Positions 1 to 64,000 of a DNA stretch of 64,000 bases are shown here, piece after piece. The notes beneath the pieces were generated by a model. That model searched no databases. It was not told the DNA's origin and worked only from the letters and a program-made list of their open reading frames with translations. Every line of letters begins with the position of its first letter. Position 1 is the first letter of the stretch. The stretch spans positions 386,732 through 450,731 of the forward strand of contig MPNC01000003.1 of the NCBI GenBank assembly GCA_002238825.1, in the 5' to 3' direction. Both the position numbers and the translations under genes were made by a program. The DNA is from SAR202 cluster bacterium bin87. GTDB taxonomy: Bacteria > Chloroflexota > Dehalococcoidia > Lucifugimonadales > UBA3495.

Positions 1-1
1 T

Positions 2-331
2 GGCGATGAAGTCGACATCAATTCGGCGCAGCCTCCAGAAATCGCGTCTGCTTCTCCGCTTGAAGGTATGAACCGGCAAACGGGCACCCGAAGCCCAAGG
101 AGGCATCAGCCATCGGAAGTCTTGGCCCAGTCAGTAGATGCTGTCATGAACGTGCTGCAAGAGCATGGGCCACTTCACTATAGGGAGATCTACACGAAGG
201 TCGCAGAGGCCGGAGTGATCATTCCAGGCAAAGACCCCGCGGCCACTTTACTGTCTAGGTTCAGTCGCGATCCTCGGGTCGAACGGGTGTCGGCGGGTAC
301 ATACCGCATAATACAACATGTTGTGCCATGA
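2..331 (+). CDS. Partial protein ending in a HARE-HTH winged-helix domain
   Basis: The reading frame is open to the left edge of the window, so the N-terminus is missing; an internal ATG lies at 68. The last 65 or so residues resemble the HARE-HTH (HB1/ASXL/restriction endonuclease) winged helix: a leading helix, then LHYREIY, a short loop, an ATLLSRFSRD helix and a closing RVSAGTYRI wing. In known families this module links DNA recognition to nucleases, methylases or RNA polymerase delta subunits. What the missing part does cannot be told. Codon use is less GC-rich than in genes after position 960, suggesting an accessory segment. Confidence 0.6.
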   Translation, partial: GDEVDINSAQPPEIASASPLEGMNRQTGTRSPRRHQPSEVLAQSVDAVMNVLQEHGPLHYREIYTKVAEAGVIIPGKDPAATLLSRFSRDPRVERVSAGTYRIIQHVVP

Positions 332-392
332 GAGGCTATGCCACAATGGAGACCGCAATGCAGCAATTAAATCTAGAGGGAAAACAGCGCAC

Positions 393-593
393 ATGCAGGT
401 TGACAGACAGCAGGACACGATTGCTACAATAGGACGATATCGATTGGAGGTTATATACGATGTCCCGGAGCCCACCACCAACAAAAAGCCCCAGCTCGCT
501 TTCGACGACCAGCCGGGGCAAACGCATCCACTCGCCACAGGAAGGCCGGCACACTCGAAGGGAGTGCTGCCAAAGGAGATACGTCATGTGTAA
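393..593 (+). CDS. Possible small ORF of unknown function
   Basis: A 66-residue frame starts at ATG 393 and ends 8 bases inside the next small gene. A weak purine run (AGAGGG, 375-380) lies 12 bases upstream, which is a poor distance. No domain is recognised. It could equally be untranslated leader of the following gene. Confidence 0.25.
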   Translation: MQVDRQQDTIATIGRYRLEVIYDVPEPTTNKKPQLAFDDQPGQTHPLATGRPAHSKGVLPKEIRHV

Positions 594-861
594 TGTACCG
601 GATTCCACCCACAATAGCAACTCGAATCAATTCACTGGAGCTGTTGGTCGGGGACCCGCGCGCCAGACTCCGTACGGCATGTCAATTGACGTGGTTCGTA
701 CTGACGGTAGCGAAAGACTCTGGTTGGACCTGGTTCCCGCCAATCCAGAGATGATCAAAGACTTGCGATGCGGTGCATGCATCCAGGTCAAGGAATTGGA
801 AGTTATTCGTGAAGGGCGTAGGCCCATATGGAGAGGTAAGGTCCAAATGGTAGAACGGTAG
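586..861 (+). CDS. Small hypothetical protein (91 aa)
   Basis: ATG 586 was chosen over the ATG at 460 because AAAGGAGA (573-580) is an excellent ribosome binding site five bases before it, while the longer frame has a low-complexity Ser/Pro/Arg-rich N-terminus. The product has a polar, disordered-looking first 30 residues and then a compact beta-rich half (SIDVVRTDGSERLWLDL, later CGACIQVKELEVI) that might be a small barrel. No family is recognised. Base composition is lower in GC than the core genes downstream. Confidence 0.5.
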   Translation: MCNVPDSTHNSNSNQFTGAVGRGPARQTPYGMSIDVVRTDGSERLWLDLVPANPEMIKDLRCGACIQVKELEVIREGRRPIWRGKVQMVER

Positions 862-906
862 GCGCACCCATGCTCCGGGTCACCGACCCGAAGCTCATCC
901 AAACGC

Positions 907-912
907 TATAAT
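907..912 (+). promoter_or_regulatory. Candidate -10 box upstream of the luciferase-like gene
   Basis: TATAAT is exact, 54 bases before the ATG at 967. No convincing TTGACA-like box lies 16-18 bases upstream (CGACCC at the expected place), so this is a partial match only. Confidence 0.3.
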
Positions 913-966
913 GGCCCCGACCATCGTCCTGATGGCGGGGCTGTTGCATTTAACGGGAGGTTGACC

Positions 967-1851
967 ATGGAGATTGGCGTTTCGGTTCCCATTGTGGAGA
1001 TTGGCGACGACTTCGGCGCGCTGCGCGACTACATCCAGGCCGCCGAGGATCTGGGGTATGCGCACGTTCGGATCCTGGACCACGTGCTTGGCGCGGTGCC
1101 GGAGAAGCATCCGGAGGTGCCGAATTTCCCCTACTCCCACGAGTCCTATATCCACGAGCCGTTCACGCTCATGGCCTACCTGGCCGCCGTGACCAAGAAG
1201 ATCGGCCTGACCACCGGCATCCTGATCCTGCCCCAGCGGCAGACCGCCTTGGTCGCCAAGCAGGCGGCCGAGGTCGACGTGCTCTCCGGCGGGCGGGTGC
1301 GCCTGGGCATCGGCGTAGGCTGGAACTCGGTAGAGTACGAGGCGCTGGGCGTTGACTTCGCCAGCCGGGGCAGCCGCTGTGACGAGCAGATCGAGGTGCT
1401 CCGCCAACTGTGGACCGAGGATGTAATCGACTTCCACGGCAAGTACCACGACATCACCCACGCCGGCATCAACCCGCTGCCGGTGCAGCGACCCATCCCC
1501 ATCTGGGTTGGGGCGGGCCGCAGCACATCACCCACGCCGCCCAACGCCGCCATTCGCCGCATCGGGCGCCTGGCCGACGGCTACTTCCCCATGTTTGCCC
1601 CCGACTCCAACGGGCAGGCGATCCTGGGACGCATACGCGCGCAGGCCGAGGCCGCCGGCCGCGACCCGTCGGAGGTGGGCTTCGAGGGCCGCATCACCAT
1701 CACCGCCGATAACAACCCCGAGGACTGGCTCACCGAGCTCAAGTCGTGGGAGGAGATCGGCGCAACCCACATGGCGGCCGGCCTGCGCGGCGCGACTTCC
1801 CCTGACGCCCACATCGACGCCATCCGCCGGCTGAAAGAAGCTATCGGATAG
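967..1851 (+). CDS. LLM-class F420-dependent oxidoreductase
   Basis: A 294-residue luciferase-like TIM-barrel protein. The start at 967 is preferred over TTG 961 because GGGAGG ends at 960, six bases before it. The N-terminus (MEIGVSVPIVEIGDDF) and the SGGRVRLGIGVGWNSVEYEALG block around residues 106-126 are typical of the F420-dependent branch (TIGR03619-like), which uses reduced F420 or FMN for hydride transfer or monooxygenation. Substrate is unknown. It stands alone between an accessory edge and an ABC exporter. Two further members lie at 20.3 and 21.9 kb on the other strand. Confidence 0.85.
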   Translation: MEIGVSVPIVEIGDDFGALRDYIQAAEDLGYAHVRILDHVLGAVPEKHPEVPNFPYSHESYIHEPFTLMAYLAAVTKKIGLTTGILILPQRQTALVAKQAAEVDVLSGGRVRLGIGVGWNSVEYEALGVDFASRGSRCDEQIEVLRQLWTEDVIDFHGKYHDITHAGINPLPVQRPIPIWVGAGRSTSPTPPNAAIRRIGRLADGYFPMFAPDSNGQAILGRIRAQAEAAGRDPSEVGFEGRITITADNNPEDWLTELKSWEEIGATHMAAGLRGATSPDAHIDAIRRLKEAIG

Positions 1852-1876
1852 CGTTCCCTCTTTAGGTTGCGGAATG

Positions 1877-1983
1877 GTCAGAATCAGGATTTCCAAGATT
1901 ATCGGATTATCAGGATTGCCGTCATCTCAGCACAATCAACTCAATCCTGTAAATCCCTAAATCCGGCTAATCCTGATTCTGAC
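1877..1983. repeat. 107-bp inverted-repeat element, GTCAGAATC family
   Basis: The ends are a perfect 15-bp inverted repeat: GTCAGAATCAGGATT at 1877-1891 and its complement at 1969-1983. The AT-rich interior repeats the AGGATT/AATCCT word several times, so the whole unit can fold. Related copies lie at 29645, 59136 and 61288. It fills the gap between the oxidoreductase and the ABC exporter and has no ORF. Confidence 0.8.
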
Positions 1984-1999
1984 GACCGCCGCAAAGGTA

Positions 2000-3961
2000 A
2001 TGTCCATGCGGCCCGTCCGTGAAAACATGCCCCATGGCTCTCGCAGGTCGGTCAACTCCGGGCGGGAACGGCCGAGCCGGCGGGTGGCTCATCTCAACCG
2101 GCGGATCGCCCAGGCGTTCCAGCCCTACTGGCCGCGCGTCCTCGCCATTGGCCTGCTGATACTGGTCACGGCCGGACTGGGCGTGGTCAACCCGATCCTG
2201 ATCAGGGTGGTGTTCGACTCCGCCCTCTTCGTGGACGGCGGGCCCAACCTGTCCCTGCTGTGGACCCTGGCTATCGTCATGTCCACGGTGGTGGTGGTGA
2301 CCGGCAGTCTGGGGGTTCTGCAGACGTGGCTAACCCAGCAGGTGGGCCAGCGCGTCATGCGCGACCTGCGCGACCGGCTCTATTCACACCTCCAAACGCT
2401 GTCGCTGGGGTTCTTCACATCGCAGCGGACGGGCGAGATCCAGAGCCGCGTCTCCAACGACGTGGCCGGCATCCGCGTGGTGGTGACGGGCACGGTCAGC
2501 AACATCCTGTCCAACGTGGTCATCCTGATCAGCACGCTGGTGGCAATGGCCGTGTTGTCGTGGGAACTGACGGTGGTCGCGGCCGGCATCACGCCGATCT
2601 TCGCGGTGTTCAGCTACCTGGTGGGCAAACGCCGCCGCGCCGCATCGGCCCGCGTCCAGGAGTCCACCGCAGAAATGACCGCCATCACCCAGGAGACCCT
2701 GTCGGTGTCCGGCGTCATGCTCACCCGCCTTTTCGGGGCGCAGAACCGCGAGGTGGCGCGCTTCCACGACCAGAATGTGCGCCTGTCCGACCTGGAAATC
2801 CGCCGGGAGATGACTGGCCAGGCCGTATGGGCCGGCATGCAGATATTCTTCTCGTTGACGCCGGTGGTGGTGTACGTGCTGGCCGGCTACATACTCTTCG
2901 GCGGGATAGGCCAGACCGGCATAACCGCCGGCACCATCGTGGCCTTCACCACGCTGCAGACCCGCCTCTACTTCCCAATCAGCACCCTGCTCCGCACCTC
3001 GGTGGAACTGCAATCGTCCCTCGCGCTGTTCGAGCGCATCTTTGGCTACCTGGATATCCGAGCCGATATCGTCGACGCGCCGGACGCGGTGGACCTTCCC
3101 ACAGAGGGTGTCGCCGGCGCCGTCGCGTTGCGGGACGTGCGGATGAACTACCACCCGGCCACGCTGCTGGCCGATGCCTACGACATCGAGGATGACGGGC
3201 GCGAGTTCTGGGCGCTGGACGGTGTGGACCTGGACGTCAAGCCCGGCCAGTTGGCCGCCCTCGTGGGACCCAGCGGCGCGGGCAAAACCACCATCTCATA
3301 CCTGATCCCCCGCCTCTACGACTCGACCTCCGGCACCGTCAGCATTGATGGGATCGATGTGCGTCAAATCCGGCTGGAGAGTCTCGCCCGCATCGTCGGC
3401 TATGTTTCCCAGGACAGCTACCTCTTCCACGCGTCCATCCGCGAGAACCTGCTCTACGGCAACCCCGACGCCACCGAGCGGGAGTTGCACGAGGCCGCCA
3501 AAGCGGCCTATATCCACGACCGCGTCATGGAGTTCCCCGACGGCTATGACACCGTGGTCGGCGAACGCGGGTACCGGCTGTCCGGCGGGGAGCGGCAGCG
3601 TCTGTCCATCGCCCGCGTCATCCTGCACGACCCGCGCCTGCTGATACTCGACGAGGCAACCTCGTCCCTGGATACCACCAGCGAGCGGTACGTGCAGGCC
3701 GCCCTGGAACCGCTGATGCAGGGCCGCACCACCATCGCCATCGCCCACCGCCTCTCCACCATCATGTCCGCAGACGTCATCTTCGTCGTCGACCGCGGCC
3801 GGATCGTCGAGCAGGGCACGCATTTCGAACTGCTGGCCCTGGGCGGCTTGTATGCACAGCTATACGACGAACAGTTCGAGGGCGGCCGCGTGGAGTACGT
3901 CAGCGAGGACGGCGTGGTCGTAATGACCGGCGGCAACCTGCGCCTGCCCGTGCCCGCGTGA
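2000..3961 (+). CDS. ABC exporter, fused membrane and ATPase domains
   Basis: A 653-residue half-transporter. Residues 45-340 form the six-helix exporter domain (first helix from RVLAIGLLILV). The ATPase follows: Walker A GPSGAGKTT near 423-431, signature LSGGERQR near 527, Walker B LLILDEATSSLD near 547-558 and a switch His in IAIAHRLST. The layout matches MsbA/LmrA-type lipid or multidrug exporters that work as homodimers in the inner membrane. An extra acidic stretch (ADAYDIEDDGREFW, near 390-405) precedes the Walker A domain. No partner half-transporter is adjacent, so a homodimer is expected. Substrate unknown. Confidence 0.9.
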   Translation: MSMRPVRENMPHGSRRSVNSGRERPSRRVAHLNRRIAQAFQPYWPRVLAIGLLILVTAGLGVVNPILIRVVFDSALFVDGGPNLSLLWTLAIVMSTVVVVTGSLGVLQTWLTQQVGQRVMRDLRDRLYSHLQTLSLGFFTSQRTGEIQSRVSNDVAGIRVVVTGTVSNILSNVVILISTLVAMAVLSWELTVVAAGITPIFAVFSYLVGKRRRAASARVQESTAEMTAITQETLSVSGVMLTRLFGAQNREVARFHDQNVRLSDLEIRREMTGQAVWAGMQIFFSLTPVVVYVLAGYILFGGIGQTGITAGTIVAFTTLQTRLYFPISTLLRTSVELQSSLALFERIFGYLDIRADIVDAPDAVDLPTEGVAGAVALRDVRMNYHPATLLADAYDIEDDGREFWALDGVDLDVKPGQLAALVGPSGAGKTTISYLIPRLYDSTSGTVSIDGIDVRQIRLESLARIVGYVSQDSYLFHASIRENLLYGNPDATERELHEAAKAAYIHDRVMEFPDGYDTVVGERGYRLSGGERQRLSIARVILHDPRLLILDEATSSLDTTSERYVQAALEPLMQGRTTIAIAHRLSTIMSADVIFVVDRGRIVEQGTHFELLALGGLYAQLYDEQFEGGRVEYVSEDGVVVMTGGNLRLPVPA

Positions 3962-4003
3962 GCGATTTCCCATGAGCGCGATCCCCCACACCAGGAGAAT
4001 GCA

Positions 4004-4939
4004 ATGACTCAGCAAGGCAACGGCGACCGGATACGGCTGCGGGTGGCTTTCCGCAACATGTTCTACACCACCATCTACGTGGCGGTTGAGGGCGGGTTCC
4101 TGGCGGATCAGGGCCTCGACGTCGATTTCTCCCACGTGCCCACCGGTCAGACCAGCACCGACCTGCTCAAGGCCGGCGATATCGACATCACCCAGAGCGG
4201 CATCAGCCGCAGCTTCATGGACCTCGACGCCGGCAGCGAAGACCCGCCCCTGCACATCGCCGAAATCAACCAGCGTGACGGGTTTTTCCTGCTTTCGAAA
4301 CGGCCTACCGACGGCTGGCGCTGGGCGGACCTGGCCGGCTCCACGCTCATACCGGTCGGCTTCACGCCCGTTCCCTACACCACGCTGCAGGCCGCCATGC
4401 GCTGGCACGGCGTTGATCCCGCCAGCGTCAACCTGATGGGCGGCCTGTCCGCCGAGGAGATGCTGGGCCGGTTCCGCAACGGCGATGCCGACTACCTGCA
4501 GGTTCCCAATCCCTTCGCGGTCCAACTGGTCAACGAGGGCTCCGGCCACCTGGCGGCGACGCTGGGCAACGAGAGCGGTTTCGTCTGCTACAGCAGTTTC
4601 GCGGTCACGCCGGCATACCTGGCCGAAAACGCCGACACCGTGCATCGTTTCGTCAACGGATACGCCCGCGCCCAGCGTTGGGTTGCCGAAAGCCCCGCCG
4701 AAGCCGTCGCCGACCGCATCGCCCCGGTGTTCCCCGAATACGACCGCGGTGTCCTGGCCGAGGGTGTGCAACGGTACAAGGACGCCGGCGTATGGGCCAC
4801 CGATCCCACCATCACCCGCCACGGGTTCGACCGCATGCGCGACGCGCTGATCTCCGGCGGCCTGGTCCGCGAGCCGCATCCCTACGAGGACATCGTGCGC
4901 CCCGAGTTCGCGGAGAGAGCAGTGGCTGGAATGACGTAA
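4004..4939 (+). CDS. NMT1/THI5-like substrate-binding-fold protein without signal peptide
   Basis: 311 residues with the NMT1/THI5 periplasmic-binding-protein-II fold: a first strand RLRVAFRNMFYTTIYVAVEGGFL, then LDVDFSHVPTG and TDLLKAGDIDITQSG. AGGAGA sits well before the ATG at 4004. The N-terminus is hydrophilic with no signal peptide or lipobox, and no permease or ATPase gene of the importer type is nearby. It may be a cytoplasmic member of the fold (pyrimidine-precursor or dihydroxyphthalate-decarboxylase-like enzymes are known examples) rather than a transporter subunit. The specific reaction cannot be read from sequence. Confidence 0.7.
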   Translation: MTQQGNGDRIRLRVAFRNMFYTTIYVAVEGGFLADQGLDVDFSHVPTGQTSTDLLKAGDIDITQSGISRSFMDLDAGSEDPPLHIAEINQRDGFFLLSKRPTDGWRWADLAGSTLIPVGFTPVPYTTLQAAMRWHGVDPASVNLMGGLSAEEMLGRFRNGDADYLQVPNPFAVQLVNEGSGHLAATLGNESGFVCYSSFAVTPAYLAENADTVHRFVNGYARAQRWVAESPAEAVADRIAPVFPEYDRGVLAEGVQRYKDAGVWATDPTITRHGFDRMRDALISGGLVREPHPYEDIVRPEFAERAVAGMT

Positions 4940-5015
4940 GGCGATGCACCCTTATGTGCTATGGTTACAATGACACGCATGGGACCTGTCAACGACGGCG
5001 GTCAAGAGGTGTTGC

Positions 5016-5216
5016 ATGAAGTTCTGGCAAATCGTTGTAGTCAGCACCGCGATCATTGTCCTATCAGTAGTTGCGCTAAGGTGGATGCCCGAAGCGTTCT
5101 CAGCAGTGAAACACTCAGAGTGGCTCGCGGCCGTGATCTTCGGATTCTTTGTGGGAACCGCTGCGATCACGGCTGGAATAATCTTTGGCGTCTGGAAATT
5201 GGGTGACCGTGGCTGA
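5016..5216 (+). CDS. Small two-helix membrane protein
   Basis: 66 residues with two hydrophobic segments (about 5-22 and 37-59) joined by a short polar loop, so both ends probably face the same side. AGAGG lies before the ATG. It overlaps the next small membrane gene by 14 bases, suggesting translational coupling. No family recognised. Confidence 0.6.
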   Translation: MKFWQIVVVSTAIIVLSVVALRWMPEAFSAVKHSEWLAAVIFGFFVGTAAITAGIIFGVWKLGDRG

Positions 5217-5523
5217 CCCTGATTTTGCCCGATTGAAGCGCTCTTATGAACGCAACTTGGGCCATTCGAGATTCTGGGCTGGGGTTGGAGCGGCGCTGCT
5301 CGGAGCGTTCGTGTTGTTCGTAGTTGAAGCGCTCTGGGAAGAGGGAAGAGGTTCCCAAGATCCCATCTCGGTGGACGAGCCTGCATTTACGGTGGGTGCC
5401 TTGATCCTCGGGATTGCTGTTGCTAGCAGTCTTGTTCTATCAATAATATTTCGGTTCTTGTACCAGCGAGACGATGCTGCACTTACTAACGTTGAGCAGG
5501 GAACTCAGGAGGCTACACCATGA
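5203..5523 (+). CDS. Small membrane protein
   Basis: About 106 residues with two predicted transmembrane helices, one near WAGVGAALLGAFVLFVVEAL and one near ALILGIAVASSLVLSIIF, separated by an acidic loop. The start is uncertain: GTG 5203 has GGA six bases upstream; TTG 5185 and GTG 5209 are alternatives. It overlaps the preceding small membrane gene and its TGA overlaps the ATG of the following SDR gene (ATGA), so the three genes are probably co-transcribed. Function unknown. Confidence 0.55.
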   Translation: MTVADPDFARLKRSYERNLGHSRFWAGVGAALLGAFVLFVVEALWEEGRGSQDPISVDEPAFTVGALILGIAVASSLVLSIIFRFLYQRDDAALTNVEQGTQEATP

Positions 5524-6272
5524 GGCTGGAAGGCAAGGTTGCAATCATCACCGGCGGCGCGCGCGGGCAGGGCGCCACGGAGGCCCGGATGTTCGCGCAG
5601 GAAGGGGCCAGGGTTGTCATCGGCGACATACGCGATGAGTTGGGCATGCAGGTGGAGGCCGAGATCCGCGAGTTGGGCGGCGAGGCCGTTTACCTCCACC
5701 TCGACGTGACCAGAGACGATGACTGGCAGCGCGCCATCGAAACGGCCGAGCAGCAGTTCGGCAAGGTGGATGTCCTCGTCAACAACGCCGCCATCGTTCT
5801 CCGCAAGGACATCGAGGAGACCACTGGCGAAGACTGGGACAACATCATGGAGATCAACGCCAAGGGTGTGTTCCTGGGCACCAGGGCCGTGATCCCGGCG
5901 ATGCGCCGGGCCGGCGGCGGCAGCATCATTAACATCTCCTCAATCAGCGGCCTCGTATCCATCGGCCCGCCGGCCTACATCGCCACCAAGGGGGCGGTGC
6001 GCCTGTTCACCAAGTCCACGGCCATCCAATACGCCTCGGAAAACATCCGCGCCAACTCCATACATCCCGGCAGCGTCGACACCGACATGCGCCGCGAGGG
6101 CATGCGCAGCCAGACGGAAGAGGAAATCCAGGACCGCGTCGACAACATCCCGTTGGGTCGCGTTGGCACCACCGAGGACATCTCCTACGGCGCGCTGTTC
6201 CTGGCCTCCGACGAGTCGTCCTTCATGACCGGCAGCGAGCTGGTCATCGACGGCGGCTACACCGCCAAGTGA
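5520..6272 (+). CDS. Short-chain dehydrogenase/reductase
   Basis: 250 residues, classical SDR. The NAD(P) site is TGGARGQG (11-18), the NNAA motif is at 88-91, and the catalytic set is Ser about 140, Tyr153 and Lys157 (YIATK). Asp36 after the second strand (VVIGDIRDE) favours NAD over NADP. AGGAGG precedes the ATG, which overlaps the upstream stop. The closest general class is 3-oxoacyl-ACP-reductase-like or hydroxysteroid/cyclopentanol dehydrogenase; the substrate is not predictable. The adjacent alcohol dehydrogenase and amidohydrolase suggest a small catabolic operon. Confidence 0.9.
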   Translation: MRLEGKVAIITGGARGQGATEARMFAQEGARVVIGDIRDELGMQVEAEIRELGGEAVYLHLDVTRDDDWQRAIETAEQQFGKVDVLVNNAAIVLRKDIEETTGEDWDNIMEINAKGVFLGTRAVIPAMRRAGGGSIINISSISGLVSIGPPAYIATKGAVRLFTKSTAIQYASENIRANSIHPGSVDTDMRREGMRSQTEEEIQDRVDNIPLGRVGTTEDISYGALFLASDESSFMTGSELVIDGGYTAK

Positions 6273-6282
6273 GGTTGGTTCC

Positions 6283-7380
6283 ATGACCACCGTGCCACAG
6301 CAGTCCCTGGCCGCCGTCACCACCGCGCCCAACGTGATGGAGATGCGCCGGCTGGACATCCCCGAGATCGGCGACGACGAGGCCATCGTCCGCATCGAGG
6401 CCACCGGCATCTGCGGCACCGACTACGAGTGGTTCCGCGGCGACCTGGATATTCCATTTCCCATCATCCTGGGACACGAGCCTCTGGGCCGCATCGCCTC
6501 CATCGGGCCCGTCGCGTCCGAGCGGTGGGGCGTATCCATCGGTGATCGCGTGGCGGTGCGTTCCGGCTACCGGTGCGGACGCTGCGCCGCGTGCCAGGCC
6601 GGCGGAACAGATCCGTGTCCCACCGCCGGCGGGTTCGGCCAAACCGGCCTGGACAAGGCGCCCGGCCTCTGGGGCGGTTACTCGGAGTACCTGTATCTGC
6701 CGGCCGGCTCGGTGGTCTTCCCCATGGATGGCGATCTGGATCCAGCGGTGGCGGTGATGTTCAACCCGCTGGGCGCCGGTTTCGCCTGGGGCGTGGATGC
6801 CACCGGACTGCAGCCGGGCCAGACGCTGGCCGTGCTCGGTTCCGGTCAGCGCGGCATCTGCTGCGCCATCGCAGCCAAGGAATCGGGAGCCTCGATGGTC
6901 GCCATCACCGGGCTGGGCCGGGATGAACACAAGCTGGCGCTGGCCCGCGACATGGGCGCCGACATCGCCATCAACGTGGATGGTGAGGATCCCGTGGAGC
7001 GCGTGCTGGCGGCCACCGGCGGCGCCGGCGTGGACTGCGTGGTCGACACCACACCATACGCCGTGCAGGCGGTGAACCACGCGATCCAGATGGTCCAACC
7101 TGGCGGCACGGTGGTGCTGGCCGGCCTCAAGGGACGCCGCGCGTTTGAAGGCCTGTCGCCGGACGACATCATCTGGAAGAAGGTCACTCTCCGCGGCGTG
7201 CTGGGCGTCGAGTATTCTGCCTTCCGGCGCGCCGTGGACACCATTCACTCCCGCAAGTACCCCATGGAACGTCTGCACACCCACAGCTTCCCCATCGAGC
7301 AGGCCGAACGGGCCCTCGCCACCCTCAGCGGTGAGGCCGGCGTGCCCAGTGTCCACGTCGCAATCGTTCCGGACGCGTAG
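6283..7380 (+). CDS. Zinc-dependent alcohol dehydrogenase (MDR family)
   Basis: 365 residues. Catalytic zinc ligands are Cys44 (GICGTDYEW) and His65-Glu66 (GHEPLG). The structural-zinc loop is intact (CGRCAACQAGGTDPC). The Rossmann domain begins near LAVLGSGQRGICCAIAAK; its glycine motif is GSGQRG rather than the usual GxGxxG spacing. Members oxidise alcohols, polyols or sugar acids with NAD(P). It starts 10 bases after the SDR stop. A second family member at 43.7 kb is interrupted; this copy is intact. Confidence 0.9.
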   Translation: MTTVPQQSLAAVTTAPNVMEMRRLDIPEIGDDEAIVRIEATGICGTDYEWFRGDLDIPFPIILGHEPLGRIASIGPVASERWGVSIGDRVAVRSGYRCGRCAACQAGGTDPCPTAGGFGQTGLDKAPGLWGGYSEYLYLPAGSVVFPMDGDLDPAVAVMFNPLGAGFAWGVDATGLQPGQTLAVLGSGQRGICCAIAAKESGASMVAITGLGRDEHKLALARDMGADIAINVDGEDPVERVLAATGGAGVDCVVDTTPYAVQAVNHAIQMVQPGGTVVLAGLKGRRAFEGLSPDDIIWKKVTLRGVLGVEYSAFRRAVDTIHSRKYPMERLHTHSFPIEQAERALATLSGEAGVPSVHVAIVPDA

Positions 7381-7382
7381 AC

Positions 7383-7916
7383 TTGGCGCGTTTCCGTACG
7401 TGCACCGACTGCGGGAGGCGTATCCGAGGCAACTACACCCGGTGTTACAACTGCAATTTGCGTCGACGGCGGAGCCCCTGGCACGACCCCGAAGAGCTGG
7501 AAGGACAAGAATCGCGCGACGCTGAGTTGGGCCGGAGCGAGTTCTATGTGTACGTCCTGGGGACCCGATACGGTCACTACGTAGGACACACGGCCAACGT
7601 AGTGGCCCGGATCAGCGCACATCGCGCCGGGGAGGTCGAATCCACTGTCGGTGGCGAGCCCGAGCTTCTTTGGCGTTCACGCCCGTTCCGCTCCCGGCGC
7701 GATGCGGCTCGGTTCGAGGCCGCAATGAAATCGCTGCGAGATCAAGAAACAGCGCGGTTTCGGGAGATCACCGGATTGGTTCCAATCCCCTTCGATGATG
7801 GGTGGTCGGACGAGCCCGCGTATTCGCAGCGCCGGCGGGGCGGATGTGGATTGTTCGGCCTGGTTGTGATAACAATGGCCGTCGCCACACTGTTCTTGAC
7901 ACTAGCGCTCTTGTAG
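7383..7916 (+). CDS. Zinc-ribbon, GIY-YIG nuclease domain and C-terminal membrane anchor
   Basis: 177 residues in three parts. Residues 7-30 are a Cys4 zinc ribbon (CTDC...CYNC). Residues 55-125 match the small GIY-YIG family of YhbQ/URI type: FYVYVL, then HYVGHT, the Arg of VVARISAH, and the metal-binding Glu of RFEAAMKSL. The last 25 residues form one hydrophobic helix (FGLVVITMAVATLFLTLALL). The start is TTG 7383, two bases after the dehydrogenase stop; there is no better ATG. GIY-YIG domains cut DNA through a Tyr/Arg/Glu centre; a membrane-tethered form with a zinc ribbon is unusual. Substrate and role unknown. Confidence 0.75.
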   Translation: MARFRTCTDCGRRIRGNYTRCYNCNLRRRRSPWHDPEELEGQESRDAELGRSEFYVYVLGTRYGHYVGHTANVVARISAHRAGEVESTVGGEPELLWRSRPFRSRRDAARFEAAMKSLRDQETARFREITGLVPIPFDDGWSDEPAYSQRRRGGCGLFGLVVITMAVATLFLTLALL

Positions 7917-7925
7917 GAGTTTCCC

Positions 7926-9521
7926 ATGGCCGCCTACCACGCCGACACCGTCATCCGCCGCGCCAACGTCATTACCATCAACCCCAGCCAACCGAGGGCC
8001 TCTGCCGTTGCCATGCGCGACGGGAGGTTCATCGGCGTGGGCAGCGACTCCGACCTGGAAACGCTCATCGGGCCGAGCACCAAAATCGTCGAACTCGCCG
8101 GCAAGACGGTGCTGCCCGGGTTCATCGATGCCCACATCCACGTGCTCAGCAGCGGCACCCGACACGTCATGGCCGCCGACTGCTCGCTGCCCACCATCGG
8201 CGACATCCAGGACGCTTTGCGTGAGCGCGTCGCGGTCACTCCGCCCGGCCAGTGGGTACAGGGCTTCAAGTTCGACGACACCAAGACGGCCGAAAATCGC
8301 TTCCTGCGCCGCGAGGACCTGGACGCGGTCAGCACTGAACATCCCATCCTCGTCGCCCACCGGGCCGGTCACGTGTACTACGGCAACTCCCTGGCGCTGG
8401 AACAGGCCGGATTCAACGACGAGACCGAAGATCCTCCGGGTGGCCGCCTGGGACGTTATGCCGACACCGGCCGCCTGGACGGCGTGATCTACGAACGCGC
8501 CGCCGACGATCTCCGGGAGAACCAACTGCCCGTCGAGAACGAGGAGACCCGGCGTGAGGGTCTGCGCGTCATCTGCGAGATGCTGAACCGCGCCGGCCTG
8601 ACCAGCGTCCACGACGCCCGCGTCACCGACTACGAGCTGCGCACCTACCAGGAGGGCCGCGACAACGGCGATCTGACCCTGCGCGTCTACGCCCTGATGT
8701 GGTATCGCTACTTCCCCGCGTTGCGCGATGCCGGCATCCTCGCCGGCATGGGCGACGACCGCCTGCGCATCGGCGGCATCAAGATGGTGGCCGACGGCGC
8801 GATAGCCTCCCGCACCGCCTACCTTTCCGAACCCTACGTGGGCAGTTGCTGCGACCACGGCATCCTCACCATGACCGAAGATGAGATCGCCGAAAACGTC
8901 ATGGAGATGCACGCCGCCGGATTCCAGGTCTGCATCCACGCCAACGGCGATTCCACCATCGACCTGGTGCTCCGGGCCTACGAAGCGGCCCAAAAGGCCC
9001 ACCCGCGTTCGGACCCGCGCCATCGCATCGAGCACTGCACGCTGGTCAACCCCGACCTGCTCAACCGCATGCACAACCTGGGCGCGGTGGCGACGCCCTT
9101 CTGCACCTACGTGTACTACCACGGCGAGAAGATGCAGTTCTACGGCGAGGACCGCCTGCAGTGGATGTTTGCCCAGCGCTCGTTCATGGACTACAACGTC
9201 ATGTCCACCGGCGCCACCGACTACCCGCCCGGCCCCTTCGAGCCGCTGATGGGCATCCAGAGTTGCGTCACTCGCACCGACAGCGAGGGCCGCGAGTGGG
9301 GAACCAACCAGCGCATCTCCGTGGAGGACGCCCTGCGCATCTACACGCAGAACGGCGCCTACGCGGGGTTCGAGGAAAACCTCAAGGGCAGCATCCAGGT
9401 GGGCAAGCTCGCCGACCTGGTGGTCCTGGCCGAGGACCCCACCGCCATCGACCCCTTCGGAATCAAGGACATCACGGTGGAGCGCACCATCGTGGGTGGG
9501 AAGACCGTTTACGAGGGTTAG
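7926..9521 (+). CDS. YtcJ-like metal-dependent amidohydrolase
   Basis: 531 residues. The metal-binding DAHIHV motif is near 68-73, with further His in IHANGDSTIDL (about 337) and HRIEHC (about 366), and the final Asp in STGATDYPPGPF (about 428). The composite N/C-terminal beta-sandwich is closed by LADLVVLAEDPTAIDP, a hallmark of imidazolonepropionase-like amidohydrolases. Relatives (YtcJ, NfdA) hydrolyse N-substituted formamides or similar amides; the real substrate is unknown. AGGAG precedes the ATG. It ends the SDR/alcohol-dehydrogenase run and is followed by a MITE-like element. Confidence 0.88.
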   Translation: MAAYHADTVIRRANVITINPSQPRASAVAMRDGRFIGVGSDSDLETLIGPSTKIVELAGKTVLPGFIDAHIHVLSSGTRHVMAADCSLPTIGDIQDALRERVAVTPPGQWVQGFKFDDTKTAENRFLRREDLDAVSTEHPILVAHRAGHVYYGNSLALEQAGFNDETEDPPGGRLGRYADTGRLDGVIYERAADDLRENQLPVENEETRREGLRVICEMLNRAGLTSVHDARVTDYELRTYQEGRDNGDLTLRVYALMWYRYFPALRDAGILAGMGDDRLRIGGIKMVADGAIASRTAYLSEPYVGSCCDHGILTMTEDEIAENVMEMHAAGFQVCIHANGDSTIDLVLRAYEAAQKAHPRSDPRHRIEHCTLVNPDLLNRMHNLGAVATPFCTYVYYHGEKMQFYGEDRLQWMFAQRSFMDYNVMSTGATDYPPGPFEPLMGIQSCVTRTDSEGREWGTNQRISVEDALRIYTQNGAYAGFEENLKGSIQVGKLADLVVLAEDPTAIDPFGIKDITVERTIVGGKTVYEG

Positions 9522-9610
9522 GTAGTATTAGAAGTCCGGCGCTGATAGACGCAACGGACTTGCGAACGTCGCATACGAGCAGCGTGGCGCAAGCGTCGTT
9601 GCCTGCGGCC

Positions 9611-9741
9611 CAAGACTTGTGCAAAGCCCCTCTCCCGCTCATGGTGAGCTTGTCGAACCACGGCTCCGGCAACAGCGGCATCCTTCGACAGGCTCAGGAT
9701 TAGCGGAAACCAAAGAAGTCCATCACTTTGCACAGGCCGTG
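9611..9741. repeat. MITE-like element with TGTGCAAAG ends and 9-bp flanking repeat
   Basis: 131 bp, no gene. Ends are ACTTGTGCAAAG and CTTTGCACAGGCCGTG in inverted orientation. Inside is a stem with GAGCTTGTCGAACCACG and CCTTCGACAGGCTCAGG words. The nine bases on each side are CCTGCGGCC (9602-9610) and CCTGTGGCC (9742-9750), eight of nine identical, as expected for an aged target duplication. A second copy is at 40210-40341. Confidence 0.8.
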
Positions 9742-9765
9742 CCTGTGGCCCGGCTTCTGGAACGG

Positions 9766-10152
9766 CTACAAGGCCGCGAGTTTTTCGGCATCGTCTATGT
9801 AGTCGGAAGTTTCACGGATGCGCCGTTCGACGTCGGGGCCGCAGATCCCGGAATAGAAACAAGTGCCGTGCAGGTAGGTGATCCTGGTGAAGTAGCGTCC
9901 AACCAGCGTCTCGTAGGTGTTTGACTGTCTGGCCAGCGCCAGGAGCGCCTCGGTGGTGTCGTGGGTGCTGGGTGGTTCCTCGCCAGTGCGGGATAGTATA
10001 AGGGCATCCGTGGCCCGCTTGGTGGAACACCAGGCCTTTTCGGCTGCATCGCGTATGTCGCCTGCCTGAAGCCGTTCGATGGCCTGGGTGTGGACCGCAC
10101 GGGAATCTGCAAAGATCTCGGCGGCGCGGTCGTGGGTCGAAATGGTCGTCAA
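9766..10152 (-). CDS. HEPN/PaREP1-like helical protein
   Basis: 128 residues, mostly helical: AIERLQAGDIRDAAEKAWCSTKRATDALIL near 25-55 resembles the first two helices of PaREP1/HEPN-type proteins. The canonical HEPN RNase Arg-x4-6-His motif is not evident, so it may be a structural rather than catalytic member. The start is TTG 10152, with GAGGAG seven bases upstream; no ATG fits. The 187-base gap to the next gene holds nothing recognisable. Confidence 0.6.
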   Translation of the reverse strand: MTTISTHDRAAEIFADSRAVHTQAIERLQAGDIRDAAEKAWCSTKRATDALILSRTGEEPPSTHDTTEALLALARQSNTYETLVGRYFTRITYLHGTCFYSGICGPDVERRIRETSDYIDDAEKLAAL

Positions 10153-10339
10153 AATTGTCTCCTCAACGGCTATGCGAGCATTCTAGCAGCTGATGTATGG
10201 GCACGAAACTGCGCGTTGTCCCGCGGCGGTTAGCCGCAGCCGAATGTAAACGCGATCGAGTCCTCGTCGCGACGACACGGTGGTTTCAATCTCCAGTCGT
10301 CTGCTCGCCGGCAGGCTGTGGGTTGGCGTAACTTCCCTG

Positions 10340-11605
10340 CTACTTTGAAACCGTGAGGTTTTCCACCTGCCGGTACTCTCCGTCGGCCCCGATCACCGTC
10401 AGGAATACCTCGTCCGAGCCCTGGTTGTCCCGCGGGCCGAATTTGAGCCGCATCCCGTCAATGTCGATGGGTTCGGACGCTTGCAGGGCCGTGATGAAGC
10501 ATTCGCGGCTCAGCTCGCGTCCGCATGCCTCCAGGCCAGCGATAGCCAGGCGTCCTGCCAGGTAACCCTCCAGGGAAACGAACCCGGGTTCCGCCCGGGC
10601 GTCGTAGTCGGCCAGGGCGTCGTGATACCGGGCTACCACCGGGATGCTGTCGTCTTGGGGCTGGGGCACAACCTGGGTGACATACACCCCCTCGCCCTGG
10701 GGGCCCAGTGCATCTGCCAGCGCGCGGCTGCCCACAAACGAGACTGCCATGAACAGCGGGTCCGCCTCTCGCCGCGCCAGTTCCACAGTTCGGGCCGCCG
10801 GCGCGTACGAGCTGACCATGATGATGGCCTCCGGATCCGCTTCGAGTATCTGGAGCACTGCCGACTTCACCGCGCGGGTGTTGCGCTCGTAATGCCCGGA
10901 CGCCACCGGTTTCAGACCGCGCCTCTCCAATGCCAGCGTCGTCCCGTCGAGCCCGTTCTGGCCGTAGGAATCGTTCTGGTACAGCACCCCGACCCGCGTC
11001 ACTCCCAGGTCTTCCGTGAGTCGCTCCACCATTTCCTCCGTTTCCTGGTAGTACGAGGCGCGGAGGTTGAACACGTTGCCCAACTCGGGATCCCTCAGTA
11101 GCTCGGCGCCGGTGAACGGAGCGATAAATGGCACGCCGGCTTCGTGAGCCAACGGAGCCGCCATTCGCGAGGTGGGCGTCCCGACCGCACCGATCAGCGC
11201 GAACACCTTTCGGTTTTCGACCAGTATCTTGGTGTTGGACGACGCGTAGTTGGGCTCGTAGGCGTCATCCAGCGTTTCCAGCAACAGGTGTCGCCCGTGA
11301 ACCCCGCCAGACTGGTTGACCTCATGAAACGCAGCCTCGATGCCCAGACGCATTCCCGTGCCCAGGAACCGCGCCGCTCCGGTGAAAGCGGCGGACTGAC
11401 CGAAGATGATCGCGTCGTGGAATACGCCGGGTACCCCGACGCCATCGGAATTGGTCGACGCGACCGTCGACGCGCCGTCTCCTTCCGCTGGAGCAGCCGG
11501 CTGGTTTGCAGCCTGACATGCAATGGCCGGAATTATGCCCAACAACAAGGCAGCCAGCGCCAGGGACACGAAACGTCGGCCTACTATACTGGTCGAATGC
11601 ACCAT
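10340..11605 (-). CDS. Branched-chain amino-acid-type ABC substrate-binding lipoprotein (copy 1)
   Basis: 421 residues with a lipoprotein signal peptide (hydrophobic core LALAALLLGIIPAI, then Cys30) and a Peripla_BP_6/LivK-type binding domain from about residue 60: IIFGQSAAFTG, GGVHGRHLLLE, FALIGAVGTPTSR, VLYQNDSYGQNG. It would capture an amino acid, amide or small organic acid outside the membrane. It lies 251 bases downstream of a close paralogue on the same strand, and no livFGHM permease or ATPase genes are nearby. GAGGA precedes the ATG. Confidence 0.88.
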   Translation of the reverse strand: MVHSTSIVGRRFVSLALAALLLGIIPAIACQAANQPAAPAEGDGASTVASTNSDGVGVPGVFHDAIIFGQSAAFTGAARFLGTGMRLGIEAAFHEVNQSGGVHGRHLLLETLDDAYEPNYASSNTKILVENRKVFALIGAVGTPTSRMAAPLAHEAGVPFIAPFTGAELLRDPELGNVFNLRASYYQETEEMVERLTEDLGVTRVGVLYQNDSYGQNGLDGTTLALERRGLKPVASGHYERNTRAVKSAVLQILEADPEAIIMVSSYAPAARTVELARREADPLFMAVSFVGSRALADALGPQGEGVYVTQVVPQPQDDSIPVVARYHDALADYDARAEPGFVSLEGYLAGRLAIAGLEACGRELSRECFITALQASEPIDIDGMRLKFGPRDNQGSDEVFLTVIGADGEYRQVENLTVSK

Positions 11606-11856
11606 GGTGTCCTCGTGTCAAACGTGTATGAAAGTTATCACACGCTCCGCATCCATGTCTGCGAAGGTGTATGCATTGTCGACGTAAACTGCCGGCACGC
11701 GTCCAGGCTCACATCTAGGCGCGTGGATCAACCACGGCGCTGTCGGCCAGTGGACCGGTGACTCGTTCGCGAGGATCCGGCGGAACCGTCCGACGCCGAC
11801 TGCGTTCCCTGTCCAACCAGGGAAGACAGAGCCCGTGGTACGTTCGCGCTTACGAT

Positions 11857-13107
11857 TCAGCGCCCGGCCTGGAGCCGGTCCACCTGGTGGTACTGGCCGT
11901 CCGCACCCAATACGGTGAGGAACACCGCGTCGGACCCTTGGTTATCGTCCGGCCCGTACTCGAGTTGAAATCCGTCGATTTCGACGACCTGTACGTTGCG
12001 GATCGCGTTGAGGAAGCAACCGCGCGTCAGGTCGGGGCCGCACCCCTCCAGCCCCGCAATGGCCAACCGCCCGGCCAGGTAGCCTTCCAGCGACACGAAA
12101 CTCGGCGCCGCCTCCGCGTCCTGCGCCGACAGGGCCGCCTGGTAACTGGCGGCGACGGGGATGCTGGCATCATCAGGGGAAGGGACCACCTGCGTCACGT
12201 AGACTCCGGCGCCATCCGGTCCCAATTCGTCCGCCAGCGCCCGGCTGCCCACAAACGAGATCGCCATGAACAACGGGTCGATCTGTTCGCGGACGGCCCG
12301 AATCGTTTTCGCCACTGGTGCGTAGGCGCCCACCATGATCACCGCTTCCGGGTCCGCATCCACGACGTGGAACACCGCTGCGGTCGTCGCGCCGGTGTTG
12401 CGTTCGTAGTATCCGGAACCGACCGGCTCAAGGCCTCGTCGTTGCAGGGCTTGTATCGTCCCCGCGAGCCCGGCCTGCCCGAAGGAGTCGTTCTGGTAGA
12501 ACACCGCAATCCGCGTGATCCCGAGATCTTCGGTCAGACGCTCCACCATCTCCTCGGTTTCCTGGTAGTAGGACGCCCGCAGGTTCAGGATGTTGTCCAA
12601 TTCCGGGTCACGCAGGAATTCCGCGCCCGTGAAAGGCGCCAGGAAAGGAGCGCCAGCGGAGTTGGCGGACAGGAAAGCAGAGCGTGAGGTTGGCGTGCCC
12701 ACCGCTCCGATCAGAGCGAACACCTTCTGCTCGTATAGCAGTTGCTGTGTGTTGGAGAATGCAGCGTCCGATTCGTACCCGTCATCCAGGGATTCGAGCT
12801 CCAGCCGTCGGCCGTGGACACCACCGGCCTCGTTGGCTTCGTGGAACGCGGCCTGTATCCCCAGGCGCATGTCGCTGCCCAGGTTCTGTGCTGGTCCGCT
12901 GAAGGCGGCCGACTGACCGAACACGACCCGGTCGTCAAACACCCCCTGATCCGCCGGTTCCCCGGACGCCGCCGTCGGCGGTGTGGACGCACCGGGCACG
13001 CCGGCTCCTGACGCCGGCTGCCCCTGCCCGGAGCAGGCCACGCCCAAAAGCAGGGCGGCCACGGCCACGGCGATTGTGCAGGCGGCGACCAGAGGTTGCG
13101 ATCTCAT
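11857..13107 (-). CDS. Branched-chain amino-acid-type ABC substrate-binding lipoprotein (copy 2)
   Basis: 416 residues. ATG 13107 was chosen because it puts the signal peptide (LVAACTIAVAVAALLLGVAC) at the N-terminus with the lipid-modified Cys at 25; a frame from 13164 would bury it. The binding domain matches copy 1 block by block (VVFGQSAAFSGPA, FALIGAVGTPTSR, RIAVFYQNDSFGQAG, SFVGSRALADELGPDGAGVYV), showing tandem duplication. Differences lie mostly in the C-terminal lobe. No transport partners are adjacent. Confidence 0.87.
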   Translation of the reverse strand: MRSQPLVAACTIAVAVAALLLGVACSGQGQPASGAGVPGASTPPTAASGEPADQGVFDDRVVFGQSAAFSGPAQNLGSDMRLGIQAAFHEANEAGGVHGRRLELESLDDGYESDAAFSNTQQLLYEQKVFALIGAVGTPTSRSAFLSANSAGAPFLAPFTGAEFLRDPELDNILNLRASYYQETEEMVERLTEDLGITRIAVFYQNDSFGQAGLAGTIQALQRRGLEPVGSGYYERNTGATTAAVFHVVDADPEAVIMVGAYAPVAKTIRAVREQIDPLFMAISFVGSRALADELGPDGAGVYVTQVVPSPDDASIPVAASYQAALSAQDAEAAPSFVSLEGYLAGRLAIAGLEGCGPDLTRGCFLNAIRNVQVVEIDGFQLEYGPDDNQGSDAVFLTVLGADGQYHQVDRLQAGR

Positions 13108-13235
13108 CTGAATTTGGCTCAGACCAACTTTGGGGTTCGCTCCGCAGAGCATACACCACCGCACGCACGGGATGCCCGGAACTTGCGACCGCGCGTTCCG
13201 GGCAATTCTGGAACCTGATGAGGACGAACCGGGAG

Positions 13236-14669
13236 CTAGAGTTCCGGAGGTCGCCGCTCATGCCACGGCGTTGCCTGCTCGTAGGCGTACGCAGCGCGGA
13301 ATATATTCGCCTCGCCCAGGTGCGGCCCGCCGATCTGCAGGGCCAGCGGCAATGCGCCTTCGCCGTCGCTGGTGAACCCGCACGGGATGCTCAGCGCGGG
13401 GCAACCGCTCAGGCTGTACAACCCGCGGAAGCTGCCGTCCCGAAGCGCGGCGGCGGCCACCTCCTTGTTGTCGATCATCGCCGGCTCGTCGGCCAGCAGG
13501 CCGGCCGGCGCGGAGGATGTGGGCTGTATCAGCAGGTCGACGCTGCGGAAAGCCTCGATGACCTGGCGGCGCACCAACGCGCGCAGCTTCAGCGCCTTGT
13601 AGTACACCTGACCCGGTATCAGGTTGCCCACCGCAAAGGCCACCCGCGTGTTCGGGTGGTAGTCCTCGAACCGCTCCCGCAGCCACTCGGGGTTGAGGCT
13701 GACCCGCTCCGTGCTGGTGATGGTGCGCACGATGGGGCCGGTCACCGGGGCCATGGGCAGGCTCACCGGCACGACCTCCGCGCCCAGTTCTCCGAACACC
13801 TCGGCGGCAGCGGCCGCGGCTTGCCGGCTCTGTTCGTTCAGCGACAGTCCGTGCCCGCCCATCAGCTCTTGCACCACGCCGATGCGCATTCCTCGCACGC
13901 TGCCGTCCAGCCCGTCCAGGTAGTTGGGCACGGGTTCGGTGCGGCTGTAGCGGTCCTTGGGATCATGGCCGGCGATGACGCCCAGGGTCAGCGCGCAGTC
14001 GGTCACGGTCCGGGAGATCGGGCCAATGGTGTCCGTCGACCAGCTGGCGCCGTCGACGCCGGCGCGGCTCACCCGCCCCCACGTGGGCCGGATGCCCACC
14101 AGTCCGCTGTTGGCCGCCGGACCGCGTATGGATCCGCCCGTGTCCTCGCCCAGCGAGGTGGCGCACAGGTATCCCGCCGTGGCGGACCCGCTGCCGGTGC
14201 TGGACGTGCCCGGGTTGCGGTTGGTGTCCCACGGGTTGCGCGCCGGCCCGAACCAGCTGCTGATGGGATCGCCCATGGCGAACTCGCTCATGTTGGTCTT
14301 GCCGATGATCACCGCGCCGGCGGCCTTGAGCTTGGCCACCACGGTGGCGTCGGTATCCGGCACAAAGTCGGCCCGTATCTTGGACCCGTCGCTGTTGCGG
14401 ATTCCCGCCGCGTAGATCTGGTCCTTCACGCCCACCGGGACGCCATGCAACGGACCTCGGAAGTTGCCGGCGGCGGCTTCGTCATCCAGCCGCCTGGCGT
14501 CGGCGCGAGCCTCGTCGGCGCACACCGTGATGTAGGCGTTGAGCTTGTCGCCCACCGCGTCGATGCGCGCCAGGTAGGCGTCCACTGCGTCGAGACACGA
14601 AATCTCCCGAGCGCGGATGGCGGCGGCCAGCTCGGATGCGGGCAGGAACGGGATTTCAGCGGGCGTCAT
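13236..14669 (-). CDS. Amidase of the GatA family
   Basis: 477 residues of the amidase-signature fold. The catalytic Lys is K82 (GVPVGVKDQ), the nucleophile Ser is S180 (DTGGSIRGPA) and the bridging Ser lies in the TSSTGSGSA segment near 156-162, which is slightly irregular against the usual GSSGGSA. The family includes the glutaminase of Glu-tRNA(Gln)/Asp-tRNA(Asn) amidotransferase and many stand-alone amide hydrolases. A GatC-like gene overlaps it by four bases upstream, but no gatB is nearby, so it may be either the housekeeping subunit or a catabolic amidase. Confidence 0.85.
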   Translation of the reverse strand: MTPAEIPFLPASELAAAIRAREISCLDAVDAYLARIDAVGDKLNAYITVCADEARADARRLDDEAAAGNFRGPLHGVPVGVKDQIYAAGIRNSDGSKIRADFVPDTDATVVAKLKAAGAVIIGKTNMSEFAMGDPISSWFGPARNPWDTNRNPGTSSTGSGSATAGYLCATSLGEDTGGSIRGPAANSGLVGIRPTWGRVSRAGVDGASWSTDTIGPISRTVTDCALTLGVIAGHDPKDRYSRTEPVPNYLDGLDGSVRGMRIGVVQELMGGHGLSLNEQSRQAAAAAAEVFGELGAEVVPVSLPMAPVTGPIVRTITSTERVSLNPEWLRERFEDYHPNTRVAFAVGNLIPGQVYYKALKLRALVRRQVIEAFRSVDLLIQPTSSAPAGLLADEPAMIDNKEVAAAALRDGSFRGLYSLSGCPALSIPCGFTSDGEGALPLALQIGGPHLGEANIFRAAYAYEQATPWHERRPPEL

Positions 14670-14863
14670 TCTGCCACCTCCATGTCGGCGGGATGGGTCA
14701 CGGCCAAGTATTCCTCCAGGTTGAACCCTGGCGGATTGATGGCGGCCATCTCCTCCAGCATTGCGTTCAGGCTGTGCGTGACCTGGCTCAGCTCCGGCTC
14801 GCTCAGCGTGAGCCCCACCGCCTTGGCCAAGGCCTGGATTTCGTCGTTGTTCAAATCGGACAT
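14666..14863 (-). CDS. GatC-like small subunit
   Basis: 65 residues with the GatC pattern: a first helix (EIQALAKAVG), LTLSEPELSQV, a second helix ending MLEEMAAINPP, and a short C-terminal tail. GatC clamps GatA and GatB together in the tRNA-dependent amidotransferase. Its stop overlaps the amidase start (ATGA), so the two are translationally coupled. An AtzG-like partner of a specialised amidase is the alternative. Confidence 0.7.
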   Translation of the reverse strand: MSDLNNDEIQALAKAVGLTLSEPELSQVTHSLNAMLEEMAAINPPGFNLEEYLAVTHPADMEVAE

Positions 14864-14876
14864 AACAGCTCCGTAG

Positions 14877-15308
14877 TTACTGTCGCGGATCGATAACTTC
14901 GATGAATGGGAAACGTCGGAAGTCCCGGTCTATGGTGCAGATTTGGTTGATAACGTGTTCGCGTGCCAGGACGGCAGTATGTAGATCGTGCACACGGCTG
15001 CCACGTACTTCGGGCAGTTCGGTAACTATCTGAGCCAGCACTGACATATGCTGCAATGTTGGCAGCAAGAGTCTGAAGCCCGGCATCGCCAGCAGGCCGT
15101 TAATGTAACGTCGCACCTCGGCCAGGCTCCAGGGCTGGCTGGATACCCGCGGATGCGTGACCACTCGAAAGAACTCGTAGCAGATATTCCACGTTAGCAA
15201 TCCAGAAGAAGCGGTGTTGCCAGCCTCTACGATGCGCCGCCGACAGGCGTCGTGGAATTCCGTATCGTCTCGAGCGGCATAAACCAGCACGTTGGTATCA
15301 AAAACCAT
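14877..15308 (-). CDS. PIN-domain toxin (VapC-like)
   Basis: 143 residues. The acidic metal-binding residues of a PIN RNase are in place: Asp4 (MVFDTN), Glu45 (CYEFFRV), Asp108 (RVHDLHTA) and Asp127/129 (TIDRDF). VapC enzymes cut tRNA or rRNA when freed from their antitoxin. The ATG overlaps the last 11 bases of the antitoxin gene, the usual arrangement for a VapBC operon. Confidence 0.88.
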   Translation of the reverse strand: MVFDTNVLVYAARDDTEFHDACRRRIVEAGNTASSGLLTWNICYEFFRVVTHPRVSSQPWSLAEVRRYINGLLAMPGFRLLLPTLQHMSVLAQIVTELPEVRGSRVHDLHTAVLAREHVINQICTIDRDFRRFPFIEVIDPRQ

Positions 15309-15678
15309 CGTACTCGTCCATCACGCGGCGCAGTTCCTCTTTGTCGGAGATGTCAACCAGCAGTTCGCCGCCTTGCCACTTGGGCAACCTTTCCATCAAC
15401 TCCTCAGCAGTTTCCGGTGGGGGTTGCCCGTCGTCAGCGTCCATCACGCGGTAGAGTTCTTCTTTGTTGGTGATGTCAACCAACTCTCCGCCGCTGTTCC
15501 TTTTGGGCAACTCGGGCCACGGATCTTCGGGTTTGTCATGAGCCGCTTCTGTCGGGACCTCGTCGAGTATATTGAGGATGCCAGCCTCCGCCAGCGCGGA
15601 CACGGTGGTGCCCCGCCGCTTCGCTTCCGCGTACAGCCGCTCCACTATGGCTTCGTCGATGTTCAGCGTCGTTTGCAT
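15298..15678 (-). CDS. VapB-like antitoxin with a duplicated C-terminal motif
   Basis: 126 residues from ATG 15678 (GAAGAG nine bases upstream; the in-frame TTG at 15687 abuts that motif). The first 45 residues look like a ribbon-helix-helix DNA-binding unit (MQTTLNIDEAIVERLYAEA). The rest holds two copies of one acidic module: LPKRNSGGELVDITNKEELYRVMD and LPKWQGGELLVDISDKEELRRVMD are near-identical in pattern. In VapB proteins one such C-terminal stretch wraps around the PIN active site; two in tandem is unusual. Expected to repress its own promoter. Confidence 0.8.
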   Translation of the reverse strand: MQTTLNIDEAIVERLYAEAKRRGTTVSALAEAGILNILDEVPTEAAHDKPEDPWPELPKRNSGGELVDITNKEELYRVMDADDGQPPPETAEELMERLPKWQGGELLVDISDKEELRRVMDEYDGF

Positions 15679-15711
15679 GATGCTCAACTCTTCGCTGGAG
15701 TTGCCTCCAGA

Positions 15712-17046
15712 TTACACCGTTTGCCCCGTAAACCGCCAACTTCCCAGCAGAGCCGCCGGCACGTGCATCGCCACGCCCGCCTCGTTCAGGTTCAGGTGCG
15801 CTGTGTCGGCCAGGGCCTGACAGCCGGCCAGGGCCTCCACGTAGCTCTGGGTGAACCGCAGGTTCTTCACCGGCGTGGTGGTCTCGCCGTTCTCAATCAG
15901 GAATGTGCCGTCCCGCGTCATGCCGGTCATCACGCAGCCACGGTTGTGCGACAGGCGGGTGTAGTAGAAGCGCGTGATGTACAGCCCGCGCTCGACCGAT
16001 GCGATCAACTCCTCGGTGGTGCGGTCGCCAGGACGCATGAACAGGTTGGTCGCAGTCGGACCGCCTGTCGCTCCCCGCTGGTGACCGGTGGAACCCACGC
16101 CGGCTTTGGCGGCGGTATAGGTGTTGTACACCGGACCCTGAACCACGCCGTCGTCAACGATCTCCACGCGCTGCCGGGGCACGCCCTCCGCATCGAAGGG
16201 AACCGGCCATCCCGCAGGGTCCAAACCGTCGTCATGGATGGAAACCAGCGGGCTCATCGCCGGTTGGGCGTGCAGATCGCTCATCCAGCTGCGCCCGTCC
16301 TGCACCATCTGCGCGCCCATGCCGTAAAAGCTGAGCGCTTCCAGCATGTCGTCCACCGCATAGTTCTCCAGCACTACCGGATACTCGCCCGGTTCCAGGT
16401 CCTGGGGATTGCGGCCCCGCACCGCCTTGCCGATGGCCTCGTCCGCCAGCCCTTCGCCGTCGATTGTGTCCATACGCCAGCCGCCGCCCTTGGCCCAACC
16501 CGCCGAATCGTCGCTGCGGGCGGTGATCAGCAGGCCGGAGAAGGAACCCGCGTGGTAGGCGTCGGCGCCCAGCGTGCTGACCACGGCGAGCTCGGTGCCT
16601 CCAGTGCGACAAAAGCCGGCGGCGTCCAGCGACAGGTCGGCGGCCTTGTGGCACACCATGCCGGCGATAGCGGCCCGCCGGTCGGCATCGCAAGCGGCGG
16701 TGGCATCGTCGTACGCCGATATGGACTGGGCTGGCGCCGGTTCCGGGAGGCCGGGAAAATCGGGATCCTCGGGCATCAATCGAGCGTATTCGGCGGCCTG
16801 CCGAACCGCGTCAGAGAGGCCCGTTGCCGACAGGTTGTTGGTGACCGCCCGGCCCTGGCGTTTGCCGATGGCGACCCGCACGTGCGCTATGGCGTCCTGG
16901 TGCGCCACGTTCTGGTGGATGCGGTTGTTGGCGAACCGGGTCAGCGCCTGCTCAGTGGCGGTCAGATATATGTCGCCATCCGCGTCAGATGGACAGTGAC
17001 GCAGCGCCTCCCGCAGCAGAGACCGTATCCGTTCCTGTCCCAGCAT
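15712..17046 (-). CDS. tldE: TldE/PmbA-family protease subunit
   Basis: 444 residues. ATG 17046 was chosen because upstream residues in the longer frame are Arg/Pro-rich and unlike the family. The TldD/PmbA fold is visible in ATEQALTRFANNRIHQN near the N-terminus and in the C-terminal ARSDDSAGWAKGG, EPGEYPVVLENYAV and GRSWMSDLHAQ blocks. It lacks the HExxxH zinc motif, as TldE subunits do, and would act with TldD as a heterodimeric peptidase on unfolded or modified peptides. The tldD gene is immediately upstream (17-base gap) but is frameshifted. Confidence 0.85.
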   Translation of the reverse strand: MLGQERIRSLLREALRHCPSDADGDIYLTATEQALTRFANNRIHQNVAHQDAIAHVRVAIGKRQGRAVTNNLSATGLSDAVRQAAEYARLMPEDPDFPGLPEPAPAQSISAYDDATAACDADRRAAIAGMVCHKAADLSLDAAGFCRTGGTELAVVSTLGADAYHAGSFSGLLITARSDDSAGWAKGGGWRMDTIDGEGLADEAIGKAVRGRNPQDLEPGEYPVVLENYAVDDMLEALSFYGMGAQMVQDGRSWMSDLHAQPAMSPLVSIHDDGLDPAGWPVPFDAEGVPRQRVEIVDDGVVQGPVYNTYTAAKAGVGSTGHQRGATGGPTATNLFMRPGDRTTEELIASVERGLYITRFYYTRLSHNRGCVMTGMTRDGTFLIENGETTTPVKNLRFTQSYVEALAGCQALADTAHLNLNEAGVAMHVPAALLGSWRFTGQTV

Positions 17047-17063
17047 CCCCGTGCGTCCTGGCT

Positions 17064-18580
17064 TCAGCGCATCACGCCGACGCGCACGTTGCGGAACCGG
17101 GAAGGACTGGCTCCGTGGCTGGTGTGGGCGATCTGGCCCGGCTGGCCCTTGCCGCACCGCGGCGTGCCCCAGAGCTGCCAGTGCTGCGGCCCGCATACGG
17201 CGTCGCAGCTTCGCCAGAACTCCGGCGTGATGCCGGTGTAAGTGCAGTTGCGCAGCAGCCGGCCCAGCTTGCCGTTCTTGATCTCGCGCCCGACCTCGGT
17301 GCCGAACTGGAAGTTGTAGCGGCGGTCGTCAATCGACCACGACCGGTTGGTCTCCAGGTAGATGCCGTCGTCGGTGTCCGCGATCAGGTCGTCCAGCGCC
17401 CAGCCGCCCGGCTCCAGGCTCACGTTGGTCATGCGTATGAGCGGGATGCGGTTCCACGAGGAGGCCCGCATGCAGCCGTTGGAAGGCAGATCCAGGCGCG
17501 TCGCCGACTCCCGGCTCATCAGGTACCCGACGAACTGCCCGTTGCGGATGATATCCGTCGCCTGGGCCGGCAATCCCTCGTCGTCCCAGCCGAAGGTGCC
17601 CAGCCCCGTGGCGCTGGTGCTGTCGGCGGTGATGCTCACCTGCTCCGACCCGTACCGGAAATCGTGCAGCAGGTCCGGTGTCAGGAACGACGTCCCGGCG
17701 AACGCGGCCTCGTCGCCCAGCGCCCGGTCCAGTTCCACCGCGTGCCCGCAGGACTCGTGGATCTGCAACGCCAGCTGGCTGCTGTCGATGATCAGGTCGG
17801 TGTCGATGTTCGACGGGCAGGGCTCGGCGGTGAGCAGTTCGGCGGCCTCTTCGGCGGTACGCCGCGCGTTGCCCGGCAGGTCCATGGCGACGACATACTC
17901 CCACCCGGCGCATCCCTGCTGTCTCCCGTGGGACTGCGGATACGACCGCCGCTGGGTCTCGCCGTTGCCCACGGCGGTGGCCTGCACTCCGCCGCCGGCC
18001 TCGTGGATGGTCTGCGTAACCAGCGCCCCCTCGGTGTTGGCGAAGGTGCGCTCCTCGCGGATGAAGACCACGTTGGCCATCCGCGCCGTGACCTGCGGAA
18101 CCGCTGCCATCTCGCGGTCCGCCTCCAGTAGCAGGGCCAGCTTGTCGTCCAGCGGCACCGTGAAGGGATCGACGCTGATCGGCGTGGTGTAGCTGCCCCG
18201 GCTGGCAACCGGCGAGCCCAGCAGTTGGGCTGCGGTCTGCCCCGAGCCGCTATGGCTCCCCGGCCCCCCGCGCCGCCCGGCGGTGGGGCGGCGCCCGGCC
18301 CGGAGCCGTTATGGCTCGCCGACGCCCGCGCGATTTGCACCGCCTGCGCCGCCGCCTGATCTGCCGCTACGGTGGTCAACTCCCGCGTCGACGCGAACCC
18401 CCACGCCCCCTGGTACACCGCGCGAATGCCCAGCCCCACCGATTCGTCGGCGGTCATGGTCTCCACCACCCCGTTGCGCACCACGATCCGCTGCTCCCGG
18501 TTGGAAACCAGCCGGATATCGGCGTACTCCGCCCCGCGAGCGCGAGCGGTGTCGAGGGCGGTGGCGATGAGGGGGTCCAT
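17064..18580 (-). pseudogene. tldD: tldD, interrupted by a 59-bp insertion and frameshift
   Basis: The N-terminal part reads from ATG 18580 (MDPLIATALDTARARG) to about ARASASHNGSG, and the C-terminal part is in another frame to 17064 with the zinc motif HESCGH intact. The break lies in 18244-18316, where GAGCCGCTATGGCT (18244) recurs as GAGCCGTTATGGCT (18303), offset by 59 bases. Removing 59 bases restores a continuous TldD ending the joint as NGSGQTAAQLLGSPVASRGS. The extra DNA is very GC-rich with a GCGCCGCC/GGCGGCGC hairpin (18270-18294). Either a recent duplication/insertion or an assembly fault; otherwise the gene looks normal. Confidence 0.75.
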
Positions 18581-18595
18581 GGTTACACCGTCTGA

Positions 18596-19687
18596 TTACA
18601 GATTTGCCAGTTCGGACAAGGCAGAACACAGTCGGCCAGTCAACAATTCAATGTGCTTAACAAAGTTGTCCGAATCGACTACCCACCCTTCAACCCACTT
18701 GCCATTGTTGGTGGATATGAAATCATCACTGTTGAACTCGCTTACGTACCCTTTCTGGAATGTCCGCAATTCTTCGGGAAGGCCATCAACGTAATCGATT
18801 GTAAACTCGAACCTGCCCCCGTCAGTCACATAAAACCGGGCTAGATATAAGGGACCCGGCCACTTGGAACTGCGCCCCCTGACCGTGATGGCAGTTCTCC
18901 TGTAACGTAACTCTCCACCGGCATTCGTGACCGAATCAAGTAGCGAAAGCATCGCAACACGGGCGTCCGGACGGAGGGCGTCGAGCAACTCATCGCGCCT
19001 CAAATTCGGGCTTCTGCCGTTCCTGCTGCTTGGCGTGTTAACTTGACCGATAACACGCGACACCAGAGCATCGCCGAATTGCCCCGGATATTGCTTGACC
19101 TCAACCGCAAGTACCTCAAGGTTGTCTCGCGTCTGCTCATTCAGGAACTTGACGACCCGCTCCAATTCGGCAGGTATTTCGTCCGCTACGAACAACAACC
19201 GCATTCGGTTGGCTTCGAGGTTGGTGGCTACCCTTTCCCAAAACGCGTCAATGTCCGGTTCATCGACTTCGCCACCATCGTCGCCTTTCATCAACCTGCC
19301 TATCACTTCACCGGGTCCATCTTGAGCATCTTCAAAAACTTGCCTGATACCGCGATCAGACCAAACGCTGGCGGCAATAGCAGCGTAGTCCAGCATCTGG
19401 CCAACGACGGCGCGACGGATTTCGCGATTGGAACCGCGCTTCACTTCAACCAACGTTGGATAGGAATGCTGATCAATCAGCAGCAGGTCAACAGCCCACC
19501 CTTCAATCTCCATCTGCGGTTTGACTAGAACCCAGCGCAGCGGGTCATCTGGCCGCATCTGTTCGCCAGCCAATAGTTCGGGGTGCAGGGCTATAAGTTC
19601 CTCAAGCATCGCCTCGGTTTCGAACTCGCGCTCCTCAAGCGGTTCCAGCACTCCGCCGGCGTTGCGTATGTAGATTTTCTCGGCCAT
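18596..19687 (-). CDS. PD-(D/E)XK nuclease-like protein
   Basis: 363 residues. The N-terminal 130 residues carry a restriction-endonuclease-like core: ELIALHPELLAGEQ, then Asp67 (AVDLLLID), Glu81 and Lys83 (LVEVKRGSNREIRR) and the trailing VVGQMLDYAA helix, close in pattern to NucS/DUF91-type or DUF4268-linked nucleases. The C-terminal half (MLSLLDSVTNAGGELRYRR, FEFTIDYVDGLPEELRTF) is a separate beta-rich domain of unknown use. Such proteins often serve in DNA repair or defence. It stands alone and its base composition is lower in GC than flanking genes. Confidence 0.7.
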   Translation of the reverse strand: MAEKIYIRNAGGVLEPLEEREFETEAMLEELIALHPELLAGEQMRPDDPLRWVLVKPQMEIEGWAVDLLLIDQHSYPTLVEVKRGSNREIRRAVVGQMLDYAAIAASVWSDRGIRQVFEDAQDGPGEVIGRLMKGDDGGEVDEPDIDAFWERVATNLEANRMRLLFVADEIPAELERVVKFLNEQTRDNLEVLAVEVKQYPGQFGDALVSRVIGQVNTPSSRNGRSPNLRRDELLDALRPDARVAMLSLLDSVTNAGGELRYRRTAITVRGRSSKWPGPLYLARFYVTDGGRFEFTIDYVDGLPEELRTFQKGYVSEFNSDDFISTNNGKWVEGWVVDSDNFVKHIELLTGRLCSALSELANL

Positions 19688-19698
19688 GTCGACCTGGA

Positions 19699-20259
19699 CT
19701 AAACCGGCAAAAACGGCTCGTCCGATGCCGGCGGCAGCTGCTCGAAGGCGTTGATGTTGAATGCGAGGACGGAGTAGTAGCCCATCAGATTGGTCAACTC
19801 GATCAAGCCCCGGTCGCCGAACTCGGCGCGGGCGGCGTCGAAGGTGGCCTGCGATACCCGGCGTGTGCGGAAGAATTCCCGTCCGTAGTTGATGACCGCC
19901 GATTCGGCGGACGACAGCGCGGGCAATTCCTGCTTGTCACGCAGGGCGTCCACCAGGGCGTCGCTAAGCCCGGCCCGCCGTCCGGCGGCAGCGTGGGCGT
20001 GCCAGATGAATTGGCAGTCCAACTCCCGTGCGGTGGTGATCATGGCCAGCTCCGCCACGTTATCGGGCAGGGTCGAACCCCCAGCGCGGAGGTAGTCCCG
20101 CAAAACCTCGCCGCGCTGGGCGATCTCCGGCACGTGGAGCTGCACGGCGATGGGCCCGAACTCGGGCACCTGTCCGCCGCGTGCGGATACGATAGCGTCA
20201 AAAGCGTCAACTTGTTCCTGCGGCACGGCATCTCGGGACGCGATGGGGAAACGAGGCAT
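19699..20259 (-). CDS. Carboxymuconolactone-decarboxylase-family protein
   Basis: 186 residues, all-helical CMD/AhpD-like fold. The active-site region reads AREL DCQFIWHAHAA: Glu79, Cys82 and His88 are present, but the second Cys of the AhpD CxxC is Ile85, so disulfide peroxidase chemistry is unlikely. A decarboxylase or lactonase-like role, or a structural role, is possible. AGGAGA precedes the ATG. It sits directly downstream of a luciferase-like oxidoreductase. A paralogue with the same Cys loss is at 28973. Confidence 0.8.
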   Translation of the reverse strand: MPRFPIASRDAVPQEQVDAFDAIVSARGGQVPEFGPIAVQLHVPEIAQRGEVLRDYLRAGGSTLPDNVAELAMITTARELDCQFIWHAHAAAGRRAGLSDALVDALRDKQELPALSSAESAVINYGREFFRTRRVSQATFDAARAEFGDRGLIELTNLMGYYSVLAFNINAFEQLPPASDEPFLPV

Positions 20260-20292
20260 GGTTCATTCTCCTGAAGGGTGTGAGTTGAGAGT

Positions 20293-21303
20293 CTACTGGC
20301 AGTGCGGAATGACTTCCTCGCCGAAGAGCTGGATGGCCTCCATGATGCGCTCGTGGGGCGGGCCGCCGGAGTGGGCATGGCGCAGCCGCAGCAGGAAGTA
20401 GTCGGCGCCCGTGGCCTCCTTCCAGCGGTGAAACTCGTCCACCACCTCCTGGGGCTCGCCCAGGATCAGGCGGTCGGGGCCCAGATTGTCGATGTTGATC
20501 TGCGATTCCTCGGTGTATTGCCGGAATTCGTTGAGGCCGTTGCGCCAGTAGTATTTGTAGGCGTCCATGACCTCCGGCCCGTACACCCGCTCCGCTTCGG
20601 CGCGGGTCGGGGCAACCCACGCATCGCGCATCAGGCACAGCACCGGTTCCTTCCCAGCATCTTCCGCCGCGCGCTGGTAGGCGTTGGCCAGGGAAATCGT
20701 GTTTTCCAGGTCGGTGCTGGGACCGGCCACGAACCCGTCGGCGATCCGGCCGGCACGCCTGGCTCCCGGTGTACGGCTCGCGCCGATCCACAGCGGCGGC
20801 GCGGGATCCGAGTAGGGCCGGGGCGTGATGGTGAGGTCGTCCAGGTTGAAGTGCTCGCCGGAGAACGAGAACCGCTCGCCGCTCCAGCACTGACGGATGA
20901 TCTCGATCTCCTCCTCGAACCGGCTGACCCGCTGCTCGATGGCGATGTCAAACGTCCGGAAGTCCACCGGCTGGTAGCCCAGGCCGACGCCCAGGATGAA
21001 CCGCCCCCGCGACACGATGTCCAGGGTGATCACGTCTTCGGCCAGCCGCACCGGATGGTGCAGGGGCAGCAGGATTACTGACGTGCCCAGGTTCAGTGTG
21101 GTGGTCTGCGCGGCAACCGCGGCCGACACGATCAGCGGCGAGGGCAGGAACCCGTCCCGGTCCTGGTGGTGCTCCCCGAAGAAGCAGGAGTCGAAACCGG
21201 AGGCCTCGGCGAGCTTCGCCTCGGCCACGACCTCATCAACCCGCAGCGCCAGATTCTCCCCGGCCGGCGGGTCTGCGATGGAACTGTAGATGCCAAATTT
21301 CAT
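20293..21303 (-). CDS. LLM-class flavin-dependent oxidoreductase
   Basis: 336 residues. ATG 21303 is used (AAAGGG six bases upstream) rather than TTG 21309. Luciferase-like features: MKFGIYSSI, the FDSCFFGEHHQD strand-helix, SRGRFILGVGLGYQPVDF and RIADGFVAGPSTD. These bind reduced FMN or F420 and oxidise small organic molecules. Its downstream neighbour is a CMD protein 33 bases away, so the two probably act in one catabolic step series. Substrate unknown. Confidence 0.87.
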   Translation of the reverse strand: MKFGIYSSIADPPAGENLALRVDEVVAEAKLAEASGFDSCFFGEHHQDRDGFLPSPLIVSAAVAAQTTTLNLGTSVILLPLHHPVRLAEDVITLDIVSRGRFILGVGLGYQPVDFRTFDIAIEQRVSRFEEEIEIIRQCWSGERFSFSGEHFNLDDLTITPRPYSDPAPPLWIGASRTPGARRAGRIADGFVAGPSTDLENTISLANAYQRAAEDAGKEPVLCLMRDAWVAPTRAEAERVYGPEVMDAYKYYWRNGLNEFRQYTEESQINIDNLGPDRLILGEPQEVVDEFHRWKEATGADYFLLRLRHAHSGGPPHERIMEAIQLFGEEVIPHCQ

Positions 21304-21336
21304 GGACAACCCTTTACCTATGCAACGTTGGTACGC

Positions 21337-21837
21337 CTAATGACCGCCCTGTCCGTTCTGGGCGATGACCTCGGTCAGGCGGTTCAAAGCTTCCAGAAAC
21401 GCCTGCCGTTCTTCGGCAGATTGGCGGCGTTCTTCGGCGGCGCGTTCCTCTGCCTGGCGGCGTTCTTCGGCGGCGCGTTCCTCCGCCTGCCGGCGTTCTT
21501 CGGCCTCCTGCCGACGCTGTTCCGCCACTTCTTCCATGAACGTTCTCATCATTTCCATCATCTGGTTGTTGCGGTACCGTTCGCGCAAGAAAAGCATGAT
21601 GTCAGAGCCTCCGACGATGGTAATGGCGATGCTGGAGTGGATGACACAGTGATGGAGGAGGGTAGTCGATATGTACCGTGCCATGAGGCCCGGCCGGCAC
21701 TTCAACTCGTCTGCACTCTCCAAAGTGCAAGGTAGTGCAGTGGAGTACCACACCAGCCAGGTAACGGCGATAGCGAGCGCCCCGGCCAGGGCGGGAGCCC
21801 ACAACGCGAGGAATACGGTTCTGGGATCTGGCAGCAT
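21337..21837 (-). CDS. Membrane protein with an 11-residue-repeat coiled coil
   Basis: 166 residues from ATG 21837, which has GGGG a few bases upstream and places a hydrophobic helix (VFLALWAPALAGALAIAVTWLVW) at the start; a frame from 21930 would overlap the next gene. The C-terminal third is a charged helix built from three tandem copies of an 11-residue unit (EERRQAEERAA), encoded by a 33-bp DNA repeat. No family recognised; a membrane-anchored coiled coil that might hold a partner at the membrane. Confidence 0.6.
   Translation of the reverse strand: MLPDPRTVFLALWAPALAGALAIAVTWLVWYSTALPCTLESADELKCRPGLMARYISTTLLHHCVIHSSIAITIVGGSDIMLFLRERYRNNQMMEMMRTFMEEVAEQRRQEAEERRQAEERAAEERRQAEERAAEERRQSAEERQAFLEALNRLTEVIAQNGQGGH
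21428..21526. repeat. 33-bp tandem repeat inside a coding region
   Basis: CGTTCTTCGGC recurs at 21428, 21461 and 21494, exactly 33 bases apart, giving about three in-frame copies that encode the EERRQAEERAA coiled-coil unit. The third copy is diverged. Confidence 0.8.
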
Positions 21838-21862
21838 TATAACCCCGCCAAACAGGACGCGG

Positions 21863-22816
21863 TTACTTGAAATGTGACAGCACCCGGCTCGAGAACATCT
21901 CCATCTGGCGGAAGTAGTCGTCAGGCTCACCGGCCAGGAACCCGAACACGAAATCGCGCACGCCCGCGTCGACCCGTTCCTGCACCGCGCCGATGCAGTC
22001 CTCGGCGTTGCCCGTGATGCACAGGGCGCGAGCGATGTCCTCGGCGCTGCGTTCGGGGGTTACGTATCGCTGTCCCACGTGGGCAACTGCGGTTTCGAGG
22101 GCTTTGTCCGGATCCTCGTCGATGGCCGTGGGCTGGTTCAGACCCCAATGGAACCGGCTCAGGTCGCGCCCGGCGTGTTCGGCCATCTCGCGCACGCTGG
22201 TGTTGGACCGCCGGAGCCGGTTCACCGTGAACAGGTACGGATACCACCCGTCGCCGGCGATCGCCGCCCGCCGCACCGCCGCGTCGCTGCGTCCCGCCAC
22301 CCAGATGGGCGGATAGGGTTGCTGGTGCGGCTTGGGCTCCAGCGTCACGTCGTCGTAGTTGAAGAACCGCCCGTGGTGGGAGACGTGGTCCTCCGTCCAC
22401 AGCTGCTTCATCGCCCGCAGTATCTCATCGGTGCGCCGGCCCCGGGTGTTGACGGGAATTTCCATCGCGTCGAACTCCGCCCGCGTGTCGCGCTGGCCGC
22501 TGATACCGATGCCGAAGTCCAGCCGCCCGCCCGAAATCTGGTCCACCGTGGCCACCAGCTTGGCCAGCATCACCGGATGGTACAGCGGCGCGATCACGAT
22601 CCCCGTCAGCACCCGCAGCCGAGTGGTTGCGCCGGCCGCCGCCGCCATGGCCGGCAATCCCATCACCGTGGGACGCGGCGGATTGCCGTCCATGACGTGC
22701 TCCCCGATGGACACCCGGTCGTACCCCAGGTCCTCGGCTCGCCGGGCGAAATCCGGCAGGTCCCAGAAATTGTCCACGCTGAGGTTGAGGCCGAAGGTGA
22801 TCGCGTTGTCTGCCAT
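21863..22816 (-). CDS. LLM-class F420-dependent oxidoreductase
   Basis: 317 residues with the luciferase-like barrel: ITFGLNLSVDNFWDLPDFA, RVLTGIVIAPLYHPVMLAK, SGGRLDFGIGISGQRDTRAEF and PPIWVAGRSDAAVRRA. GGGAGA precedes the ATG. The member is closer to the F420 branch than to bacterial luciferase. It lies between a membrane protein and a TlpA-like lipoprotein, neither with an obvious link to its chemistry. Confidence 0.87.
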   Translation of the reverse strand: MADNAITFGLNLSVDNFWDLPDFARRAEDLGYDRVSIGEHVMDGNPPRPTVMGLPAMAAAAGATTRLRVLTGIVIAPLYHPVMLAKLVATVDQISGGRLDFGIGISGQRDTRAEFDAMEIPVNTRGRRTDEILRAMKQLWTEDHVSHHGRFFNYDDVTLEPKPHQQPYPPIWVAGRSDAAVRRAAIAGDGWYPYLFTVNRLRRSNTSVREMAEHAGRDLSRFHWGLNQPTAIDEDPDKALETAVAHVGQRYVTPERSAEDIARALCITGNAEDCIGAVQERVDAGVRDFVFGFLAGEPDDYFRQMEMFSSRVLSHFK

Positions 22817-22837
22817 ATCATGTCTCCCGGTGGCGGC

Positions 22838-23386
22838 TTACTGCGCCAGCATTTCGTCGGTGATCTCGGCAAGTTTTTCGCCGTTCAGGACACCCTGCCA
22901 CTTGCGATGCAGGCTGCCGTCGGCCGCTACGAAAAAGGTCGCGGGCAACCCCAGCACGCTCAGTTCGCGTGCCAGGTTCTCGTCGTCTGGTGCGCCGGCC
23001 GGATAGGTCACCCCCAGTTCTTGCAGCAGGGCGATGGCGTCCTCTTCCGTGCCCAGCGCGAAGGATTGCCCCAGATCTACGCCGACCAGCGTCGCGCGTC
23101 CCTCGTATTCGTCGGCGAAGGCCTGGAATTCCGGCATCTCCGCACGGCAGGGCGGACACAGGCCCGCCCAGAAGTTCAGCACCACCGGCTGGCCGCGCAA
23201 ATCAGAGACCGCCACCGTTTCCGATCCCAACTCGTCGCTGCCCTGGTACAGAGCTATGTTGAAATCGTAGATCGTCTCCACGGGTTCGGATGATTGGGCT
23301 CCGCTGTCCGACGCGCCGCTGGAGCAGGCTGCGGCCAACAGCATTGTCGCCAGGCCCGCTATTGCCAATATCATGATCTTCTTCAT
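22838..23386 (-). CDS. TlpA/ResA-like thioredoxin-fold lipoprotein
   Basis: 182 residues from ATG 23386, chosen because it starts a lipoprotein signal (MKKIMILAIAGLATMLLAAAC, Cys21). The thioredoxin domain has the redox pair Cys77/Cys80 in NFWAGLCPPC, a cis-Pro in GLPATFF and the VVLNFWA strand. Members reduce disulfides on the outer face of the membrane, often for cytochrome c maturation, or act in peptide/thiol stress. The partner DsbD/CcdA is not in the window. An alternative is an outer-face peroxidase-like AhpC/TSA relative. Confidence 0.85.
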   Translation of the reverse strand: MKKIMILAIAGLATMLLAAACSSGASDSGAQSSEPVETIYDFNIALYQGSDELGSETVAVSDLRGQPVVLNFWAGLCPPCRAEMPEFQAFADEYEGRATLVGVDLGQSFALGTEEDAIALLQELGVTYPAGAPDDENLARELSVLGLPATFFVAADGSLHRKWQGVLNGEKLAEITDEMLAQ

Positions 23387-23480
23387 GGTGTGTATGCTCC
23401 TCGTGTGTATGCTCCTCATGGCGAAGTCCGTAAATTTATCGGTACCAACGAGGTTAGCATAACCAATTTGCCTTGTTAAG

Positions 23481-23625
23481 CAGGGCCTTTCCAGAGTCAT
23501 TGCGAGGAGCGGAGCGACGTGGCAATCCCGTCGATGCAACCAGGCTTTCCCGTATAGGTCATGTCCCCGGAGCGGGATTGCCGCGCTGCGCTCGCAATGA
23601 CAAAAGCTAGTTTGGAAAGGCCCTG
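23481..23625. repeat. 145-bp MITE-like element with 9-bp target duplication
   Basis: Terminal inverted repeats CAGGGCCTTTCCA / TGGAAAGGCCCTG; interior TCATTGCGAGGAGCGGAG and CTCGCAATGACA arms. CTTGTTAAG occurs at 23472-23480 and again at 23626-23634, directly abutting both ends. No ORF of its own. It fills the gap between the TlpA-like and AI-2E-type genes. Copies of the same length are at 36167 and 61108. Confidence 0.88.
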
Positions 23626-23689
23626 CTTGTTAAGCGCACTCCGCTGGGTTATCATCCCTGCGGCCGGTTTGGGTCCACTGAGGTCACCC

Positions 23690-24850
23690 ATGCTCTCACT
23701 CCCGCAACTATCGCCCATGGCGTCGCGCAGGTTCCGGTTGCTGGCCGCGCTCGCCGTCGCCGTGGTCGCGTTGCTCGTAATCTGGAAGCTGCTGGCCGTG
23801 TTGCTGCCCTTCCTGCTCAGCGGCGTTGTGGCCTACCTGCTGTTGCCACTGGTCAACGCGGCGGAACGGCGGACGCCACTGGGACGGCGATGGCCCCGGG
23901 CCACGCGCATGGCGACCGCAGCCCTGCTCCTCCTTCTGATAGTGTTGGCCGTGCTAATCGTCCTGGCAGTGGGTGTGCTGCGGATAATCGACCAGTCGAC
24001 GGCCCTCGTGGAGCGCGCCCCTGACCTCATATCGCAAACCCAGGAGATTTACCGCGCTGCCATCGCCGAATACGAAAGCCGCGTCCCGCCCAACATTCGG
24101 GAGATGATCGATCCCCGCCTGCAGGAGGTCCAGCAGGCGCTGGTCGAAGCTCTGAATAGTGCTCTCTTTGGACTGTTCCGGATCCTGCAAACCGGCGTGG
24201 GCCTGGTGGTCTCGCTGGTCACGGTTCCCATCATCCTGTTCTACCTGCTAGCCGAGCCTGCAGGTATCGGACGCGGGGTGCGTGGTCTGCTCCCCCGCTC
24301 GTTGCGGGACGATCTGTGCGAAATTGCCCGCCTCTCGGGTGAATCCATCGGCGTCTACATGCGTGTCCAGCTGCTGCTGGGCGCCATGATCGGGGTGATC
24401 ACCGGCCTTGCCCTGTGGGGCATGGGGGTGTCCTCGGCGCCAATCCTCGCTATCGTGGCGTTCTTCGGCGAGCTCGTGCCCATTGTCGGCCCGACCATAT
24501 CGCTGGTCATCGCCGCCGTCGTCATGCTGGTCACCGACTGGACGAAGGCCCCGCTGGTCATCGCCCTGTACCTGATCCTGCAGGCGCTCCAGAACACGCT
24601 GATCGCCCCCAGGATGCAGGGCCAAGCGTTGGGTTTGCACCCGCTGGCGGTCATCCTCGCCCTGGCCATATTCGGGCTGTTCCTGGGATTCTGGGGGGTG
24701 CTGGTTGCCGCTCCATTCACCGCCGCCGGCTACCGCGTGATCAGCTACGTCGTGCGGGAATGGGACGCGGCCGCCACATCGGGAAACCCACTCGATGCGG
24801 GAGACGCCGCCGAACCGGACGGGGATACGGTGGCGGCAGAGCACGAATAG
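23690..24850 (+). CDS. AI-2E transporter family (PerM/UPF0118) membrane protein
   Basis: 386 residues. ATG 23690 has GAGG six bases upstream; longer frames read into the MITE-like element. Around eight hydrophobic segments, starting with LLAALAVAVVALLVIWKLL, a large polar region between about 110 and 190 (SQTQEIYRAAIAEYESR), and the conserved late block ILAIVAFFGELVPIVGPT with IAPRMQGQALGLHPLAVILAL. Family members export small molecules or are Na+/H+ exchangers; AI-2 itself need not be the substrate. Confidence 0.85.
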   Translation: MLSLPQLSPMASRRFRLLAALAVAVVALLVIWKLLAVLLPFLLSGVVAYLLLPLVNAAERRTPLGRRWPRATRMATAALLLLLIVLAVLIVLAVGVLRIIDQSTALVERAPDLISQTQEIYRAAIAEYESRVPPNIREMIDPRLQEVQQALVEALNSALFGLFRILQTGVGLVVSLVTVPIILFYLLAEPAGIGRGVRGLLPRSLRDDLCEIARLSGESIGVYMRVQLLLGAMIGVITGLALWGMGVSSAPILAIVAFFGELVPIVGPTISLVIAAVVMLVTDWTKAPLVIALYLILQALQNTLIAPRMQGQALGLHPLAVILALAIFGLFLGFWGVLVAAPFTAAGYRVISYVVREWDAAATSGNPLDAGDAAEPDGDTVAAEHE

Positions 24851-24923
24851 CGCCTCCGAGCGCACTGGTGTACAATCGGCCAAATTGAAGCCGTCTGTCC
24901 TGCTGCCGCGAGGGAGATTTGAG

Positions 24924-26225
24924 ATGCGTATCCTGCTGATTGCTACCAACCGTCACAAACAGGTCATGAGCCGGATGCGAGCGCAGCCCATCCCCATCGG
25001 CCTAGCCTATGTCGCCGGCCACATCGACCGTTCCCGGCACGAGGTAAAGCTGATAGACCTCATGTTCGCCGAGGATAACTACCTGGATGAAGTCGAGCGC
25101 ACCGTGCTGGACTTCAAGCCGGAGATGGTGGGTATCTCGATCCGCAACCTCAGCAACCACAGCTACGTCGACCCGCAGTGGCAGTTGCCCATCACCCGGA
25201 GCGTCATCGAACGCATCCGGACGATTTCCGACGCCACCATCGTCTGCGGCGGCCCGGCTTTCAGCATCATGCCGCAGCAGGTCTTCGACTTCGTGCAGCC
25301 CGACATCGGCATCGCCGGCGACGCGGGTGAGACCTTCTCCGAGCTGGCCAACCGCGTCGAGATCGGTGAACCCGACTACCGGGGCATGACCGGCGTTCTC
25401 TACCGTGAGAACGGCGAAATCGTGTACAACGGCATGCGCTGTTCGTCCGATTTCGGCAGTCGGCCCAGCCTTGACGACCTGGACATGCCCAAGTACGCCA
25501 AGGCCGGTTTCGGCGTCAGCGTGCTCACCAAGCTGGGCGGGTTCTACTACCCCACCTCCGCCGACGATATGCGCACCCCCGAGGGCGCCTGGCGGGTGAT
25601 CCGCCCCATCGACGAGGTGGTTGAAGAAGTGGCCGAGGTCACGACCCGCTACGGCCTGAAGAAGATCTTCTTCGTCGACAACTGCTTCAACGTGCCTTTG
25701 GAGCACGCCAAGGAACTCTGCAACGCCCTGATGGAATCCGAGGTGAAGGTGCGCTGGAACACCTGCCTGGCCCCCTACGCCTGTGACGCCGAGCTCATCG
25801 GCATGATGAAGCAGGCCGGCTGCGGCCTCGTCATGATGGGCGGTACCCGCGGCGGCGACCCGCACGAGGGCGACAACGACACGTCGCGGTACGCCTCCCT
25901 CAAGGAGACCACCGAGCTGTGCGAGGCCGGCGACCTCCACTACACCATCAGCCAGCAGTTCGGCGAGCCGGGTGAGACCCGCGAATCGGTCGAAAACAAG
26001 CTGGAGTTCCTGCGTGGCCTCAAGCCTTCGCTGGCCAACCTCCGGGTCGGCGTCAGCGTCATGCCCGGCACCGACGTGGCCACCCGCTGTCTCGAGGAAG
26101 GCATCATCAAGGACGAGACCGAGCTCATCGCCCCCACCTTCTACATGGCCGAGGAAGTCCGCCCCTGGCTGGTCGACTATCTCCGCGAGCTCGTCGACGC
26201 CAACCCGCGCTGGAGCCTGATGTAG
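24924..26225 (+). CDS. B12-binding/radical-SAM-like protein lacking the cluster cysteines
   Basis: 433 residues from ATG 24924 (GAGGGAGA upstream). The N-terminal half looks like the B12-binding-like domain of class B radical SAM enzymes (IPIGLAYVAGHIDRS, EVKLIDLMF, VCGGPAFSIMPQQ) without a DxHxxG motif. The barrel that follows is well kept (IFFVDNCFNVPLEHAKEL, VRWNTCLAPYACDAEL, MMKQAGCGLVMMG). But where CxxxCxxC should be, residues 199-215 read VLTKLGGFYYPTSADD, with no cysteine. Without a [4Fe-4S] cluster it cannot make the 5'-deoxyadenosyl radical in the usual way. It heads a run with DUF1800 and an NHL propeller. Confidence 0.75.
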   Translation: MRILLIATNRHKQVMSRMRAQPIPIGLAYVAGHIDRSRHEVKLIDLMFAEDNYLDEVERTVLDFKPEMVGISIRNLSNHSYVDPQWQLPITRSVIERIRTISDATIVCGGPAFSIMPQQVFDFVQPDIGIAGDAGETFSELANRVEIGEPDYRGMTGVLYRENGEIVYNGMRCSSDFGSRPSLDDLDMPKYAKAGFGVSVLTKLGGFYYPTSADDMRTPEGAWRVIRPIDEVVEEVAEVTTRYGLKKIFFVDNCFNVPLEHAKELCNALMESEVKVRWNTCLAPYACDAELIGMMKQAGCGLVMMGGTRGGDPHEGDNDTSRYASLKETTELCEAGDLHYTISQQFGEPGETRESVENKLEFLRGLKPSLANLRVGVSVMPGTDVATRCLEEGIIKDETELIAPTFYMAEEVRPWLVDYLRELVDANPRWSLM

Positions 26226-26275
26226 AGAAAGGCCGTTTTCGCCCGTCTTTCGGTACAACTCAGAGGACTGCCACG

Positions 26276-27727
26276 ATGACATTGACCGGCAACCCACCGC
26301 TGGGCGCGGCCCGCATCGCCCTGGCCGATAACGCATCCATCCGCGCCGCGCATCTCCTGCGCCGCGCCGGATTCACGCCCACCCGCGCTGAAATCGATCG
26401 CGCCGTGGAGCGCGGATACGAGGCCACCGTCGACGAGCTGCTGCATCCCGAGGCCCGGCCCGACCTCGAGATCGAGGACCTCATCCGCCGCTACCACGTC
26501 GACCAGAACAGCCTGATGCTGCTGGAGAGCAGCCAGGGCTACTGGATGTATCGCATCATCAACAGCCAGCGCCCGCTGGAGGAGAAGATGGCCCTGTTCT
26601 GGCACGGCCTCTTCGCCACCGCCTACGGCAAGCTCAACCACGCCAAGGCCGTGGTCAACCAGACCCATACCTTCCGCCGCCACGGGCTCGGCAAGTTCGC
26701 TGACATCCTGGTCGAGCTGTCCCGCGATCCCGCCATGATCTTCTGGCTGGACAACAAGGACAACCACCGCGACTCGCCCAACGAGAACTATGGCCGGGAA
26801 CTGCTCGAGCTGTTTTCCATGGGCATCGGCAACTACACCGAGGCCGACGTGAAAGCCGCCGCCCGCGCCTTCACCGGCTGGACCATCGACAACACCGAGT
26901 ACATGAGCATCCGCGCCAGCCGCGACTCCTTCTGGCCCTACGGCCGCATCGACTGGCAGTTCCGCTACCGCGAGGATGACCACGACGACACCGAGAAGAC
27001 CTTCCTCGGCCACACCGGCCCCCTGAGCGGCCACGACGTCATCGACATCATCGTGCAGCAGCCGGCCACCGCGCACTACATCGCCGGCAAGCTCTACAAC
27101 TTCTTCGTGTCCGACCGGCCCGATGAGGAAGCCATCGGCATCATGGCCGACGAGTTCATCCGCACCGACGGCGACATCCGCGCCGTCATGCGCCGCATGT
27201 TCCTGTCGGACTTCTTCGCCGACGAGGCCGTCCGGCTGGGTCGCGTCAAGAGCCCGGCTGAACTGGTGGGCGGCACGGCGCGGCTGGCCGGCAGCCACCA
27301 ATCTCCAGAATGGACCATCTCCAATCTGGCCATGGACGTCAACTTCATGGGCCAGGAGATTCTGAACCCGCCCACCGTTGAGGGCTGGCACACCGGCATG
27401 GAGTGGATCGACACCGGCAACCTGGTCGAGCGCATCAACGCCGCCGGCGCCGAGATGCGCGACACGGCCCGCCCCGGCGTCCGTGCCATCATCGAACGCG
27501 TCAAGACCCGGGGCAACCGGCTGGAGCCCCGCCCGCTGGCCGAGGCCTGCCTGGACGCCATGGGCATGTTCGAGGTGTCGGATGGCACCATGAACAGCCT
27601 GGTCGCGCTCGCCGCCCCGTGGGGCGAGGTTCGTTTCGACCGCGACGACACCGTCGCCTGCGCCGAGGAGCGCGTGGTGGAAATGCTGCAGCTCATCGTC
27701 GCGTCCCGGGAGTACCAGCTGGCATGA
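26276..27727 (+). CDS. DUF1800 family protein
   Basis: 483 residues with the full DUF1800 pattern: IRAAHLLRRAGFTPTRAEID, then MALFWHGLFATAYGK, NENYGRELLELFSMGIGNYTEADV, ARAFTGWTI and a C-terminal NPPTVEGW. The function of the family is unknown; it usually carries a Tat or Sec signal and is followed by a DUF1501 gene. Here there is no signal peptide and no DUF1501 neighbour. Instead it starts 50 bases after the radical-SAM-like gene and its stop overlaps the NHL gene (ATGA). Confidence 0.85.
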   Translation: MTLTGNPPLGAARIALADNASIRAAHLLRRAGFTPTRAEIDRAVERGYEATVDELLHPEARPDLEIEDLIRRYHVDQNSLMLLESSQGYWMYRIINSQRPLEEKMALFWHGLFATAYGKLNHAKAVVNQTHTFRRHGLGKFADILVELSRDPAMIFWLDNKDNHRDSPNENYGRELLELFSMGIGNYTEADVKAAARAFTGWTIDNTEYMSIRASRDSFWPYGRIDWQFRYREDDHDDTEKTFLGHTGPLSGHDVIDIIVQQPATAHYIAGKLYNFFVSDRPDEEAIGIMADEFIRTDGDIRAVMRRMFLSDFFADEAVRLGRVKSPAELVGGTARLAGSHQSPEWTISNLAMDVNFMGQEILNPPTVEGWHTGMEWIDTGNLVERINAAGAEMRDTARPGVRAIIERVKTRGNRLEPRPLAEACLDAMGMFEVSDGTMNSLVALAAPWGEVRFDRDDTVACAEERVVEMLQLIVASREYQLA

Positions 27728-28749
27728 CCACCACCGCGACCGCAACCTTCTCCTACAGCCACACCGTAGGCTTCCTGGCCTACCGCGGCCGGGGCTTCAT
27801 CCACCCCGTCGACCTGACGCTGGGCGACGGCGGTGTGATGTACGTGCTGAACCGCGGCGGCGCCGAGTCGGTCGGCCGGCTCGAGCTAAAGCGAGTTTGC
27901 GTCTGCACGGCGGACGAAGGCTACATCGGCGAGTGGGGAACCGGCGGCACCGAGGACGGGCAATTCTGGTGGCCCAGCGCCATCGCTCAGGACGGCGACG
28001 GTCGGCTCTACGTGTCCGACGAGTCGCTGCAGCGGGTCAATGTGTTCAGCCCAGACGGCGAGTTCATCCGCCAATGGGGAGAAACCGGCGACGGCCCCGG
28101 ACAGATCAACCGCCCCGCCGACATCGCATTCGCCCCCGACGGCACGCTTCTGGTCAGCGACGGCATGAACCACCGCATCCAGCGCTTCACCGTCGACGGC
28201 GAGTACCTGGGCGGCTGGGGCAGCTACGGCGCCCAGGCCGGCCAGTTCAACACCCCGTGGCGGCTGGCCTGCGACGCCCGGGGCAACGTCTTCGTCGCCG
28301 ACTGGCGCAACGACCGCGTGCAGGCGTTCACTCCCGAAGGCCGTTTCGTCGGCCAGTGGGGCGTGTCGGGAGATGGCAAGGGCCAACTGAACCGGCCCTC
28401 ATCGTTAGCCGTTGACGACGATGGCTACATCTACGTGGCCGACTGGGGCAACGAGCGTGTGCAGATATTCGCACCGGACGGCGAGGTGGCCGCCATCCTG
28501 CTGGGCGACGCGACTACGTCATCCTGGGCGGAGGACTACCTCGCTGCCAATCCTGACGAACAGAGGGCCCGGCGCGAAGCGGATCTGGCCCCCGCCGTCA
28601 ACCCGTGGCGCGACCACCACCGCGAGACTTCGGCCGGCGTGGAGGCCCGATTCTGGGGACCCACGGCGGTCAACCTGGACGACGAGGGCCGCATCTATAT
28701 CGTCGACTCCTGCCGGCACCGCGTCCAGATCTACCGCAAGAGCTCGTAA
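27724..28749 (+). CDS. NHL-repeat beta-propeller protein
   Basis: 341 residues. ATG 27724 overlaps the DUF1800 stop, which fixes the start; a longer frame upstream is a shadow. At least five NHL blades can be counted, each with a PxDIAxxxDGxLYVSDxxNxRVQxF pattern (near 88-115, 135-160, 182-210, 230-255) and a final RIYIVDSCRHRVQIY. Propellers of this type bind protein, RNA or act as lactonase-like scaffolds. No signal peptide, so probably cytoplasmic together with DUF1800. Confidence 0.87.
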   Translation: MTTTATATFSYSHTVGFLAYRGRGFIHPVDLTLGDGGVMYVLNRGGAESVGRLELKRVCVCTADEGYIGEWGTGGTEDGQFWWPSAIAQDGDGRLYVSDESLQRVNVFSPDGEFIRQWGETGDGPGQINRPADIAFAPDGTLLVSDGMNHRIQRFTVDGEYLGGWGSYGAQAGQFNTPWRLACDARGNVFVADWRNDRVQAFTPEGRFVGQWGVSGDGKGQLNRPSSLAVDDDGYIYVADWGNERVQIFAPDGEVAAILLGDATTSSWAEDYLAANPDEQRARREADLAPAVNPWRDHHRETSAGVEARFWGPTAVNLDDEGRIYIVDSCRHRVQIYRKSS

Positions 28750-28754
28750 ACGCC

Positions 28755-28884
28755 CATGCGTACCCATTTTCCCCACTGGTCATTGCGAGCGTAGCGTGGC
28801 AATCTCGCAACGGCAACGGGGTCTCTTCCGGTAACGAGATCGCCACGTCGCTGCGCACCTCGCGATGACAAACCGGGCACGCGT
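28755..28884. repeat. MITE-like element, GCGTACCC-ended variant
   Basis: Ends CATGCGTACCCATTTT and AAACCGGGCACGCGTG are imperfect inverted repeats; the interior carries GTCATTGCGAGCG and CGCGATGACA arms shared with the 145-bp family. No flanking duplication was seen. Non-coding. Confidence 0.65.
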
Positions 28885-28936
28885 GCGTGCGTAGAGCGGA
28901 CCAATTAACGCGCGAAACCCAATCTTTCGGAATTTT

Positions 28937-28964
28937 GTAGGGGCGAATGTTCATTCGCCCCTAC
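28937..28964. repeat. 28-bp GTAGGGGCGAAT palindrome
   Basis: GTAGGGGCGAATG and CATTCGCCCCTAC-type arms form a near-perfect palindrome between the NHL gene and the convergent CMD gene, eight bases from the CMD stop. Four copies occur in the window. It could end transcription from both sides. Confidence 0.8.
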
Positions 28965-28972
28965 CTTTGTCG

Positions 28973-29539
28973 TTAACCGGCTACCCGCTGTAGCAGCGGC
29001 TCCGTCCGGTTGGGTGGCAGGTCCGTCTCGAAGGTGTTGATCACCAGCGCCAGCATGGTGTAGTTGCCCAGCACCAGCGTCAGCTCGATGGTGCCCTGCT
29101 GGCCGAAGATCTCCACCGCGCTCTGGTAGCCGCCCCGGCTCACCTGGTGGTTGCGCAGGATCTCGCGTCCCAGGTTGATCACCGCCGACTCGTCGGGCGC
29201 CAACGCCGGCAGGGCCGTCTTGTCCCGGATGGCATCGACCACGGCGGGGGGCACGCCGGCATCCCGCGCCGAGGCGGCGTGGGCGTTCCAGATGTGCTGG
29301 CAGTCCATCTCGCGGGCCGCCACCAGCATTGCCAGTTCCGCCGCCTTCATGGGCAGGCTGGCGTGGTTGCGCAGGTACTGGTTCAGACCGGTGGCGTGCT
29401 TGCTGGCTTCCGGCACGTGGGTCATCACCGAGCCGGGGCCGTAGGGCGGAACCGCGGTCCCATTCTGGGTAATCTCGTCGAAGGTGGCCTCCTGGCCGGC
29501 GGGGGTGGTCTCACGGGATGCCAGAGGTAGTCGGGCCAT
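28973..29539 (-). CDS. Carboxymuconolactone-decarboxylase-family protein
   Basis: 188 residues from ATG 29539 (AAGGAG nine bases upstream); the longer frame adds an unlikely leader. Active-site region AREMDCQHIWNAHAA keeps Glu77, Cys80 and His86 but has Ile83 in place of the second Cys, exactly as in the paralogue at 19699. It is therefore probably not an AhpD-type peroxidase. It precedes an unrelated RraA gene on the same strand across a repeat element. Confidence 0.8.
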   Translation of the reverse strand: MARLPLASRETTPAGQEATFDEITQNGTAVPPYGPGSVMTHVPEASKHATGLNQYLRNHASLPMKAAELAMLVAAREMDCQHIWNAHAASARDAGVPPAVVDAIRDKTALPALAPDESAVINLGREILRNHQVSRGGYQSAVEIFGQQGTIELTLVLGNYTMLALVINTFETDLPPNRTEPLLQRVAG

Positions 29540-29644
29540 GGTGACGTCTCCTTGTGCCTGTGTAGTCTCCGAATGTTTCTCGCAATCGCATCGCAACCGG
29601 CATGAACTGGATGTTCACGCGTAACCGGTTTACGGCGGGGGAAT

Positions 29645-29752
29645 GTCAGAATCAGGATCTGCCGGATTTATGGATTATCAGGATCAGCGCCGCTCTGCTC
29701 TAACTAGTCTCAATCCTGCCATTCCCGTCATCCTGAAAACTCTGCTTCTGAC
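29645..29752. repeat. GTCAGAATC-family inverted-repeat element
   Basis: About 108 bp from GTCAGAATCAGGAT to GCTTCTGAC, with AGGAT/ATCCT words inside. The following bases (AAAGTGGGTGCGCATGAGGCCC) resemble the GCGTACCC-type ends of the MITE-like family, so the elements may be nested. It fills the gap between the CMD and RraA genes. Confidence 0.7.
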
Positions 29753-29781
29753 AATTTACGAAAGTGGGTGCGCATGAGGCC

Positions 29782-30516
29782 CTAGCGATAGGGCTTCTTG
29801 CCGGTTTTCTCTTCAAACAGTTTCCAGGTGTTGTCGTTGAATGGGTAGTACTTGCCAGGTGAGCACTGTTCGATCTCCAGCTGCGCCTTGATGACGGCCT
29901 CGACCTCCTCACGCTGGTGGGCGATCTGGATCACCTCGTCGGCGGCTGCCGCTGGCACCACCACCACGCCGTCGTCGTCGCCCACGATGGCATCGCCCGG
30001 GCGCACCAGGACGCCGCCGCATTGGACGCAGTCGTTCACCTGCCAGGGCCAGAACTCTGCCGGACCCTGCTTGGCCGTGGCGTTCGCCGAGTACACCGGG
30101 AAGCCGTATTCCTTGAGCGTGTTGGTGTCCCGCACCGCGCCGTCGGTGACCAGCCCACCCACGCAGCGCTGGTACAGGCGATAGAACTTGATGTCGCCGC
30201 CGATGCTGCTGAAGGGCCAGCGCATGGCGTCGATCACCAGGACCTCGCCCGGCCCGCACAGCTCAAAGGCCACATACTCCGCCGAGTCGGCGCCCTTGGG
30301 CTTGTCCGCCGCGAGGTCGGGCCGGTGCGGCACGAACCGCAGGGTCACCGCGCGGCCGGCCATGTGCTGACCCGGCTGCAACGGCTTGGCCCCCTCGATC
30401 ATGCTCATCGGCCAGCCCATCACCCACAGGCCGTCGATCAGCGTCTGGGTGGGAATGGTTTTCAGTGTGGCCAGGGTTTCGTCGGTAACGGCGGCAGAGG
30501 CCGGGGCAGTGGTCAT
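29782..30516 (-). CDS. RraA-family protein (HMG/CHA aldolase-like)
   Basis: 244 residues. The family core is clear: HMAGRAVTLRFVP, SIGGDIKFYR, then GLVTDGAVRDT with Arg129/Asp130, which hold the metal and pyruvoyl end in aldolase members, and a closing VLVRPGDAIVGDDDGVVVVP. Family enzymes split 4-hydroxy-4-methyl-2-oxoglutarate or decarboxylate oxaloacetate; true RraA inhibits RNase E. Length and residues favour the aldolase side. Flanked by a terminator-separated transport operon. Confidence 0.85.
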   Translation of the reverse strand: MTTAPASAAVTDETLATLKTIPTQTLIDGLWVMGWPMSMIEGAKPLQPGQHMAGRAVTLRFVPHRPDLAADKPKGADSAEYVAFELCGPGEVLVIDAMRWPFSSIGGDIKFYRLYQRCVGGLVTDGAVRDTNTLKEYGFPVYSANATAKQGPAEFWPWQVNDCVQCGGVLVRPGDAIVGDDDGVVVVPAAAADEVIQIAHQREEVEAVIKAQLEIEQCSPGKYYPFNDNTWKLFEEKTGKKPYR

Positions 30517-30570
30517 TGGGATGGCGTCCTGTGGGGAAAATCGTGCTGGAAAAGCGGCTGCATTGTAGCA

Positions 30571-30602
30571 GAAAAGAAGGCGGCTCCCCGTGGGAAGCCG
30601 CC
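30571..30602 (-). terminator. Rho-independent terminator after the betaine-type binding protein gene
   Basis: On the minus strand GGCGGCT pairs with AGCCGCC around a short GC loop, followed directly by TTCTTTTC. It lies 33 bases after the stop of the binding-protein gene and separates it from the RraA gene. Confidence 0.8.
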
Positions 30603-30634
30603 CTCGCTGTTGCGGGTAGATGAGCTGGATGCCG

Positions 30635-31864
30635 TTATTCGGTCGGCCAGCCTTCGGCCTCTTCGCCGGCGCTGAGCGCGGCCTGGATGCCTTCGGCAGC
30701 CTCGTCGGTGACCCATCCGCCCCAGATGTCAGCGTTATTGTTCAACCACCAAAGAGCGGTCGCCTTGACATCAGCGTCCGGGTTTTCACCTTGCCAACGG
30801 GCAACGGACTTATAAATCTCGATGTTGAAATCCCACTTGCGCAGCATCTCAACCACGTCCCCAGCCCGACCAGGCAGGTCCGGGTTCACGGCGATGAGAA
30901 TGGTAGCGTCTTGATAACCGCAGGGCTTCACATTTTCGTCGGCCCAGCAAGCCGCACTGAACGGAGGTTCTTCCAAGCGAACCAAGTCGAGGATCAGCGC
31001 CGGGTCGTTGGTGCCCCACTGGTAGCCTAGCCAAGGCTCCTGCCGCTCGTACGCGCCGTAGAGGTCGGCGTTCAGTGCGGCGCCGTCACCGGGGTTGATG
31101 ACGTGCACGTGGTCCTCAAGTTCGTAACCCTTGATCTGGGCGGCGTTTACCGACTCGCAGGCCCAACCGATGATGCAGGACACCAGGCGCGCCTTGTCGC
31201 CGCTCTCTGCGGTCTTGAACAGGTCCTTGTACTGCTGGTCCTTCAGGTCTTCCACGCTGTCCAGGTCCGGGTACTGCTCCTGCAGGTAGGCCGGGATGAC
31301 GAAGGCGGACTGCCAGTCCTTGCCGAGGCTCTGGCCAACGGACAACACGGCGCCTTCCTCGCGGGCAGCGTTCCAGGCTTCGTCCTGGTTGGGCAGCCAG
31401 ATTTCCATGGTGACGTCGGTGTCGCCGTTCTTCAGGCCCTGGAACAGGGGCAGGGTAGCGCCGAACTTCACGTCGGTGGGATAGCCGTAGCCCTTCTCGA
31501 CGATGTACTGCGCGATGCGGTTCTGGAGCAGCGCGCTGGACCAGTTCAGGTCGCCGAATATGATCGCTTCTTTGGGTCCTTCCGGAGCCATCACCTCAAC
31601 GACGCGGGTGACTTCCACCTGCTCGGTGACGACCTTTTCGACCTCAACTTCTTTCTCAACGATCTTTTCGACTTCCTTCTCGACTACGACCTCGACCGGT
31701 TTTTCAACTTCGACAACCTTCTCGACCTGTTCGGTCACGACGCGCGTGACCTCAACCTGCTCAGTGATGACCTGGGGCTCAGCCGGTGAGCAGGCCGCGA
31801 TGGCGATGACCGTTACGATGGCCATCGCCATGGCAAGCGCCAACAACCTGTACTTTTTGAACAA
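30635..31864 (-). CDS. Glycine betaine/proline-type ABC substrate-binding lipoprotein
   Basis: 409 residues. The start is TTG 31864: GGAGGG lies seven bases upstream and it begins a lipoprotein signal (FKKYRLLALAMAMAIVTVIAIAAC, Cys25); a frame from 31912 adds an unlikely leader. Residues 30-90 form a Val/Glu/Lys repeat linker (EKVVEVEKPVEVVVEKEV) that probably spans the cell wall layer. The rest is an OpuAC/ProX-like domain (IIFGDLNWSSALLQNRIAQYI, VTMEIWLPNQDEAW). It would bind quaternary amines for osmoprotection or as nutrients. It is third in an ATPase-permease-binding protein operon and may have its own promoter. Confidence 0.88.
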   Translation of the reverse strand: MFKKYRLLALAMAMAIVTVIAIAACSPAEPQVITEQVEVTRVVTEQVEKVVEVEKPVEVVVEKEVEKIVEKEVEVEKVVTEQVEVTRVVEVMAPEGPKEAIIFGDLNWSSALLQNRIAQYIVEKGYGYPTDVKFGATLPLFQGLKNGDTDVTMEIWLPNQDEAWNAAREEGAVLSVGQSLGKDWQSAFVIPAYLQEQYPDLDSVEDLKDQQYKDLFKTAESGDKARLVSCIIGWACESVNAAQIKGYELEDHVHVINPGDGAALNADLYGAYERQEPWLGYQWGTNDPALILDLVRLEEPPFSAACWADENVKPCGYQDATILIAVNPDLPGRAGDVVEMLRKWDFNIEIYKSVARWQGENPDADVKATALWWLNNNADIWGGWVTDEAAEGIQAALSAGEEAEGWPTE

Positions 31865-31926
31865 AATGCTTCCCTCCGTGCGGGGTGATTTGCCGGGAGT
31901 GTTGAGCGGCAATAAGAGTGGCGATG

Positions 31927-31955
31927 ATTATTGCAGCGTTGATTATCGTTGTCAA
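31927..31955 (-). promoter_or_regulatory. Candidate sigma-70-type promoter for the binding-protein gene
   Basis: Read on the minus strand: TTGACA (31950-31955), a 17-base spacer, then AATAAT (31927-31932), about 63 bases before the TTG start. The region is AT-rich against the genome background. Confidence 0.55.
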
Positions 31956-32027
31956 TCTTACGATTGCCGCAACTGTTGCATTACATAATTACCGTTTATC
32001 TACAAAATATAAGAAGTTTCTGTAATT

Positions 32028-32072
32028 CATTCACCTCACGGACAGTTGCGAAAACTGTCCGTGAGGTGAATG
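32028..32072. promoter_or_regulatory. Perfect 20-bp inverted repeat between permease and binding-protein genes
   Basis: CATTCACCTCACGGACAGTT (32028-32047) pairs fully with 32053-32072 across a 5-base loop. It starts 18 bases after the permease stop. No U-run follows in either direction, so an mRNA-stabilising or processing hairpin is as likely as a terminator. Confidence 0.7.
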
Positions 32073-32090
32073 TCGCATATCCGGTGACGG

Positions 32091-33185
32091 TCAGTGCCCC
32101 GCGCTCAGCGCCGCTTGCCGGCCTCGCGCCACCGCTTGCGTGAGCCGGTCGATCACGATGGCCATGAAGACGATGGCCAGGCCGGCGATCACCCCGTTGC
32201 CCACCTCGTTCTTCTGGATCGCCCGCAGCACGTTGTCACCCAAACCACCGGCGGCCACCATGCTGGCAATCGTGACCATGGCCAGCGCCATCATAGTGGT
32301 CTGGTTGATGCCGGCCATGATGGTGGGCAACGCCATGGGTATCTGCACCTTGGTCAGGATCTGCAGCGGCGATGCGCCGAAGGAGCGCGCCGCCTCCACC
32401 GTCTCCGGCGATACCTGCCGGATGCCCAAGTTGGTGAGCCGGATCACCGGAGGCACCGCGTAGATGATGGTAGCGAAGATGCCGGCCGGCTTGCCCAACC
32501 CAAAGAACAGTATTCCGGGGATCAGGTACACGAAGCTGGGCATCGTCTGCATCCCGTCCAGGATGGGACGCATGATGCGGTCGGCGGTTTGGTTCCGTGC
32601 GCCCAATACACCCAGTGGAAGGCCAATTCCCACCGACAGCGCTACCGCCACCACCATCAATGCGATCGTGTCCAGCGTCGGTTCCCAAAGGCCCATGAAT
32701 CCGATGAACAGAAATGCGATACCCGAGAACGCCATCAGACCCCAACCACCGACCGCGAGACCGGCCAGGACCAAGCCCAGGATCACCGCCGGCCAGGGGA
32801 GCCATTTCAAACCGCGTTCGATGTAGAGCAACGCGTAGGTGATGCCGTCCTTGATACCCTCAAACAGCCAGCGCCCGTTGGTGGTCAGGAATTTCGTGCC
32901 ACCGTCGATGGCGTCCCCGGTCACGTCCCGTAGGGACCTCGGGAAACTGGTCGATCCGTCGCTGGATTGCACATGAGCCACAGTGGTGGGGAATTCCATC
33001 TCGGGTCCCCAGATGGCCAGGCTCAGGATCAGCACTACGATGATTGAGACCACCCCGGCGATCCATACGTACAGCTGCGGGATGGCCGCCAGCGTAAACC
33101 GTGGCGACTCCGGCGACTGTGTCGATTCTGACGGCGTCCCTGGGGTGGCTCGGGACTCGGGCTCGTCTCTGGTGATGACTGCCAT
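32091..33185 (-). CDS. Glycine betaine/proline-type ABC permease
   Basis: 364 residues of the ProW/OpuAB type. A first helix (YVWIAGVVSIIVVLILSLAIWG) is followed by an extracytoplasmic loop of about 60 residues, then a cluster of helices and the conserved LPLGVLGARNQTADRIMRP...MQTMPSFVYLIPG block. The EAA-like motif (VEAARSFGASPLQIL) contacts the ATPase. GGAGG precedes the ATG. Second gene of the operon, 68 bases after the ATPase stop. Confidence 0.9.
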   Translation of the reverse strand: MAVITRDEPESRATPGTPSESTQSPESPRFTLAAIPQLYVWIAGVVSIIVVLILSLAIWGPEMEFPTTVAHVQSSDGSTSFPRSLRDVTGDAIDGGTKFLTTNGRWLFEGIKDGITYALLYIERGLKWLPWPAVILGLVLAGLAVGGWGLMAFSGIAFLFIGFMGLWEPTLDTIALMVVAVALSVGIGLPLGVLGARNQTADRIMRPILDGMQTMPSFVYLIPGILFFGLGKPAGIFATIIYAVPPVIRLTNLGIRQVSPETVEAARSFGASPLQILTKVQIPMALPTIMAGINQTTMMALAMVTIASMVAAGGLGDNVLRAIQKNEVGNGVIAGLAIVFMAIVIDRLTQAVARGRQAALSAGH

Positions 33186-33253
33186 ATTGGCCTCCGCGAC
33201 GGCACCGGCCCGGTAGACCGACCGGTGGAACAGGGTATGGCGAAGTTCGGGGG

Positions 33254-34651
33254 TTAGATGGGCGGTGGCTGAATGCGCGCGCGCGACAATTCCACTTCGA
33301 CTTCTACTGCGTCCTCAAGCTGGCTATGGCCTTGGTCCGCAGCGGGTTGGGCGGCGGCCAATGCGGCGTTTTCGACGGCGTTGGCTTCGTAATCGGGATC
33401 CGCAGCCGACGTTTCCGCCAGCGCTTCGGCCAGCGCGCCTCGATGCACTTCCCCGATCAAAATGTTTGCTTCGTCCGTTATCGGAATCGGGAAATCGCTG
33501 CTCATGGCCATTGGGATCAGTTCGTCGAAGGAAGTCGTTGCCGCCACCGCCTGGTATTCGCGGTCCACATAGTCCCAAGCTTCGTCGAAACGCTTGACCC
33601 CCGCTCGGAGCGCGCGCTCAGCGTTGCTGATGGACAGCAATCCGATGTAACGCTGACCCCGGTCCACGACCCAGGCCGCGTCACCGTCGCTGTCGCCGAT
33701 GGTGTGCAGGGCAGCGCGCGGACCCTGGTGGCCCATCACGGTGGCCTTGGGCGTCACCATGACCTTGCTGGCGCTCAGGATCGTCTCCAGCCGCACGTCC
33801 TGCGTGAAGTCGCCCACGTATTCGTCCTCGGGACGCAGCACGATGTCCTCAGGTGAGCCGATCTGCGCCACCTTGCCGTCGTGCATGATGGCGATGCGGT
33901 CGCCCAACTTCAGCGCTTCGTTGAGGTCGTGCGTGATGAACACGATGGTCTTGTGCAGATCCGTTTGCAGCCGGAGCAGTTCGTCCTGCATCTGCCGGCG
34001 AATCAGTGGGTCCAGTCCGCTGAAAGGCTCGTCCATCAGCAGGATGTCGGTGTTCGTCGCCAGGGCCCGGGCGAGACCCACGCGTTGCTGCATGCCTCCA
34101 GATAGTTGCCGCGGATACGACGCTTCCCAGCCTCCCAGGCCAACCAGTTCCAGGACTTCGCGGGTGCGAGCCTCGCGCTCCGGCTTCTTGACCCCCTGCA
34201 CCTCCAGCCCCCATCCGGCGTTGTCCAGCACGTTGCGGTGCGGCATCAGACCGTAGTGCTGGAACACCATTGCGATCTTGCTGCGGCGGAACTCGATCAG
34301 CTCCTTGTCGGACATCTTGGTGATGTCCTCTCCCGCGATCACAATCTCGCCCGCAGTGGGTTCGATCAGCCGGATCAGGCACCGCACCATCGTGGACTTG
34401 CCGCTGCCCGACAGCCCCATGATCACGAACGTTTCGCCCCGGTTCACCTGGAACGAGACGTCCTGCAGGCCGATGACGTTGCCAAATTCGGTCTGGAAGA
34501 AGGACTTATCGTGCCCCGCGTACTGGGGCTCCAATACCCGCTCCGGGTTGCGGCCGAACACTTTCCAAACCGCATCTACCCGGATGTACTCTTGGCCATC
34601 GTCGCTTGGCGCGTTCGTGGCTTCACTTGATAGGTTGTCTGTGGCCACCAT
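33254..34651 (-). CDS. Glycine betaine/proline-type ABC ATPase with CBS region
   Basis: 465 residues of the ProV/OpuAA type. Walker A GLSGSGKST is at 79-87, signature LSGGMQQR and Walker B ILLMDEPFSGLDP follow, with switch His in FITHDLNEALKLGD. Residues about 280-400 form CBS-like repeats (ALHTIGDSDGDAAWVVDR, YIGLLSISNAERAL), which in OpuA sense ionic strength. The N-terminal 45 residues before the ATPase core are longer than usual and polar. First gene of the transporter operon. Substrate could be betaine, proline betaine, choline or carnitine. Confidence 0.9.
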   Translation of the reverse strand: MVATDNLSSEATNAPSDDGQEYIRVDAVWKVFGRNPERVLEPQYAGHDKSFFQTEFGNVIGLQDVSFQVNRGETFVIMGLSGSGKSTMVRCLIRLIEPTAGEIVIAGEDITKMSDKELIEFRRSKIAMVFQHYGLMPHRNVLDNAGWGLEVQGVKKPEREARTREVLELVGLGGWEASYPRQLSGGMQQRVGLARALATNTDILLMDEPFSGLDPLIRRQMQDELLRLQTDLHKTIVFITHDLNEALKLGDRIAIMHDGKVAQIGSPEDIVLRPEDEYVGDFTQDVRLETILSASKVMVTPKATVMGHQGPRAALHTIGDSDGDAAWVVDRGQRYIGLLSISNAERALRAGVKRFDEAWDYVDREYQAVAATTSFDELIPMAMSSDFPIPITDEANILIGEVHRGALAEALAETSAADPDYEANAVENAALAAAQPAADQGHSQLEDAVEVEVELSRARIQPPPI

Positions 34652-34711
34652 GAGCTATAGCGTCTCCGCCAGTTTCGATAAACCCGCGTTTCGCGCCGGG
34701 CCTTTTAAGTC

Positions 34712-34740
34712 ACCGTAGGCCCGGCACAATTGTTTGTCAA
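34712..34740 (-). promoter_or_regulatory. Candidate promoter for the betaine-type transporter operon
   Basis: Minus strand: exact TTGACA (34735-34740), 17-base spacer, weak TACGGT -10 (34712-34717), about 60 bases before the ATPase start. Confidence 0.4.
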
Positions 34741-34780
34741 CCCTTGTTCCATGCCTCACCCGTGCCCTCGTTGCCTTTTG

Positions 34781-34902
34781 CATCGATGAACAGGATGAAT
34801 AGGATGCCGACAGTGCTGGCGCTCCGCTCTGCTAATGGCGCCGTCCAGGGTGCAGGACGTTTCCAGCAATCAATCCAATCCTGTCCATCCTGTTTATCGA
34901 TG
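34781..34902. repeat. Inverted-repeat element with CATCGATGAACAGGATG ends
   Basis: CATCGATGAACAGGATG and CATCCTGTTTATCGATG flank about 88 bases that again contain AATCC/AGGAT words, so it is probably a distant relative of the GTCAGAATC family. It occupies most of the 295-base gap between the ABC ATPase and tgt. Confidence 0.6.
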
Positions 34903-34946
34903 TAAATTTGCCCCCGTCGTCGTCAAACTGGTTACGCGTGAGGGAA

Positions 34947-36311
<1,365 letters not shown>

Positions 36312-36429
36312 CTGCGCAAACCGGTCGTCTTGCCTTCCCAGCCCTGGCTGCATAGTATGACCAACCCGTAATATCATTGCGCGTCACCCCTCCGTTGCAA
36401 ACCTTTGCCGGCAATAGGCTCACAAATCT

Positions 36430-36563
36430 CACGCGTACCCAGTTTTCGCAAGCCTGTCATTGCGAGGAGCGAAGCGACGTGGCAATCCCGTTGGCGTAGC
36501 GAGAATCCTGACCACAACGAGATTGCCATGCTCCGCTCGCAATGACAAACTGGGTACGGATGA
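36430..36563. repeat. MITE-like element, GCGTACCC-ended variant
   Basis: Ends CACGCGTACCCAGTTT and AAACTGGGTACGGATG, interior TCATTGCGAGGAGCGAAG and CTCGCAATGACA. With the 145-bp copy it takes up most of the 444-base gap between tgt and the small membrane gene. No flanking duplication found. Confidence 0.7.
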
Positions 36564-36572
36564 GGCCCACGC

Positions 36573-36767
36573 ATGTACCAGGCGCTTTCTGAATTCCTGC
36601 TGGAGCTGAGCCGCAATCGGATACTGTGGGCGGTGTGCGTGATCGCCGCCATGGCGGTCACCGCGGTTGTGCTGTACTTCTTCTGGGATCTGGTGGGCCG
36701 TGGCGTTGCCCTGGCCCGCCCTCGCGGACGTTCGCCTGCCAATAACCGCTCCCGCCGGGGACACTAG
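36573..36767 (+). CDS. Small single-helix membrane protein
   Basis: 64 residues: one transmembrane helix (ILWAVCVIAAMAVTAVVLYFFWDL) followed by a basic, Arg-rich tail that should stay in the cytoplasm. It ends one base before the TauE/SafE start and is likely co-transcribed. It begins only 10 bases after a MITE-like element and lacks a strong ribosome binding site. Confidence 0.5.
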   Translation: MYQALSEFLLELSRNRILWAVCVIAAMAVTAVVLYFFWDLVGRGVALARPRGRSPANNRSRRGH

Positions 36768-36768
36768 C

Positions 36769-37872
36769 GTGCATTTTCCCATCGCCGACGCCACGGTATC
36801 GCCCCTGTTGCTGGCGCTGCTGGGAATGATCGTCGGCACCATGACCGGTTTCTTCGGCGTGGGTGGCGGCTTCCTGATCACCGGGGGATTGCTCGTGCTG
36901 GGCGTCCCAACCATCTACGCTGTCGGCACCGGTCTCCTGATGGTCATGGGCACAGCGATCACCAGCACGCTCCGCCACCGCCGGTTGGGCAATGTCGATA
37001 TCCGGCTCGCTGTTCTCATCGTCTGCGGCACCATCCCCGGAGTGTTCGCCGGTGAGCGGGTCAACGCGACCCTGGAGCACGCCGGGGTCGCCGGCCCCGT
37101 GGTCGGCGGTGTCTACTTCGTGCTGCTGCTCAGCCTGGGCTCGCTGATGGTGGGCAACTGGATCAGGCAACTGCGGTACCGTCCGGGCCCGAGGGTGGGA
37201 GGCGGGCTGCCCGGATGGTTCCGGAGCGTGCGCATCGGCCCGGATCGCATCCGATTGCCGATACTGGCCGGCGCCCGGTTTTCCGGCAACGTGAACCTGC
37301 GGCCCGCCTTCCCCGGCGCCGGCATCGAGGAGATGTCCGCGCTGGTCCCGATGTTCGCCGGTTTCACCATTGGATTCGTCGCGGCTTTGCTGGGCGCCGG
37401 GGGCGGGTTCCTCCTGATGCCGTTCCTGGTCTACGGACTTGGCATCCCGCCCGCCATCGCCATTGGCACCGACCTGTTCCAGATCATCATCACCGGCAGC
37501 CTGGGAGCGTTTCTCTACTCGCTGAGTGGCAACGTCGACCCGATGATCGCGGTGATCATGTTCGCGTCGGCGTCCGTCGGCACCCAGTTGGGCGCCCTGG
37601 CCACCCGGTTCGTCAACGCCAGCCGGATCCTCGGCCTGTTCGGCGTCACGGTGCTCAATGCCGGCGTCGCCGTTGGTTTGGGTCAGTTGGCCCGACTATT
37701 GGGATCAGGCGGCTTGGAGCAGATCAGCCAGATATTGCTGCTCGGCGTATCCGGCGCGGTCGCAGTGACGATCCTCATCCTGCTGGCCGCGGCGGCAGTG
37801 ACTCAGGCCCGACGCGGCCGCCGGCTGTCCGCATTGCGCGAAGCCCGGTCCTCCCGGCGGCGGGTGGTTTGA
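36769..37872 (+). CDS. TauE/SafE-family membrane transporter
   Basis: 367 residues. GTG 36769 directly after the previous stop is used (GGGG eight bases upstream). Two TauE/SafE half repeats each begin with the glycine-rich motif: LLGMIVGTMTGFFGVGGGFLITGG near 20 and FTIGFVAALLGAGGGFLLMPFL near 205; about eight helices in all, with a longer central cytoplasmic loop. Members export sulfite, sulfoacetate or other small organosulfur anions. No sulfur genes are adjacent. Confidence 0.88.
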   Translation: MHFPIADATVSPLLLALLGMIVGTMTGFFGVGGGFLITGGLLVLGVPTIYAVGTGLLMVMGTAITSTLRHRRLGNVDIRLAVLIVCGTIPGVFAGERVNATLEHAGVAGPVVGGVYFVLLLSLGSLMVGNWIRQLRYRPGPRVGGGLPGWFRSVRIGPDRIRLPILAGARFSGNVNLRPAFPGAGIEEMSALVPMFAGFTIGFVAALLGAGGGFLLMPFLVYGLGIPPAIAIGTDLFQIIITGSLGAFLYSLSGNVDPMIAVIMFASASVGTQLGALATRFVNASRILGLFGVTVLNAGVAVGLGQLARLLGSGGLEQISQILLLGVSGAVAVTILILLAAAAVTQARRGRRLSALREARSSRRRVV

Positions 37873-37906
37873 GTACGCAGCGGATAGAGTATTCTGATAA
37901 CGGCTC

Positions 37907-39007
37907 TTATTCGGTAAGCCAGGCCAGCGTTTCCTCCACCACTTCGCCGGGGATGTCCCGGCGCACGGTGGCGCGGCCCACGTCTTCCAGCAACACCCAG
38001 CGGTTGGCGCCGCCCACGGTCTTCTTGTCCAGGGACATGGCTCCGCGCACTCCGTCCAGGTCCACCCCTCGCGCGGAGATAGGCAGGTTGAACCGCTCCA
38101 GCAGCGCGCGCTGCCGCTCCAGGATATCGTCGCCGATCATTCCCATCTCGCGGGCGATGCGTCCGGCGCCCATCATGCCCACGGACACGCCCTCGCCGTG
38201 CATGAACCGGCCGTACTCGGTGGAGGCCTCCAGCGCGTGGCCGATGGTGTGCCCGTAGTTCAGCAGAATGCGGACGCCCAGCGTTTCCCGCTCGTCCTGG
38301 CTGACCACGTCGGCCTTGATGGCCATGCTGCGACGGATCACCTCGGTGGAGATCTCCGGTTCCACCTCCATCAACGCTTCGGCGTGTTCCTCGAAAACGT
38401 CAACCAGCGATGGGTCCAGGATCAGGCCGTGCTTGATGGCTTCCGCCCACCCTTCGGCCAACTCGCGCTTGCCCAGAGTGGAAAGCGCCTGCACGTCGGC
38501 CAGGACTGCCCGCGGCTGATAGAACGCGCCGACCATGTTCTTGGCCTGGGGCAGGTTGACCGCCACCTTGCCGCCGATGGACGCGTCCACCATGGCGGCC
38601 ATGCTGGTCGGCACCTGCACGAAGGGCACGCCGCGCACGAAGGTGCTGGCGATGAACCCGCCGAGGTCGCCGGCCACGCCGCCGCCGATGGCAATGATCG
38701 GTTGGCCCCGTTCGGCTTTCAGGCCCACCAGCCACTCGTAGATTTCCTGGGCCTGCTGGAAGGACTTGCTGGTCTCGCCGGCCGGTATGACAAAACAATG
38801 GGCGGCGATGCCGGCCCGCTGCAGCGCCCACTGGGCGTTGCGACCGTAGGGCCGCATCACGTTCTCGTCTGTGACGATGTACGCGGTGTTGCCCAAGCCC
38901 AGTTCCTGGATGTGCTCGCCCAGCCGCTCGATGATGCCCCAGCCGGCGATGACGGGGTAACTGCCCCCGGAGTGGTGAACGGTTGCGGCTAGGTCTGGGC
39001 TGGTCAT
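37907..39007 (-). CDS. aroB: 3-Dehydroquinate synthase
   Basis: 366 residues. Converts DAHP to 3-dehydroquinate in the shikimate route, NAD- and metal-dependent. The NAD-binding IAIGGGVAGDLGGFIASTF, the QVPTSMAAMVDASIGGK block, and the metal His in LNYGHTIGHALE and the HGEGVSVGM segment are all present. GGGAGG lies before the ATG. It follows aroK on the same strand across a 17-bp tandem repeat. Confidence 0.95.
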   Translation of the reverse strand: MTSPDLAATVHHSGGSYPVIAGWGIIERLGEHIQELGLGNTAYIVTDENVMRPYGRNAQWALQRAGIAAHCFVIPAGETSKSFQQAQEIYEWLVGLKAERGQPIIAIGGGVAGDLGGFIASTFVRGVPFVQVPTSMAAMVDASIGGKVAVNLPQAKNMVGAFYQPRAVLADVQALSTLGKRELAEGWAEAIKHGLILDPSLVDVFEEHAEALMEVEPEISTEVIRRSMAIKADVVSQDERETLGVRILLNYGHTIGHALEASTEYGRFMHGEGVSVGMMGAGRIAREMGMIGDDILERQRALLERFNLPISARGVDLDGVRGAMSLDKKTVGGANRWVLLEDVGRATVRRDIPGEVVEETLAWLTE

Positions 39008-39019
39008 TGGTATCCTCCC

Positions 39020-39138
39020 GGTGGTCGGGTCTAGGCGGTGGTCGGGTCTAGGCGGTGGTCGGGTCTAGGCGGTGGTCGGGTCTAGGCGGTGGTCGGGTCT
39101 AGGCGGTGGTCGGGTCTAGGCGGTGGTCGGGTCTAGGC
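39020..39138. repeat. 17-bp tandem repeat, seven copies, between aroK and aroB
   Basis: GGTGGTCGGGTCTAGGC repeats exactly seven times (starts at 39020, 39037, 39054, 39071, 39088, 39105, 39122). The aroK stop codon (CTA at 39133-39135 on this strand) is inside the last unit. No mismatch between copies, so it is recent and likely to vary in number. Confidence 0.95.
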
Positions 39139-39702
39139 GGTGGCGGTTACAGTCGATTCAAAAATGCGCAGCACCTCATCCGCCACCTGCTCCGGAGTCC
39201 GGTCGTCGGTGGGTACGGCGTGGTGGGCCAGCGCGTAGGCCGGCGCGCGTTCGTCCAGCAGTTCGCTGATGCGTTCCAGCGGGTCGCCTGCGCCCAGCAT
39301 GGGTCGCACGGCGGCGTTGGGGCTGCCCCGGGTGATGCGATAGTGGATGGTCGCCGGCGTGGCGGTGAGGCAGAACACGATCCCGTTCTCGAGCAGGACC
39401 TGACGGGTCATTTCCTGGGCGAAGGCGCCGCCCCCGGCCGCGATGACCTTGTTGCCGCCTTCGCACAGGGTCATGGCCGCGTGTCGCTCCATGGCGCGGA
39501 ACACGACCTCCCCGTCTTCGCTGAAGATCTGGTGGATGGGTTTGCGGGCCCGCCGTACGATCTCTTCATCCAGATCGGTCATCCGTCGCCCGGTGAGCCG
39601 GGAAATGATGCGCCCGACGTGGCTCTTGCCCGTCGCCATGAAGCCGACCAGGACAATGTTATCGGCGGCAATCAGCGTTTGTTGTCGGGATGAGATTCCC
39701 AC
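39133..39702 (-). CDS. aroK: Shikimate kinase
   Basis: Up to 189 residues. P-loop GFMATGKSHVG (20-30), shikimate-binding DLDEEI and the AAGGGAF block, LID residues near RPMLGAGDP. It phosphorylates shikimate with ATP. The start is uncertain: GTG 39702 lies within a remnant of a MITE-like element (39688-39722), and the conserved region begins only at residue 15, so the authentic start may be later. The stop codon is in the last unit of the 17-bp tandem repeat. Confidence 0.9.
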   Translation of the reverse strand: MGISSRQQTLIAADNIVLVGFMATGKSHVGRIISRLTGRRMTDLDEEIVRRARKPIHQIFSEDGEVVFRAMERHAAMTLCEGGNKVIAAGGGAFAQEMTRQVLLENGIVFCLTATPATIHYRITRGSPNAAVRPMLGAGDPLERISELLDERAPAYALAHHAVPTDDRTPEQVADEVLRIFESTVTATA

Positions 39703-39722
39703 GTTTCGCTCGCAATGAAACC
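39688..39722. repeat. Remnant of a MITE-like element at the aroK start
   Basis: GATGAGATTCCCACGTTTCG followed by CTCGCAATGA matches one arm of the 145-bp family. It overlaps the first codons of the aroK frame. Confidence 0.5.
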
Positions 39723-39732
39723 AAAGGCGGGG

Positions 39733-40134
39733 TTAGGCGGGTCGCGGCGGCGCGGGCGCGTAACCCGACGCGGTGCAGAACTCCACGCTGTTGCCGTCGG
39801 GATCCTCGATGAAAAAGTACGCCTGTCCGTCGTAGCGAATGCCGCCGCGCAGGACCTCGTAACCGCTGCTCTCCAGCGTGGCGCGGGTGGCCTCAAGGTC
39901 AGCGACCTGAAACGCGTGGTGAACGCTGCCCGGCTTGGCGGGGGCCTCGTCGGTCTCGATGAGGTGGACCATCACGCCGTTTTCCAGTTGCAGCCAGGTG
40001 ATGGCCGGATTGTCCACCTGGCTCTGGATCTGCTTGATTCCCAGCAGGTCGTTGTAGAAGGCCATGGCACGGGCCGTGTCCTTCACCATGGTGGTCACGT
40101 GGTTGATCTGGCTGATTTCGATCTTTCCGGCCAT
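39733..40134 (-). CDS. VOC-family (glyoxalase/dioxygenase-fold) protein
   Basis: 133 residues, two beta-alpha-beta3 units: INHVTTMVKDTARAMAFYNDLLG with a metal His, MVHLIETDE, GSVHHAFQVADLEAT and FFIEDPDGNSVEF with a metal Glu. Members include glyoxalase I, extradiol dioxygenases and methylmalonyl-CoA epimerase; none is singled out. GGAGGG precedes the ATG. It stands between aroK and a repeat-rich gap. Confidence 0.85.
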   Translation of the reverse strand: MAGKIEISQINHVTTMVKDTARAMAFYNDLLGIKQIQSQVDNPAITWLQLENGVMVHLIETDEAPAKPGSVHHAFQVADLEATRATLESSGYEVLRGGIRYDGQAYFFIEDPDGNSVEFCTASGYAPAPPRPA

Positions 40135-40209
40135 GTTGTCCCTCCGAGCAGGTTGCTGCGGGTATTATGCCATACCTCTCGGAACCTGACGCCCGATCGC
40201 CTGGTCCCC

Positions 40210-40341
40210 CAGGTCCTGTGCAAAGTAATGGGCTTCTTTGGTTTCCGCTCATCCTGAGCCTGTCGAAGGATGCTGCCGTTGCCGGAGTCGTGGTTCGACA
40301 AGCTCACCATGAGCGGGAGGACGGACTTTGCACAGGCCCTG
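40210..40341. repeat. MITE-like element with TGTGCAAAG ends and exact 9-bp target duplication
   Basis: 132 bp. Ends CAGGTCCTGTGCAAAGT and ACTTTGCACAGGCCCTG are inverted repeats; CTGGTCCCC occurs at 40201-40209 and 40342-40350 on both sides. Interior carries CCTGAGCCTGTCGAAGG and TTCGACAAGCTCACC words as in the copy at 9611. A short remnant of the 145-bp family (CGAGCGCAGCGTGGCAATCTCG) follows it. Together they fill the 290-base gap. Confidence 0.88.
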
Positions 40342-40424
40342 CTGGTCCCCAATCGTCATCGCGAGCGCAGCGTGGCAATCTCGTTGGGCTTGAACCTTTG
40401 GGTGATTGACGTAAACGGCCGCTA

Positions 40425-41090
40425 CTATCCTTCGGGCCACGCTTCGTCGCCGAGGAGCGGCACGTAGCTGCAGGGCGTCAGCTCCTCGTAAACGCGCCCG
40501 TCCGCATGGACCCACACGCGCGTCAGCCGCTGTCCGGCCCTCGCTCCCACCGGCAGCACGATCCGACCGCCCGGTTTCAGTTGCGCCAGCAAGGATTCCG
40601 GCACCGACGGGGCCGACGCCGACACCAGTATCGCGTCGAACGGAGCGCAGTCCGGCGCTCCCAAAACCGAGCCGGCTGGTAGCACTGTCACGTTCGCGAC
40701 CCCGGTTTCGACCAGGTTCCGCCGCGCCATCGCGACCAGTTCGGGAATTCGTTCCACCGCGACCACGCTCCCGGACGGCAGCATCGCGGAGAGCACTGCC
40801 GCCTGGTAGCCGCTGCCCGCGCCCACTTCCAGCACGTACTCGTCGCCGCGCAACTGCAACGCGTGAGCGGCCGTGGCAACCATCAGGGGTTGCGAGATAG
40901 TCTGGCCGTTACCGATGGCAAGCGGCATGTTCTGGTAAGCCTGGTGCCGCAGGTTCTCCGGCACGAACTGTTCCCGGGGTACCCGACGCATGGCCTCCAC
41001 GGCCGGCACGTCGCCCAGGGTTTTGGTCAGGTGGTCAAAAAGCCGTGTCCGGTCCACATCGGACAGGAAACCGACCCACGACAGGCTCAC
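40425..41090 (-). CDS. pcm: Protein-L-isoaspartate O-methyltransferase
   Basis: 221 residues. Repairs isoaspartyl residues with SAM. The family blocks are present: REQFVPENLRHQAYQNMPLAIGNGQTIS, SAM-binding VLEVGAGSGYQAAVLS, VVAVERIPEL and the late LKPGGRIVLPVG. GTG 41090 overlaps the enoyl-CoA hydratase stop (GTGA), so the two are coupled. Confidence 0.92.
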   Translation of the reverse strand: MSLSWVGFLSDVDRTRLFDHLTKTLGDVPAVEAMRRVPREQFVPENLRHQAYQNMPLAIGNGQTISQPLMVATAAHALQLRGDEYVLEVGAGSGYQAAVLSAMLPSGSVVAVERIPELVAMARRNLVETGVANVTVLPAGSVLGAPDCAPFDAILVSASAPSVPESLLAQLKPGGRIVLPVGARAGQRLTRVWVHADGRVYEELTPCSYVPLLGDEAWPEG

Positions 41091-41896
41091 GAACCTTGAA
41101 ACCAGGCTTGCCGCTTTTGCGAGAATGCCTTTATCCCTTCCTGGAAGTCGCGCGTCAGTCCGATGTTCGCGATGGCGTCGGTTTCGGCGTCCAGTTGCGT
41201 CGCCAGGTCGGCGTCCCAGCTGCCGTCAAACAGCGCCTTGACCCGGCCGTAGGCGCGGGTGGGACCCTGGGCGAGCCGGTCCGCCGTTTCCATGGCGTGA
41301 CGTTCGAAGTGTGAGGACTCGAACACCTGGCTGACCAGTCCCAGTTCCAGCGCGTACTGGGCGCCGATGGGTTGCCGGGCGAGGTAGATCTCCATGGCTC
41401 GCCCCTGACCGACGATGCGCGGCAGCATGTAGGTGGACCCGCCGTCGGCCGTGCAGCCGATGTTGGCGTATGCCAGCAGGAAACGAGCATCGGACGACGC
41501 GACGCGGATGTCGCAGGCCAGCGCCAGGCTGAAGCCGGCTCCAGCCGCCACGCCGTTGATCGCGGCGACCACGGGCTTGTCCAAGCGTCGGATGCCCATC
41601 ACCACGTCGCGGTGCAGCGTGTCCGCCAGATCGCGCAGGTGATCAGACAGACCTTCCTGCCCTCCGTCATCCAAATGCTGGGCGAAGTCGCGCACGTCCG
41701 CGCCGGAGCAGAACGCGCCATCCGTGCCCGTGAGCAGGACGGCGCGAGTATCCCCGCCACGGCACGACCTGATGGCGGCGCCGAGTTCGCCCACCATCTC
41801 CGCCGACAGCGCGTTGCGCGCTTCCGGGCGGTTCAGCCGTATGACCGCCAGTGAACCCTTCCGTTCCAGTTGGACACGATTGTCGGTGGTGGTCAT
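41087..41896 (-). CDS. Enoyl-CoA hydratase/isomerase family protein
   Basis: 269 residues, crotonase fold. CoA-binding and oxyanion blocks: LNRPEARNALSAEM, LLTGTDGAFCSGADVRDFA, and KPVVAAINGVAAGAGFSLALACD followed by ARFLLAYANIGCTADGGSTYMLPRIVG. The glutamates of a true hydratase are replaced (Ala/Thr-Asp at the second site), so isomerase or another crotonase activity (for example PaaB/PaaG-like) is possible. GGGAG precedes the ATG; followed by pcm. Confidence 0.88.
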   Translation of the reverse strand: MTTTDNRVQLERKGSLAVIRLNRPEARNALSAEMVGELGAAIRSCRGGDTRAVLLTGTDGAFCSGADVRDFAQHLDDGGQEGLSDHLRDLADTLHRDVVMGIRRLDKPVVAAINGVAAGAGFSLALACDIRVASSDARFLLAYANIGCTADGGSTYMLPRIVGQGRAMEIYLARQPIGAQYALELGLVSQVFESSHFERHAMETADRLAQGPTRAYGRVKALFDGSWDADLATQLDAETDAIANIGLTRDFQEGIKAFSQKRQAWFQGS

Positions 41897-41944
41897 GCTG
41901 CTACTCCCGAGTGGGGGAAATTCTGCGTTTCGTGCCGCTCTGCG

Positions 41945-43639
41945 TTACCCAGTCACGGCACCTTCGGATGCGGACGACACCAGCTTGGCGTACTTGGCCA
42001 GCACACCGGTGGTGTACTTGGGTTCGATCGGTTGCCACGCCGCGCGGCGGTCGGTCATCTCTTCCTCGGTGATCTGAGCGTCGAGCCGGCGGTTGGGGAT
42101 GTCCAGCGTGATGATGTCGCCCTCGCGCAGCAATCCAATGGGTCCACCGACCATGGCCTCAGGGGCGACGTGGCCAACCATGGGGCCGTGGGACGCGCCG
42201 GAGAACCGGCCGTCGGTTACCAGCGCCACCGAGTCGCCGAGGCCCTGCCCGATGAGCGCGCCGGTGACGGCCAGCATCTCGCGCATGCCCGGGCCGCCCT
42301 TGGGCCCTTCGTAGCGTATCACAACGATGTCACCCGGCTTGATCTCGCCGCGCTGTATCGCCTGGAAGGCCGGCTCCTCCTGCTCGAAGACCCGGGCGGG
42401 TCCTTCGTACACGCGCTCCTGGTGTCCGGCAACCTTGATTACGGCGCCATCAGGAGCGATGTTGCCGCGCAGGATGGCGAGGCCGCCCGTGGGGCTGCGC
42501 GGCGCGTCGGTGGTGTAGATCACCGGCTGGTCGTCGACGATGGCAGTCTCGTTGATGTTCTCCGCCAGGGTCTTGCCGTTGACCGTCATGCAATCGCCGT
42601 GCAGCAGGCCGGCGTCCAGCAGGCGCTTGCCGATCAGGGCGACGCCGCCGTAGCGGCTCAGGTCGGCCATGACATAGCGGCCGCCCGGCTTCATGTCGGC
42701 GATGTACGGCGTGTTGCGGCCGATGCGGTCGAAGTCCTCCAGCGTCAAGTCAACCTCTGCCTCCCGCGCGATGGCCATCAGGTGCAGCACGGCGTTGGTG
42801 GAGCCACCCATGGCGACCACCACCGTGATGGCGTTTTCGAAAGCCTGCCGGGTCAGGATGTCGCGCGGTCGGATGCCTTCTTCCAGCATCCGCATCACCG
42901 CTTGGCCGGCGCGCCGCGCCTCGTTGTTCTTTTCGGGGTTGATGGCGGTCAGCGAGGCATCGCCCGGCAGTGACAGCCCCATCACCTCGATGGCGGTGGA
43001 CATGGTGTTGGCGGTGAACAGGCCGGCGCAGGAACCCTCGCCCGGGCAGGCGTTGCACTCCAACTCGGTGAGCTGTTCGCGGGTCATGCGGCCGGCGGCG
43101 TACGCGCCCACAGCCTCAAACACGTCCTGGATGTTGACGTCGCGGCCCTCGAACTGACCCGGCATAATGCTGCCGCCATATACGAAAACGGCGGGGATGT
43201 TCAGGCGGGCGATGGCCATCATGCAGCCCGGCATGTTCTTGTCGCACCCGGCCACCGTGACCAGGCCGTCCATGCGCTCGCCGAAGGTAACGGTCTCGAT
43301 GGAGTCGGCGATGACCTCACGACTCACCAGCGAGGCCTTCATTCCCTCGGTGCCCATGGAAATGCCGTCGCTGACGGTGATGGTGCCGAACTGGAAGGGC
43401 GTGCCCTCACCGATCCGGATACCCTCCTTGACCGCGGCGGTGATCCGGTCCAGGTGCACGTTGCAGGGCGTAACGTCGCTGGCCAGGTTGGCGATGGCGA
43501 CGAACGGTTTGTCCAGGTCCTCGTACGTCAGGCCCATGGCCATGAGCATGGCACGGGCCGGCGCCCGTTCGGGCCCGTCGGTGATGTCGCTGCTGCGGTG
43601 CTTGAGCAGGGCTCGCGGGCTGCGTGTGGTAATAGTCAA
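41945..43639 (-). CDS. ilvD: Dihydroxy-acid dehydratase
   Basis: 564 residues. Dehydrates 2,3-dihydroxy-isovalerate and -methylvalerate in valine/isoleucine synthesis. Iron-sulfur ligands are in [24 protein letters not shown] and [11 protein letters not shown]; later blocks [15 protein letters not shown] and [19 protein letters not shown] are intact. Start is TTG 43639, preceded by GAGGAGG; the conserved sequence begins near residue 15. No other ilv genes in the window and no leader attenuator was seen. Confidence 0.94.
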
Positions 43640-43734
43640 AACGGCCTCCTCAACGGGACTGAAACCCGCCGTGAACGATCAAGTGCGTCGCTCGATTATA
43701 GATTGGCCCTGCGGTAGCGGCAACCGAACCGCTA

Positions 43735-44754
43735 TTACAGCTCCACCACCATCTGCAGCTCGCTGGTGGGGTGGCACAGGGCTTCAAACGCCCCCTGGAT
43801 GCCCTCCAGCGGCACGAAGTTCGTGCCCGACAGCATGTGCTCCACGGACACCTTTCCGGTTCGCATCAGCTCCAGCGCGATGCGCCAGTCCTCCGGCAGC
43901 GTGCCGAACGACGACTGCATCCGCACCTCGCGAGCCATCCAGTTGGGCGGCACGACCGGCGTGGGCTCCCACGCGATGGCGATCATCACCACCTGCCCGC
44001 CCCGGGCGCACAGGTCCAGTCCCTGCTCCAGCGTCGACGGCGCGGCCGCGCACTCGAACACCACCTGCGGCCCGGTCCCGCCGGTCAATTCGACCACCCG
44101 CTCGGCAAAATCGCCGTCCTGAGGGTTGAGCACCGCGTCCGCGCCCAGCTGGCGGGCGGCCTCCGCGCGACCTGGTGCCGGCTCGGACACGATCACGGTA
44201 GTTGCCCCAGCGGCTCGCGCCGTTTGCATGCAGAGCAGGCCGATGGGTCCGGCTCCCAGCACCAGCACAGCGTCGCCGAGCTTGATGTCCGACAAGCGCA
44301 CCGCGTGGACGGTGACCGCGCACGGCTCGCAGAGGGCCGCCTGCTCGTCGGTCACGTCGTCCGGAACCGGAGTAGGCTCCCATTCGTCCAGCAGTACGAA
44401 TTCGGCGTAGCCGCGTGGCCGCGTGTTCTGCTGGAAGCCCATGGTCCGGTAGTTGAACCGGGGGTTCGTGCGTGTCGCGGAGCCGCCTCCCGGCGGGGGA
44501 TGCCCGCCGCCGCCGACCACGCGGTCGCCCACCTGCCAGCGGCCGACGCCCGGCCCGACGTCGACGATGACGCCGGTGTACTCGTGTCCCATCACCGCGC
44601 CCGGCTGGGCCAGGTTCTACATGAAAGCGTGCACGTCGGTGCCGCAGATAGCGGAGTATTTCACCCGCATCACCACCTGGTTCGGGCCAGGAGTGGGGTC
44701 GGGCAACTCCTCCACCTGCAATACCTGCTCACCCTTGTAAACGGCAGCGCGCAT
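43735..44754 (-). pseudogene. Zinc-type alcohol dehydrogenase with an in-frame TAG
   Basis: From ATG 44754 (GGAGGG eight bases upstream) the frame reads AVYKGEQVLQVEELPDPTPG to CGTDVHAFM, stops at TAG (44617-44619), and continues in the same frame with NLAQPGAVMGHEYTG to 43735. Both catalytic zinc parts (CGTDVH and GHE) flank the stop, so the gene is otherwise whole, about 339 residues, with an intact Rossmann block (VLVLGAGPIGLLCMQTARAAG). The cysteine-rich structural-zinc loop is replaced by a Gly/Pro loop. A single TAC/TAT-to-TAG change would explain it. True nonsense mutation, sequencing error or readthrough cannot be separated here. Confidence 0.75.
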
Positions 44755-44875
44755 GGCAACATCCCTCCGGTGCCTGGTTGGTGGCGCAAGGATAGCACAG
44801 GGCGCCCGGGCGGCTGCTACAATCGAACTCGAACCCTCATAGACAAAGCGGCGAAATTGGTAGCCGGGGGAAATG

Positions 44876-45448
44876 ATGGCTGGCAATCCGAACGAGAGGG
44901 ACAGCATCGTCGATTTGGCCCAAACGATTTACGACGCTGAAATCCGGCATCTGGTCGAGCCGGAACACCACGGGGAGTACGTTACTCTGGACGTCAAAAC
45001 CGGAGAGTACGAGGTTGACATCGACGACCTGGCGGCGAACTTCAGAATGCTCGAGCGTCATTCTGCGGGAACGCTGGTCACGCTCCGCATTGGCTATCCT
45101 GCGTATGGCACTTTCGGCTTCCGGGTCCCGAGACTGGTCGGCGACAACTCCGGAAGCGCCAAGGGGCAAAGGAGCAAGACTCCGGCGGATCATACTGACG
45201 AGGGCGATGTGGTCGTGGACCGGGCCTACGCCATCTACGACGCCAAAATCCGCCGTCTGGTTGAACCGGAACATCACGGCGAGTACCTTTCCCTGGACGT
45301 CAAAACCGGGGAATACGAGATTGACATCGATGAGATGGCGGCCAATTCCAGAATGCTCGAGCGTCATTCTCCGGAGACGCTGGTCATGATGCGTATCGGC
45401 TACCCCGCCTTTGGTACTTTTGTGGGATGGAGCGACTTGATGCCATGA
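44876..45448 (+). CDS. Protein with two tandem copies of a retropepsin-linked domain
   Basis: 190 residues made of two near-identical 70-residue units (residues about 9-78 and 110-180). Each runs IYDAEIRHLVEPEHHGEY, LDVKTGEYEVDIDDLAAN, RMLERHS and LRIGYPAYGTF, joined by a polar linker. Single-copy versions are, from memory, common directly upstream of clan AA aspartic proteases in Cyanobacteria and Chloroflexota. ATG 44876 is five bases after GGGGG (44873 is too close). Its stop overlaps the protease-like gene (ATGA). Function unknown; an antitoxin-like partner role has not been shown. Confidence 0.7.
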   Translation: MAGNPNERDSIVDLAQTIYDAEIRHLVEPEHHGEYVTLDVKTGEYEVDIDDLAANFRMLERHSAGTLVTLRIGYPAYGTFGFRVPRLVGDNSGSAKGQRSKTPADHTDEGDVVVDRAYAIYDAKIRRLVEPEHHGEYLSLDVKTGEYEIDIDEMAANSRMLERHSPETLVMMRIGYPAFGTFVGWSDLMP

Positions 45449-45820
45449 TCACCGGATACATCAGCGAGTTCGGTGAGGTCATCGTTCCCATCGACATATT
45501 CGATCAACGGGGTCGACTCCGGCGCGTGGAGGCCATTGTTGACACCGGGTTAGATTATTTCATGGCGCTGCCCGCCCGGTTGGTCCAGAGTTTGGGGAAT
45601 GGACTGGATCGGTAGAATGAGGATGCGCGTTGGCACAGAGGAAATGGCGAGGTTCGAATCGTTTGCAGCAGGCGTGTCGTGGCTTGGCGCTCGCCGTCGC
45701 ATCTACGTCCTGCAAACGCAATCCGAAATCCTGGTGGGAACCCGCTTTCTCTGGGAAAGCCAATTGACGGTGCAGTTTTGGGAAGGTGGCTCGGTCAACG
45801 TGCAGGCGCACAGCCCGTAG
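45445..45820 (+). pseudogene. Clan AA (retropepsin-like) aspartic protease, frameshifted
   Basis: Frame 1 from ATG 45445 gives MITGYISEFGEVIVPIDIF and the catalytic DTG in EAIVDTGLDYFMALPARLV, then stops at 45615. The rest of the fold (RMRVGTEEMARF, ILVGTRFLWESQLTV) is in the next frame to 45820. Dropping one G from GGGG at 45594-45597 joins them as SLGMDWIGRMRMRVG, the expected family sequence. So one extra base in a homopolymer breaks it; sequencing error is a real option. Bacterial members are small homodimeric proteases of unknown target. Confidence 0.7.
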
Positions 45821-45949
45821 CTCGATGGCGTCACAGTCGCTTCGCCCTTGCGCCTGCCGCCAAAGTACGCTAGCATTTTTCCCGAATTCATCCCGTCGAT
45901 GACGGGTAATCACCCCATGATGTCATCACCTCAAAGGAGACTGCCCACG

Positions 45950-46420
45950 ATGTTCAATCCCATCGCCGCCCTGAAGCCGCGCACGGCCCACGCCCACTGC
46001 GACATCCCCTGCGGCATCTATGACCCGTTGGTCGCCAAGATTGCCGCGCAGACCGTGCAGAAGATGGTCCTCCGCATGCAGAACCTGGAGGCCCCGCAGC
46101 CCGGAGCCCCGGCCGCCGACCGCCAGACCTTCGCCAACACCTTCTCCCGCTACGTCACCGTCAAGGAAGAGCACGCCGAGAAGTGCAAGGAAGAGCTGCG
46201 CATCCTCTGGGCCGACTACGCCTGGCCCGGCACCGACGCCAACGAGATCGCCGGCAAGTTCAACGCCGCCCTCAAGCTGGCCGGCCAGTGCAAGCAGACC
46301 GTCAGCATGGAGAATGCCGAGGCCCTGGTCGCCGCCTGTGACGATATCGCCTCCGCTTTCTGGGCCACCAAGAACGTTGACTACAGCGATCCCAACGCGG
46401 CCGCCCGCTACGGCACCTAA
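45950..46420 (+). CDS. sodN: Nickel-dependent superoxide dismutase
   Basis: 156 residues. After a 15-residue propeptide (MFNPIAALKPRTAHA) comes the nickel hook HCDIPCGIYDP: His16, Cys17 and Cys21 become His1, Cys2 and Cys6 of the mature enzyme, which dismutates superoxide with Ni(II/III). The helical bundle that follows is of normal length. ATG 45950 has AAGGAG ten bases upstream. The processing peptidase gene sodX, often adjacent, is not here. Strong codon bias toward C-ending codons suggests high expression. Confidence 0.95.
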   Translation: MFNPIAALKPRTAHAHCDIPCGIYDPLVAKIAAQTVQKMVLRMQNLEAPQPGAPAADRQTFANTFSRYVTVKEEHAEKCKEELRILWADYAWPGTDANEIAGKFNAALKLAGQCKQTVSMENAEALVAACDDIASAFWATKNVDYSDPNAAARYGT

Positions 46421-46446
46421 GCCGGCACGGACATAGCGATCCACAT

Positions 46447-46474
46447 GTAGGGGCGAATGATCATTCGCCCCTAC
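46447..46474. repeat. 28-bp GTAGGGGCGAAT palindrome between sodN and recQ
   Basis: GTAGGGGCGAATGA joined to its reverse complement. The recQ stop codon (CTA at 46471-46473 on this strand) is the last part of the element. Sits between convergent genes and could act as a two-way terminator; ACTTTTG follows on the plus strand. Confidence 0.85.
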
Positions 46475-48675
46475 ACTTTTGCCTCTTGAAGGGCAAGTCG
46501 GACCAGGCGGATCTCATCGTAGGAATAGTCGTCTCCGAGCAATTCTTTCACCGGCGCAAGCCGGTCAGAATCGGTCACTTGCAAGGCGGTCGCTATGCGC
46601 TCAGTCCGTTCCCTAGCTGGCAGCAGAGGCGTCAGGTCTACGGTTTTGCCGGCTTTTACGATTCGCTCGACGTGAGCCATGACTGTCCCATGCGTCAATC
46701 CGCGCGATGTGGCAATTTCGGCGATGGTCAATCCCTGTTGCAACAATTGATGTGTCCGATTGTGAGTGTCCGTCAGCCGTCTATCATCGGCAATATGGCC
46801 AGTTGTAGATCGAGGCGTGCCAACATTGCCGCGCACGGGAAGCACGTTGTCCACCGAAGCCGGCGGGATGCTGTTCACGTGCCCCCGGATCACCGTTAGA
46901 AACGCCTCTCCGTACCGTTCCAGCTTGGCCGGACCCACGCCTGAAACCCGGAGCATATCCTGCGTTGTAACTGGCATGGCGGCCGCCAGACCGCGAAGCG
47001 TCACGTCGCCGAATACGACAAACGCGGGCACGTTTTCTTCATCGGCCAGTCGCCGGCGCAGAGCGCGCAGCCGATCGAAGAGAGCGCTGTCGACCGTGTC
47101 GACGGCGCCACCACGCCCCGTCCGGGAAGGTTTCGCCCGCTTGGTGGCCTCGGGGATGCGCAGCTCCAGCGTCAAAGGGTCGTGACCACGCAGCCACACT
47201 CGACCTTCTCTGGTGAGGCTGAGGGTCGCATACTTCCCTTCGGCCTTGGAGAGCAGGCCGCGGTCCACCAGGCCATCGGCGACACGACGCAGGCCGTCGT
47301 GGTCGTAGTCGTCAACAATCCCGAACACCGTAAGCTTGTCGTGCTCCAGCTCACGGACCCGCTTGAGGTTTTTGCCCAACAGCACATTGCCCACGTGAGC
47401 GAATCCAAACCGTTCGCCCGTGCGGATTACGGCCGACATCACCTTCTGAGCGACCACGGTGACATCGACTTCTTGACGCTGCGCCAGGCAGGTGTCACAG
47501 TTTCCGCACGCTTCGCGGGTCTCCGTTTCGCCGAAGTATTGCAGCAGGTACCTGCGCCGGCATGTGCTCAGCCGGCAGAAGTCGACCATTTGCTGGAGTT
47601 GCCTTTCCGCCACCGCCCGGGCTTCACCGGTCATGCTCTGGATGAAGTACTCCTGCTTCGCCCGGTCTCCTTCGTTGAAGAACAGCACGCACTCGCTGGG
47701 CAACCCGTCCCTGCCCGCTCGACCCGTTTCCTGGTAGTAGGCCTCGATTGACTTGGGCAGCGCGTGGTGGACGACCAACCGGATGTCCGGCTTGTCTATC
47801 CCCATGCCGAACGCGATGGTGGCGGCCACGATGGGAACGTCGCCATCGATGAACCGTTCCTGAGTCAGCCGGCGAGTGTTGGTGTCCAGACCCGCGTGGT
47901 AGGCCACCGCGGGATGCCCTGCGCTCGTGAGCCGATTCGCCAGTTCCTCGGTGTCCTTGCGGGAGAAGCAATAAATGATCGCCGACTGCCCTTTGCGCTC
48001 TTCCAGCAAGTCCAGCAACGCATCCGAGGCTCCCGCACCCGGCTCGACACGGTAGGTCAGGTTCGGCCTGTCGAACCCCGATACGAACCGGCGACAATCG
48101 TCCAGACGCAATTGCTCGACGATATCCCGCTGCACCCGTTCGGTGGCGGTGGCCGTCAGCGCCATCACCGGAGTTTGCGGGAATAGCGCGCGCAGCTCGG
48201 CAAGGGTGCGATAATCAGGGCGGAAATCGTGCCCCCACTCGCTGATGCAATGCGCCTCGTCGATGGCGATCATCCGCAGGTCCAGCGTACCCAGGAACCG
48301 CCGGAACCCCGGCATGCTCACCCGCTCCGGCGCCACGTAGAGCAGCCTCACCGCTCCGGCCTGCGCGCCGCGTTCCACCTCGGCGGCGGTCCGGTTGTCC
48401 AGGGTGCTGTTCAGGAAGTCGGCGGCGATGCCATTGGACCGCAGGCCATCCACCTGGTCCTTCATCAATGCGATCAGCGGCGATATCACCAGGGTCACGC
48501 CGCCCGTCGCCAGGGCCGGCAGTTGGTAGCAGAGCGACTTGCCGCCGCCGGTGGGCATGACCACCAGGCTGTTCCTACCGGCCAGCGCGTTGGAGATTAT
48601 TTCCTCCTGACCCGGCCGGAACTGGTCGTAACCAAAATGCCGCTTGAGAAGGACTTGCAGGTCTGCCGTTGTCAT
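46471..48675 (-). CDS. recQ: RecQ-family ATP-dependent DNA helicase
   Basis: 734 residues. Helicase motifs: QFRPGQEEII (Q motif), VVMPTGGGKSLCYQLPAL (Walker A), AIDEAHCISEWGHDFRPDY (DEAH), ALTATATE, and QETGRAGRDGLPSECVLFF (motif VI). The zinc site CRRRYLLQYFGE...CGNCDTC follows, then RQC winged helix, an HRDC domain (LFDRLRALRRRLADEENVPAFVVFGD) and a C-terminal helix-turn-helix (TIAEIATSRGLTHGTV). It unwinds forks and recombination intermediates. Its last codons and stop overlap a palindromic repeat. Confidence 0.93.
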   Translation of the reverse strand: MTTADLQVLLKRHFGYDQFRPGQEEIISNALAGRNSLVVMPTGGGKSLCYQLPALATGGVTLVISPLIALMKDQVDGLRSNGIAADFLNSTLDNRTAAEVERGAQAGAVRLLYVAPERVSMPGFRRFLGTLDLRMIAIDEAHCISEWGHDFRPDYRTLAELRALFPQTPVMALTATATERVQRDIVEQLRLDDCRRFVSGFDRPNLTYRVEPGAGASDALLDLLEERKGQSAIIYCFSRKDTEELANRLTSAGHPAVAYHAGLDTNTRRLTQERFIDGDVPIVAATIAFGMGIDKPDIRLVVHHALPKSIEAYYQETGRAGRDGLPSECVLFFNEGDRAKQEYFIQSMTGEARAVAERQLQQMVDFCRLSTCRRRYLLQYFGETETREACGNCDTCLAQRQEVDVTVVAQKVMSAVIRTGERFGFAHVGNVLLGKNLKRVRELEHDKLTVFGIVDDYDHDGLRRVADGLVDRGLLSKAEGKYATLSLTREGRVWLRGHDPLTLELRIPEATKRAKPSRTGRGGAVDTVDSALFDRLRALRRRLADEENVPAFVVFGDVTLRGLAAAMPVTTQDMLRVSGVGPAKLERYGEAFLTVIRGHVNSIPPASVDNVLPVRGNVGTPRSTTGHIADDRRLTDTHNRTHQLLQQGLTIAEIATSRGLTHGTVMAHVERIVKAGKTVDLTPLLPARERTERIATALQVTDSDRLAPVKELLGDDYSYDEIRLVRLALQEAKV

Positions 48676-48686
48676 TCCACAAACCC

Positions 48687-48714
48687 GTAGGGGCGAATAA
48701 TCATTCGCCCCTGC
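48687..48714. repeat. 28-bp GTAGGGGCGAAT palindrome upstream of recQ
   Basis: GTAGGGGCGAATAA followed by TCATTCGCCCCTGC, between the recQ start and the hemL stop. Confidence 0.8.
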
Positions 48715-48764
48715 ATGTCGAGATCGTCCGGGAGTCCAATAGCCAGATCGCGCGGCTTCGCCAA

Positions 48765-50051
48765 CTATCCCAGAGCCGCCAAAGCTTCGCCCACAACCTC
48801 GATCGTCCGATCAATGTCTTCATTGGTGTGAGCGATGGACACGAACCCCGCCTCAAACTGGGACGGCGCGACGTACACGCCCCGGTCCAGCAGCGCATGC
48901 ATGTAACGCCCGTAGGCCGCCGTGTCCGACTGCTCCACCTCGGCCAGCGCCGATACCGGCCCGGCGTTGAAGAAACCGGTGAACATCGACGCCACCCGGT
49001 TGATGCTGGACGGTATTTCAGCTCTCGCAAAAGCCGCGCTCACCCCGTCGGTGAGACGCACCGCCGTTGCTTCCAGCTGATCGTAAACCCCCGGCTTCTG
49101 CAACTCGGTCAGCGTGGCCACGCCGGCGGCAACGGCCAGCGGGTTACCGGAGAGGGTTCCGGCCTGGTACATCGGGCCCAGCGGGGCAACCTGCTGCATG
49201 ACTTCGGCGCGGCCACCGTACGCGCCCACGGGCAGCCCGCCGCCGATGATCTTGCCCATGGTCGTGATGTCCGGCGTGACTCCGAACAGCGTCTGCGCCC
49301 CGCCGTAAGCCACCCGAAAGCCTGTGATGACCTCGTCGAAGATCAGCAGCGCGCCGTTGGCATCCGTGAGCCGTCGCAGTCCGTCCAGGAACCCGTCGGC
49401 TGGCGGCACCACGCCCATGTTGCCCGCCACCGGCTCCACAATGACCGCGGCGATGCCGTCCGGCCACGCATCAAATAGCCCTTCCACGGAGCCGATGTCG
49501 TTGAAGGTGGCGATGAGGGTTTCCGCAGCGTAGGCTTCGGGCACGCCCGCGCTGGTGGGAACGCCGTGGGTCAGGGCGCCGGAGCCGGCTGCCACCAGCA
49601 GTCCGTCGGCGTGGCCGTGGTAGTTGCCCGCGAACTTCACGATCTTGTCGCGCCCGGTGTACGCCCGGGCCAACCGCAGCGCGGTCATGCACGCTTCGGT
49701 GCCCGAGTTGACCAGTCTCACCTGGTCCACCGAAGGCAGGGCGGCGCAGATCATCTCGGCCAGCTCCACCTCCTGTTCCACCGGCGCCCCGAACGAGGTG
49801 CCGTCGGCCGCCGCCCGCTGCACCGCCTCCACGACGGCCGGGTGAGCATGGCCCAGCGCCAAGGGTCCCCAGGATCCCAGGTAGTCGATGTATTCATTGC
49901 CGTCCACGTCCCACACGTGAGCGCCGGCGCCGCGCGCGATGAACGGCGGCGTGCCCTCCACCGCACGGAAGGAACGCACCGGGCTATTCACTCCACCGGG
50001 AATCACCCGTTGCGCCTGTTCGAAAAGCTGCTGGGACCTGCCTTGCTCCAT
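48765..50051 (-). CDS. hemL: Glutamate-1-semialdehyde 2,1-aminomutase
   Basis: 428 residues. Makes 5-aminolevulinate from glutamate-1-semialdehyde with PLP. The Schiff-base lysine is Lys267 in TTMGKIIGGGLPVGAYGG; other blocks are VIPGGVNSPVRSF, RLVNSGTEACMTALRLAR and DEVITGFRVAYGG. ATG 50051 is used because GAGGAG lies ten bases before it; 30 extra residues in the longer frame are not family-like. Works with hemA at 57.1 kb; last gene of the tetrapyrrole stretch. Confidence 0.95.
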   Translation of the reverse strand: MEQGRSQQLFEQAQRVIPGGVNSPVRSFRAVEGTPPFIARGAGAHVWDVDGNEYIDYLGSWGPLALGHAHPAVVEAVQRAAADGTSFGAPVEQEVELAEMICAALPSVDQVRLVNSGTEACMTALRLARAYTGRDKIVKFAGNYHGHADGLLVAAGSGALTHGVPTSAGVPEAYAAETLIATFNDIGSVEGLFDAWPDGIAAVIVEPVAGNMGVVPPADGFLDGLRRLTDANGALLIFDEVITGFRVAYGGAQTLFGVTPDITTMGKIIGGGLPVGAYGGRAEVMQQVAPLGPMYQAGTLSGNPLAVAAGVATLTELQKPGVYDQLEATAVRLTDGVSAAFARAEIPSSINRVASMFTGFFNAGPVSALAEVEQSDTAAYGRYMHALLDRGVYVAPSQFEAGFVSIAHTNEDIDRTIEVVGEALAALG

Positions 50052-50174
50052 TCTGGACGTCTCCTCGATTGAAACTGACCGTGCGTAACGCCACGGTTCT
50101 GCCGGTGTTAGCGGCCCGGCGTCGCCCATCGTACAGCGCATGATGGTGAAATGCCATACCGCCCGACGGGGGTC

Positions 50175-50322
50175 CAGGCCCCTGCCAAAGTAGCTTTAGT
50201 CATTGCGAGCGCAGCGCGGCAATCTCGCTCGGACGGCATGACTCGTATGGAAAAGCCTTGTTCTATCGACGGGATTGCCACGTCGCTCCGCTCCTCGCAA
50301 TGACAAACTGGGTACGCATGAG
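50175..50322. repeat. MITE-like element, chimeric ends
   Basis: One end (CAGGCCCCTGCCAAAGTAGC) is of the 145-bp type and the other (AAACTGGGTACGCATGAG) of the GCGTACCC type; interior GTCATTGCGAGCGCAGCG and CTCCTCGCAATGACA. It fills half of the 297-base gap before the CDP-alcohol phosphatidyltransferase gene. Confidence 0.65.
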
Positions 50323-50348
50323 CGTAGGCAACCGGAGGAGGGCCGTTG

Positions 50349-51023
50349 CTAAGCGCCGGCCCGGTTGCGCTTGTTCTCCATGTCGATCCCCCAGATGCGG
50401 CGGTGAGACTGCCAAACCGACCACGCCAGGGTCACGGTGAGAATCGCCATGATTGCGGGCAGTGCAAAGGGCAACCAAGCGGTGCCGAAGAAAACCATCG
50501 CGGCGTTGGCCAGAATGAAAAACAGCCGAACTTCCGTTGGGCCGACGCCCAGCATCGATATCTGAAATTCGTTGGTGGCGGCAAAGGACAAGAACGAGTT
50601 GACCATCAGCGCACCGCCGACCACCAGCAGGGCCGCGAACCAGTAGGGGGCTATGTGGGGCAGGGCGAGAGAATACCCTACGATTATCGACGCGAGAAAC
50701 AGGAAATCCAGGAAATGGTCCATGTAGAAGCCCCACTTGACCAGACCAGTGTCACGATGGCGGCCCACTGCGCCGTCCAGCACGTCGCTCAGGTACTGCA
50801 GGGCGATGAAGCCCGAAACCAGCCACAACCAATGGAGGATCTCGCGGGCCAACAGGCTGGCCACGACAATGCCGATGCTCCACACCAGGGTCAGCATCGT
50901 CAGATGGTAGGTTTCCAGCCAGGACGGCACTTTGGGAACCAGCCAGGTGACCATGCGCCGTTCCAGATTGGCAAATGCCCACTTGCCGGTCTTCTTGTCG
51001 CCACCGAATTGAGCTTGGATCAT
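50349..51023 (-). CDS. CDP-alcohol phosphatidyltransferase family membrane protein
   Basis: 224 residues, about six helices. The active-site motif is Asp80-x2-Asp83-Gly84-x2-Gly87-Arg88...Gly98-x3-Asp102-x3-Asp106 (SDVLDGAVGRHRDTG and GFYMDHFLD); Ala of the canonical AR pair is Gly87. Such enzymes move a phosphoalcohol from a CDP-lipid or CDP-alcohol to build phospholipids, or related donors. AAGGAG precedes the ATG. Product lipid not predictable. Confidence 0.85.
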   Translation of the reverse strand: MIQAQFGGDKKTGKWAFANLERRMVTWLVPKVPSWLETYHLTMLTLVWSIGIVVASLLAREILHWLWLVSGFIALQYLSDVLDGAVGRHRDTGLVKWGFYMDHFLDFLFLASIIVGYSLALPHIAPYWFAALLVVGGALMVNSFLSFAATNEFQISMLGVGPTEVRLFFILANAAMVFFGTAWLPFALPAIMAILTVTLAWSVWQSHRRIWGIDMENKRNRAGA

Positions 51024-51132
51024 GGTTGGCTCCTTCTGTCATAGGAGGGCGCCGTATCTTTGGGATGGCGCTTGGTCGGACTGATGCCGAATCTCCTCAC
51101 ACTGGTCAGCGCCGGGACTCCTGTCTGAAGAT

Positions 51133-51269
51133 CACGCGTACCCGGTTTGTCATTGCGAGCGCGGCGCGGCAATCTCGCTCCGAGGGCATGACTCGTACGG
51201 GAAAGCCTTGTTCTATCGACGGGATTGCCACGTCGCTCGGCTCCTCGCAATGATTTTGGAAAAGCCCTG
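51133..51269. repeat. MITE-like element, chimeric ends
   Basis: CACGCGTACCCGGTTTGTCA at one end and TTTTGGAAAAGCCCTG at the other, interior GCGAGCGCGGCGCGGCAATC and CGGCTCCTCGCAATGA. With the terminator below it accounts for most of the 455-base gap between the phosphatidyltransferase and cupin genes; the remainder holds nothing recognised. Confidence 0.65.
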
Positions 51270-51408
51270 GTGGGGGTCGCAGACCGGGCCACGCCAATTT
51301 CGGAAACCGATCGACACGGGCAGCAGACGTCCCGTAGCATCCCCAAACCGGCCAACCCGAGACGAGGCCACCGGCCTCTCGTCTGCCTGCGGTTAACGCC
51401 CGATAACC

Positions 51409-51439
51409 GAAAAGCGGCCCCCAAAAAGAGCCGCTTTTC
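51409..51439 (-). terminator. Hairpin terminator after the cupin gene
   Basis: GAAAAGCGGC pairs with GCCGCTTTTC around an 11-base loop; the 3' arm ends in TTTTC. It lies 40 bases after the cupin stop and would work in either direction. Confidence 0.6.
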
Positions 51440-51478
51440 AACGGGCAATGGTTGCCAGCGGCAACCGCTGTCAGAACC

Positions 51479-52051
51479 CTACCGGTCCATGACCACCACG
51501 GTGCCCTCTTCGGGGTTGTACTGGTAACGGGTCACCCGGTCCAGTTTCTGGGACTCCAGGCGAACCACCACGGCGCGGCCGTCGGTCACGTTCAGCGTGT
51601 TGTGGATCTCGCCGGGCAGGAAGAACGCCACTTTGCCGTCATCCTGCACGAAGTCGCCCGTCTCCTGGATCTGCACGGAGTCGACCCCCTCACCGGGATA
51701 GAACCAACGCCACTTGGTCTGCTTGATGGCTCCATCGTACACGCCGTAAACCACCCAGGCTGCTCCGTGGTCGTGGGGCAGGTTGTCCTGCTCGGGCTTC
51801 TGCACCGATGCCATCAGCCAGAACCCACCGCCCGGGTGACCGTAGTCCTCGTCGAGGTGGAGGTCGTACCGACCGTATCCACCCTCGTCGGGCAGTTCCA
51901 GCCGCTCTTCCAGCCAGCCGGGAGTGGCCAGCAGGATATCCATGCGCTTGGACACGCGAGAGGCCTGCGCCAGTGGATCCTGCGTATCGTCGAAAATCTC
52001 ACGCACGTCGTCGATGAATTCGTCCACCGAATAGGCAGTGGTTTGAGTCAT
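51479..52051 (-). CDS. Cupin-fold metal-dependent protein
   Basis: 190 residues. A double-stranded beta helix of the cysteine-dioxygenase-like kind: LPHDHGAAWVVYGVYDGAI carries the His-x-His metal pair and the FFLPGEIHNTLN block the third His. An N-terminal 60-residue helical part precedes it. GGAGG lies before the ATG. Substrate unknown. It lies between hemB and a terminator, so it may be read through from the tetrapyrrole genes. Confidence 0.75.
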   Translation of the reverse strand: MTQTTAYSVDEFIDDVREIFDDTQDPLAQASRVSKRMDILLATPGWLEERLELPDEGGYGRYDLHLDEDYGHPGGGFWLMASVQKPEQDNLPHDHGAAWVVYGVYDGAIKQTKWRWFYPGEGVDSVQIQETGDFVQDDGKVAFFLPGEIHNTLNVTDGRAVVVRLESQKLDRVTRYQYNPEEGTVVVMDR

Positions 52052-52155
52052 TGTGAACCTCCGTATGATCCAGCGTGTTCTTGCGGTCCATTCTGCAAGG
52101 GATGGTGAGTCATGTCAACGTCGCAACATCCCTGGGGCTCCTCCGCCGGTTCGAC

Positions 52156-53139
52156 CTACTCCTCGCCGCGCAGCCAGCGAGCCACTTCCTTGGCGTGGTA
52201 GGAGATGATGATATCCGCGCCGGCCCGGCGGATGGCCGTCAGCAGTTCCAGCGTGATCGGCTTTTCGTCGATCCATCCGGCGCGCGACGCTGCCTTTACC
52301 ATGGAGTACTCGCCGCTCACGTTGTAGGCCGCCAGCGGGTAGTCGTACCGCTCCCGTGCCTCCTTGATAACGTCCAGGTACGCCATTGCCGGTTTGACCA
52401 TGACGATGTCCGCGCCCTCGGCGATGTCCGACTCGATCTCGCGCATCGCCATGCGGCGGTTGGCCGGGTCCATCTGATAGCTGCGCCGGTCGCCGAACTG
52501 CGGCGTGGAGTCGGCGGCGACACGGAAGGGGCCATAGAACGAGGAGGCGTACTTGGCCGCGTAGCCCATGATCGGCGTGTCGTCGTAGCCGTGGGCGTCC
52601 AGCGTTTCGCGTATGGCTCGCACCTGCCCGTCCATCATGGAGGATGGGGCGACCATGTCGGCTCCCGCCTGCACCTGGGTCAGAGCGGACCGGGCCAGCA
52701 GTTCCAGTGTTGCGTCGTTGTCGATCTTGTCACCGTCGATTATGCCGCAGTGCCCGTGATCGGTGTACTCGCACAGGCACACGTCACCGATTACCATCAG
52801 GCCGGGCGCCCGCTCCTTGATGGTGCGCGTCGCCTCTTGGATGATCCCTTCGGGGTCGTACGCGCCGCTGCCGATGCCGTCCTTTTCCGGCGGAAGGCCG
52901 AACAGCAGCACCGACGGTATGCCCAGCTCGACCACCTCGTCGATCTCCTCCCCCAGGCGGTCGATGGAGGTGTGATAGCACCCGGGCATCGGCTCGATCT
53001 CGTCCCGGATGTTCTCCCCATGGGTGACGAACATCGGGTAGATGAAGTTGGCGGCGCTGATGCGGGTCTCCCGCACCATTTCGCGGACCGGCGCTTTCTC
53101 GCGCAGCCGGCGCATGCGCAGATCAGGGTGCTTCAGCAT
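52156..53139 (-). CDS. hemB: Porphobilinogen synthase (5-aminolevulinate dehydratase)
   Basis: 327 residues from ATG 53139 (GGAGGG upstream). Joins two aminolevulinates to porphobilinogen. The two active-site lysines are in YAAKYASSFYGPF and MVKPAMAYLD; the cysteine triad for zinc is in GDVCLCEYTDHGHCG, marking the zinc-dependent type. The N-terminal arm (RMRRLREKAPVREMVRET) is typical. It begins 12 bases after the cobA-hemD stop and is likely in the same transcript. Confidence 0.95.
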   Translation of the reverse strand: MLKHPDLRMRRLREKAPVREMVRETRISAANFIYPMFVTHGENIRDEIEPMPGCYHTSIDRLGEEIDEVVELGIPSVLLFGLPPEKDGIGSGAYDPEGIIQEATRTIKERAPGLMVIGDVCLCEYTDHGHCGIIDGDKIDNDATLELLARSALTQVQAGADMVAPSSMMDGQVRAIRETLDAHGYDDTPIMGYAAKYASSFYGPFRVAADSTPQFGDRRSYQMDPANRRMAMREIESDIAEGADIVMVKPAMAYLDVIKEARERYDYPLAAYNVSGEYSMVKAASRAGWIDEKPITLELLTAIRRAGADIIISYHAKEVARWLRGEE

Positions 53140-53150
53140 GATGTCCCTCC

Positions 53151-54719
53151 TCACACTTGGCTAACGGCGGCAGCGGTCCAGCCGCCGGAGAAATGGCCGG
53201 CCAGCGCATCGGCCAGCCCTTCCACGTTGTGTTCCGCGGCGATGATGTCAACGGTCAGTCCCATTTCCTCAGCCGTGGCTGCGGTGATGGGCCCGATGCA
53301 CGCGATGGCGCTGGATTCCAGCAGATGGCGCTCCGCGCCAAGAATGTCCAGCAGGTTCCGTACCGTTGACGAACTGGTGAAGGTTACCACATCGATGCCG
53401 CGCTCAAATGCGGCCTGCGCACGCTCTTCGATGCCTTCCGGCCGCTGGTTTCGATACGCCGGCGCCCGCCGCACGTCGGCTCCCAGATTCGCCAGCCCGG
53501 CGGCCAGGGCGTCGCGTCCAATGGCCGAACCAGGCAGCAGCGCCAGGCGTCCGTTCCAGTTCAACGCCGACAACTCGGCGATTACTTCCTCGGATACCGA
53601 GCGCCTCGGAATGAAGTCAGGCTCAATCCCGCGCTCCCGCAGGGCCCGGGCCGTCGCCGGACCGATGGCTCCCACCGTCGCGCCGGCAAAGTACCGGGCG
53701 TCTTTCCCCAGCGCCCGCAGCCGTTCCCAGACGTACTCGACTGAGTTGATGCTGGCGAAGATCATCCATCGTCCGGACACTCCCTCGGCGCTGACCAAAG
53801 CCTGGTCGAGTTCCGCATAATCATCCATCGGCCCGATTTCGATAGACGGCAGTTCGACTGCCTCCGCTCCGAGGTCGGTCAGCAGATCAATAAGCCGTGA
53901 CGCCTGCGTGCGGGAACGCGTCACCAGCACGCGTTTGCCCCACAGCGGCCGGCGGTCGAACCAGCCGATTTCCTCCCGCAGCCGCGCCACCTCGCCGATG
54001 ATGGCGACCACGGGCGCGCCGATGCCGGCCGCCTTGCCCCGCTCCGCGATGTCGGCCAGCGTTCCGGTGACCGTGCGTTGCCGGCTCCAGGTGCCCCACT
54101 GCACCAGCGCGGCGGGAGTGTCCGGTGACATCCCATTGGCCTGAAGCGTGGATACGATCCCGGGAAGCGCCGCCCAGCCCATCAACGTCACCAGCGTGCC
54201 GCCCGTTCTGGCCAGGGCCGCCCAATTCGTGGTGGTCTCGCCCTTGCTGGGGTCCTCGCTGCCTGTGACAATCGTGACCGCAGTGGACACGCCGCGATGG
54301 GTGACCGGGATGCCGGCGTACGCGGCGGCGGCCACCGCCGACGTGACCCCCGGCACTATCTCAAAGGGGACCTCCGCCTCGGCCAGCGCCAGGGCTTCTT
54401 CGCCGCCCCTGCCGAAAACGAACGGGTCGCCGCCCTTGAGCCGCACCACCGTCTTCCCCGCCGCCCCCTCCGCGACCAGCAGCTGGTTGATTTCCGCCTG
54501 GGTCAGCGCCTGCCGGCCGCGTTCCTTGCCCACGAACACACGCTGCGCCGACGCGGGCGCCAACTCCACCAGGGACGGATCAAGCAGCCGGTCGTACACC
54601 ACCACCTGCGCGGCAACCAGCGCCTGTGCGCCCTTCACGGTCAGCAGGCCGGGATCGCCAGGGCCGGCGCCGACGAGATAAACCTTGCCGGGTTTCATGG
54701 CTTTGGCTATAGCGTTCAT
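53151..54719 (-). CDS. cobA-hemD: Uroporphyrinogen-III C-methyltransferase fused to uroporphyrinogen-III synthase
   Basis: 522 residues. Residues about 10-250 are the SAM-dependent methyltransferase (YLVGAGPGDPGLLTVKGAQA, VVRLKGGDPFVFGRGGEE, PVTHRGVSTAVTIVTGSEDPS) that makes precorrin-2. Residues about 262-515 are HemD (KRVLVTRSRTQASRLIDLL, FASINSVEYVWERL, TFTSSSTVRNLLDILG), which closes the ring of hydroxymethylbilane. The fusion channels substrate into the siroheme branch. Start may be Met1 or Met8 (MKPGKVYLVGAG). It precedes hemB. Confidence 0.93.
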   Translation of the reverse strand: MNAIAKAMKPGKVYLVGAGPGDPGLLTVKGAQALVAAQVVVYDRLLDPSLVELAPASAQRVFVGKERGRQALTQAEINQLLVAEGAAGKTVVRLKGGDPFVFGRGGEEALALAEAEVPFEIVPGVTSAVAAAAYAGIPVTHRGVSTAVTIVTGSEDPSKGETTTNWAALARTGGTLVTLMGWAALPGIVSTLQANGMSPDTPAALVQWGTWSRQRTVTGTLADIAERGKAAGIGAPVVAIIGEVARLREEIGWFDRRPLWGKRVLVTRSRTQASRLIDLLTDLGAEAVELPSIEIGPMDDYAELDQALVSAEGVSGRWMIFASINSVEYVWERLRALGKDARYFAGATVGAIGPATARALRERGIEPDFIPRRSVSEEVIAELSALNWNGRLALLPGSAIGRDALAAGLANLGADVRRAPAYRNQRPEGIEERAQAAFERGIDVVTFTSSSTVRNLLDILGAERHLLESSAIACIGPITAATAEEMGLTVDIIAAEHNVEGLADALAGHFSGGWTAAAVSQV

Positions 54720-54730
54720 CTATGCACCGG

Positions 54731-55204
54731 TTAGTTGGCGCGTCTGCCGATGAGGGACTGAATAGCGACCACCTTGCGCTCGTCGCCACTGACTTGCATG
54801 AAACCTAGTATGGCTGCTTCGGCGAGGTCGATCCAGTCCAGGGTTTCGGGCAGCGTGAAGGTTCTGTTTGGATCGTAGTCCGCTGAGTGTCGTACATCCT
54901 GAAGCTGCGCGAATACGTCCGCGAACTGTTGGACTTGCAACGAGAATAGGCTCCAGTCTTGCATCAGGCTCCGTCTGGCAGCGCTGTGGTTCAGGCCCCG
55001 GTAAATACGTGACCAGGCGTGTTCCGTCAATGGGTCGTCAGGGATGCCCACCAGGCAATCAGCGTTGCTGACGGCCAGGGCGTGGAACATAGCGTAATAC
55101 GCAGTGCTGACGGCCCGGCGCAACGAGTCCTGCAACGGTTGAGTATCAGGGTGTGGTGTAGTGGTCAGCAAGCGGGCGGTTGCAATGAGGTCTTGCCAAC
55201 GCAT
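54731..55204 (-). CDS. HEPN-domain protein
   Basis: 157 residues from ATG 55204, which overlaps the stop of the upstream gene (TAATG). Helical; LRRAVSTAYYAMFHALAVSNAD is the classic second helix of HEPN proteins, and DVRHSADYDPNRTF near 118-131 holds the Arg...His region that can form an RNase site. HEPN proteins are toxins or nucleotide-binding partners of minimal nucleotidyltransferases. Here its neighbour is a small protein of unclear family. Lower GC than the surrounding heme genes. Confidence 0.75.
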   Translation of the reverse strand: MRWQDLIATARLLTTTPHPDTQPLQDSLRRAVSTAYYAMFHALAVSNADCLVGIPDDPLTEHAWSRIYRGLNHSAARRSLMQDWSLFSLQVQQFADVFAQLQDVRHSADYDPNRTFTLPETLDWIDLAEAAILGFMQVSGDERKVVAIQSLIGRRAN

Positions 55205-55539
55205 TAGTCCTGCCGACGCCAAGGGCGCGCTTCCGCCAACTCGGATAGCATCTGGTCGTATGAGGCCTGATCGGTGTAGCTTACGGAAGGAATCTGCAGT
55301 ACGCCAGCTGCCATCAGCTGAGGCTTTACCTCGCCGTGCAGGGCGATGAGCTGGTGTATGTTTAGTTCCTCACGGGCGCCTTCGTAGATAACGACCATGT
55401 CCAGGAACTCTTCGTCGATCGCGTTCAGCCTTACGGTGGCGTGAATGTCGCAGAACCTGACTGAACCGTGAGATTGGGCGCGAAGCCCCTCCAGGATAAT
55501 CTCCTTCGCCTTTTCCTGAGTTTCCAGTGCGATGGTCAT
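55204..55539 (-). CDS. Possible nucleotidyltransferase-like partner of the HEPN protein
   Basis: 111 residues from ATG 55539. The middle reads DEEFLDMVVIYEGAREELN followed by LIALHGEVKPQLMAAGVLQ and PSVSYTDQASYDQ, which recalls the second half of minimal nucleotidyltransferases, but the GSxxxxRA-x-xSDxD catalytic motif is not evident. The overlap with the HEPN gene strongly suggests they act together, for example as toxin and antitoxin. The family assignment is tentative. The 177 bases upstream to the nuclease gene show nothing else. Confidence 0.5.
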   Translation of the reverse strand: MTIALETQEKAKEIILEGLRAQSHGSVRFCDIHATVRLNAIDEEFLDMVVIYEGAREELNIHQLIALHGEVKPQLMAAGVLQIPSVSYTDQASYDQMLSELAEARPWRRQD

Positions 55540-55716
55540 TCTCTGCGCCCCCCTGCCGTTGCTCACGGTTGGGTTTGATGCTAGTGGCGTGCATTAGGCC
55601 GTTCAAGTCGTCTACGGGCGCAGGCAACACCTGCGTACTCGCCGACCTGCTTACCGTTCAGGTGCGTCGTCGCGGCATCGACCGAACGGGACTTGTGGGC
55701 TTTCGCTGCATTTACA

Positions 55717-56172
55717 TTAGGTTCCCGTGACGGATACCGCTGATTTGTTTCTCTCGTCATATTCTAGGATTTCTACATCATCCGGTATCAGATGGCCGTG
55801 AGTTCTTACGTAGTACTCTGCCAAACTCTCGCCTCGCTTTGCGCTCCAATCCCTCAAGACGAACAAAATCTTGTGGGAATCGCGCGGTGCCAAAGAGAAA
55901 TAAAGCATTGCCTCATTCCAGACAGTGATTTTGGCACTCGGAACATTGCCCCCTGAGGTCCATGTATGGGCTTTGCATTCGACCAGCGTAGGCGGTTTGT
56001 CAGCCCCCAAATCAAACTTATGCTCCCTTTTGCTAGAAAACCCAATCTGCACGCCATGCCCTTGTCGGAGTCCGATCCCTTGTTGGCCGAAATATTCTTG
56101 GGCGGCATTCTCAAAGTCGCGGCCCACATGGGCATTCGATACTGAACCGATTTTTTGGAAATTGTTAACCAT
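55717..56172 (-). CDS. Small PD-(D/E)XK nuclease-like protein
   Basis: 151 residues from ATG 56172. The nuclease core is Asp54 (HKFDLGADKPP), then Glu65 and Lys67 (TLVECKAHTW), with an upstream helix (GRDFENAAQEYFGQQG) and a downstream WNEAMLYFSLAP, matching restriction-endonuclease-fold proteins. Stand-alone forms occur in defence islands and repair. No methylase is adjacent. It begins six bases from the hemC stop and has clearly lower GC, so it is probably acquired. Confidence 0.7.
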   Translation of the reverse strand: MVNNFQKIGSVSNAHVGRDFENAAQEYFGQQGIGLRQGHGVQIGFSSKREHKFDLGADKPPTLVECKAHTWTSGGNVPSAKITVWNEAMLYFSLAPRDSHKILFVLRDWSAKRGESLAEYYVRTHGHLIPDDVEILEYDERNKSAVSVTGT

Positions 56173-56177
56173 CAATT

Positions 56178-57101
56178 CTATCCTCCAGTAGCCAGCAGCC
56201 CCGCGGCTCCTTGCTCCCGCAGTTTTTCCCATCCACCGGCCGCCAAACCTGCCGGATTCGAGGCGGCTCCTCTCACGGTGGCCCGGTACGTGGTCGAACC
56301 GTCCGGGGCTGCCATAAACACCGTCAGCCGCAGGGAGTCGCCACCGTCGGCCTCCGCGTACGCTCCCACCGGAACCTGGCAGCCGCCACCCAGAGCCTCC
56401 AGGAAGGACCGTTCCGCGGTGACCGCGGCCGTCGTTGGCGAGTGATCGGCCGACGCGACCAGTTCGGCGGTGCGTGCGTCGTCGGCTCGGATCTCCACCG
56501 CCATCGCACCCTGGCCCGGCGGAGGCACAAATTCCTCGGGCGAGAGATACTCGGTAATCACCTGGGCCATTCCCATGCGGTCGAGGCCGGCGACGGCGAT
56601 CACCGTGCCGTCACATTCCTCACCTGCCGCCTTGCGGAGCCGAGTGTCCACGTTGCCCCTGATGGGTACGATGTCCAAATCGGGGCGCCGTTCCGCGATC
56701 TGCGCCTGTCGTCGCGGGCTGCTGGTACCAATCTTTGCCCCGGCCGGGAAATCGGCCAGGGTCTTGCCAAGGTGCGAAACCAGTGCATCCCGGGGATCTG
56801 CGCGCTCCAGCACGGCTCCCAAGGCCATGCCTTCGGGCAACACGGTGGGCATGTCCTTCAGGCTGTGCACCGCCATGTCGATCTCGCCGGTTTCCAGGCG
56901 GCGCTCGATCTCCTTGACGAAAACCCCCAGGCCCATGCCGGCCAGTGGAGCGGTCTGGTTGGCGTCACCCTGCGTGGTAACCGTGACTACTTGGAAGCTG
57001 ACGTCGGGATGCGCTTTACTCAGCACCGACAAGGTCAGCTCGGTCTGGATCAGCGCCAGCCGACTGCCCCGGGTGCCCACCCGTATTGTGACGCCAGCCA
57101 T
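56178..57101 (-). CDS. hemC: Hydroxymethylbilane synthase (porphobilinogen deaminase)
   Basis: 307 residues. Builds hydroxymethylbilane from four porphobilinogens. Cys241 in ALGGGCQVPVGAY carries the dipyrromethane cofactor; other blocks are VGTRGSRLALIQTE, VHSLKDMPTVLPEGM and IGTSSPRRQAQI. It begins 17 bases after the hemA stop on the same strand. The two small genes and the nuclease lie just downstream and separate it from cobA-hemD. Confidence 0.95.
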   Translation of the reverse strand: MAGVTIRVGTRGSRLALIQTELTLSVLSKAHPDVSFQVVTVTTQGDANQTAPLAGMGLGVFVKEIERRLETGEIDMAVHSLKDMPTVLPEGMALGAVLERADPRDALVSHLGKTLADFPAGAKIGTSSPRRQAQIAERRPDLDIVPIRGNVDTRLRKAAGEECDGTVIAVAGLDRMGMAQVITEYLSPEEFVPPPGQGAMAVEIRADDARTAELVASADHSPTTAAVTAERSFLEALGGGCQVPVGAYAEADGGDSLRLTVFMAAPDGSTTYRATVRGAASNPAGLAAGGWEKLREQGAAGLLATGG

Positions 57102-57118
57102 GAGCCCGGTTCAGCAGG

Positions 57119-58390
57119 TCAGCGTCGGCCACGCCGATCGTCGTCATTCCCGAACAGGCGGCGCGCCACCCGGTAGTCGGCCATGCTGTCACCGGAGCGG
57201 AGCTCCACCGTGGGTTGGTGCAACAGCTTCTTGACCAGGGCGTTGGTCATGGCGTGGAGCCGTTCCGCCAGTTCGCCCTCCTCGTCTGCACCCAGCATGC
57301 GAAGGGTTCGGGTCACTTCTTCACGTCGCACTTCGTCCGCTCGCCGGCGCATGCCCACCACGAGTTCCATCGTGTCCGAGGAGTGCCACCACTCGGCGAA
57401 CCGGGACAGCTCCGCATCGACCAGCGTGCCGGCCTTCTGCACTTCACCTGCCAGGCCGTCCAGCGAAACCTCGGCCACCTGCGCCAATGCGTCGATGTCG
57501 AAAAGCCGTGCCCGGTCCAGATCGCCCACTGACGGGTCGATGTCGCGAGGCACCGCGATGTCGATCAGCATCATTGGCTCATCGCTGACGCGGCGCTTGA
57601 GGGCCTCGGCGACCTTCGCTTCATCCACCACGTACCCGGGCGAGCCGGTGCTGCTGATGACCAGGTCGGCATCCGCCAGGGCACTCCCCAGATTTTCGAA
57701 TGGCGCCGCCACACCGCCCAGTTGGCGCGCCAGATCCTGGGCTCGCCAGTGGGTGCGGTTGACCACGGTGATTTGCTGAACACCAGCGTCGACCAACGCC
57801 CGAGCCACCATACGGCCCGCGTCGCCGGCTCCGATCACCAGCGCGCGGCGGTCGTCCAGGCGGTCGAACAGGCCTCGGGCCAACTGCACGGCCGCGCGGC
57901 TCACCGATCGGGAATGTTGCCCGATGCTGGTCTCCCGATGCACGCGCCGTCCGGCGCGCAGGGCGTCGTGGAACACGCGGGTCAGGGGGCTCTTGATATA
58001 CCCGCCCTGGCTGGCGACACTGAAAGCGGCCCGCACCTGGCCCAGGATCTGTCGCTCTCCAACGATCATCGATTCCAGGCCGCTGGCTACGCGGAACAGA
58101 TGGGTGACGCAGTCCGATTCCCATAGCTGGTAAATGTGGCGTTCCAGCTCGGGACCAGGCACGCCGGAATAGCCGATCAGGAAGTCGCCAACCCGGCCCA
58201 CCAGCCCAATGTCGTCGGGGTCGTAGGTGTACACCTCGGTGCGGTTGCAGGTGGAAACGATGACCGACTGCGGCACGTATTCCGCCAGTTGCTCCAGGGC
58301 GTCGGGAAGCTGGTCCCGCTCCACGCTGAGGCGCTCGCGCAACTCCACCGGCGCGGTCCGGTGGTCCAGGCCCAGTACCAGGAGGCTCAA
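57119..58390 (-). CDS. hemA: Glutamyl-tRNA reductase
   Basis: 423 residues. TTG 58390 is the chosen start: GGAGG lies seven bases upstream, the family sequence starts right there (SLLVLGLDHRTAPVELRERL), and TTGA overlaps the upstream stop. Cys48 in STCNRTEVY is the catalytic thiol; ESDCVTHLFRVASGLESMIVGE and the NADPH domain (ALVIGAGDAGRMVARALV) follow. It commits glutamyl-tRNA(Glu) to tetrapyrroles. Confidence 0.95.
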   Translation of the reverse strand: MSLLVLGLDHRTAPVELRERLSVERDQLPDALEQLAEYVPQSVIVSTCNRTEVYTYDPDDIGLVGRVGDFLIGYSGVPGPELERHIYQLWESDCVTHLFRVASGLESMIVGERQILGQVRAAFSVASQGGYIKSPLTRVFHDALRAGRRVHRETSIGQHSRSVSRAAVQLARGLFDRLDDRRALVIGAGDAGRMVARALVDAGVQQITVVNRTHWRAQDLARQLGGVAAPFENLGSALADADLVISSTGSPGYVVDEAKVAEALKRRVSDEPMMLIDIAVPRDIDPSVGDLDRARLFDIDALAQVAEVSLDGLAGEVQKAGTLVDAELSRFAEWWHSSDTMELVVGMRRRADEVRREEVTRTLRMLGADEEGELAERLHAMTNALVKKLLHQPTVELRSGDSMADYRVARRLFGNDDDRRGRR

Positions 58391-59106
58391 CTCACCGCCT
58401 CCGCCGCTCGCAAGGCGGCCCGTTTGGCGCAGCCGCCGGTCCGGCAGGCGGTCAGGTCGGGACACATCTCGGGAAGATCTGAATCCAAAAGCTGGGTCAG
58501 CACCGTATCCACGGCTTCATCGTCCCGGCCGCTGCGCGCCATCGCCAGCAGGTCTTCGGTAATGACGCACTGCCACCGGGTGGGATCGATAATCGTCCGT
58601 TGTTCCTTGATTACCTTGCGCGCACGGGCGAGAACACCTGCCAGGTCGGCCCACTGCAGCACCTTGTCTTCGGAGAGGGTTTCGCGCATCTTGCGCGCCA
58701 GGGCCGGGCTCGCCCCTCCCGTGGAAATCGCTAGCGTGATCGGGTCCCGCCTCACGATCGAAGGCGCGATGAACGTGCACTGGTCGGGGTCGTCCACAAC
58801 GTTCAGCAGCACGCCGCGCTTTTCCGCTTCTTCATATATCTGACGGTTCACGTGCCAGACGTTGGTGGCCGCCACCGCGATGAACGCGCCGTCCAGATCA
58901 CCGGGGCGATACTCCCGCTGGACCAGCGTGATGTGTCCGCGCTGGGCCGCGCGCCTGATGCCGTCGGTGCACTGGGGGCTGATCAGCGTGATGTCCGCTC
59001 CGGCGTCGCGAAGAGCTGCCAACTTGCCCTGGGCGATGGTGCCGCCGCCCAGGATGACGCAACGCTTGCCGGTCAGGTTGAGGTATACCGGGTAATACTC
59101 AGGCAT
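58387..59106 (-). CDS. Precorrin-2 dehydrogenase/sirohydrochlorin ferrochelatase
   Basis: 239 residues, CysG-N/Met8p/SirC-like. The NAD motif is CVILGGGTIAQGKLAALRDAGADIT, then FIAVAATNVWHVNRQIYEEA, VVDDPDQCTFIAPSIVRRDPITLAISTGGASPALARKMRETL, the family signature. It oxidises precorrin-2 to sirohydrochlorin and may insert iron to give siroheme. Its stop overlaps hemA. It is the step that supplies the siroheme-decarboxylase-like gene just upstream. The C-terminal Cys pair (CPDLTACRTGGCAKRA) is an extra tail. Confidence 0.9.
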   Translation of the reverse strand: MPEYYPVYLNLTGKRCVILGGGTIAQGKLAALRDAGADITLISPQCTDGIRRAAQRGHITLVQREYRPGDLDGAFIAVAATNVWHVNRQIYEEAEKRGVLLNVVDDPDQCTFIAPSIVRRDPITLAISTGGASPALARKMRETLSEDKVLQWADLAGVLARARKVIKEQRTIIDPTRWQCVITEDLLAMARSGRDDEAVDTVLTQLLDSDLPEMCPDLTACRTGGCAKRAALRAAEAVS

Positions 59107-59135
59107 GGTGTTTGTTTTCGCAAAGGGTTGTTGGT

Positions 59136-59220
59136 ATCAGGATTCACAGAATCTCGAGATTTTCGGGATTACCTCTCCCAATCATGTCAATCCGGCAATC
59201 TTGAAAATCCTGATTCTGAC
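59136..59220. repeat. GTCAGAATC-family element, shortened
   Basis: ATCAGGATTCACAGAATC at the left and AAAATCCTGATTCTGAC at the right, with ATTTTCGGGATTA inside; one end is trimmed. It separates the ferrochelatase and decarboxylase genes. Confidence 0.6.
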
Positions 59221-59236
59221 GAATGGCAATCCGGTC

Positions 59237-60352
59237 TTAAACCAGCGCCTCCGCCATGGCCTCGGCCTCTTCGGCGCTGTCCCAGAACCGCTCGTAGTCT
59301 TCCACGAAGTAGCGGACGCGGGTCTTCTTGTATTCGCGGGTGCTGTAGAGCAACAGGTTCTCGGTGATCCCGGTGGCCTGCGCGATGTCCCGGCCGATCT
59401 CCTCGCACTCGTCGCGCGTGGGAGCGTGGACCATGGTGAAATGGCTGTATTCCCAGTCGGGGAAGGTCGGCCGCTCGTAGCAGTGGGTGACCGCCGCGTT
59501 CTCCGCCATGATCATCCCGACCTCTTCGGACCGTTCGGGCGGCACCTTCCAGACGATCATCGCGTTGGCGCGGAACCCGGACCGGCGGTGGTACAGCACC
59601 GCGCTGAACCGACGCATCAGCTTGCGTTCCTGGTACTCGCTCAGCTGCGCGAACAACTCCGGCACCGTCAGGCCCAGCCGCTGCGCCATTTCATCGAAGG
59701 GCCGGGAAACCAGCGGCAGGTCCTCCTGAGCCTCACGGATCACCTGCTTGTCCCACTCGGTGATCACCTGGGCCTGGTTCCAGTCGCTGGCCGGGACACG
59801 CGATTGGTCGTTGGCTTTGCCGTTAGTCTGGCTGGCGTCAGGTCGTCCGGCGTCGGGATTGTAGTTGTAGGCGTCGCTGCGCCGTTTCACCATGTCGAAG
59901 TTCACGCCGATCTTGAAGAACCGGATGGTGGGCATGATGCGGAACTCGATGGCGTTGGTCTTTTCCGCCATCCACTGCACGGTCTCGGCGAGGTCCCCAT
60001 CGGGCGGCACGGCCAGCGTGAACCAGAGGTTGTAGTACGAGCCTTCCCGCGCGTAGTTGTGGCTCACGCCCGGGTGACGGTTGATGAAGATCGCCCCGTC
60101 GTGCAGGTCGCCGTCGCCGTAGGCAAAGGCCACCAGCGTGGTCTTGTACCCGAGACGTCGCGTGTCGAAGATTGCGCTGATCTGTCGCACCACGTTCTGC
60201 CGCTTCAGCTCGCCGAGCCGCTCTAGCAACTCGTTCTCGCTGATCCCAAGGTCTGCGGCGAATTCCCGATACGGTTCCTCCACCATGGGGAAATTGCTCT
60301 GGACCATGTTGAGCAACTTGCGGTCGGTAATGTCCATGGATTCCGTAGTCAT
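59237..60352 (-). CDS. ahbAB: Siroheme decarboxylase, AhbA-AhbB-like fusion
   Basis: 371 residues made of two Lrp/AsnC-like halves joined by a polar linker (about 165-210). Half one: DRKLLNMVQSNFPMVEEPY, QISAIFDTRRLGYKTTLVAF, GVSHNYAREGSYYNLWFTLA. Half two: DKQVIREAQEDLPLVSRPFDEMAQ, MRRFSAVLYHRRSGFRANAM, AVTHCYERPTFPDWEYSHFTMV. In the alternative heme route AhbA and AhbB are separate subunits that remove two acetate carboxyls from siroheme to give 12,18-didecarboxysiroheme; NirDL-type fusions serve heme d1. The neighbours favour the siroheme branch. AhbC/AhbD are not in the window. Confidence 0.85.
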   Translation of the reverse strand: MTTESMDITDRKLLNMVQSNFPMVEEPYREFAADLGISENELLERLGELKRQNVVRQISAIFDTRRLGYKTTLVAFAYGDGDLHDGAIFINRHPGVSHNYAREGSYYNLWFTLAVPPDGDLAETVQWMAEKTNAIEFRIMPTIRFFKIGVNFDMVKRRSDAYNYNPDAGRPDASQTNGKANDQSRVPASDWNQAQVITEWDKQVIREAQEDLPLVSRPFDEMAQRLGLTVPELFAQLSEYQERKLMRRFSAVLYHRRSGFRANAMIVWKVPPERSEEVGMIMAENAAVTHCYERPTFPDWEYSHFTMVHAPTRDECEEIGRDIAQATGITENLLLYSTREYKKTRVRYFVEDYERFWDSAEEAEAMAEALV

Positions 60353-60385
60353 GTCACGCCACCATCCGAGGCCAGCCGGTTGTTT

Positions 60386-61006
60386 CTATCGGCCGGCGTT
60401 CGTGTCGTCCTGTGTTGCGGCCAGACGGGGACTGTAAGCGTCAACCAGCCCGACCAGCACTCCGTCCGAAATCTCCACCACCTGCCGGAGCCGGTCCGGT
60501 TGTACCGCCTCGACCACGGCCTGTCGGAAAAACAAGAAGGCCTGCACGCTGTCGGTCAGCGGCACGCCCCGCGCGGCCATCTCCGAGCCATATTCGTGGC
60601 CCAGCATGTGAGTCTCGGACATCGTCTCGCCCTTGCGTCCGTTGCGGCCATCAAGGTCGTTCCTCAGCAGCAGCGAGAGCAACCGCCTGCCGAACAGGCG
60701 CATCCGGTCTCGCCCTTCCGCCTGGAAGCTTTCCATCCAGGCCTGTTCCGAGACGTCGGACTGGCTCAACTTGCTCCGGATACGCCGGAGCGCCAGATCC
60801 TCGGGGTCAGAGCCTTCGGCCTGCTTCCCATCCAGGAGGGCATCCACGTCTTCACGCAGGAAACGGCGATGACCGCCGGGGGTGCGATAGACCGGCAAAC
60901 GTCCGCGATCCGCCCACTGCCGGAGGGTCGCCTCGTTGATCTCCAACGCCCGGCAGACCTCTCCGAGGGACATCCAGCGCGGCGGGTTTTCTGTACTTGT
61001 GGCCAC
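60386..61006 (-). CDS. MerR/excisionase-type HTH regulator at the head of the tetrapyrrole genes
   Basis: 206 residues. The N-terminus is a winged HTH of the BldC/MerR kind: SLGEVCRALEINEATLRQWADRGRLPVYRTPGGHRRFLREDVDALL. The C-terminal 130 residues are helical (LFGRRLLSLLLRNDLD, SVQAFLFFRQAVVEAVQP) and may sense a ligand or dimerise; no family is recognised. Start is GTG 61006 (AGG five bases upstream), with ATG 60973 possible. It is 33 bases upstream of the decarboxylase gene and probably regulates this operon or itself. Confidence 0.75.
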   Translation of the reverse strand: MATSTENPPRWMSLGEVCRALEINEATLRQWADRGRLPVYRTPGGHRRFLREDVDALLDGKQAEGSDPEDLALRRIRSKLSQSDVSEQAWMESFQAEGRDRMRLFGRRLLSLLLRNDLDGRNGRKGETMSETHMLGHEYGSEMAARGVPLTDSVQAFLFFRQAVVEAVQPDRLRQVVEISDGVLVGLVDAYSPRLAATQDDTNAGR

Positions 61007-61008
61007 TT

Positions 61009-61051
61009 AAACCTGTGGAAATCTACAGTATTCGCCGAACCCTGCAGGTTT
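61009..61051. promoter_or_regulatory. Candidate operator before the HTH regulator
   Basis: AAACCTG at 61009-61015 and CAGGTTT at 61045-61051 face each other; the second is part of the near-palindrome AACCCTGCAGGTTT (61038-61051). The pair lies directly upstream of the regulator start, where an autoregulatory site would be. Confidence 0.3.
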
Positions 61052-61107
61052 GGCGCGAAAATCCTAGCATAGGTGTTGGCGATGGTCAACGTTCGAACGA
61101 TCCCCAA

Positions 61108-61252
61108 AAGGGCCTTTCCAAAGTCCTTGCGAGAAGCGGAGCGACATGGCAATCCTGTCAATGCAACAAGGCTTTCCCGTATGCTTCATGTTCGCGGAGC
61201 GAGATTGCCGCGCTGCGCTCGCAATGACCAAAGCTACTTTGGAAAGGCCCTG
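61108..61252. repeat. 145-bp MITE-like element
   Basis: Same length and structure as the copies at 23481 and 36167 (first base A instead of C). The nine flanking bases do not match, so the target duplication has decayed or one end has been rearranged. Upstream of the HTH regulator. Confidence 0.85.
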
Positions 61253-61287
61253 GTTCCTCGAGCGTACCCGGTATGTGGCGTGGAAAC

Positions 61288-61397
61288 GTCAGAATCAGGA
61301 TTATCAGGATTTGGGGATTTTCAGGATTGGGACCGTTCCGTGATCGAGATGTCCCAATCCTGCCAAATCATGAAATCCCGTAAATCTTGATTCTGAC
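61288..61397. repeat. GTCAGAATC-family inverted-repeat element
   Basis: About 110 bp from GTCAGAATCAGGATTA to AAATCTTGATTCTGAC; interior carries ATCAGGATTTGGGGATTTTC and CAATCCTGCC. Placed 35 bases after the 145-bp element. With it and the palindrome below this accounts for the whole 510-base gap to the cyclase gene. Confidence 0.8.
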
Positions 61398-61425
61398 AAT
61401 TTACGAAAACGCTGACCCAACAAAT

Positions 61426-61453
61426 CCGGGGGCGAATAATCATTCGCCCCTAC
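61426..61453. repeat. 28-bp GTAGGGGCGAAT-type palindrome
   Basis: GGGGGCGAATAA and TCATTCGCCCCTAC, one arm slightly diverged, 64 bases from the cyclase stop. Confidence 0.7.
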
Positions 61454-61516
61454 CCAACGAAACTTGCGGGATTACGAAACGTCGGCGGGACGCCCGCGTA
61501 AGTGGGCTGGCAACCC

Positions 61517-62467
61517 CTAGAAAATCGCGATCGGGTTCACCGGACTGCCAGTCACGTTGCGCAACCGCAGAGCGCCGATGGACAGCATGAACTCGTACCG
61601 GCCGTGGCGGGCCGCCACCTCGGCCACGTCCTCCAGGTTGGCGTTGTCGATCAGCCAGACGCCCAGGTACACCAGGCAGGCGATGTGCAGCGGCGACACG
61701 ATGTTGTCGTACTGGTTGGGGCGGATGTCGTTGGACGTGTCCGTGCCGAGCATGGCAATCCCACGCTCCTTGAACCACGGGGCGCAGGCGACGTGACAGG
61801 CCACGCTGGGTTCGGTTCCCGGCACGGGGCCGTCCACCAGCCGGCGACGGTAGTTGCCGGTGCGAACCAGCAGTATGTCTCCCTCCTGAACCGTGACGCC
61901 GTGGTCACGCTCCGCCGCATCGAGGTCCTCGGGCATCACCGGCGCGTCCGGCGACAGCCAGTCGACGCCGCGCACCCTGGCGATGTCCAGCAGCACGCCC
62001 CGGCTGACCAATCCCTGCGCCGTCAGGTCGATGGCGTGGCTCTGGGCTCCCTCCCGTGAGGTGACCACGCCGGCCGGCACGCCGTTGTACATCAGGCCGT
62101 CATAGGAGTAGTGCGACAGCGCGTCAATGTGGGTGATGGTCTGCCCGTGGAAGACCATGCCGATGAACTCGGCCGCGCCGCGCCGGGAGTTGCGGCGTTC
62201 CAGGGGATCGGTGTCGCGGCCCTCGCCGCTGTCCACCATGAACCGCTGCACCTGGTGGGTGATGTCCGGGGTCATTTCCGTGGTGATGGGACGGGCGCAG
62301 CTCACCGTTTCACCGGTCTGCACCAGGGCGGCAGCCTGGGTCCGTTTCGCCGTCGTGATCAGGTTCAGCGCGCCCAGCTGGTCCTGTTGGCCCCAGCGAC
62401 CCCAGTTGTTCTCATCGCGATACCACGCCAGCACCTCGGATTCGGTGGGTACTCCTGCGAAAGCCAT
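61517..62467 (-). CDS. Cyclase family protein (kynurenine-formamidase-like)
   Basis: 316 residues from ATG 62467 (GGAGGG five bases upstream). The metal site of the family is GQTITHIDALSHYSYDGLMYNG, with His-x-Asp and a further His. Other conserved parts are GVLLDIARVRGVDWL and DILLVRTGNYRRRL. Members hydrolyse N-formylkynurenine, isatin or related amides and lactones; the substrate is not set by sequence. It stands alone downstream of a DUF5679-like gene on the other strand. Confidence 0.85.
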   Translation of the reverse strand: MAFAGVPTESEVLAWYRDENNWGRWGQQDQLGALNLITTAKRTQAAALVQTGETVSCARPITTEMTPDITHQVQRFMVDSGEGRDTDPLERRNSRRGAAEFIGMVFHGQTITHIDALSHYSYDGLMYNGVPAGVVTSREGAQSHAIDLTAQGLVSRGVLLDIARVRGVDWLSPDAPVMPEDLDAAERDHGVTVQEGDILLVRTGNYRRRLVDGPVPGTEPSVACHVACAPWFKERGIAMLGTDTSNDIRPNQYDNIVSPLHIACLVYLGVWLIDNANLEDVAEVAARHGRYEFMLSIGALRLRNVTGSPVNPIAIF

Positions 62468-62580
62468 GGTTCCCTCCATCGCATGCTGCCGGCCAGCGCC
62501 GGCATAATTTCGGCGATTCTACACCAGGTGGTCGGGAATCGCGGCGCCGACAAACCCGAGCCGCCAGCGTTTCCGACCCG

Positions 62581-62606
62581 GCGCGGGCGCGGGCGCGGGC
62601 GCGGGC
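62581..62606. repeat. GCGCGG simple repeat
   Basis: GCGCGG is repeated about four times in the 441-base gap between the cyclase and the DUF5679-like gene. It encodes an Ala/Pro run in a shadow frame and is not part of a gene. Confidence 0.75.
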
Positions 62607-62710
62607 CGATTCAGCTTGGTCATGGTCGTAAACGCCCGGGCGACACCGACGCGCAAACCGCGCGACTCGGCGGGGCGTATTAACCATGAACGGCAATCAT
62701 GTGAACGACA

Positions 62711-62849
62711 ACCGGGTGATGGATACCCGGTATGAAAAACGGACACGACATAACGGTGTCCACCCGTGCAGCGCGCTTTAGAAGTTTCGAACCGCCAACA
62801 ACGCGTCAGATCGACGAGAAAGTCCCCGATAGGGGGCTCTGAGAACGTC
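62711..62849 (+). ncRNA. Run of stem-loops, possible structured leader
   Basis: Hairpin 1: ACCGGGT/ACCCGGT (62711-62717, 62725-62731). Hairpin 2: GGACAC/GTGTCC (62741-62746, 62756-62761). Hairpin 3: AGTCCCC/GGGGGCT on a GATA loop (62821-62838) with an outer GACG/CGTC pair (62813-62849). No ORF fits. It could be the leader of the gene at 62909 or chance in GC-rich DNA; no known family is recognised. Confidence 0.3.
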
Positions 62850-62908
62850 AACCGAATACCTTTCAGCCTGGGGGAATACCAGTGTGCGCATCCTACAATC
62901 CAGCCATC

Positions 62909-63046
62909 ATGTACTGTGCCCTTTGTCGGGCCAATACCGCTTCGCGCGACGTCGAATACATCACGATGAGAAACGGAAGACCGGCCACGATAGCCGTCTG
63001 CGTCAAATGCGGGACCAAAAAGTTCCACCAGGGTGTGCCCCGCTAA
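62909..63046 (+). CDS. DUF5679-like zinc-ribbon mini-protein
   Basis: 45 residues: MYCALCRAN at the start and VCVKCGTKKFHQG at the end give two CxxC knuckles, around TMRNGRPATIAV, the DUF5679 pattern. Function of the family is unknown; it is widespread in Chloroflexota and Actinobacteria. No Shine-Dalgarno is seen; TACAAT (62894-62899) lies nine bases before the ATG, so a leaderless message is possible. Divergent paired ends with fmt (26 bases between stops). Confidence 0.75.
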   Translation: MYCALCRANTASRDVEYITMRNGRPATIAVCVKCGTKKFHQGVPR

Positions 63047-63071
63047 GGCGGCGTAACCCGACTCGGTCCGG

Positions 63072-64000
63072 TCAGCCCAGCCGCGCGCCAATGAAATCCG
63101 GATATCCCCGGACGAAATCGGCGGCAGCCGCCGGACGTCGCCCCTCCAACTGCAAACGGCGGATTGCGAGCAAGCCTTCGCCGGTTCCCACCGCCAACTG
63201 GTCATCCTCTAGCCGAACCACCGTGCCCGGTTCGCCATCGTTCGCCGGCAAGGGCGACACCTCGAGGAGTTTGATCTCCTTCCCTTGCCACGCGGTGTGC
63301 AGCCCCGGCCACGGCGTGTACGCCCGTTGCTGCCGCCACAGAAACCCGGCCGCTCGGTCCCAATCGGCTATTCCGTCCGCACGTTCCATCTTCGATGTGT
63401 AGGTGGCCTGCCCGTCATCCTGGGGACGGGCATCGATGTCTCCGGACACCCAACCGGGAAGCGTCGCATCGAGCAGGTCCGCACCGTCCCGGAACAGATC
63501 GGTGGTCAGGGTATCCGCATCGTCGCCGGGCTCGATGTTCCGGGAGCGTTGCGCGATCACCGGCCCGGTATCCATTCCTTCATCAAGGAGCATCAGCGTG
63601 ACCCCGGTGGTGTCGTCGCCGCCCAGGATGGCGCCAGGCACCGGGGACGGCCCCCGGTGGCGCGGCAACAGCGAGGGATGCAGATTCAGGCAGCCGAACC
63701 GCGGGATATCCAGTACCTCGGCCGGTAGCAACCGGCCGTAGGCGACCACCACGACCATTTCCGGCTTCAGTGCCGAGAATCCGGCGACTGCTTCCGAATT
63801 GCGCAGCGTGGCCGGCTGGTAGACCGGCACCTCGAGTTCCTGGGCTCGGGCCTTCACCGGCGAGGGCTCCATCATTTGACCTCGGCCCCGTCGCCGGTCG
63901 GGTGGAGTGTAGACGCCGATTAGGTCCACGGCCGGGTTGGCCGCCAAATTTTCCAGCGCGGGCACCGCGAAACGGGGGGTTCCCATGAAGACCGTGCGCA
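63072..64000 (-). CDS. fmt: Methionyl-tRNA formyltransferase, 5' end at window edge
   Basis: 309 of 310 or so residues are present. The frame continues past Met (63986) as RTVFMGTPRFAVPAL, and the last bases read (A)TG CGC, so the initiator A is just outside the window. Formylates Met-tRNA(fMet) with 10-formyl-THF. Catalytic Asn/His/Asp are in NLHPSLLPRHRGPSPVPGAI and LLDEGMDTGPV; the C-terminal OB-like domain (GEPGTVVRLEDDQLAVGTGEG) binds tRNA. The usual partner def is not visible. Confidence 0.93.
   Translation of the reverse strand, partial: RTVFMGTPRFAVPALENLAANPAVDLIGVYTPPDRRRGRGQMMEPSPVKARAQELEVPVYQPATLRNSEAVAGFSALKPEMVVVVAYGRLLPAEVLDIPRFGCLNLHPSLLPRHRGPSPVPGAILGGDDTTGVTLMLLDEGMDTGPVIAQRSRNIEPGDDADTLTTDLFRDGADLLDATLPGWVSGDIDARPQDDGQATYTSKMERADGIADWDRAAGFLWRQQRAYTPWPGLHTAWQGKEIKLLEVSPLPANDGEPGTVVRLEDDQLAVGTGEGLLAIRRLQLEGRRPAAAADFVRGYPDFIGARLG

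Follow-up and report, generated by a model that had tools for sequence, protein, structure and literature searches.

A Chloroflexota protein family of predicted cobalamin-binding radical-SAM fold that lacks the cluster cysteines

The 64-kb stretch of SAR202 cluster DNA analysed here (the window) encodes a 433-residue protein that, judged by homology and a structure model, shares the fold of cobalamin-dependent radical-SAM enzymes and carries none of the cysteines of their cluster motif. On balance we favour the reading that it is a corrinoid-binding pseudo-radical-SAM protein, which would have kept its B12 site, lost the radical chemistry and now serve as a carrier, chaperone or sensor. Since the residues predicted to face the cobalt are frozen, the shell around cluster and SAM is degenerate and a pocket in the barrel is conserved in the family's own way, we infer that a corrinoid is still bound, and with it a binding mode and a role, and predict that radicals are no longer made.

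The reading frame is uninterrupted from the ATG at position 24924 to the stop codon at 26223–26225, as the initial annotation had reported with exact coordinates (Table 1). A longer in-frame ORF starting at 24795 exists, and the homologue alignments begin at the methionine of 24924. The Pfam B12-binding model PF02310 matches with 58.6 bits (E 7e-16), above its gathering cut-off of 32.1, and together with the structural matches described below it identifies the N-terminal Rossmann B12-binding domain characteristic of class-1 enzymes. No match to Radical_SAM (PF04055) was found in the 433 residues at E ≤ 0.001, and the gene is absent from the 18 PF04055 matches of its own genome. Radical-SAM models of NCBIfam do cover the full length of the protein, with scores well below the cut-off in each case. 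The best of them is TIGR04072 (B12-binding/radical-SAM, 'lipid biosynthesis', ladderane-associated; E 1e-56, 192.6 bits against a cut-off of 360), which is also the best full-length model for the cysteine-bearing relatives L017 and L018, followed by the B12 lower-ligand biosynthesis protein BzaD (TIGR04385; E 6e-36, 124.5 bits against 450), which has the same domain order; the window protein differs from both in falling under the cut-off and in being devoid of the cluster motif. The tryptophan 2-C-methyltransferase model TIGR04428 reaches 75 bits against a cut-off of 500, and the nearest sequence in the PDB is TsrM (6wte), found with phmmer at about 20% identity. Because the host genome has 18 ordinary radical-SAM matches, among them a separate cysteine-bearing B12 radical-SAM protein, the organism has not abandoned clusters generally. 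It also encodes cobalamin enzymes, namely a MetH-type protein and two methylmalonyl-CoA mutase B12 subunits.

Table 1. Features of the cysteine-less gene and its downstream neighbours in the window.
Feature	Position	Strand	Basis
CDS, cluster-less B12-binding/radical-SAM-fold protein (predicted fold), 433 aa	24924..26225	+	Open frame, domain searches, start common to homologues
Probable ribosome-binding site AGGGAG, 5' of ATG 24924	24911..24916	+	Read from the sequence
N-terminal Rossmann B12-binding domain, residues ~1–160	24924..25403	+	Pfam PF02310 at residues 21–141; VIA-align corrinoid-protein matches at residues 1–147
Arg74 codon, aligned to TsrM Arg69 (residue under cobalt)	25143..25145	+	Ungapped alignment; Arg in all cysteine-less and 28/28 cysteine-bearing sequences; PMC8992657
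Gly109-Gly110, GG motif of the B12 domain	25248..25253	+	Invariant in cysteine-less and cysteine-bearing groups
Cysteine-free loop VLTKLGGFYYPTSADD, residues 200–215, in the place of CxxxCxxC	25521..25568	+	Alignments; pLDDT <50 at residues 208–221
Cys254 codon, position of TsrM Glu273 (unique-iron ligand)	25683..25685	+	Gly in most cysteine-less homologues, Glu in 25/28 cysteine-bearing sequences; PMC8992657
Putative degenerate SAM-site segment after strand 4, residues 308–319; D-S/E-S of active relatives lost	25845..25880	+	Column comparison; pLDDT <50, control model without such a segment
DUF1800 gene, downstream, 50-bp gap	26276..27727	+	Pfam E 5e-106; synteny
NHL-repeat propeller gene, 4-bp overlap with the DUF1800 stop	27724..28749	+	Pfam NHL E 4e-33; synteny

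Where the cluster motif is expected, residues 200–215 read VLTKLGGFYYPTSADD. A cysteine-free stretch had been claimed for residues 199–220, and in fact no cysteine occurs anywhere between C173 and C254. The phmmer alignment pairs T202–A213 with TsrM 223–234 without a gap, which indicates that the motif was replaced in place and not deleted, with G206, P210 and A213 standing for C227, C231 and C234; in the same alignment C254 takes the position of Glu273, the ligand of the unique iron in TsrM (PMC8992657). None of the 72 homologues aligned has a cysteine at residues 196–228, and CxxxCxxC is present in every cysteine-bearing relative examined. The three-cysteine [4Fe-4S] motif by which the radical-SAM superfamily is defined is thus missing from the window protein and all 72 homologues, and the residues that would make up the cluster and SAM site of a class-1 cobalamin-dependent enzyme are replaced.

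The cysteines that the family does conserve are C266 (72/72), C300 (68/72) and C333 (70/72). As C266 and C300 are also invariant in the 28 cysteine-bearing relatives, 21 of which have C333 too, these three belong to the common scaffold and are structural. Two further cysteines of the window protein, C254 and C281, are located behind strands 2 and 3, close to the former cluster site, and could be invoked for a shifted set of cysteines, or with other ligands, that holds a cluster or another metal in what would still be a radical-SAM or metalloenzyme. We regard this as very improbable, because position 254 is glycine in 49 of the homologues and cysteine in 17, position 281 is cysteine in only 35, and the SAM-site residues are lost as well. 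The search for a shifted set, which the initial annotation had named as a possible refutation, was therefore answered in the negative.

The gene is neither misread nor decaying. Thirteen further loci of the genus, found at 85–99% identity in independent assemblies by a species-genome scan that used one protein as query and extends to close relatives only, all have the cysteine-free loop, and this agreement together with that of the 72 homologues excludes a local sequence error. In comparisons with congeners dN/dS is 0.016–0.09 over the whole gene and 0–0.13 in the loop, so that the gene is under strong purifying selection. It is present in 46 of the 50 genomes of the window's GTDB family, including 18 of the 18 near-complete ones, and in five further families of the order, six in total. 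With a cysteine-free loop conserved across congeners and families and dN/dS at most 0.09, the chance that a sequencing error, a frameshift or pseudogene decay accounts for the missing motif is negligible, and the early judgement that this is not simple decay holds.

Several genomes of the GTDB family carry a second or third copy at 40–55% identity. Such cysteine-less paralogues form subclades within the same genomes (L077, L079, L080–L092; at most three copies), and in some of them the loop is shorter, for example ITKWFGNQTPS. This pattern indicates that the family diversified after the cysteines had been lost. When 104 sequences were placed in a tree, one branch (SH-aLRT 99) set the 71 cysteine-less rows apart from all CxxxCxxC relatives, and a single loss in an ancestor is the simplest reading of this topology; the tree was built quickly, has long branches and leaves the exact sister group of the clade unsettled. 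The nearest cysteine-bearing relatives, at 25–32% identity, come from different families within the class and from different classes within the phylum. Close homologues with CxxxCxxC, the other outcome that would have pointed to an error, were looked for, and no cysteine-bearing orthologue was found within the order at E ≤ 1e-30. The matches that follow in the order are B12 radical-SAM proteins of greater length and of other families; those examined, L173, L174 and, from the window's own genome, L136/L143, have the motif. A family-profile search, whose scope was Chloroflexota genomes with the phylum sampled, found no cysteine-free member elsewhere in the phylum among 400 genomes, and its four non-self matches have CxxxCxxC. 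The ancient loss, the broad retention and the failure to find a shifted cysteine set strengthen the original proposal of a pseudoenzyme, or of a protein that uses the fold for binding or for another cofactor.

Which parts of the protein have been kept was assessed column by column between 28 cysteine-bearing and 72 cysteine-less sequences (window-protein numbering). In the barrel the cysteine-less group has lost E201, R204, C206, C210, C213, Y279, G302, D308, L316, L345, G348, T359 and others, as well as the glutamate of the D-S-E-F-N motif at position 254, a set that, by alignment, includes the ligands of the cluster and residues where the SAM site is expected. The B12 domain retains N9, P24, D45, R74, N75, G109, G110, P117 and G132 in all sequences. 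Completely retained in the barrel are Y191, F255, N256, W278, G299, G347, G376 and P404. Newly invariant in the cysteine-less group are A7, T8, P22, G26, M47, S72, P111, F196, G197, D288, K359, R374 and W430, with K263 at 99%. The GEGE motif, which follows strand 5, has changed, with E135 lost. Among positions at least 90% conserved in the cysteine-bearing set, the original residue is kept in at most 10% of sequences at 15 of 52 barrel but 1 of 21 B12-domain positions (Fisher p 0.029), and in at least 90% at 14 of 21 B12-domain versus 23 of 52 barrel positions (p 0.12, not significant). Because both cut-offs were picked after the data had been seen and the results are mixed, this comparison serves as supporting evidence only, and the weight is put on the named residues.

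The B12-contact residues are putative, since they are taken from the TsrM alignment at about 20% identity. Within this distant alignment R74, invariant in the cysteine-less family, falls on TsrM Arg69 and is predicted to lie at the face of the cobalt. Many of the invariant positions may serve only to maintain the fold, and one could picture a pseudoenzyme of structural or regulatory role that has given up cobalamin as well as the cluster and uses both domains to bind proteins or small ligands. The drift of the GEGE motif and of several other conserved B12-domain positions, the non-significant result at the 90% level and the varying gene neighbours described below are compatible with it. We judge it unlikely, given that R74, N75, G109, G110 and S72 are unchanged throughout the family, paralogues included, beyond what fold maintenance would lead one to expect.

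An AlphaFold2 model built from a 26-sequence family alignment has a mean pLDDT of 85 and a pTM of 0.86, and drops below 50 only at residues 208–221 and 308–319, the loops corresponding to the cluster and SAM sites. In the cysteine-bearing control L017, modelled from a 26-sequence alignment of its own group, the mean is 89.9 with no segment below 50, the cluster loop reaches 83–84 and the stretch behind strand 4 about 94. The structure check proposed at the outset placed the fold closest to TsrM (Foldseek E 6e-25; VIA-align Z 30.2, rmsd 2.9 over 407 residues), ahead of AprD4 (Z 25.8), OxsB (24.6) and MgmA (23.6). The partial TIM barrel of the superfamily is predicted, as TsrM, AprD4, OxsB, MgmA, CysS, TokK and MiaB match at Z 18–30, and the B12 domain of the model resembles stand-alone corrinoid proteins (4jgi, Z 12.4; 1y80, Z 12.2). 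AprD4 (PDB 6fd2) has the fold in common with the window protein; it is a diol-dehydratase of the radical-SAM type whose cluster is functional.

In class-1 cobalamin-dependent radical-SAM enzymes such as OxsB, TsrM and TokK, an Asn, Arg or Trp from the loop after strand 3 lies under the cobalt and there is no histidine ligand. In TsrM this residue is Arg69, placed 3.4 A below the cobalt, which it keeps without a lower ligand, and the methyl transfer is polar and not radical (PMC8992657, PMC13331322). TsrM (PDB 6wte/6wtf; TIGR04428), a class-1 tryptophan C2-methyltransferase, resembles the window protein in its whole-length fold, in the Rossmann B12 domain that precedes the barrel, in Arg69/R74 and in the LTKxG and D-x-x-FN motifs, whereas it differs in having CxxxCxxC and Glu273 where the window protein has G206, P210, A213 and C254. 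We propose that the ancestor was a class-1 enzyme of the TsrM/AprD4/TIGR04072 type, that the [4Fe-4S] ligands and SAM-site residues were lost in an ancestor common to several families of one Chloroflexota order, and that this loss spared the Rossmann B12 domain and the pocket of the barrel. Cobalamin would then span the domain interface in a base-off, His-off state, Arg74 having the place below the cobalt that Arg69 has in TsrM, and the barrel would hold a ligand or a partner in place of cluster and SAM. No radicals would be involved in the action of the protein, and its simplest role would be that of a corrinoid carrier, chaperone or sensor. A precedent for a radical-SAM fold as tetrapyrrole carrier is given by HemW and CgdH2, heme chaperones of the superfamily with a role in tetrapyrrole trafficking (PMC10320005); these belong to another subfamily, keep the cluster motif and bind heme, and are compared here at the level of the superfamily. 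No described cysteine-less radical-SAM family was found in a search of the open-licence literature.

The polar chemistry of TsrM also makes an active, non-radical cobalamin enzyme conceivable, either a methyltransferase or another catalyst of the cob(I)alamin type, in which Arg74 would stabilise four-coordinate cobalt, the substrate would sit in the barrel and the methyl group would not come from cluster-bound SAM. It could draw on TsrM being the nearest solved structure, on the invariance of R74, and on the barrel residues, where K203, F255, N256, W278, G347, G350, G376 and Y407 are conserved and K263, D288, K359, R374 and W430 are newly invariant or nearly so, a pattern that suggests a specific pocket. 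TsrM, however, keeps its cluster motif and binds SAM, while both sites are degenerate here and no methyl donor is evident, and we consider such an enzyme possible if doubtful. Its extension to the whole family, as cobalamin enzymes derived from radical-SAM enzymes that have discarded cluster and SAM and use the former barrel for polar cobalamin chemistry that does not depend on SAM, is equally tentative. If true, evolution would here have detached the B12 half of dual-cofactor enzymes from the radical one, perhaps as an adaptation to oxygen-rich habitats.

The link that had been drawn to DUF1800 and an NHL propeller stands for the genus, where both genes adjoin the cysteine-less gene in all 13 relatives examined, and for three other genera, in which a phosphofructokinase-like gene lies between (four genera in total); it fails for most genera of the GTDB family, which have other neighbours. 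The two genes therefore cannot define the function of the protein, which is independent of them, and a general function derived from them was rejected. Within the genus, about 0.5–0.6 kb separates the cysteine-less gene from DUF1800 in some congeners (L005:9303–9887, L006:9303–9879, L012:1297–1870), compared with 50 bp in the window, and this insert apparently holds two small membrane-protein frames. In the congener at L009:10717–12605 the NHL gene comes in two parts, a short initial match and, about 0.7 kb away, the remainder; a 147-bp piece of it is 81% identical to part of L154 from the window's own genome. Upstream in the window, a block made up of a coiled-coil gene and two frames of the luciferase-like monooxygenase type (20293–22816, minus strand) is conserved in most congeners.

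In four or five other genera the cysteine-less gene is followed on its 3' side by a lipid-transfer thiolase and then a DUF35-like zinc-ribbon protein, closely so at L107:7685–10716, L104, L110 and L101, where the thiolase is of the lipid-transfer-protein type; such a pair is familiar from acyl-CoA or steroid side-chain breakdown. Elsewhere the adjoining genes encode CaiB CoA-transferases (in pairs), a cytochrome P450, and amidohydrolase-like and alpha/beta-hydrolase-like proteins. The thiolase, CaiB and P450 were assigned by NCBIfam matches and the other neighbours by reading their sequences. These catabolic neighbours would suit a non-radical B12 enzyme, to which the lack of a fixed operon partner supplying a substrate is opposed: no universal conserved partner was found among the genera compared. 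Neither was a B12 gene seen as a conserved neighbour in the neighbourhoods compared, nor a cobalamin riboswitch or other Rfam match within the 64-kb window.

In bulk, radical-SAM proteins are identified through CxxxCxxC and its cluster, and to call the present genes radical-SAM enzymes on the strength of overall homology would be a wrong annotation. The two-domain B12/radical-SAM scaffold can evidently outlive its cluster, stay strongly selected, be duplicated and rise to core-gene status in a Chloroflexota family. The cysteine-less family offers a test bed for the B12 domain without the radical half, and may include a new corrinoid carrier, a sensor or a cluster-free B12 enzyme.
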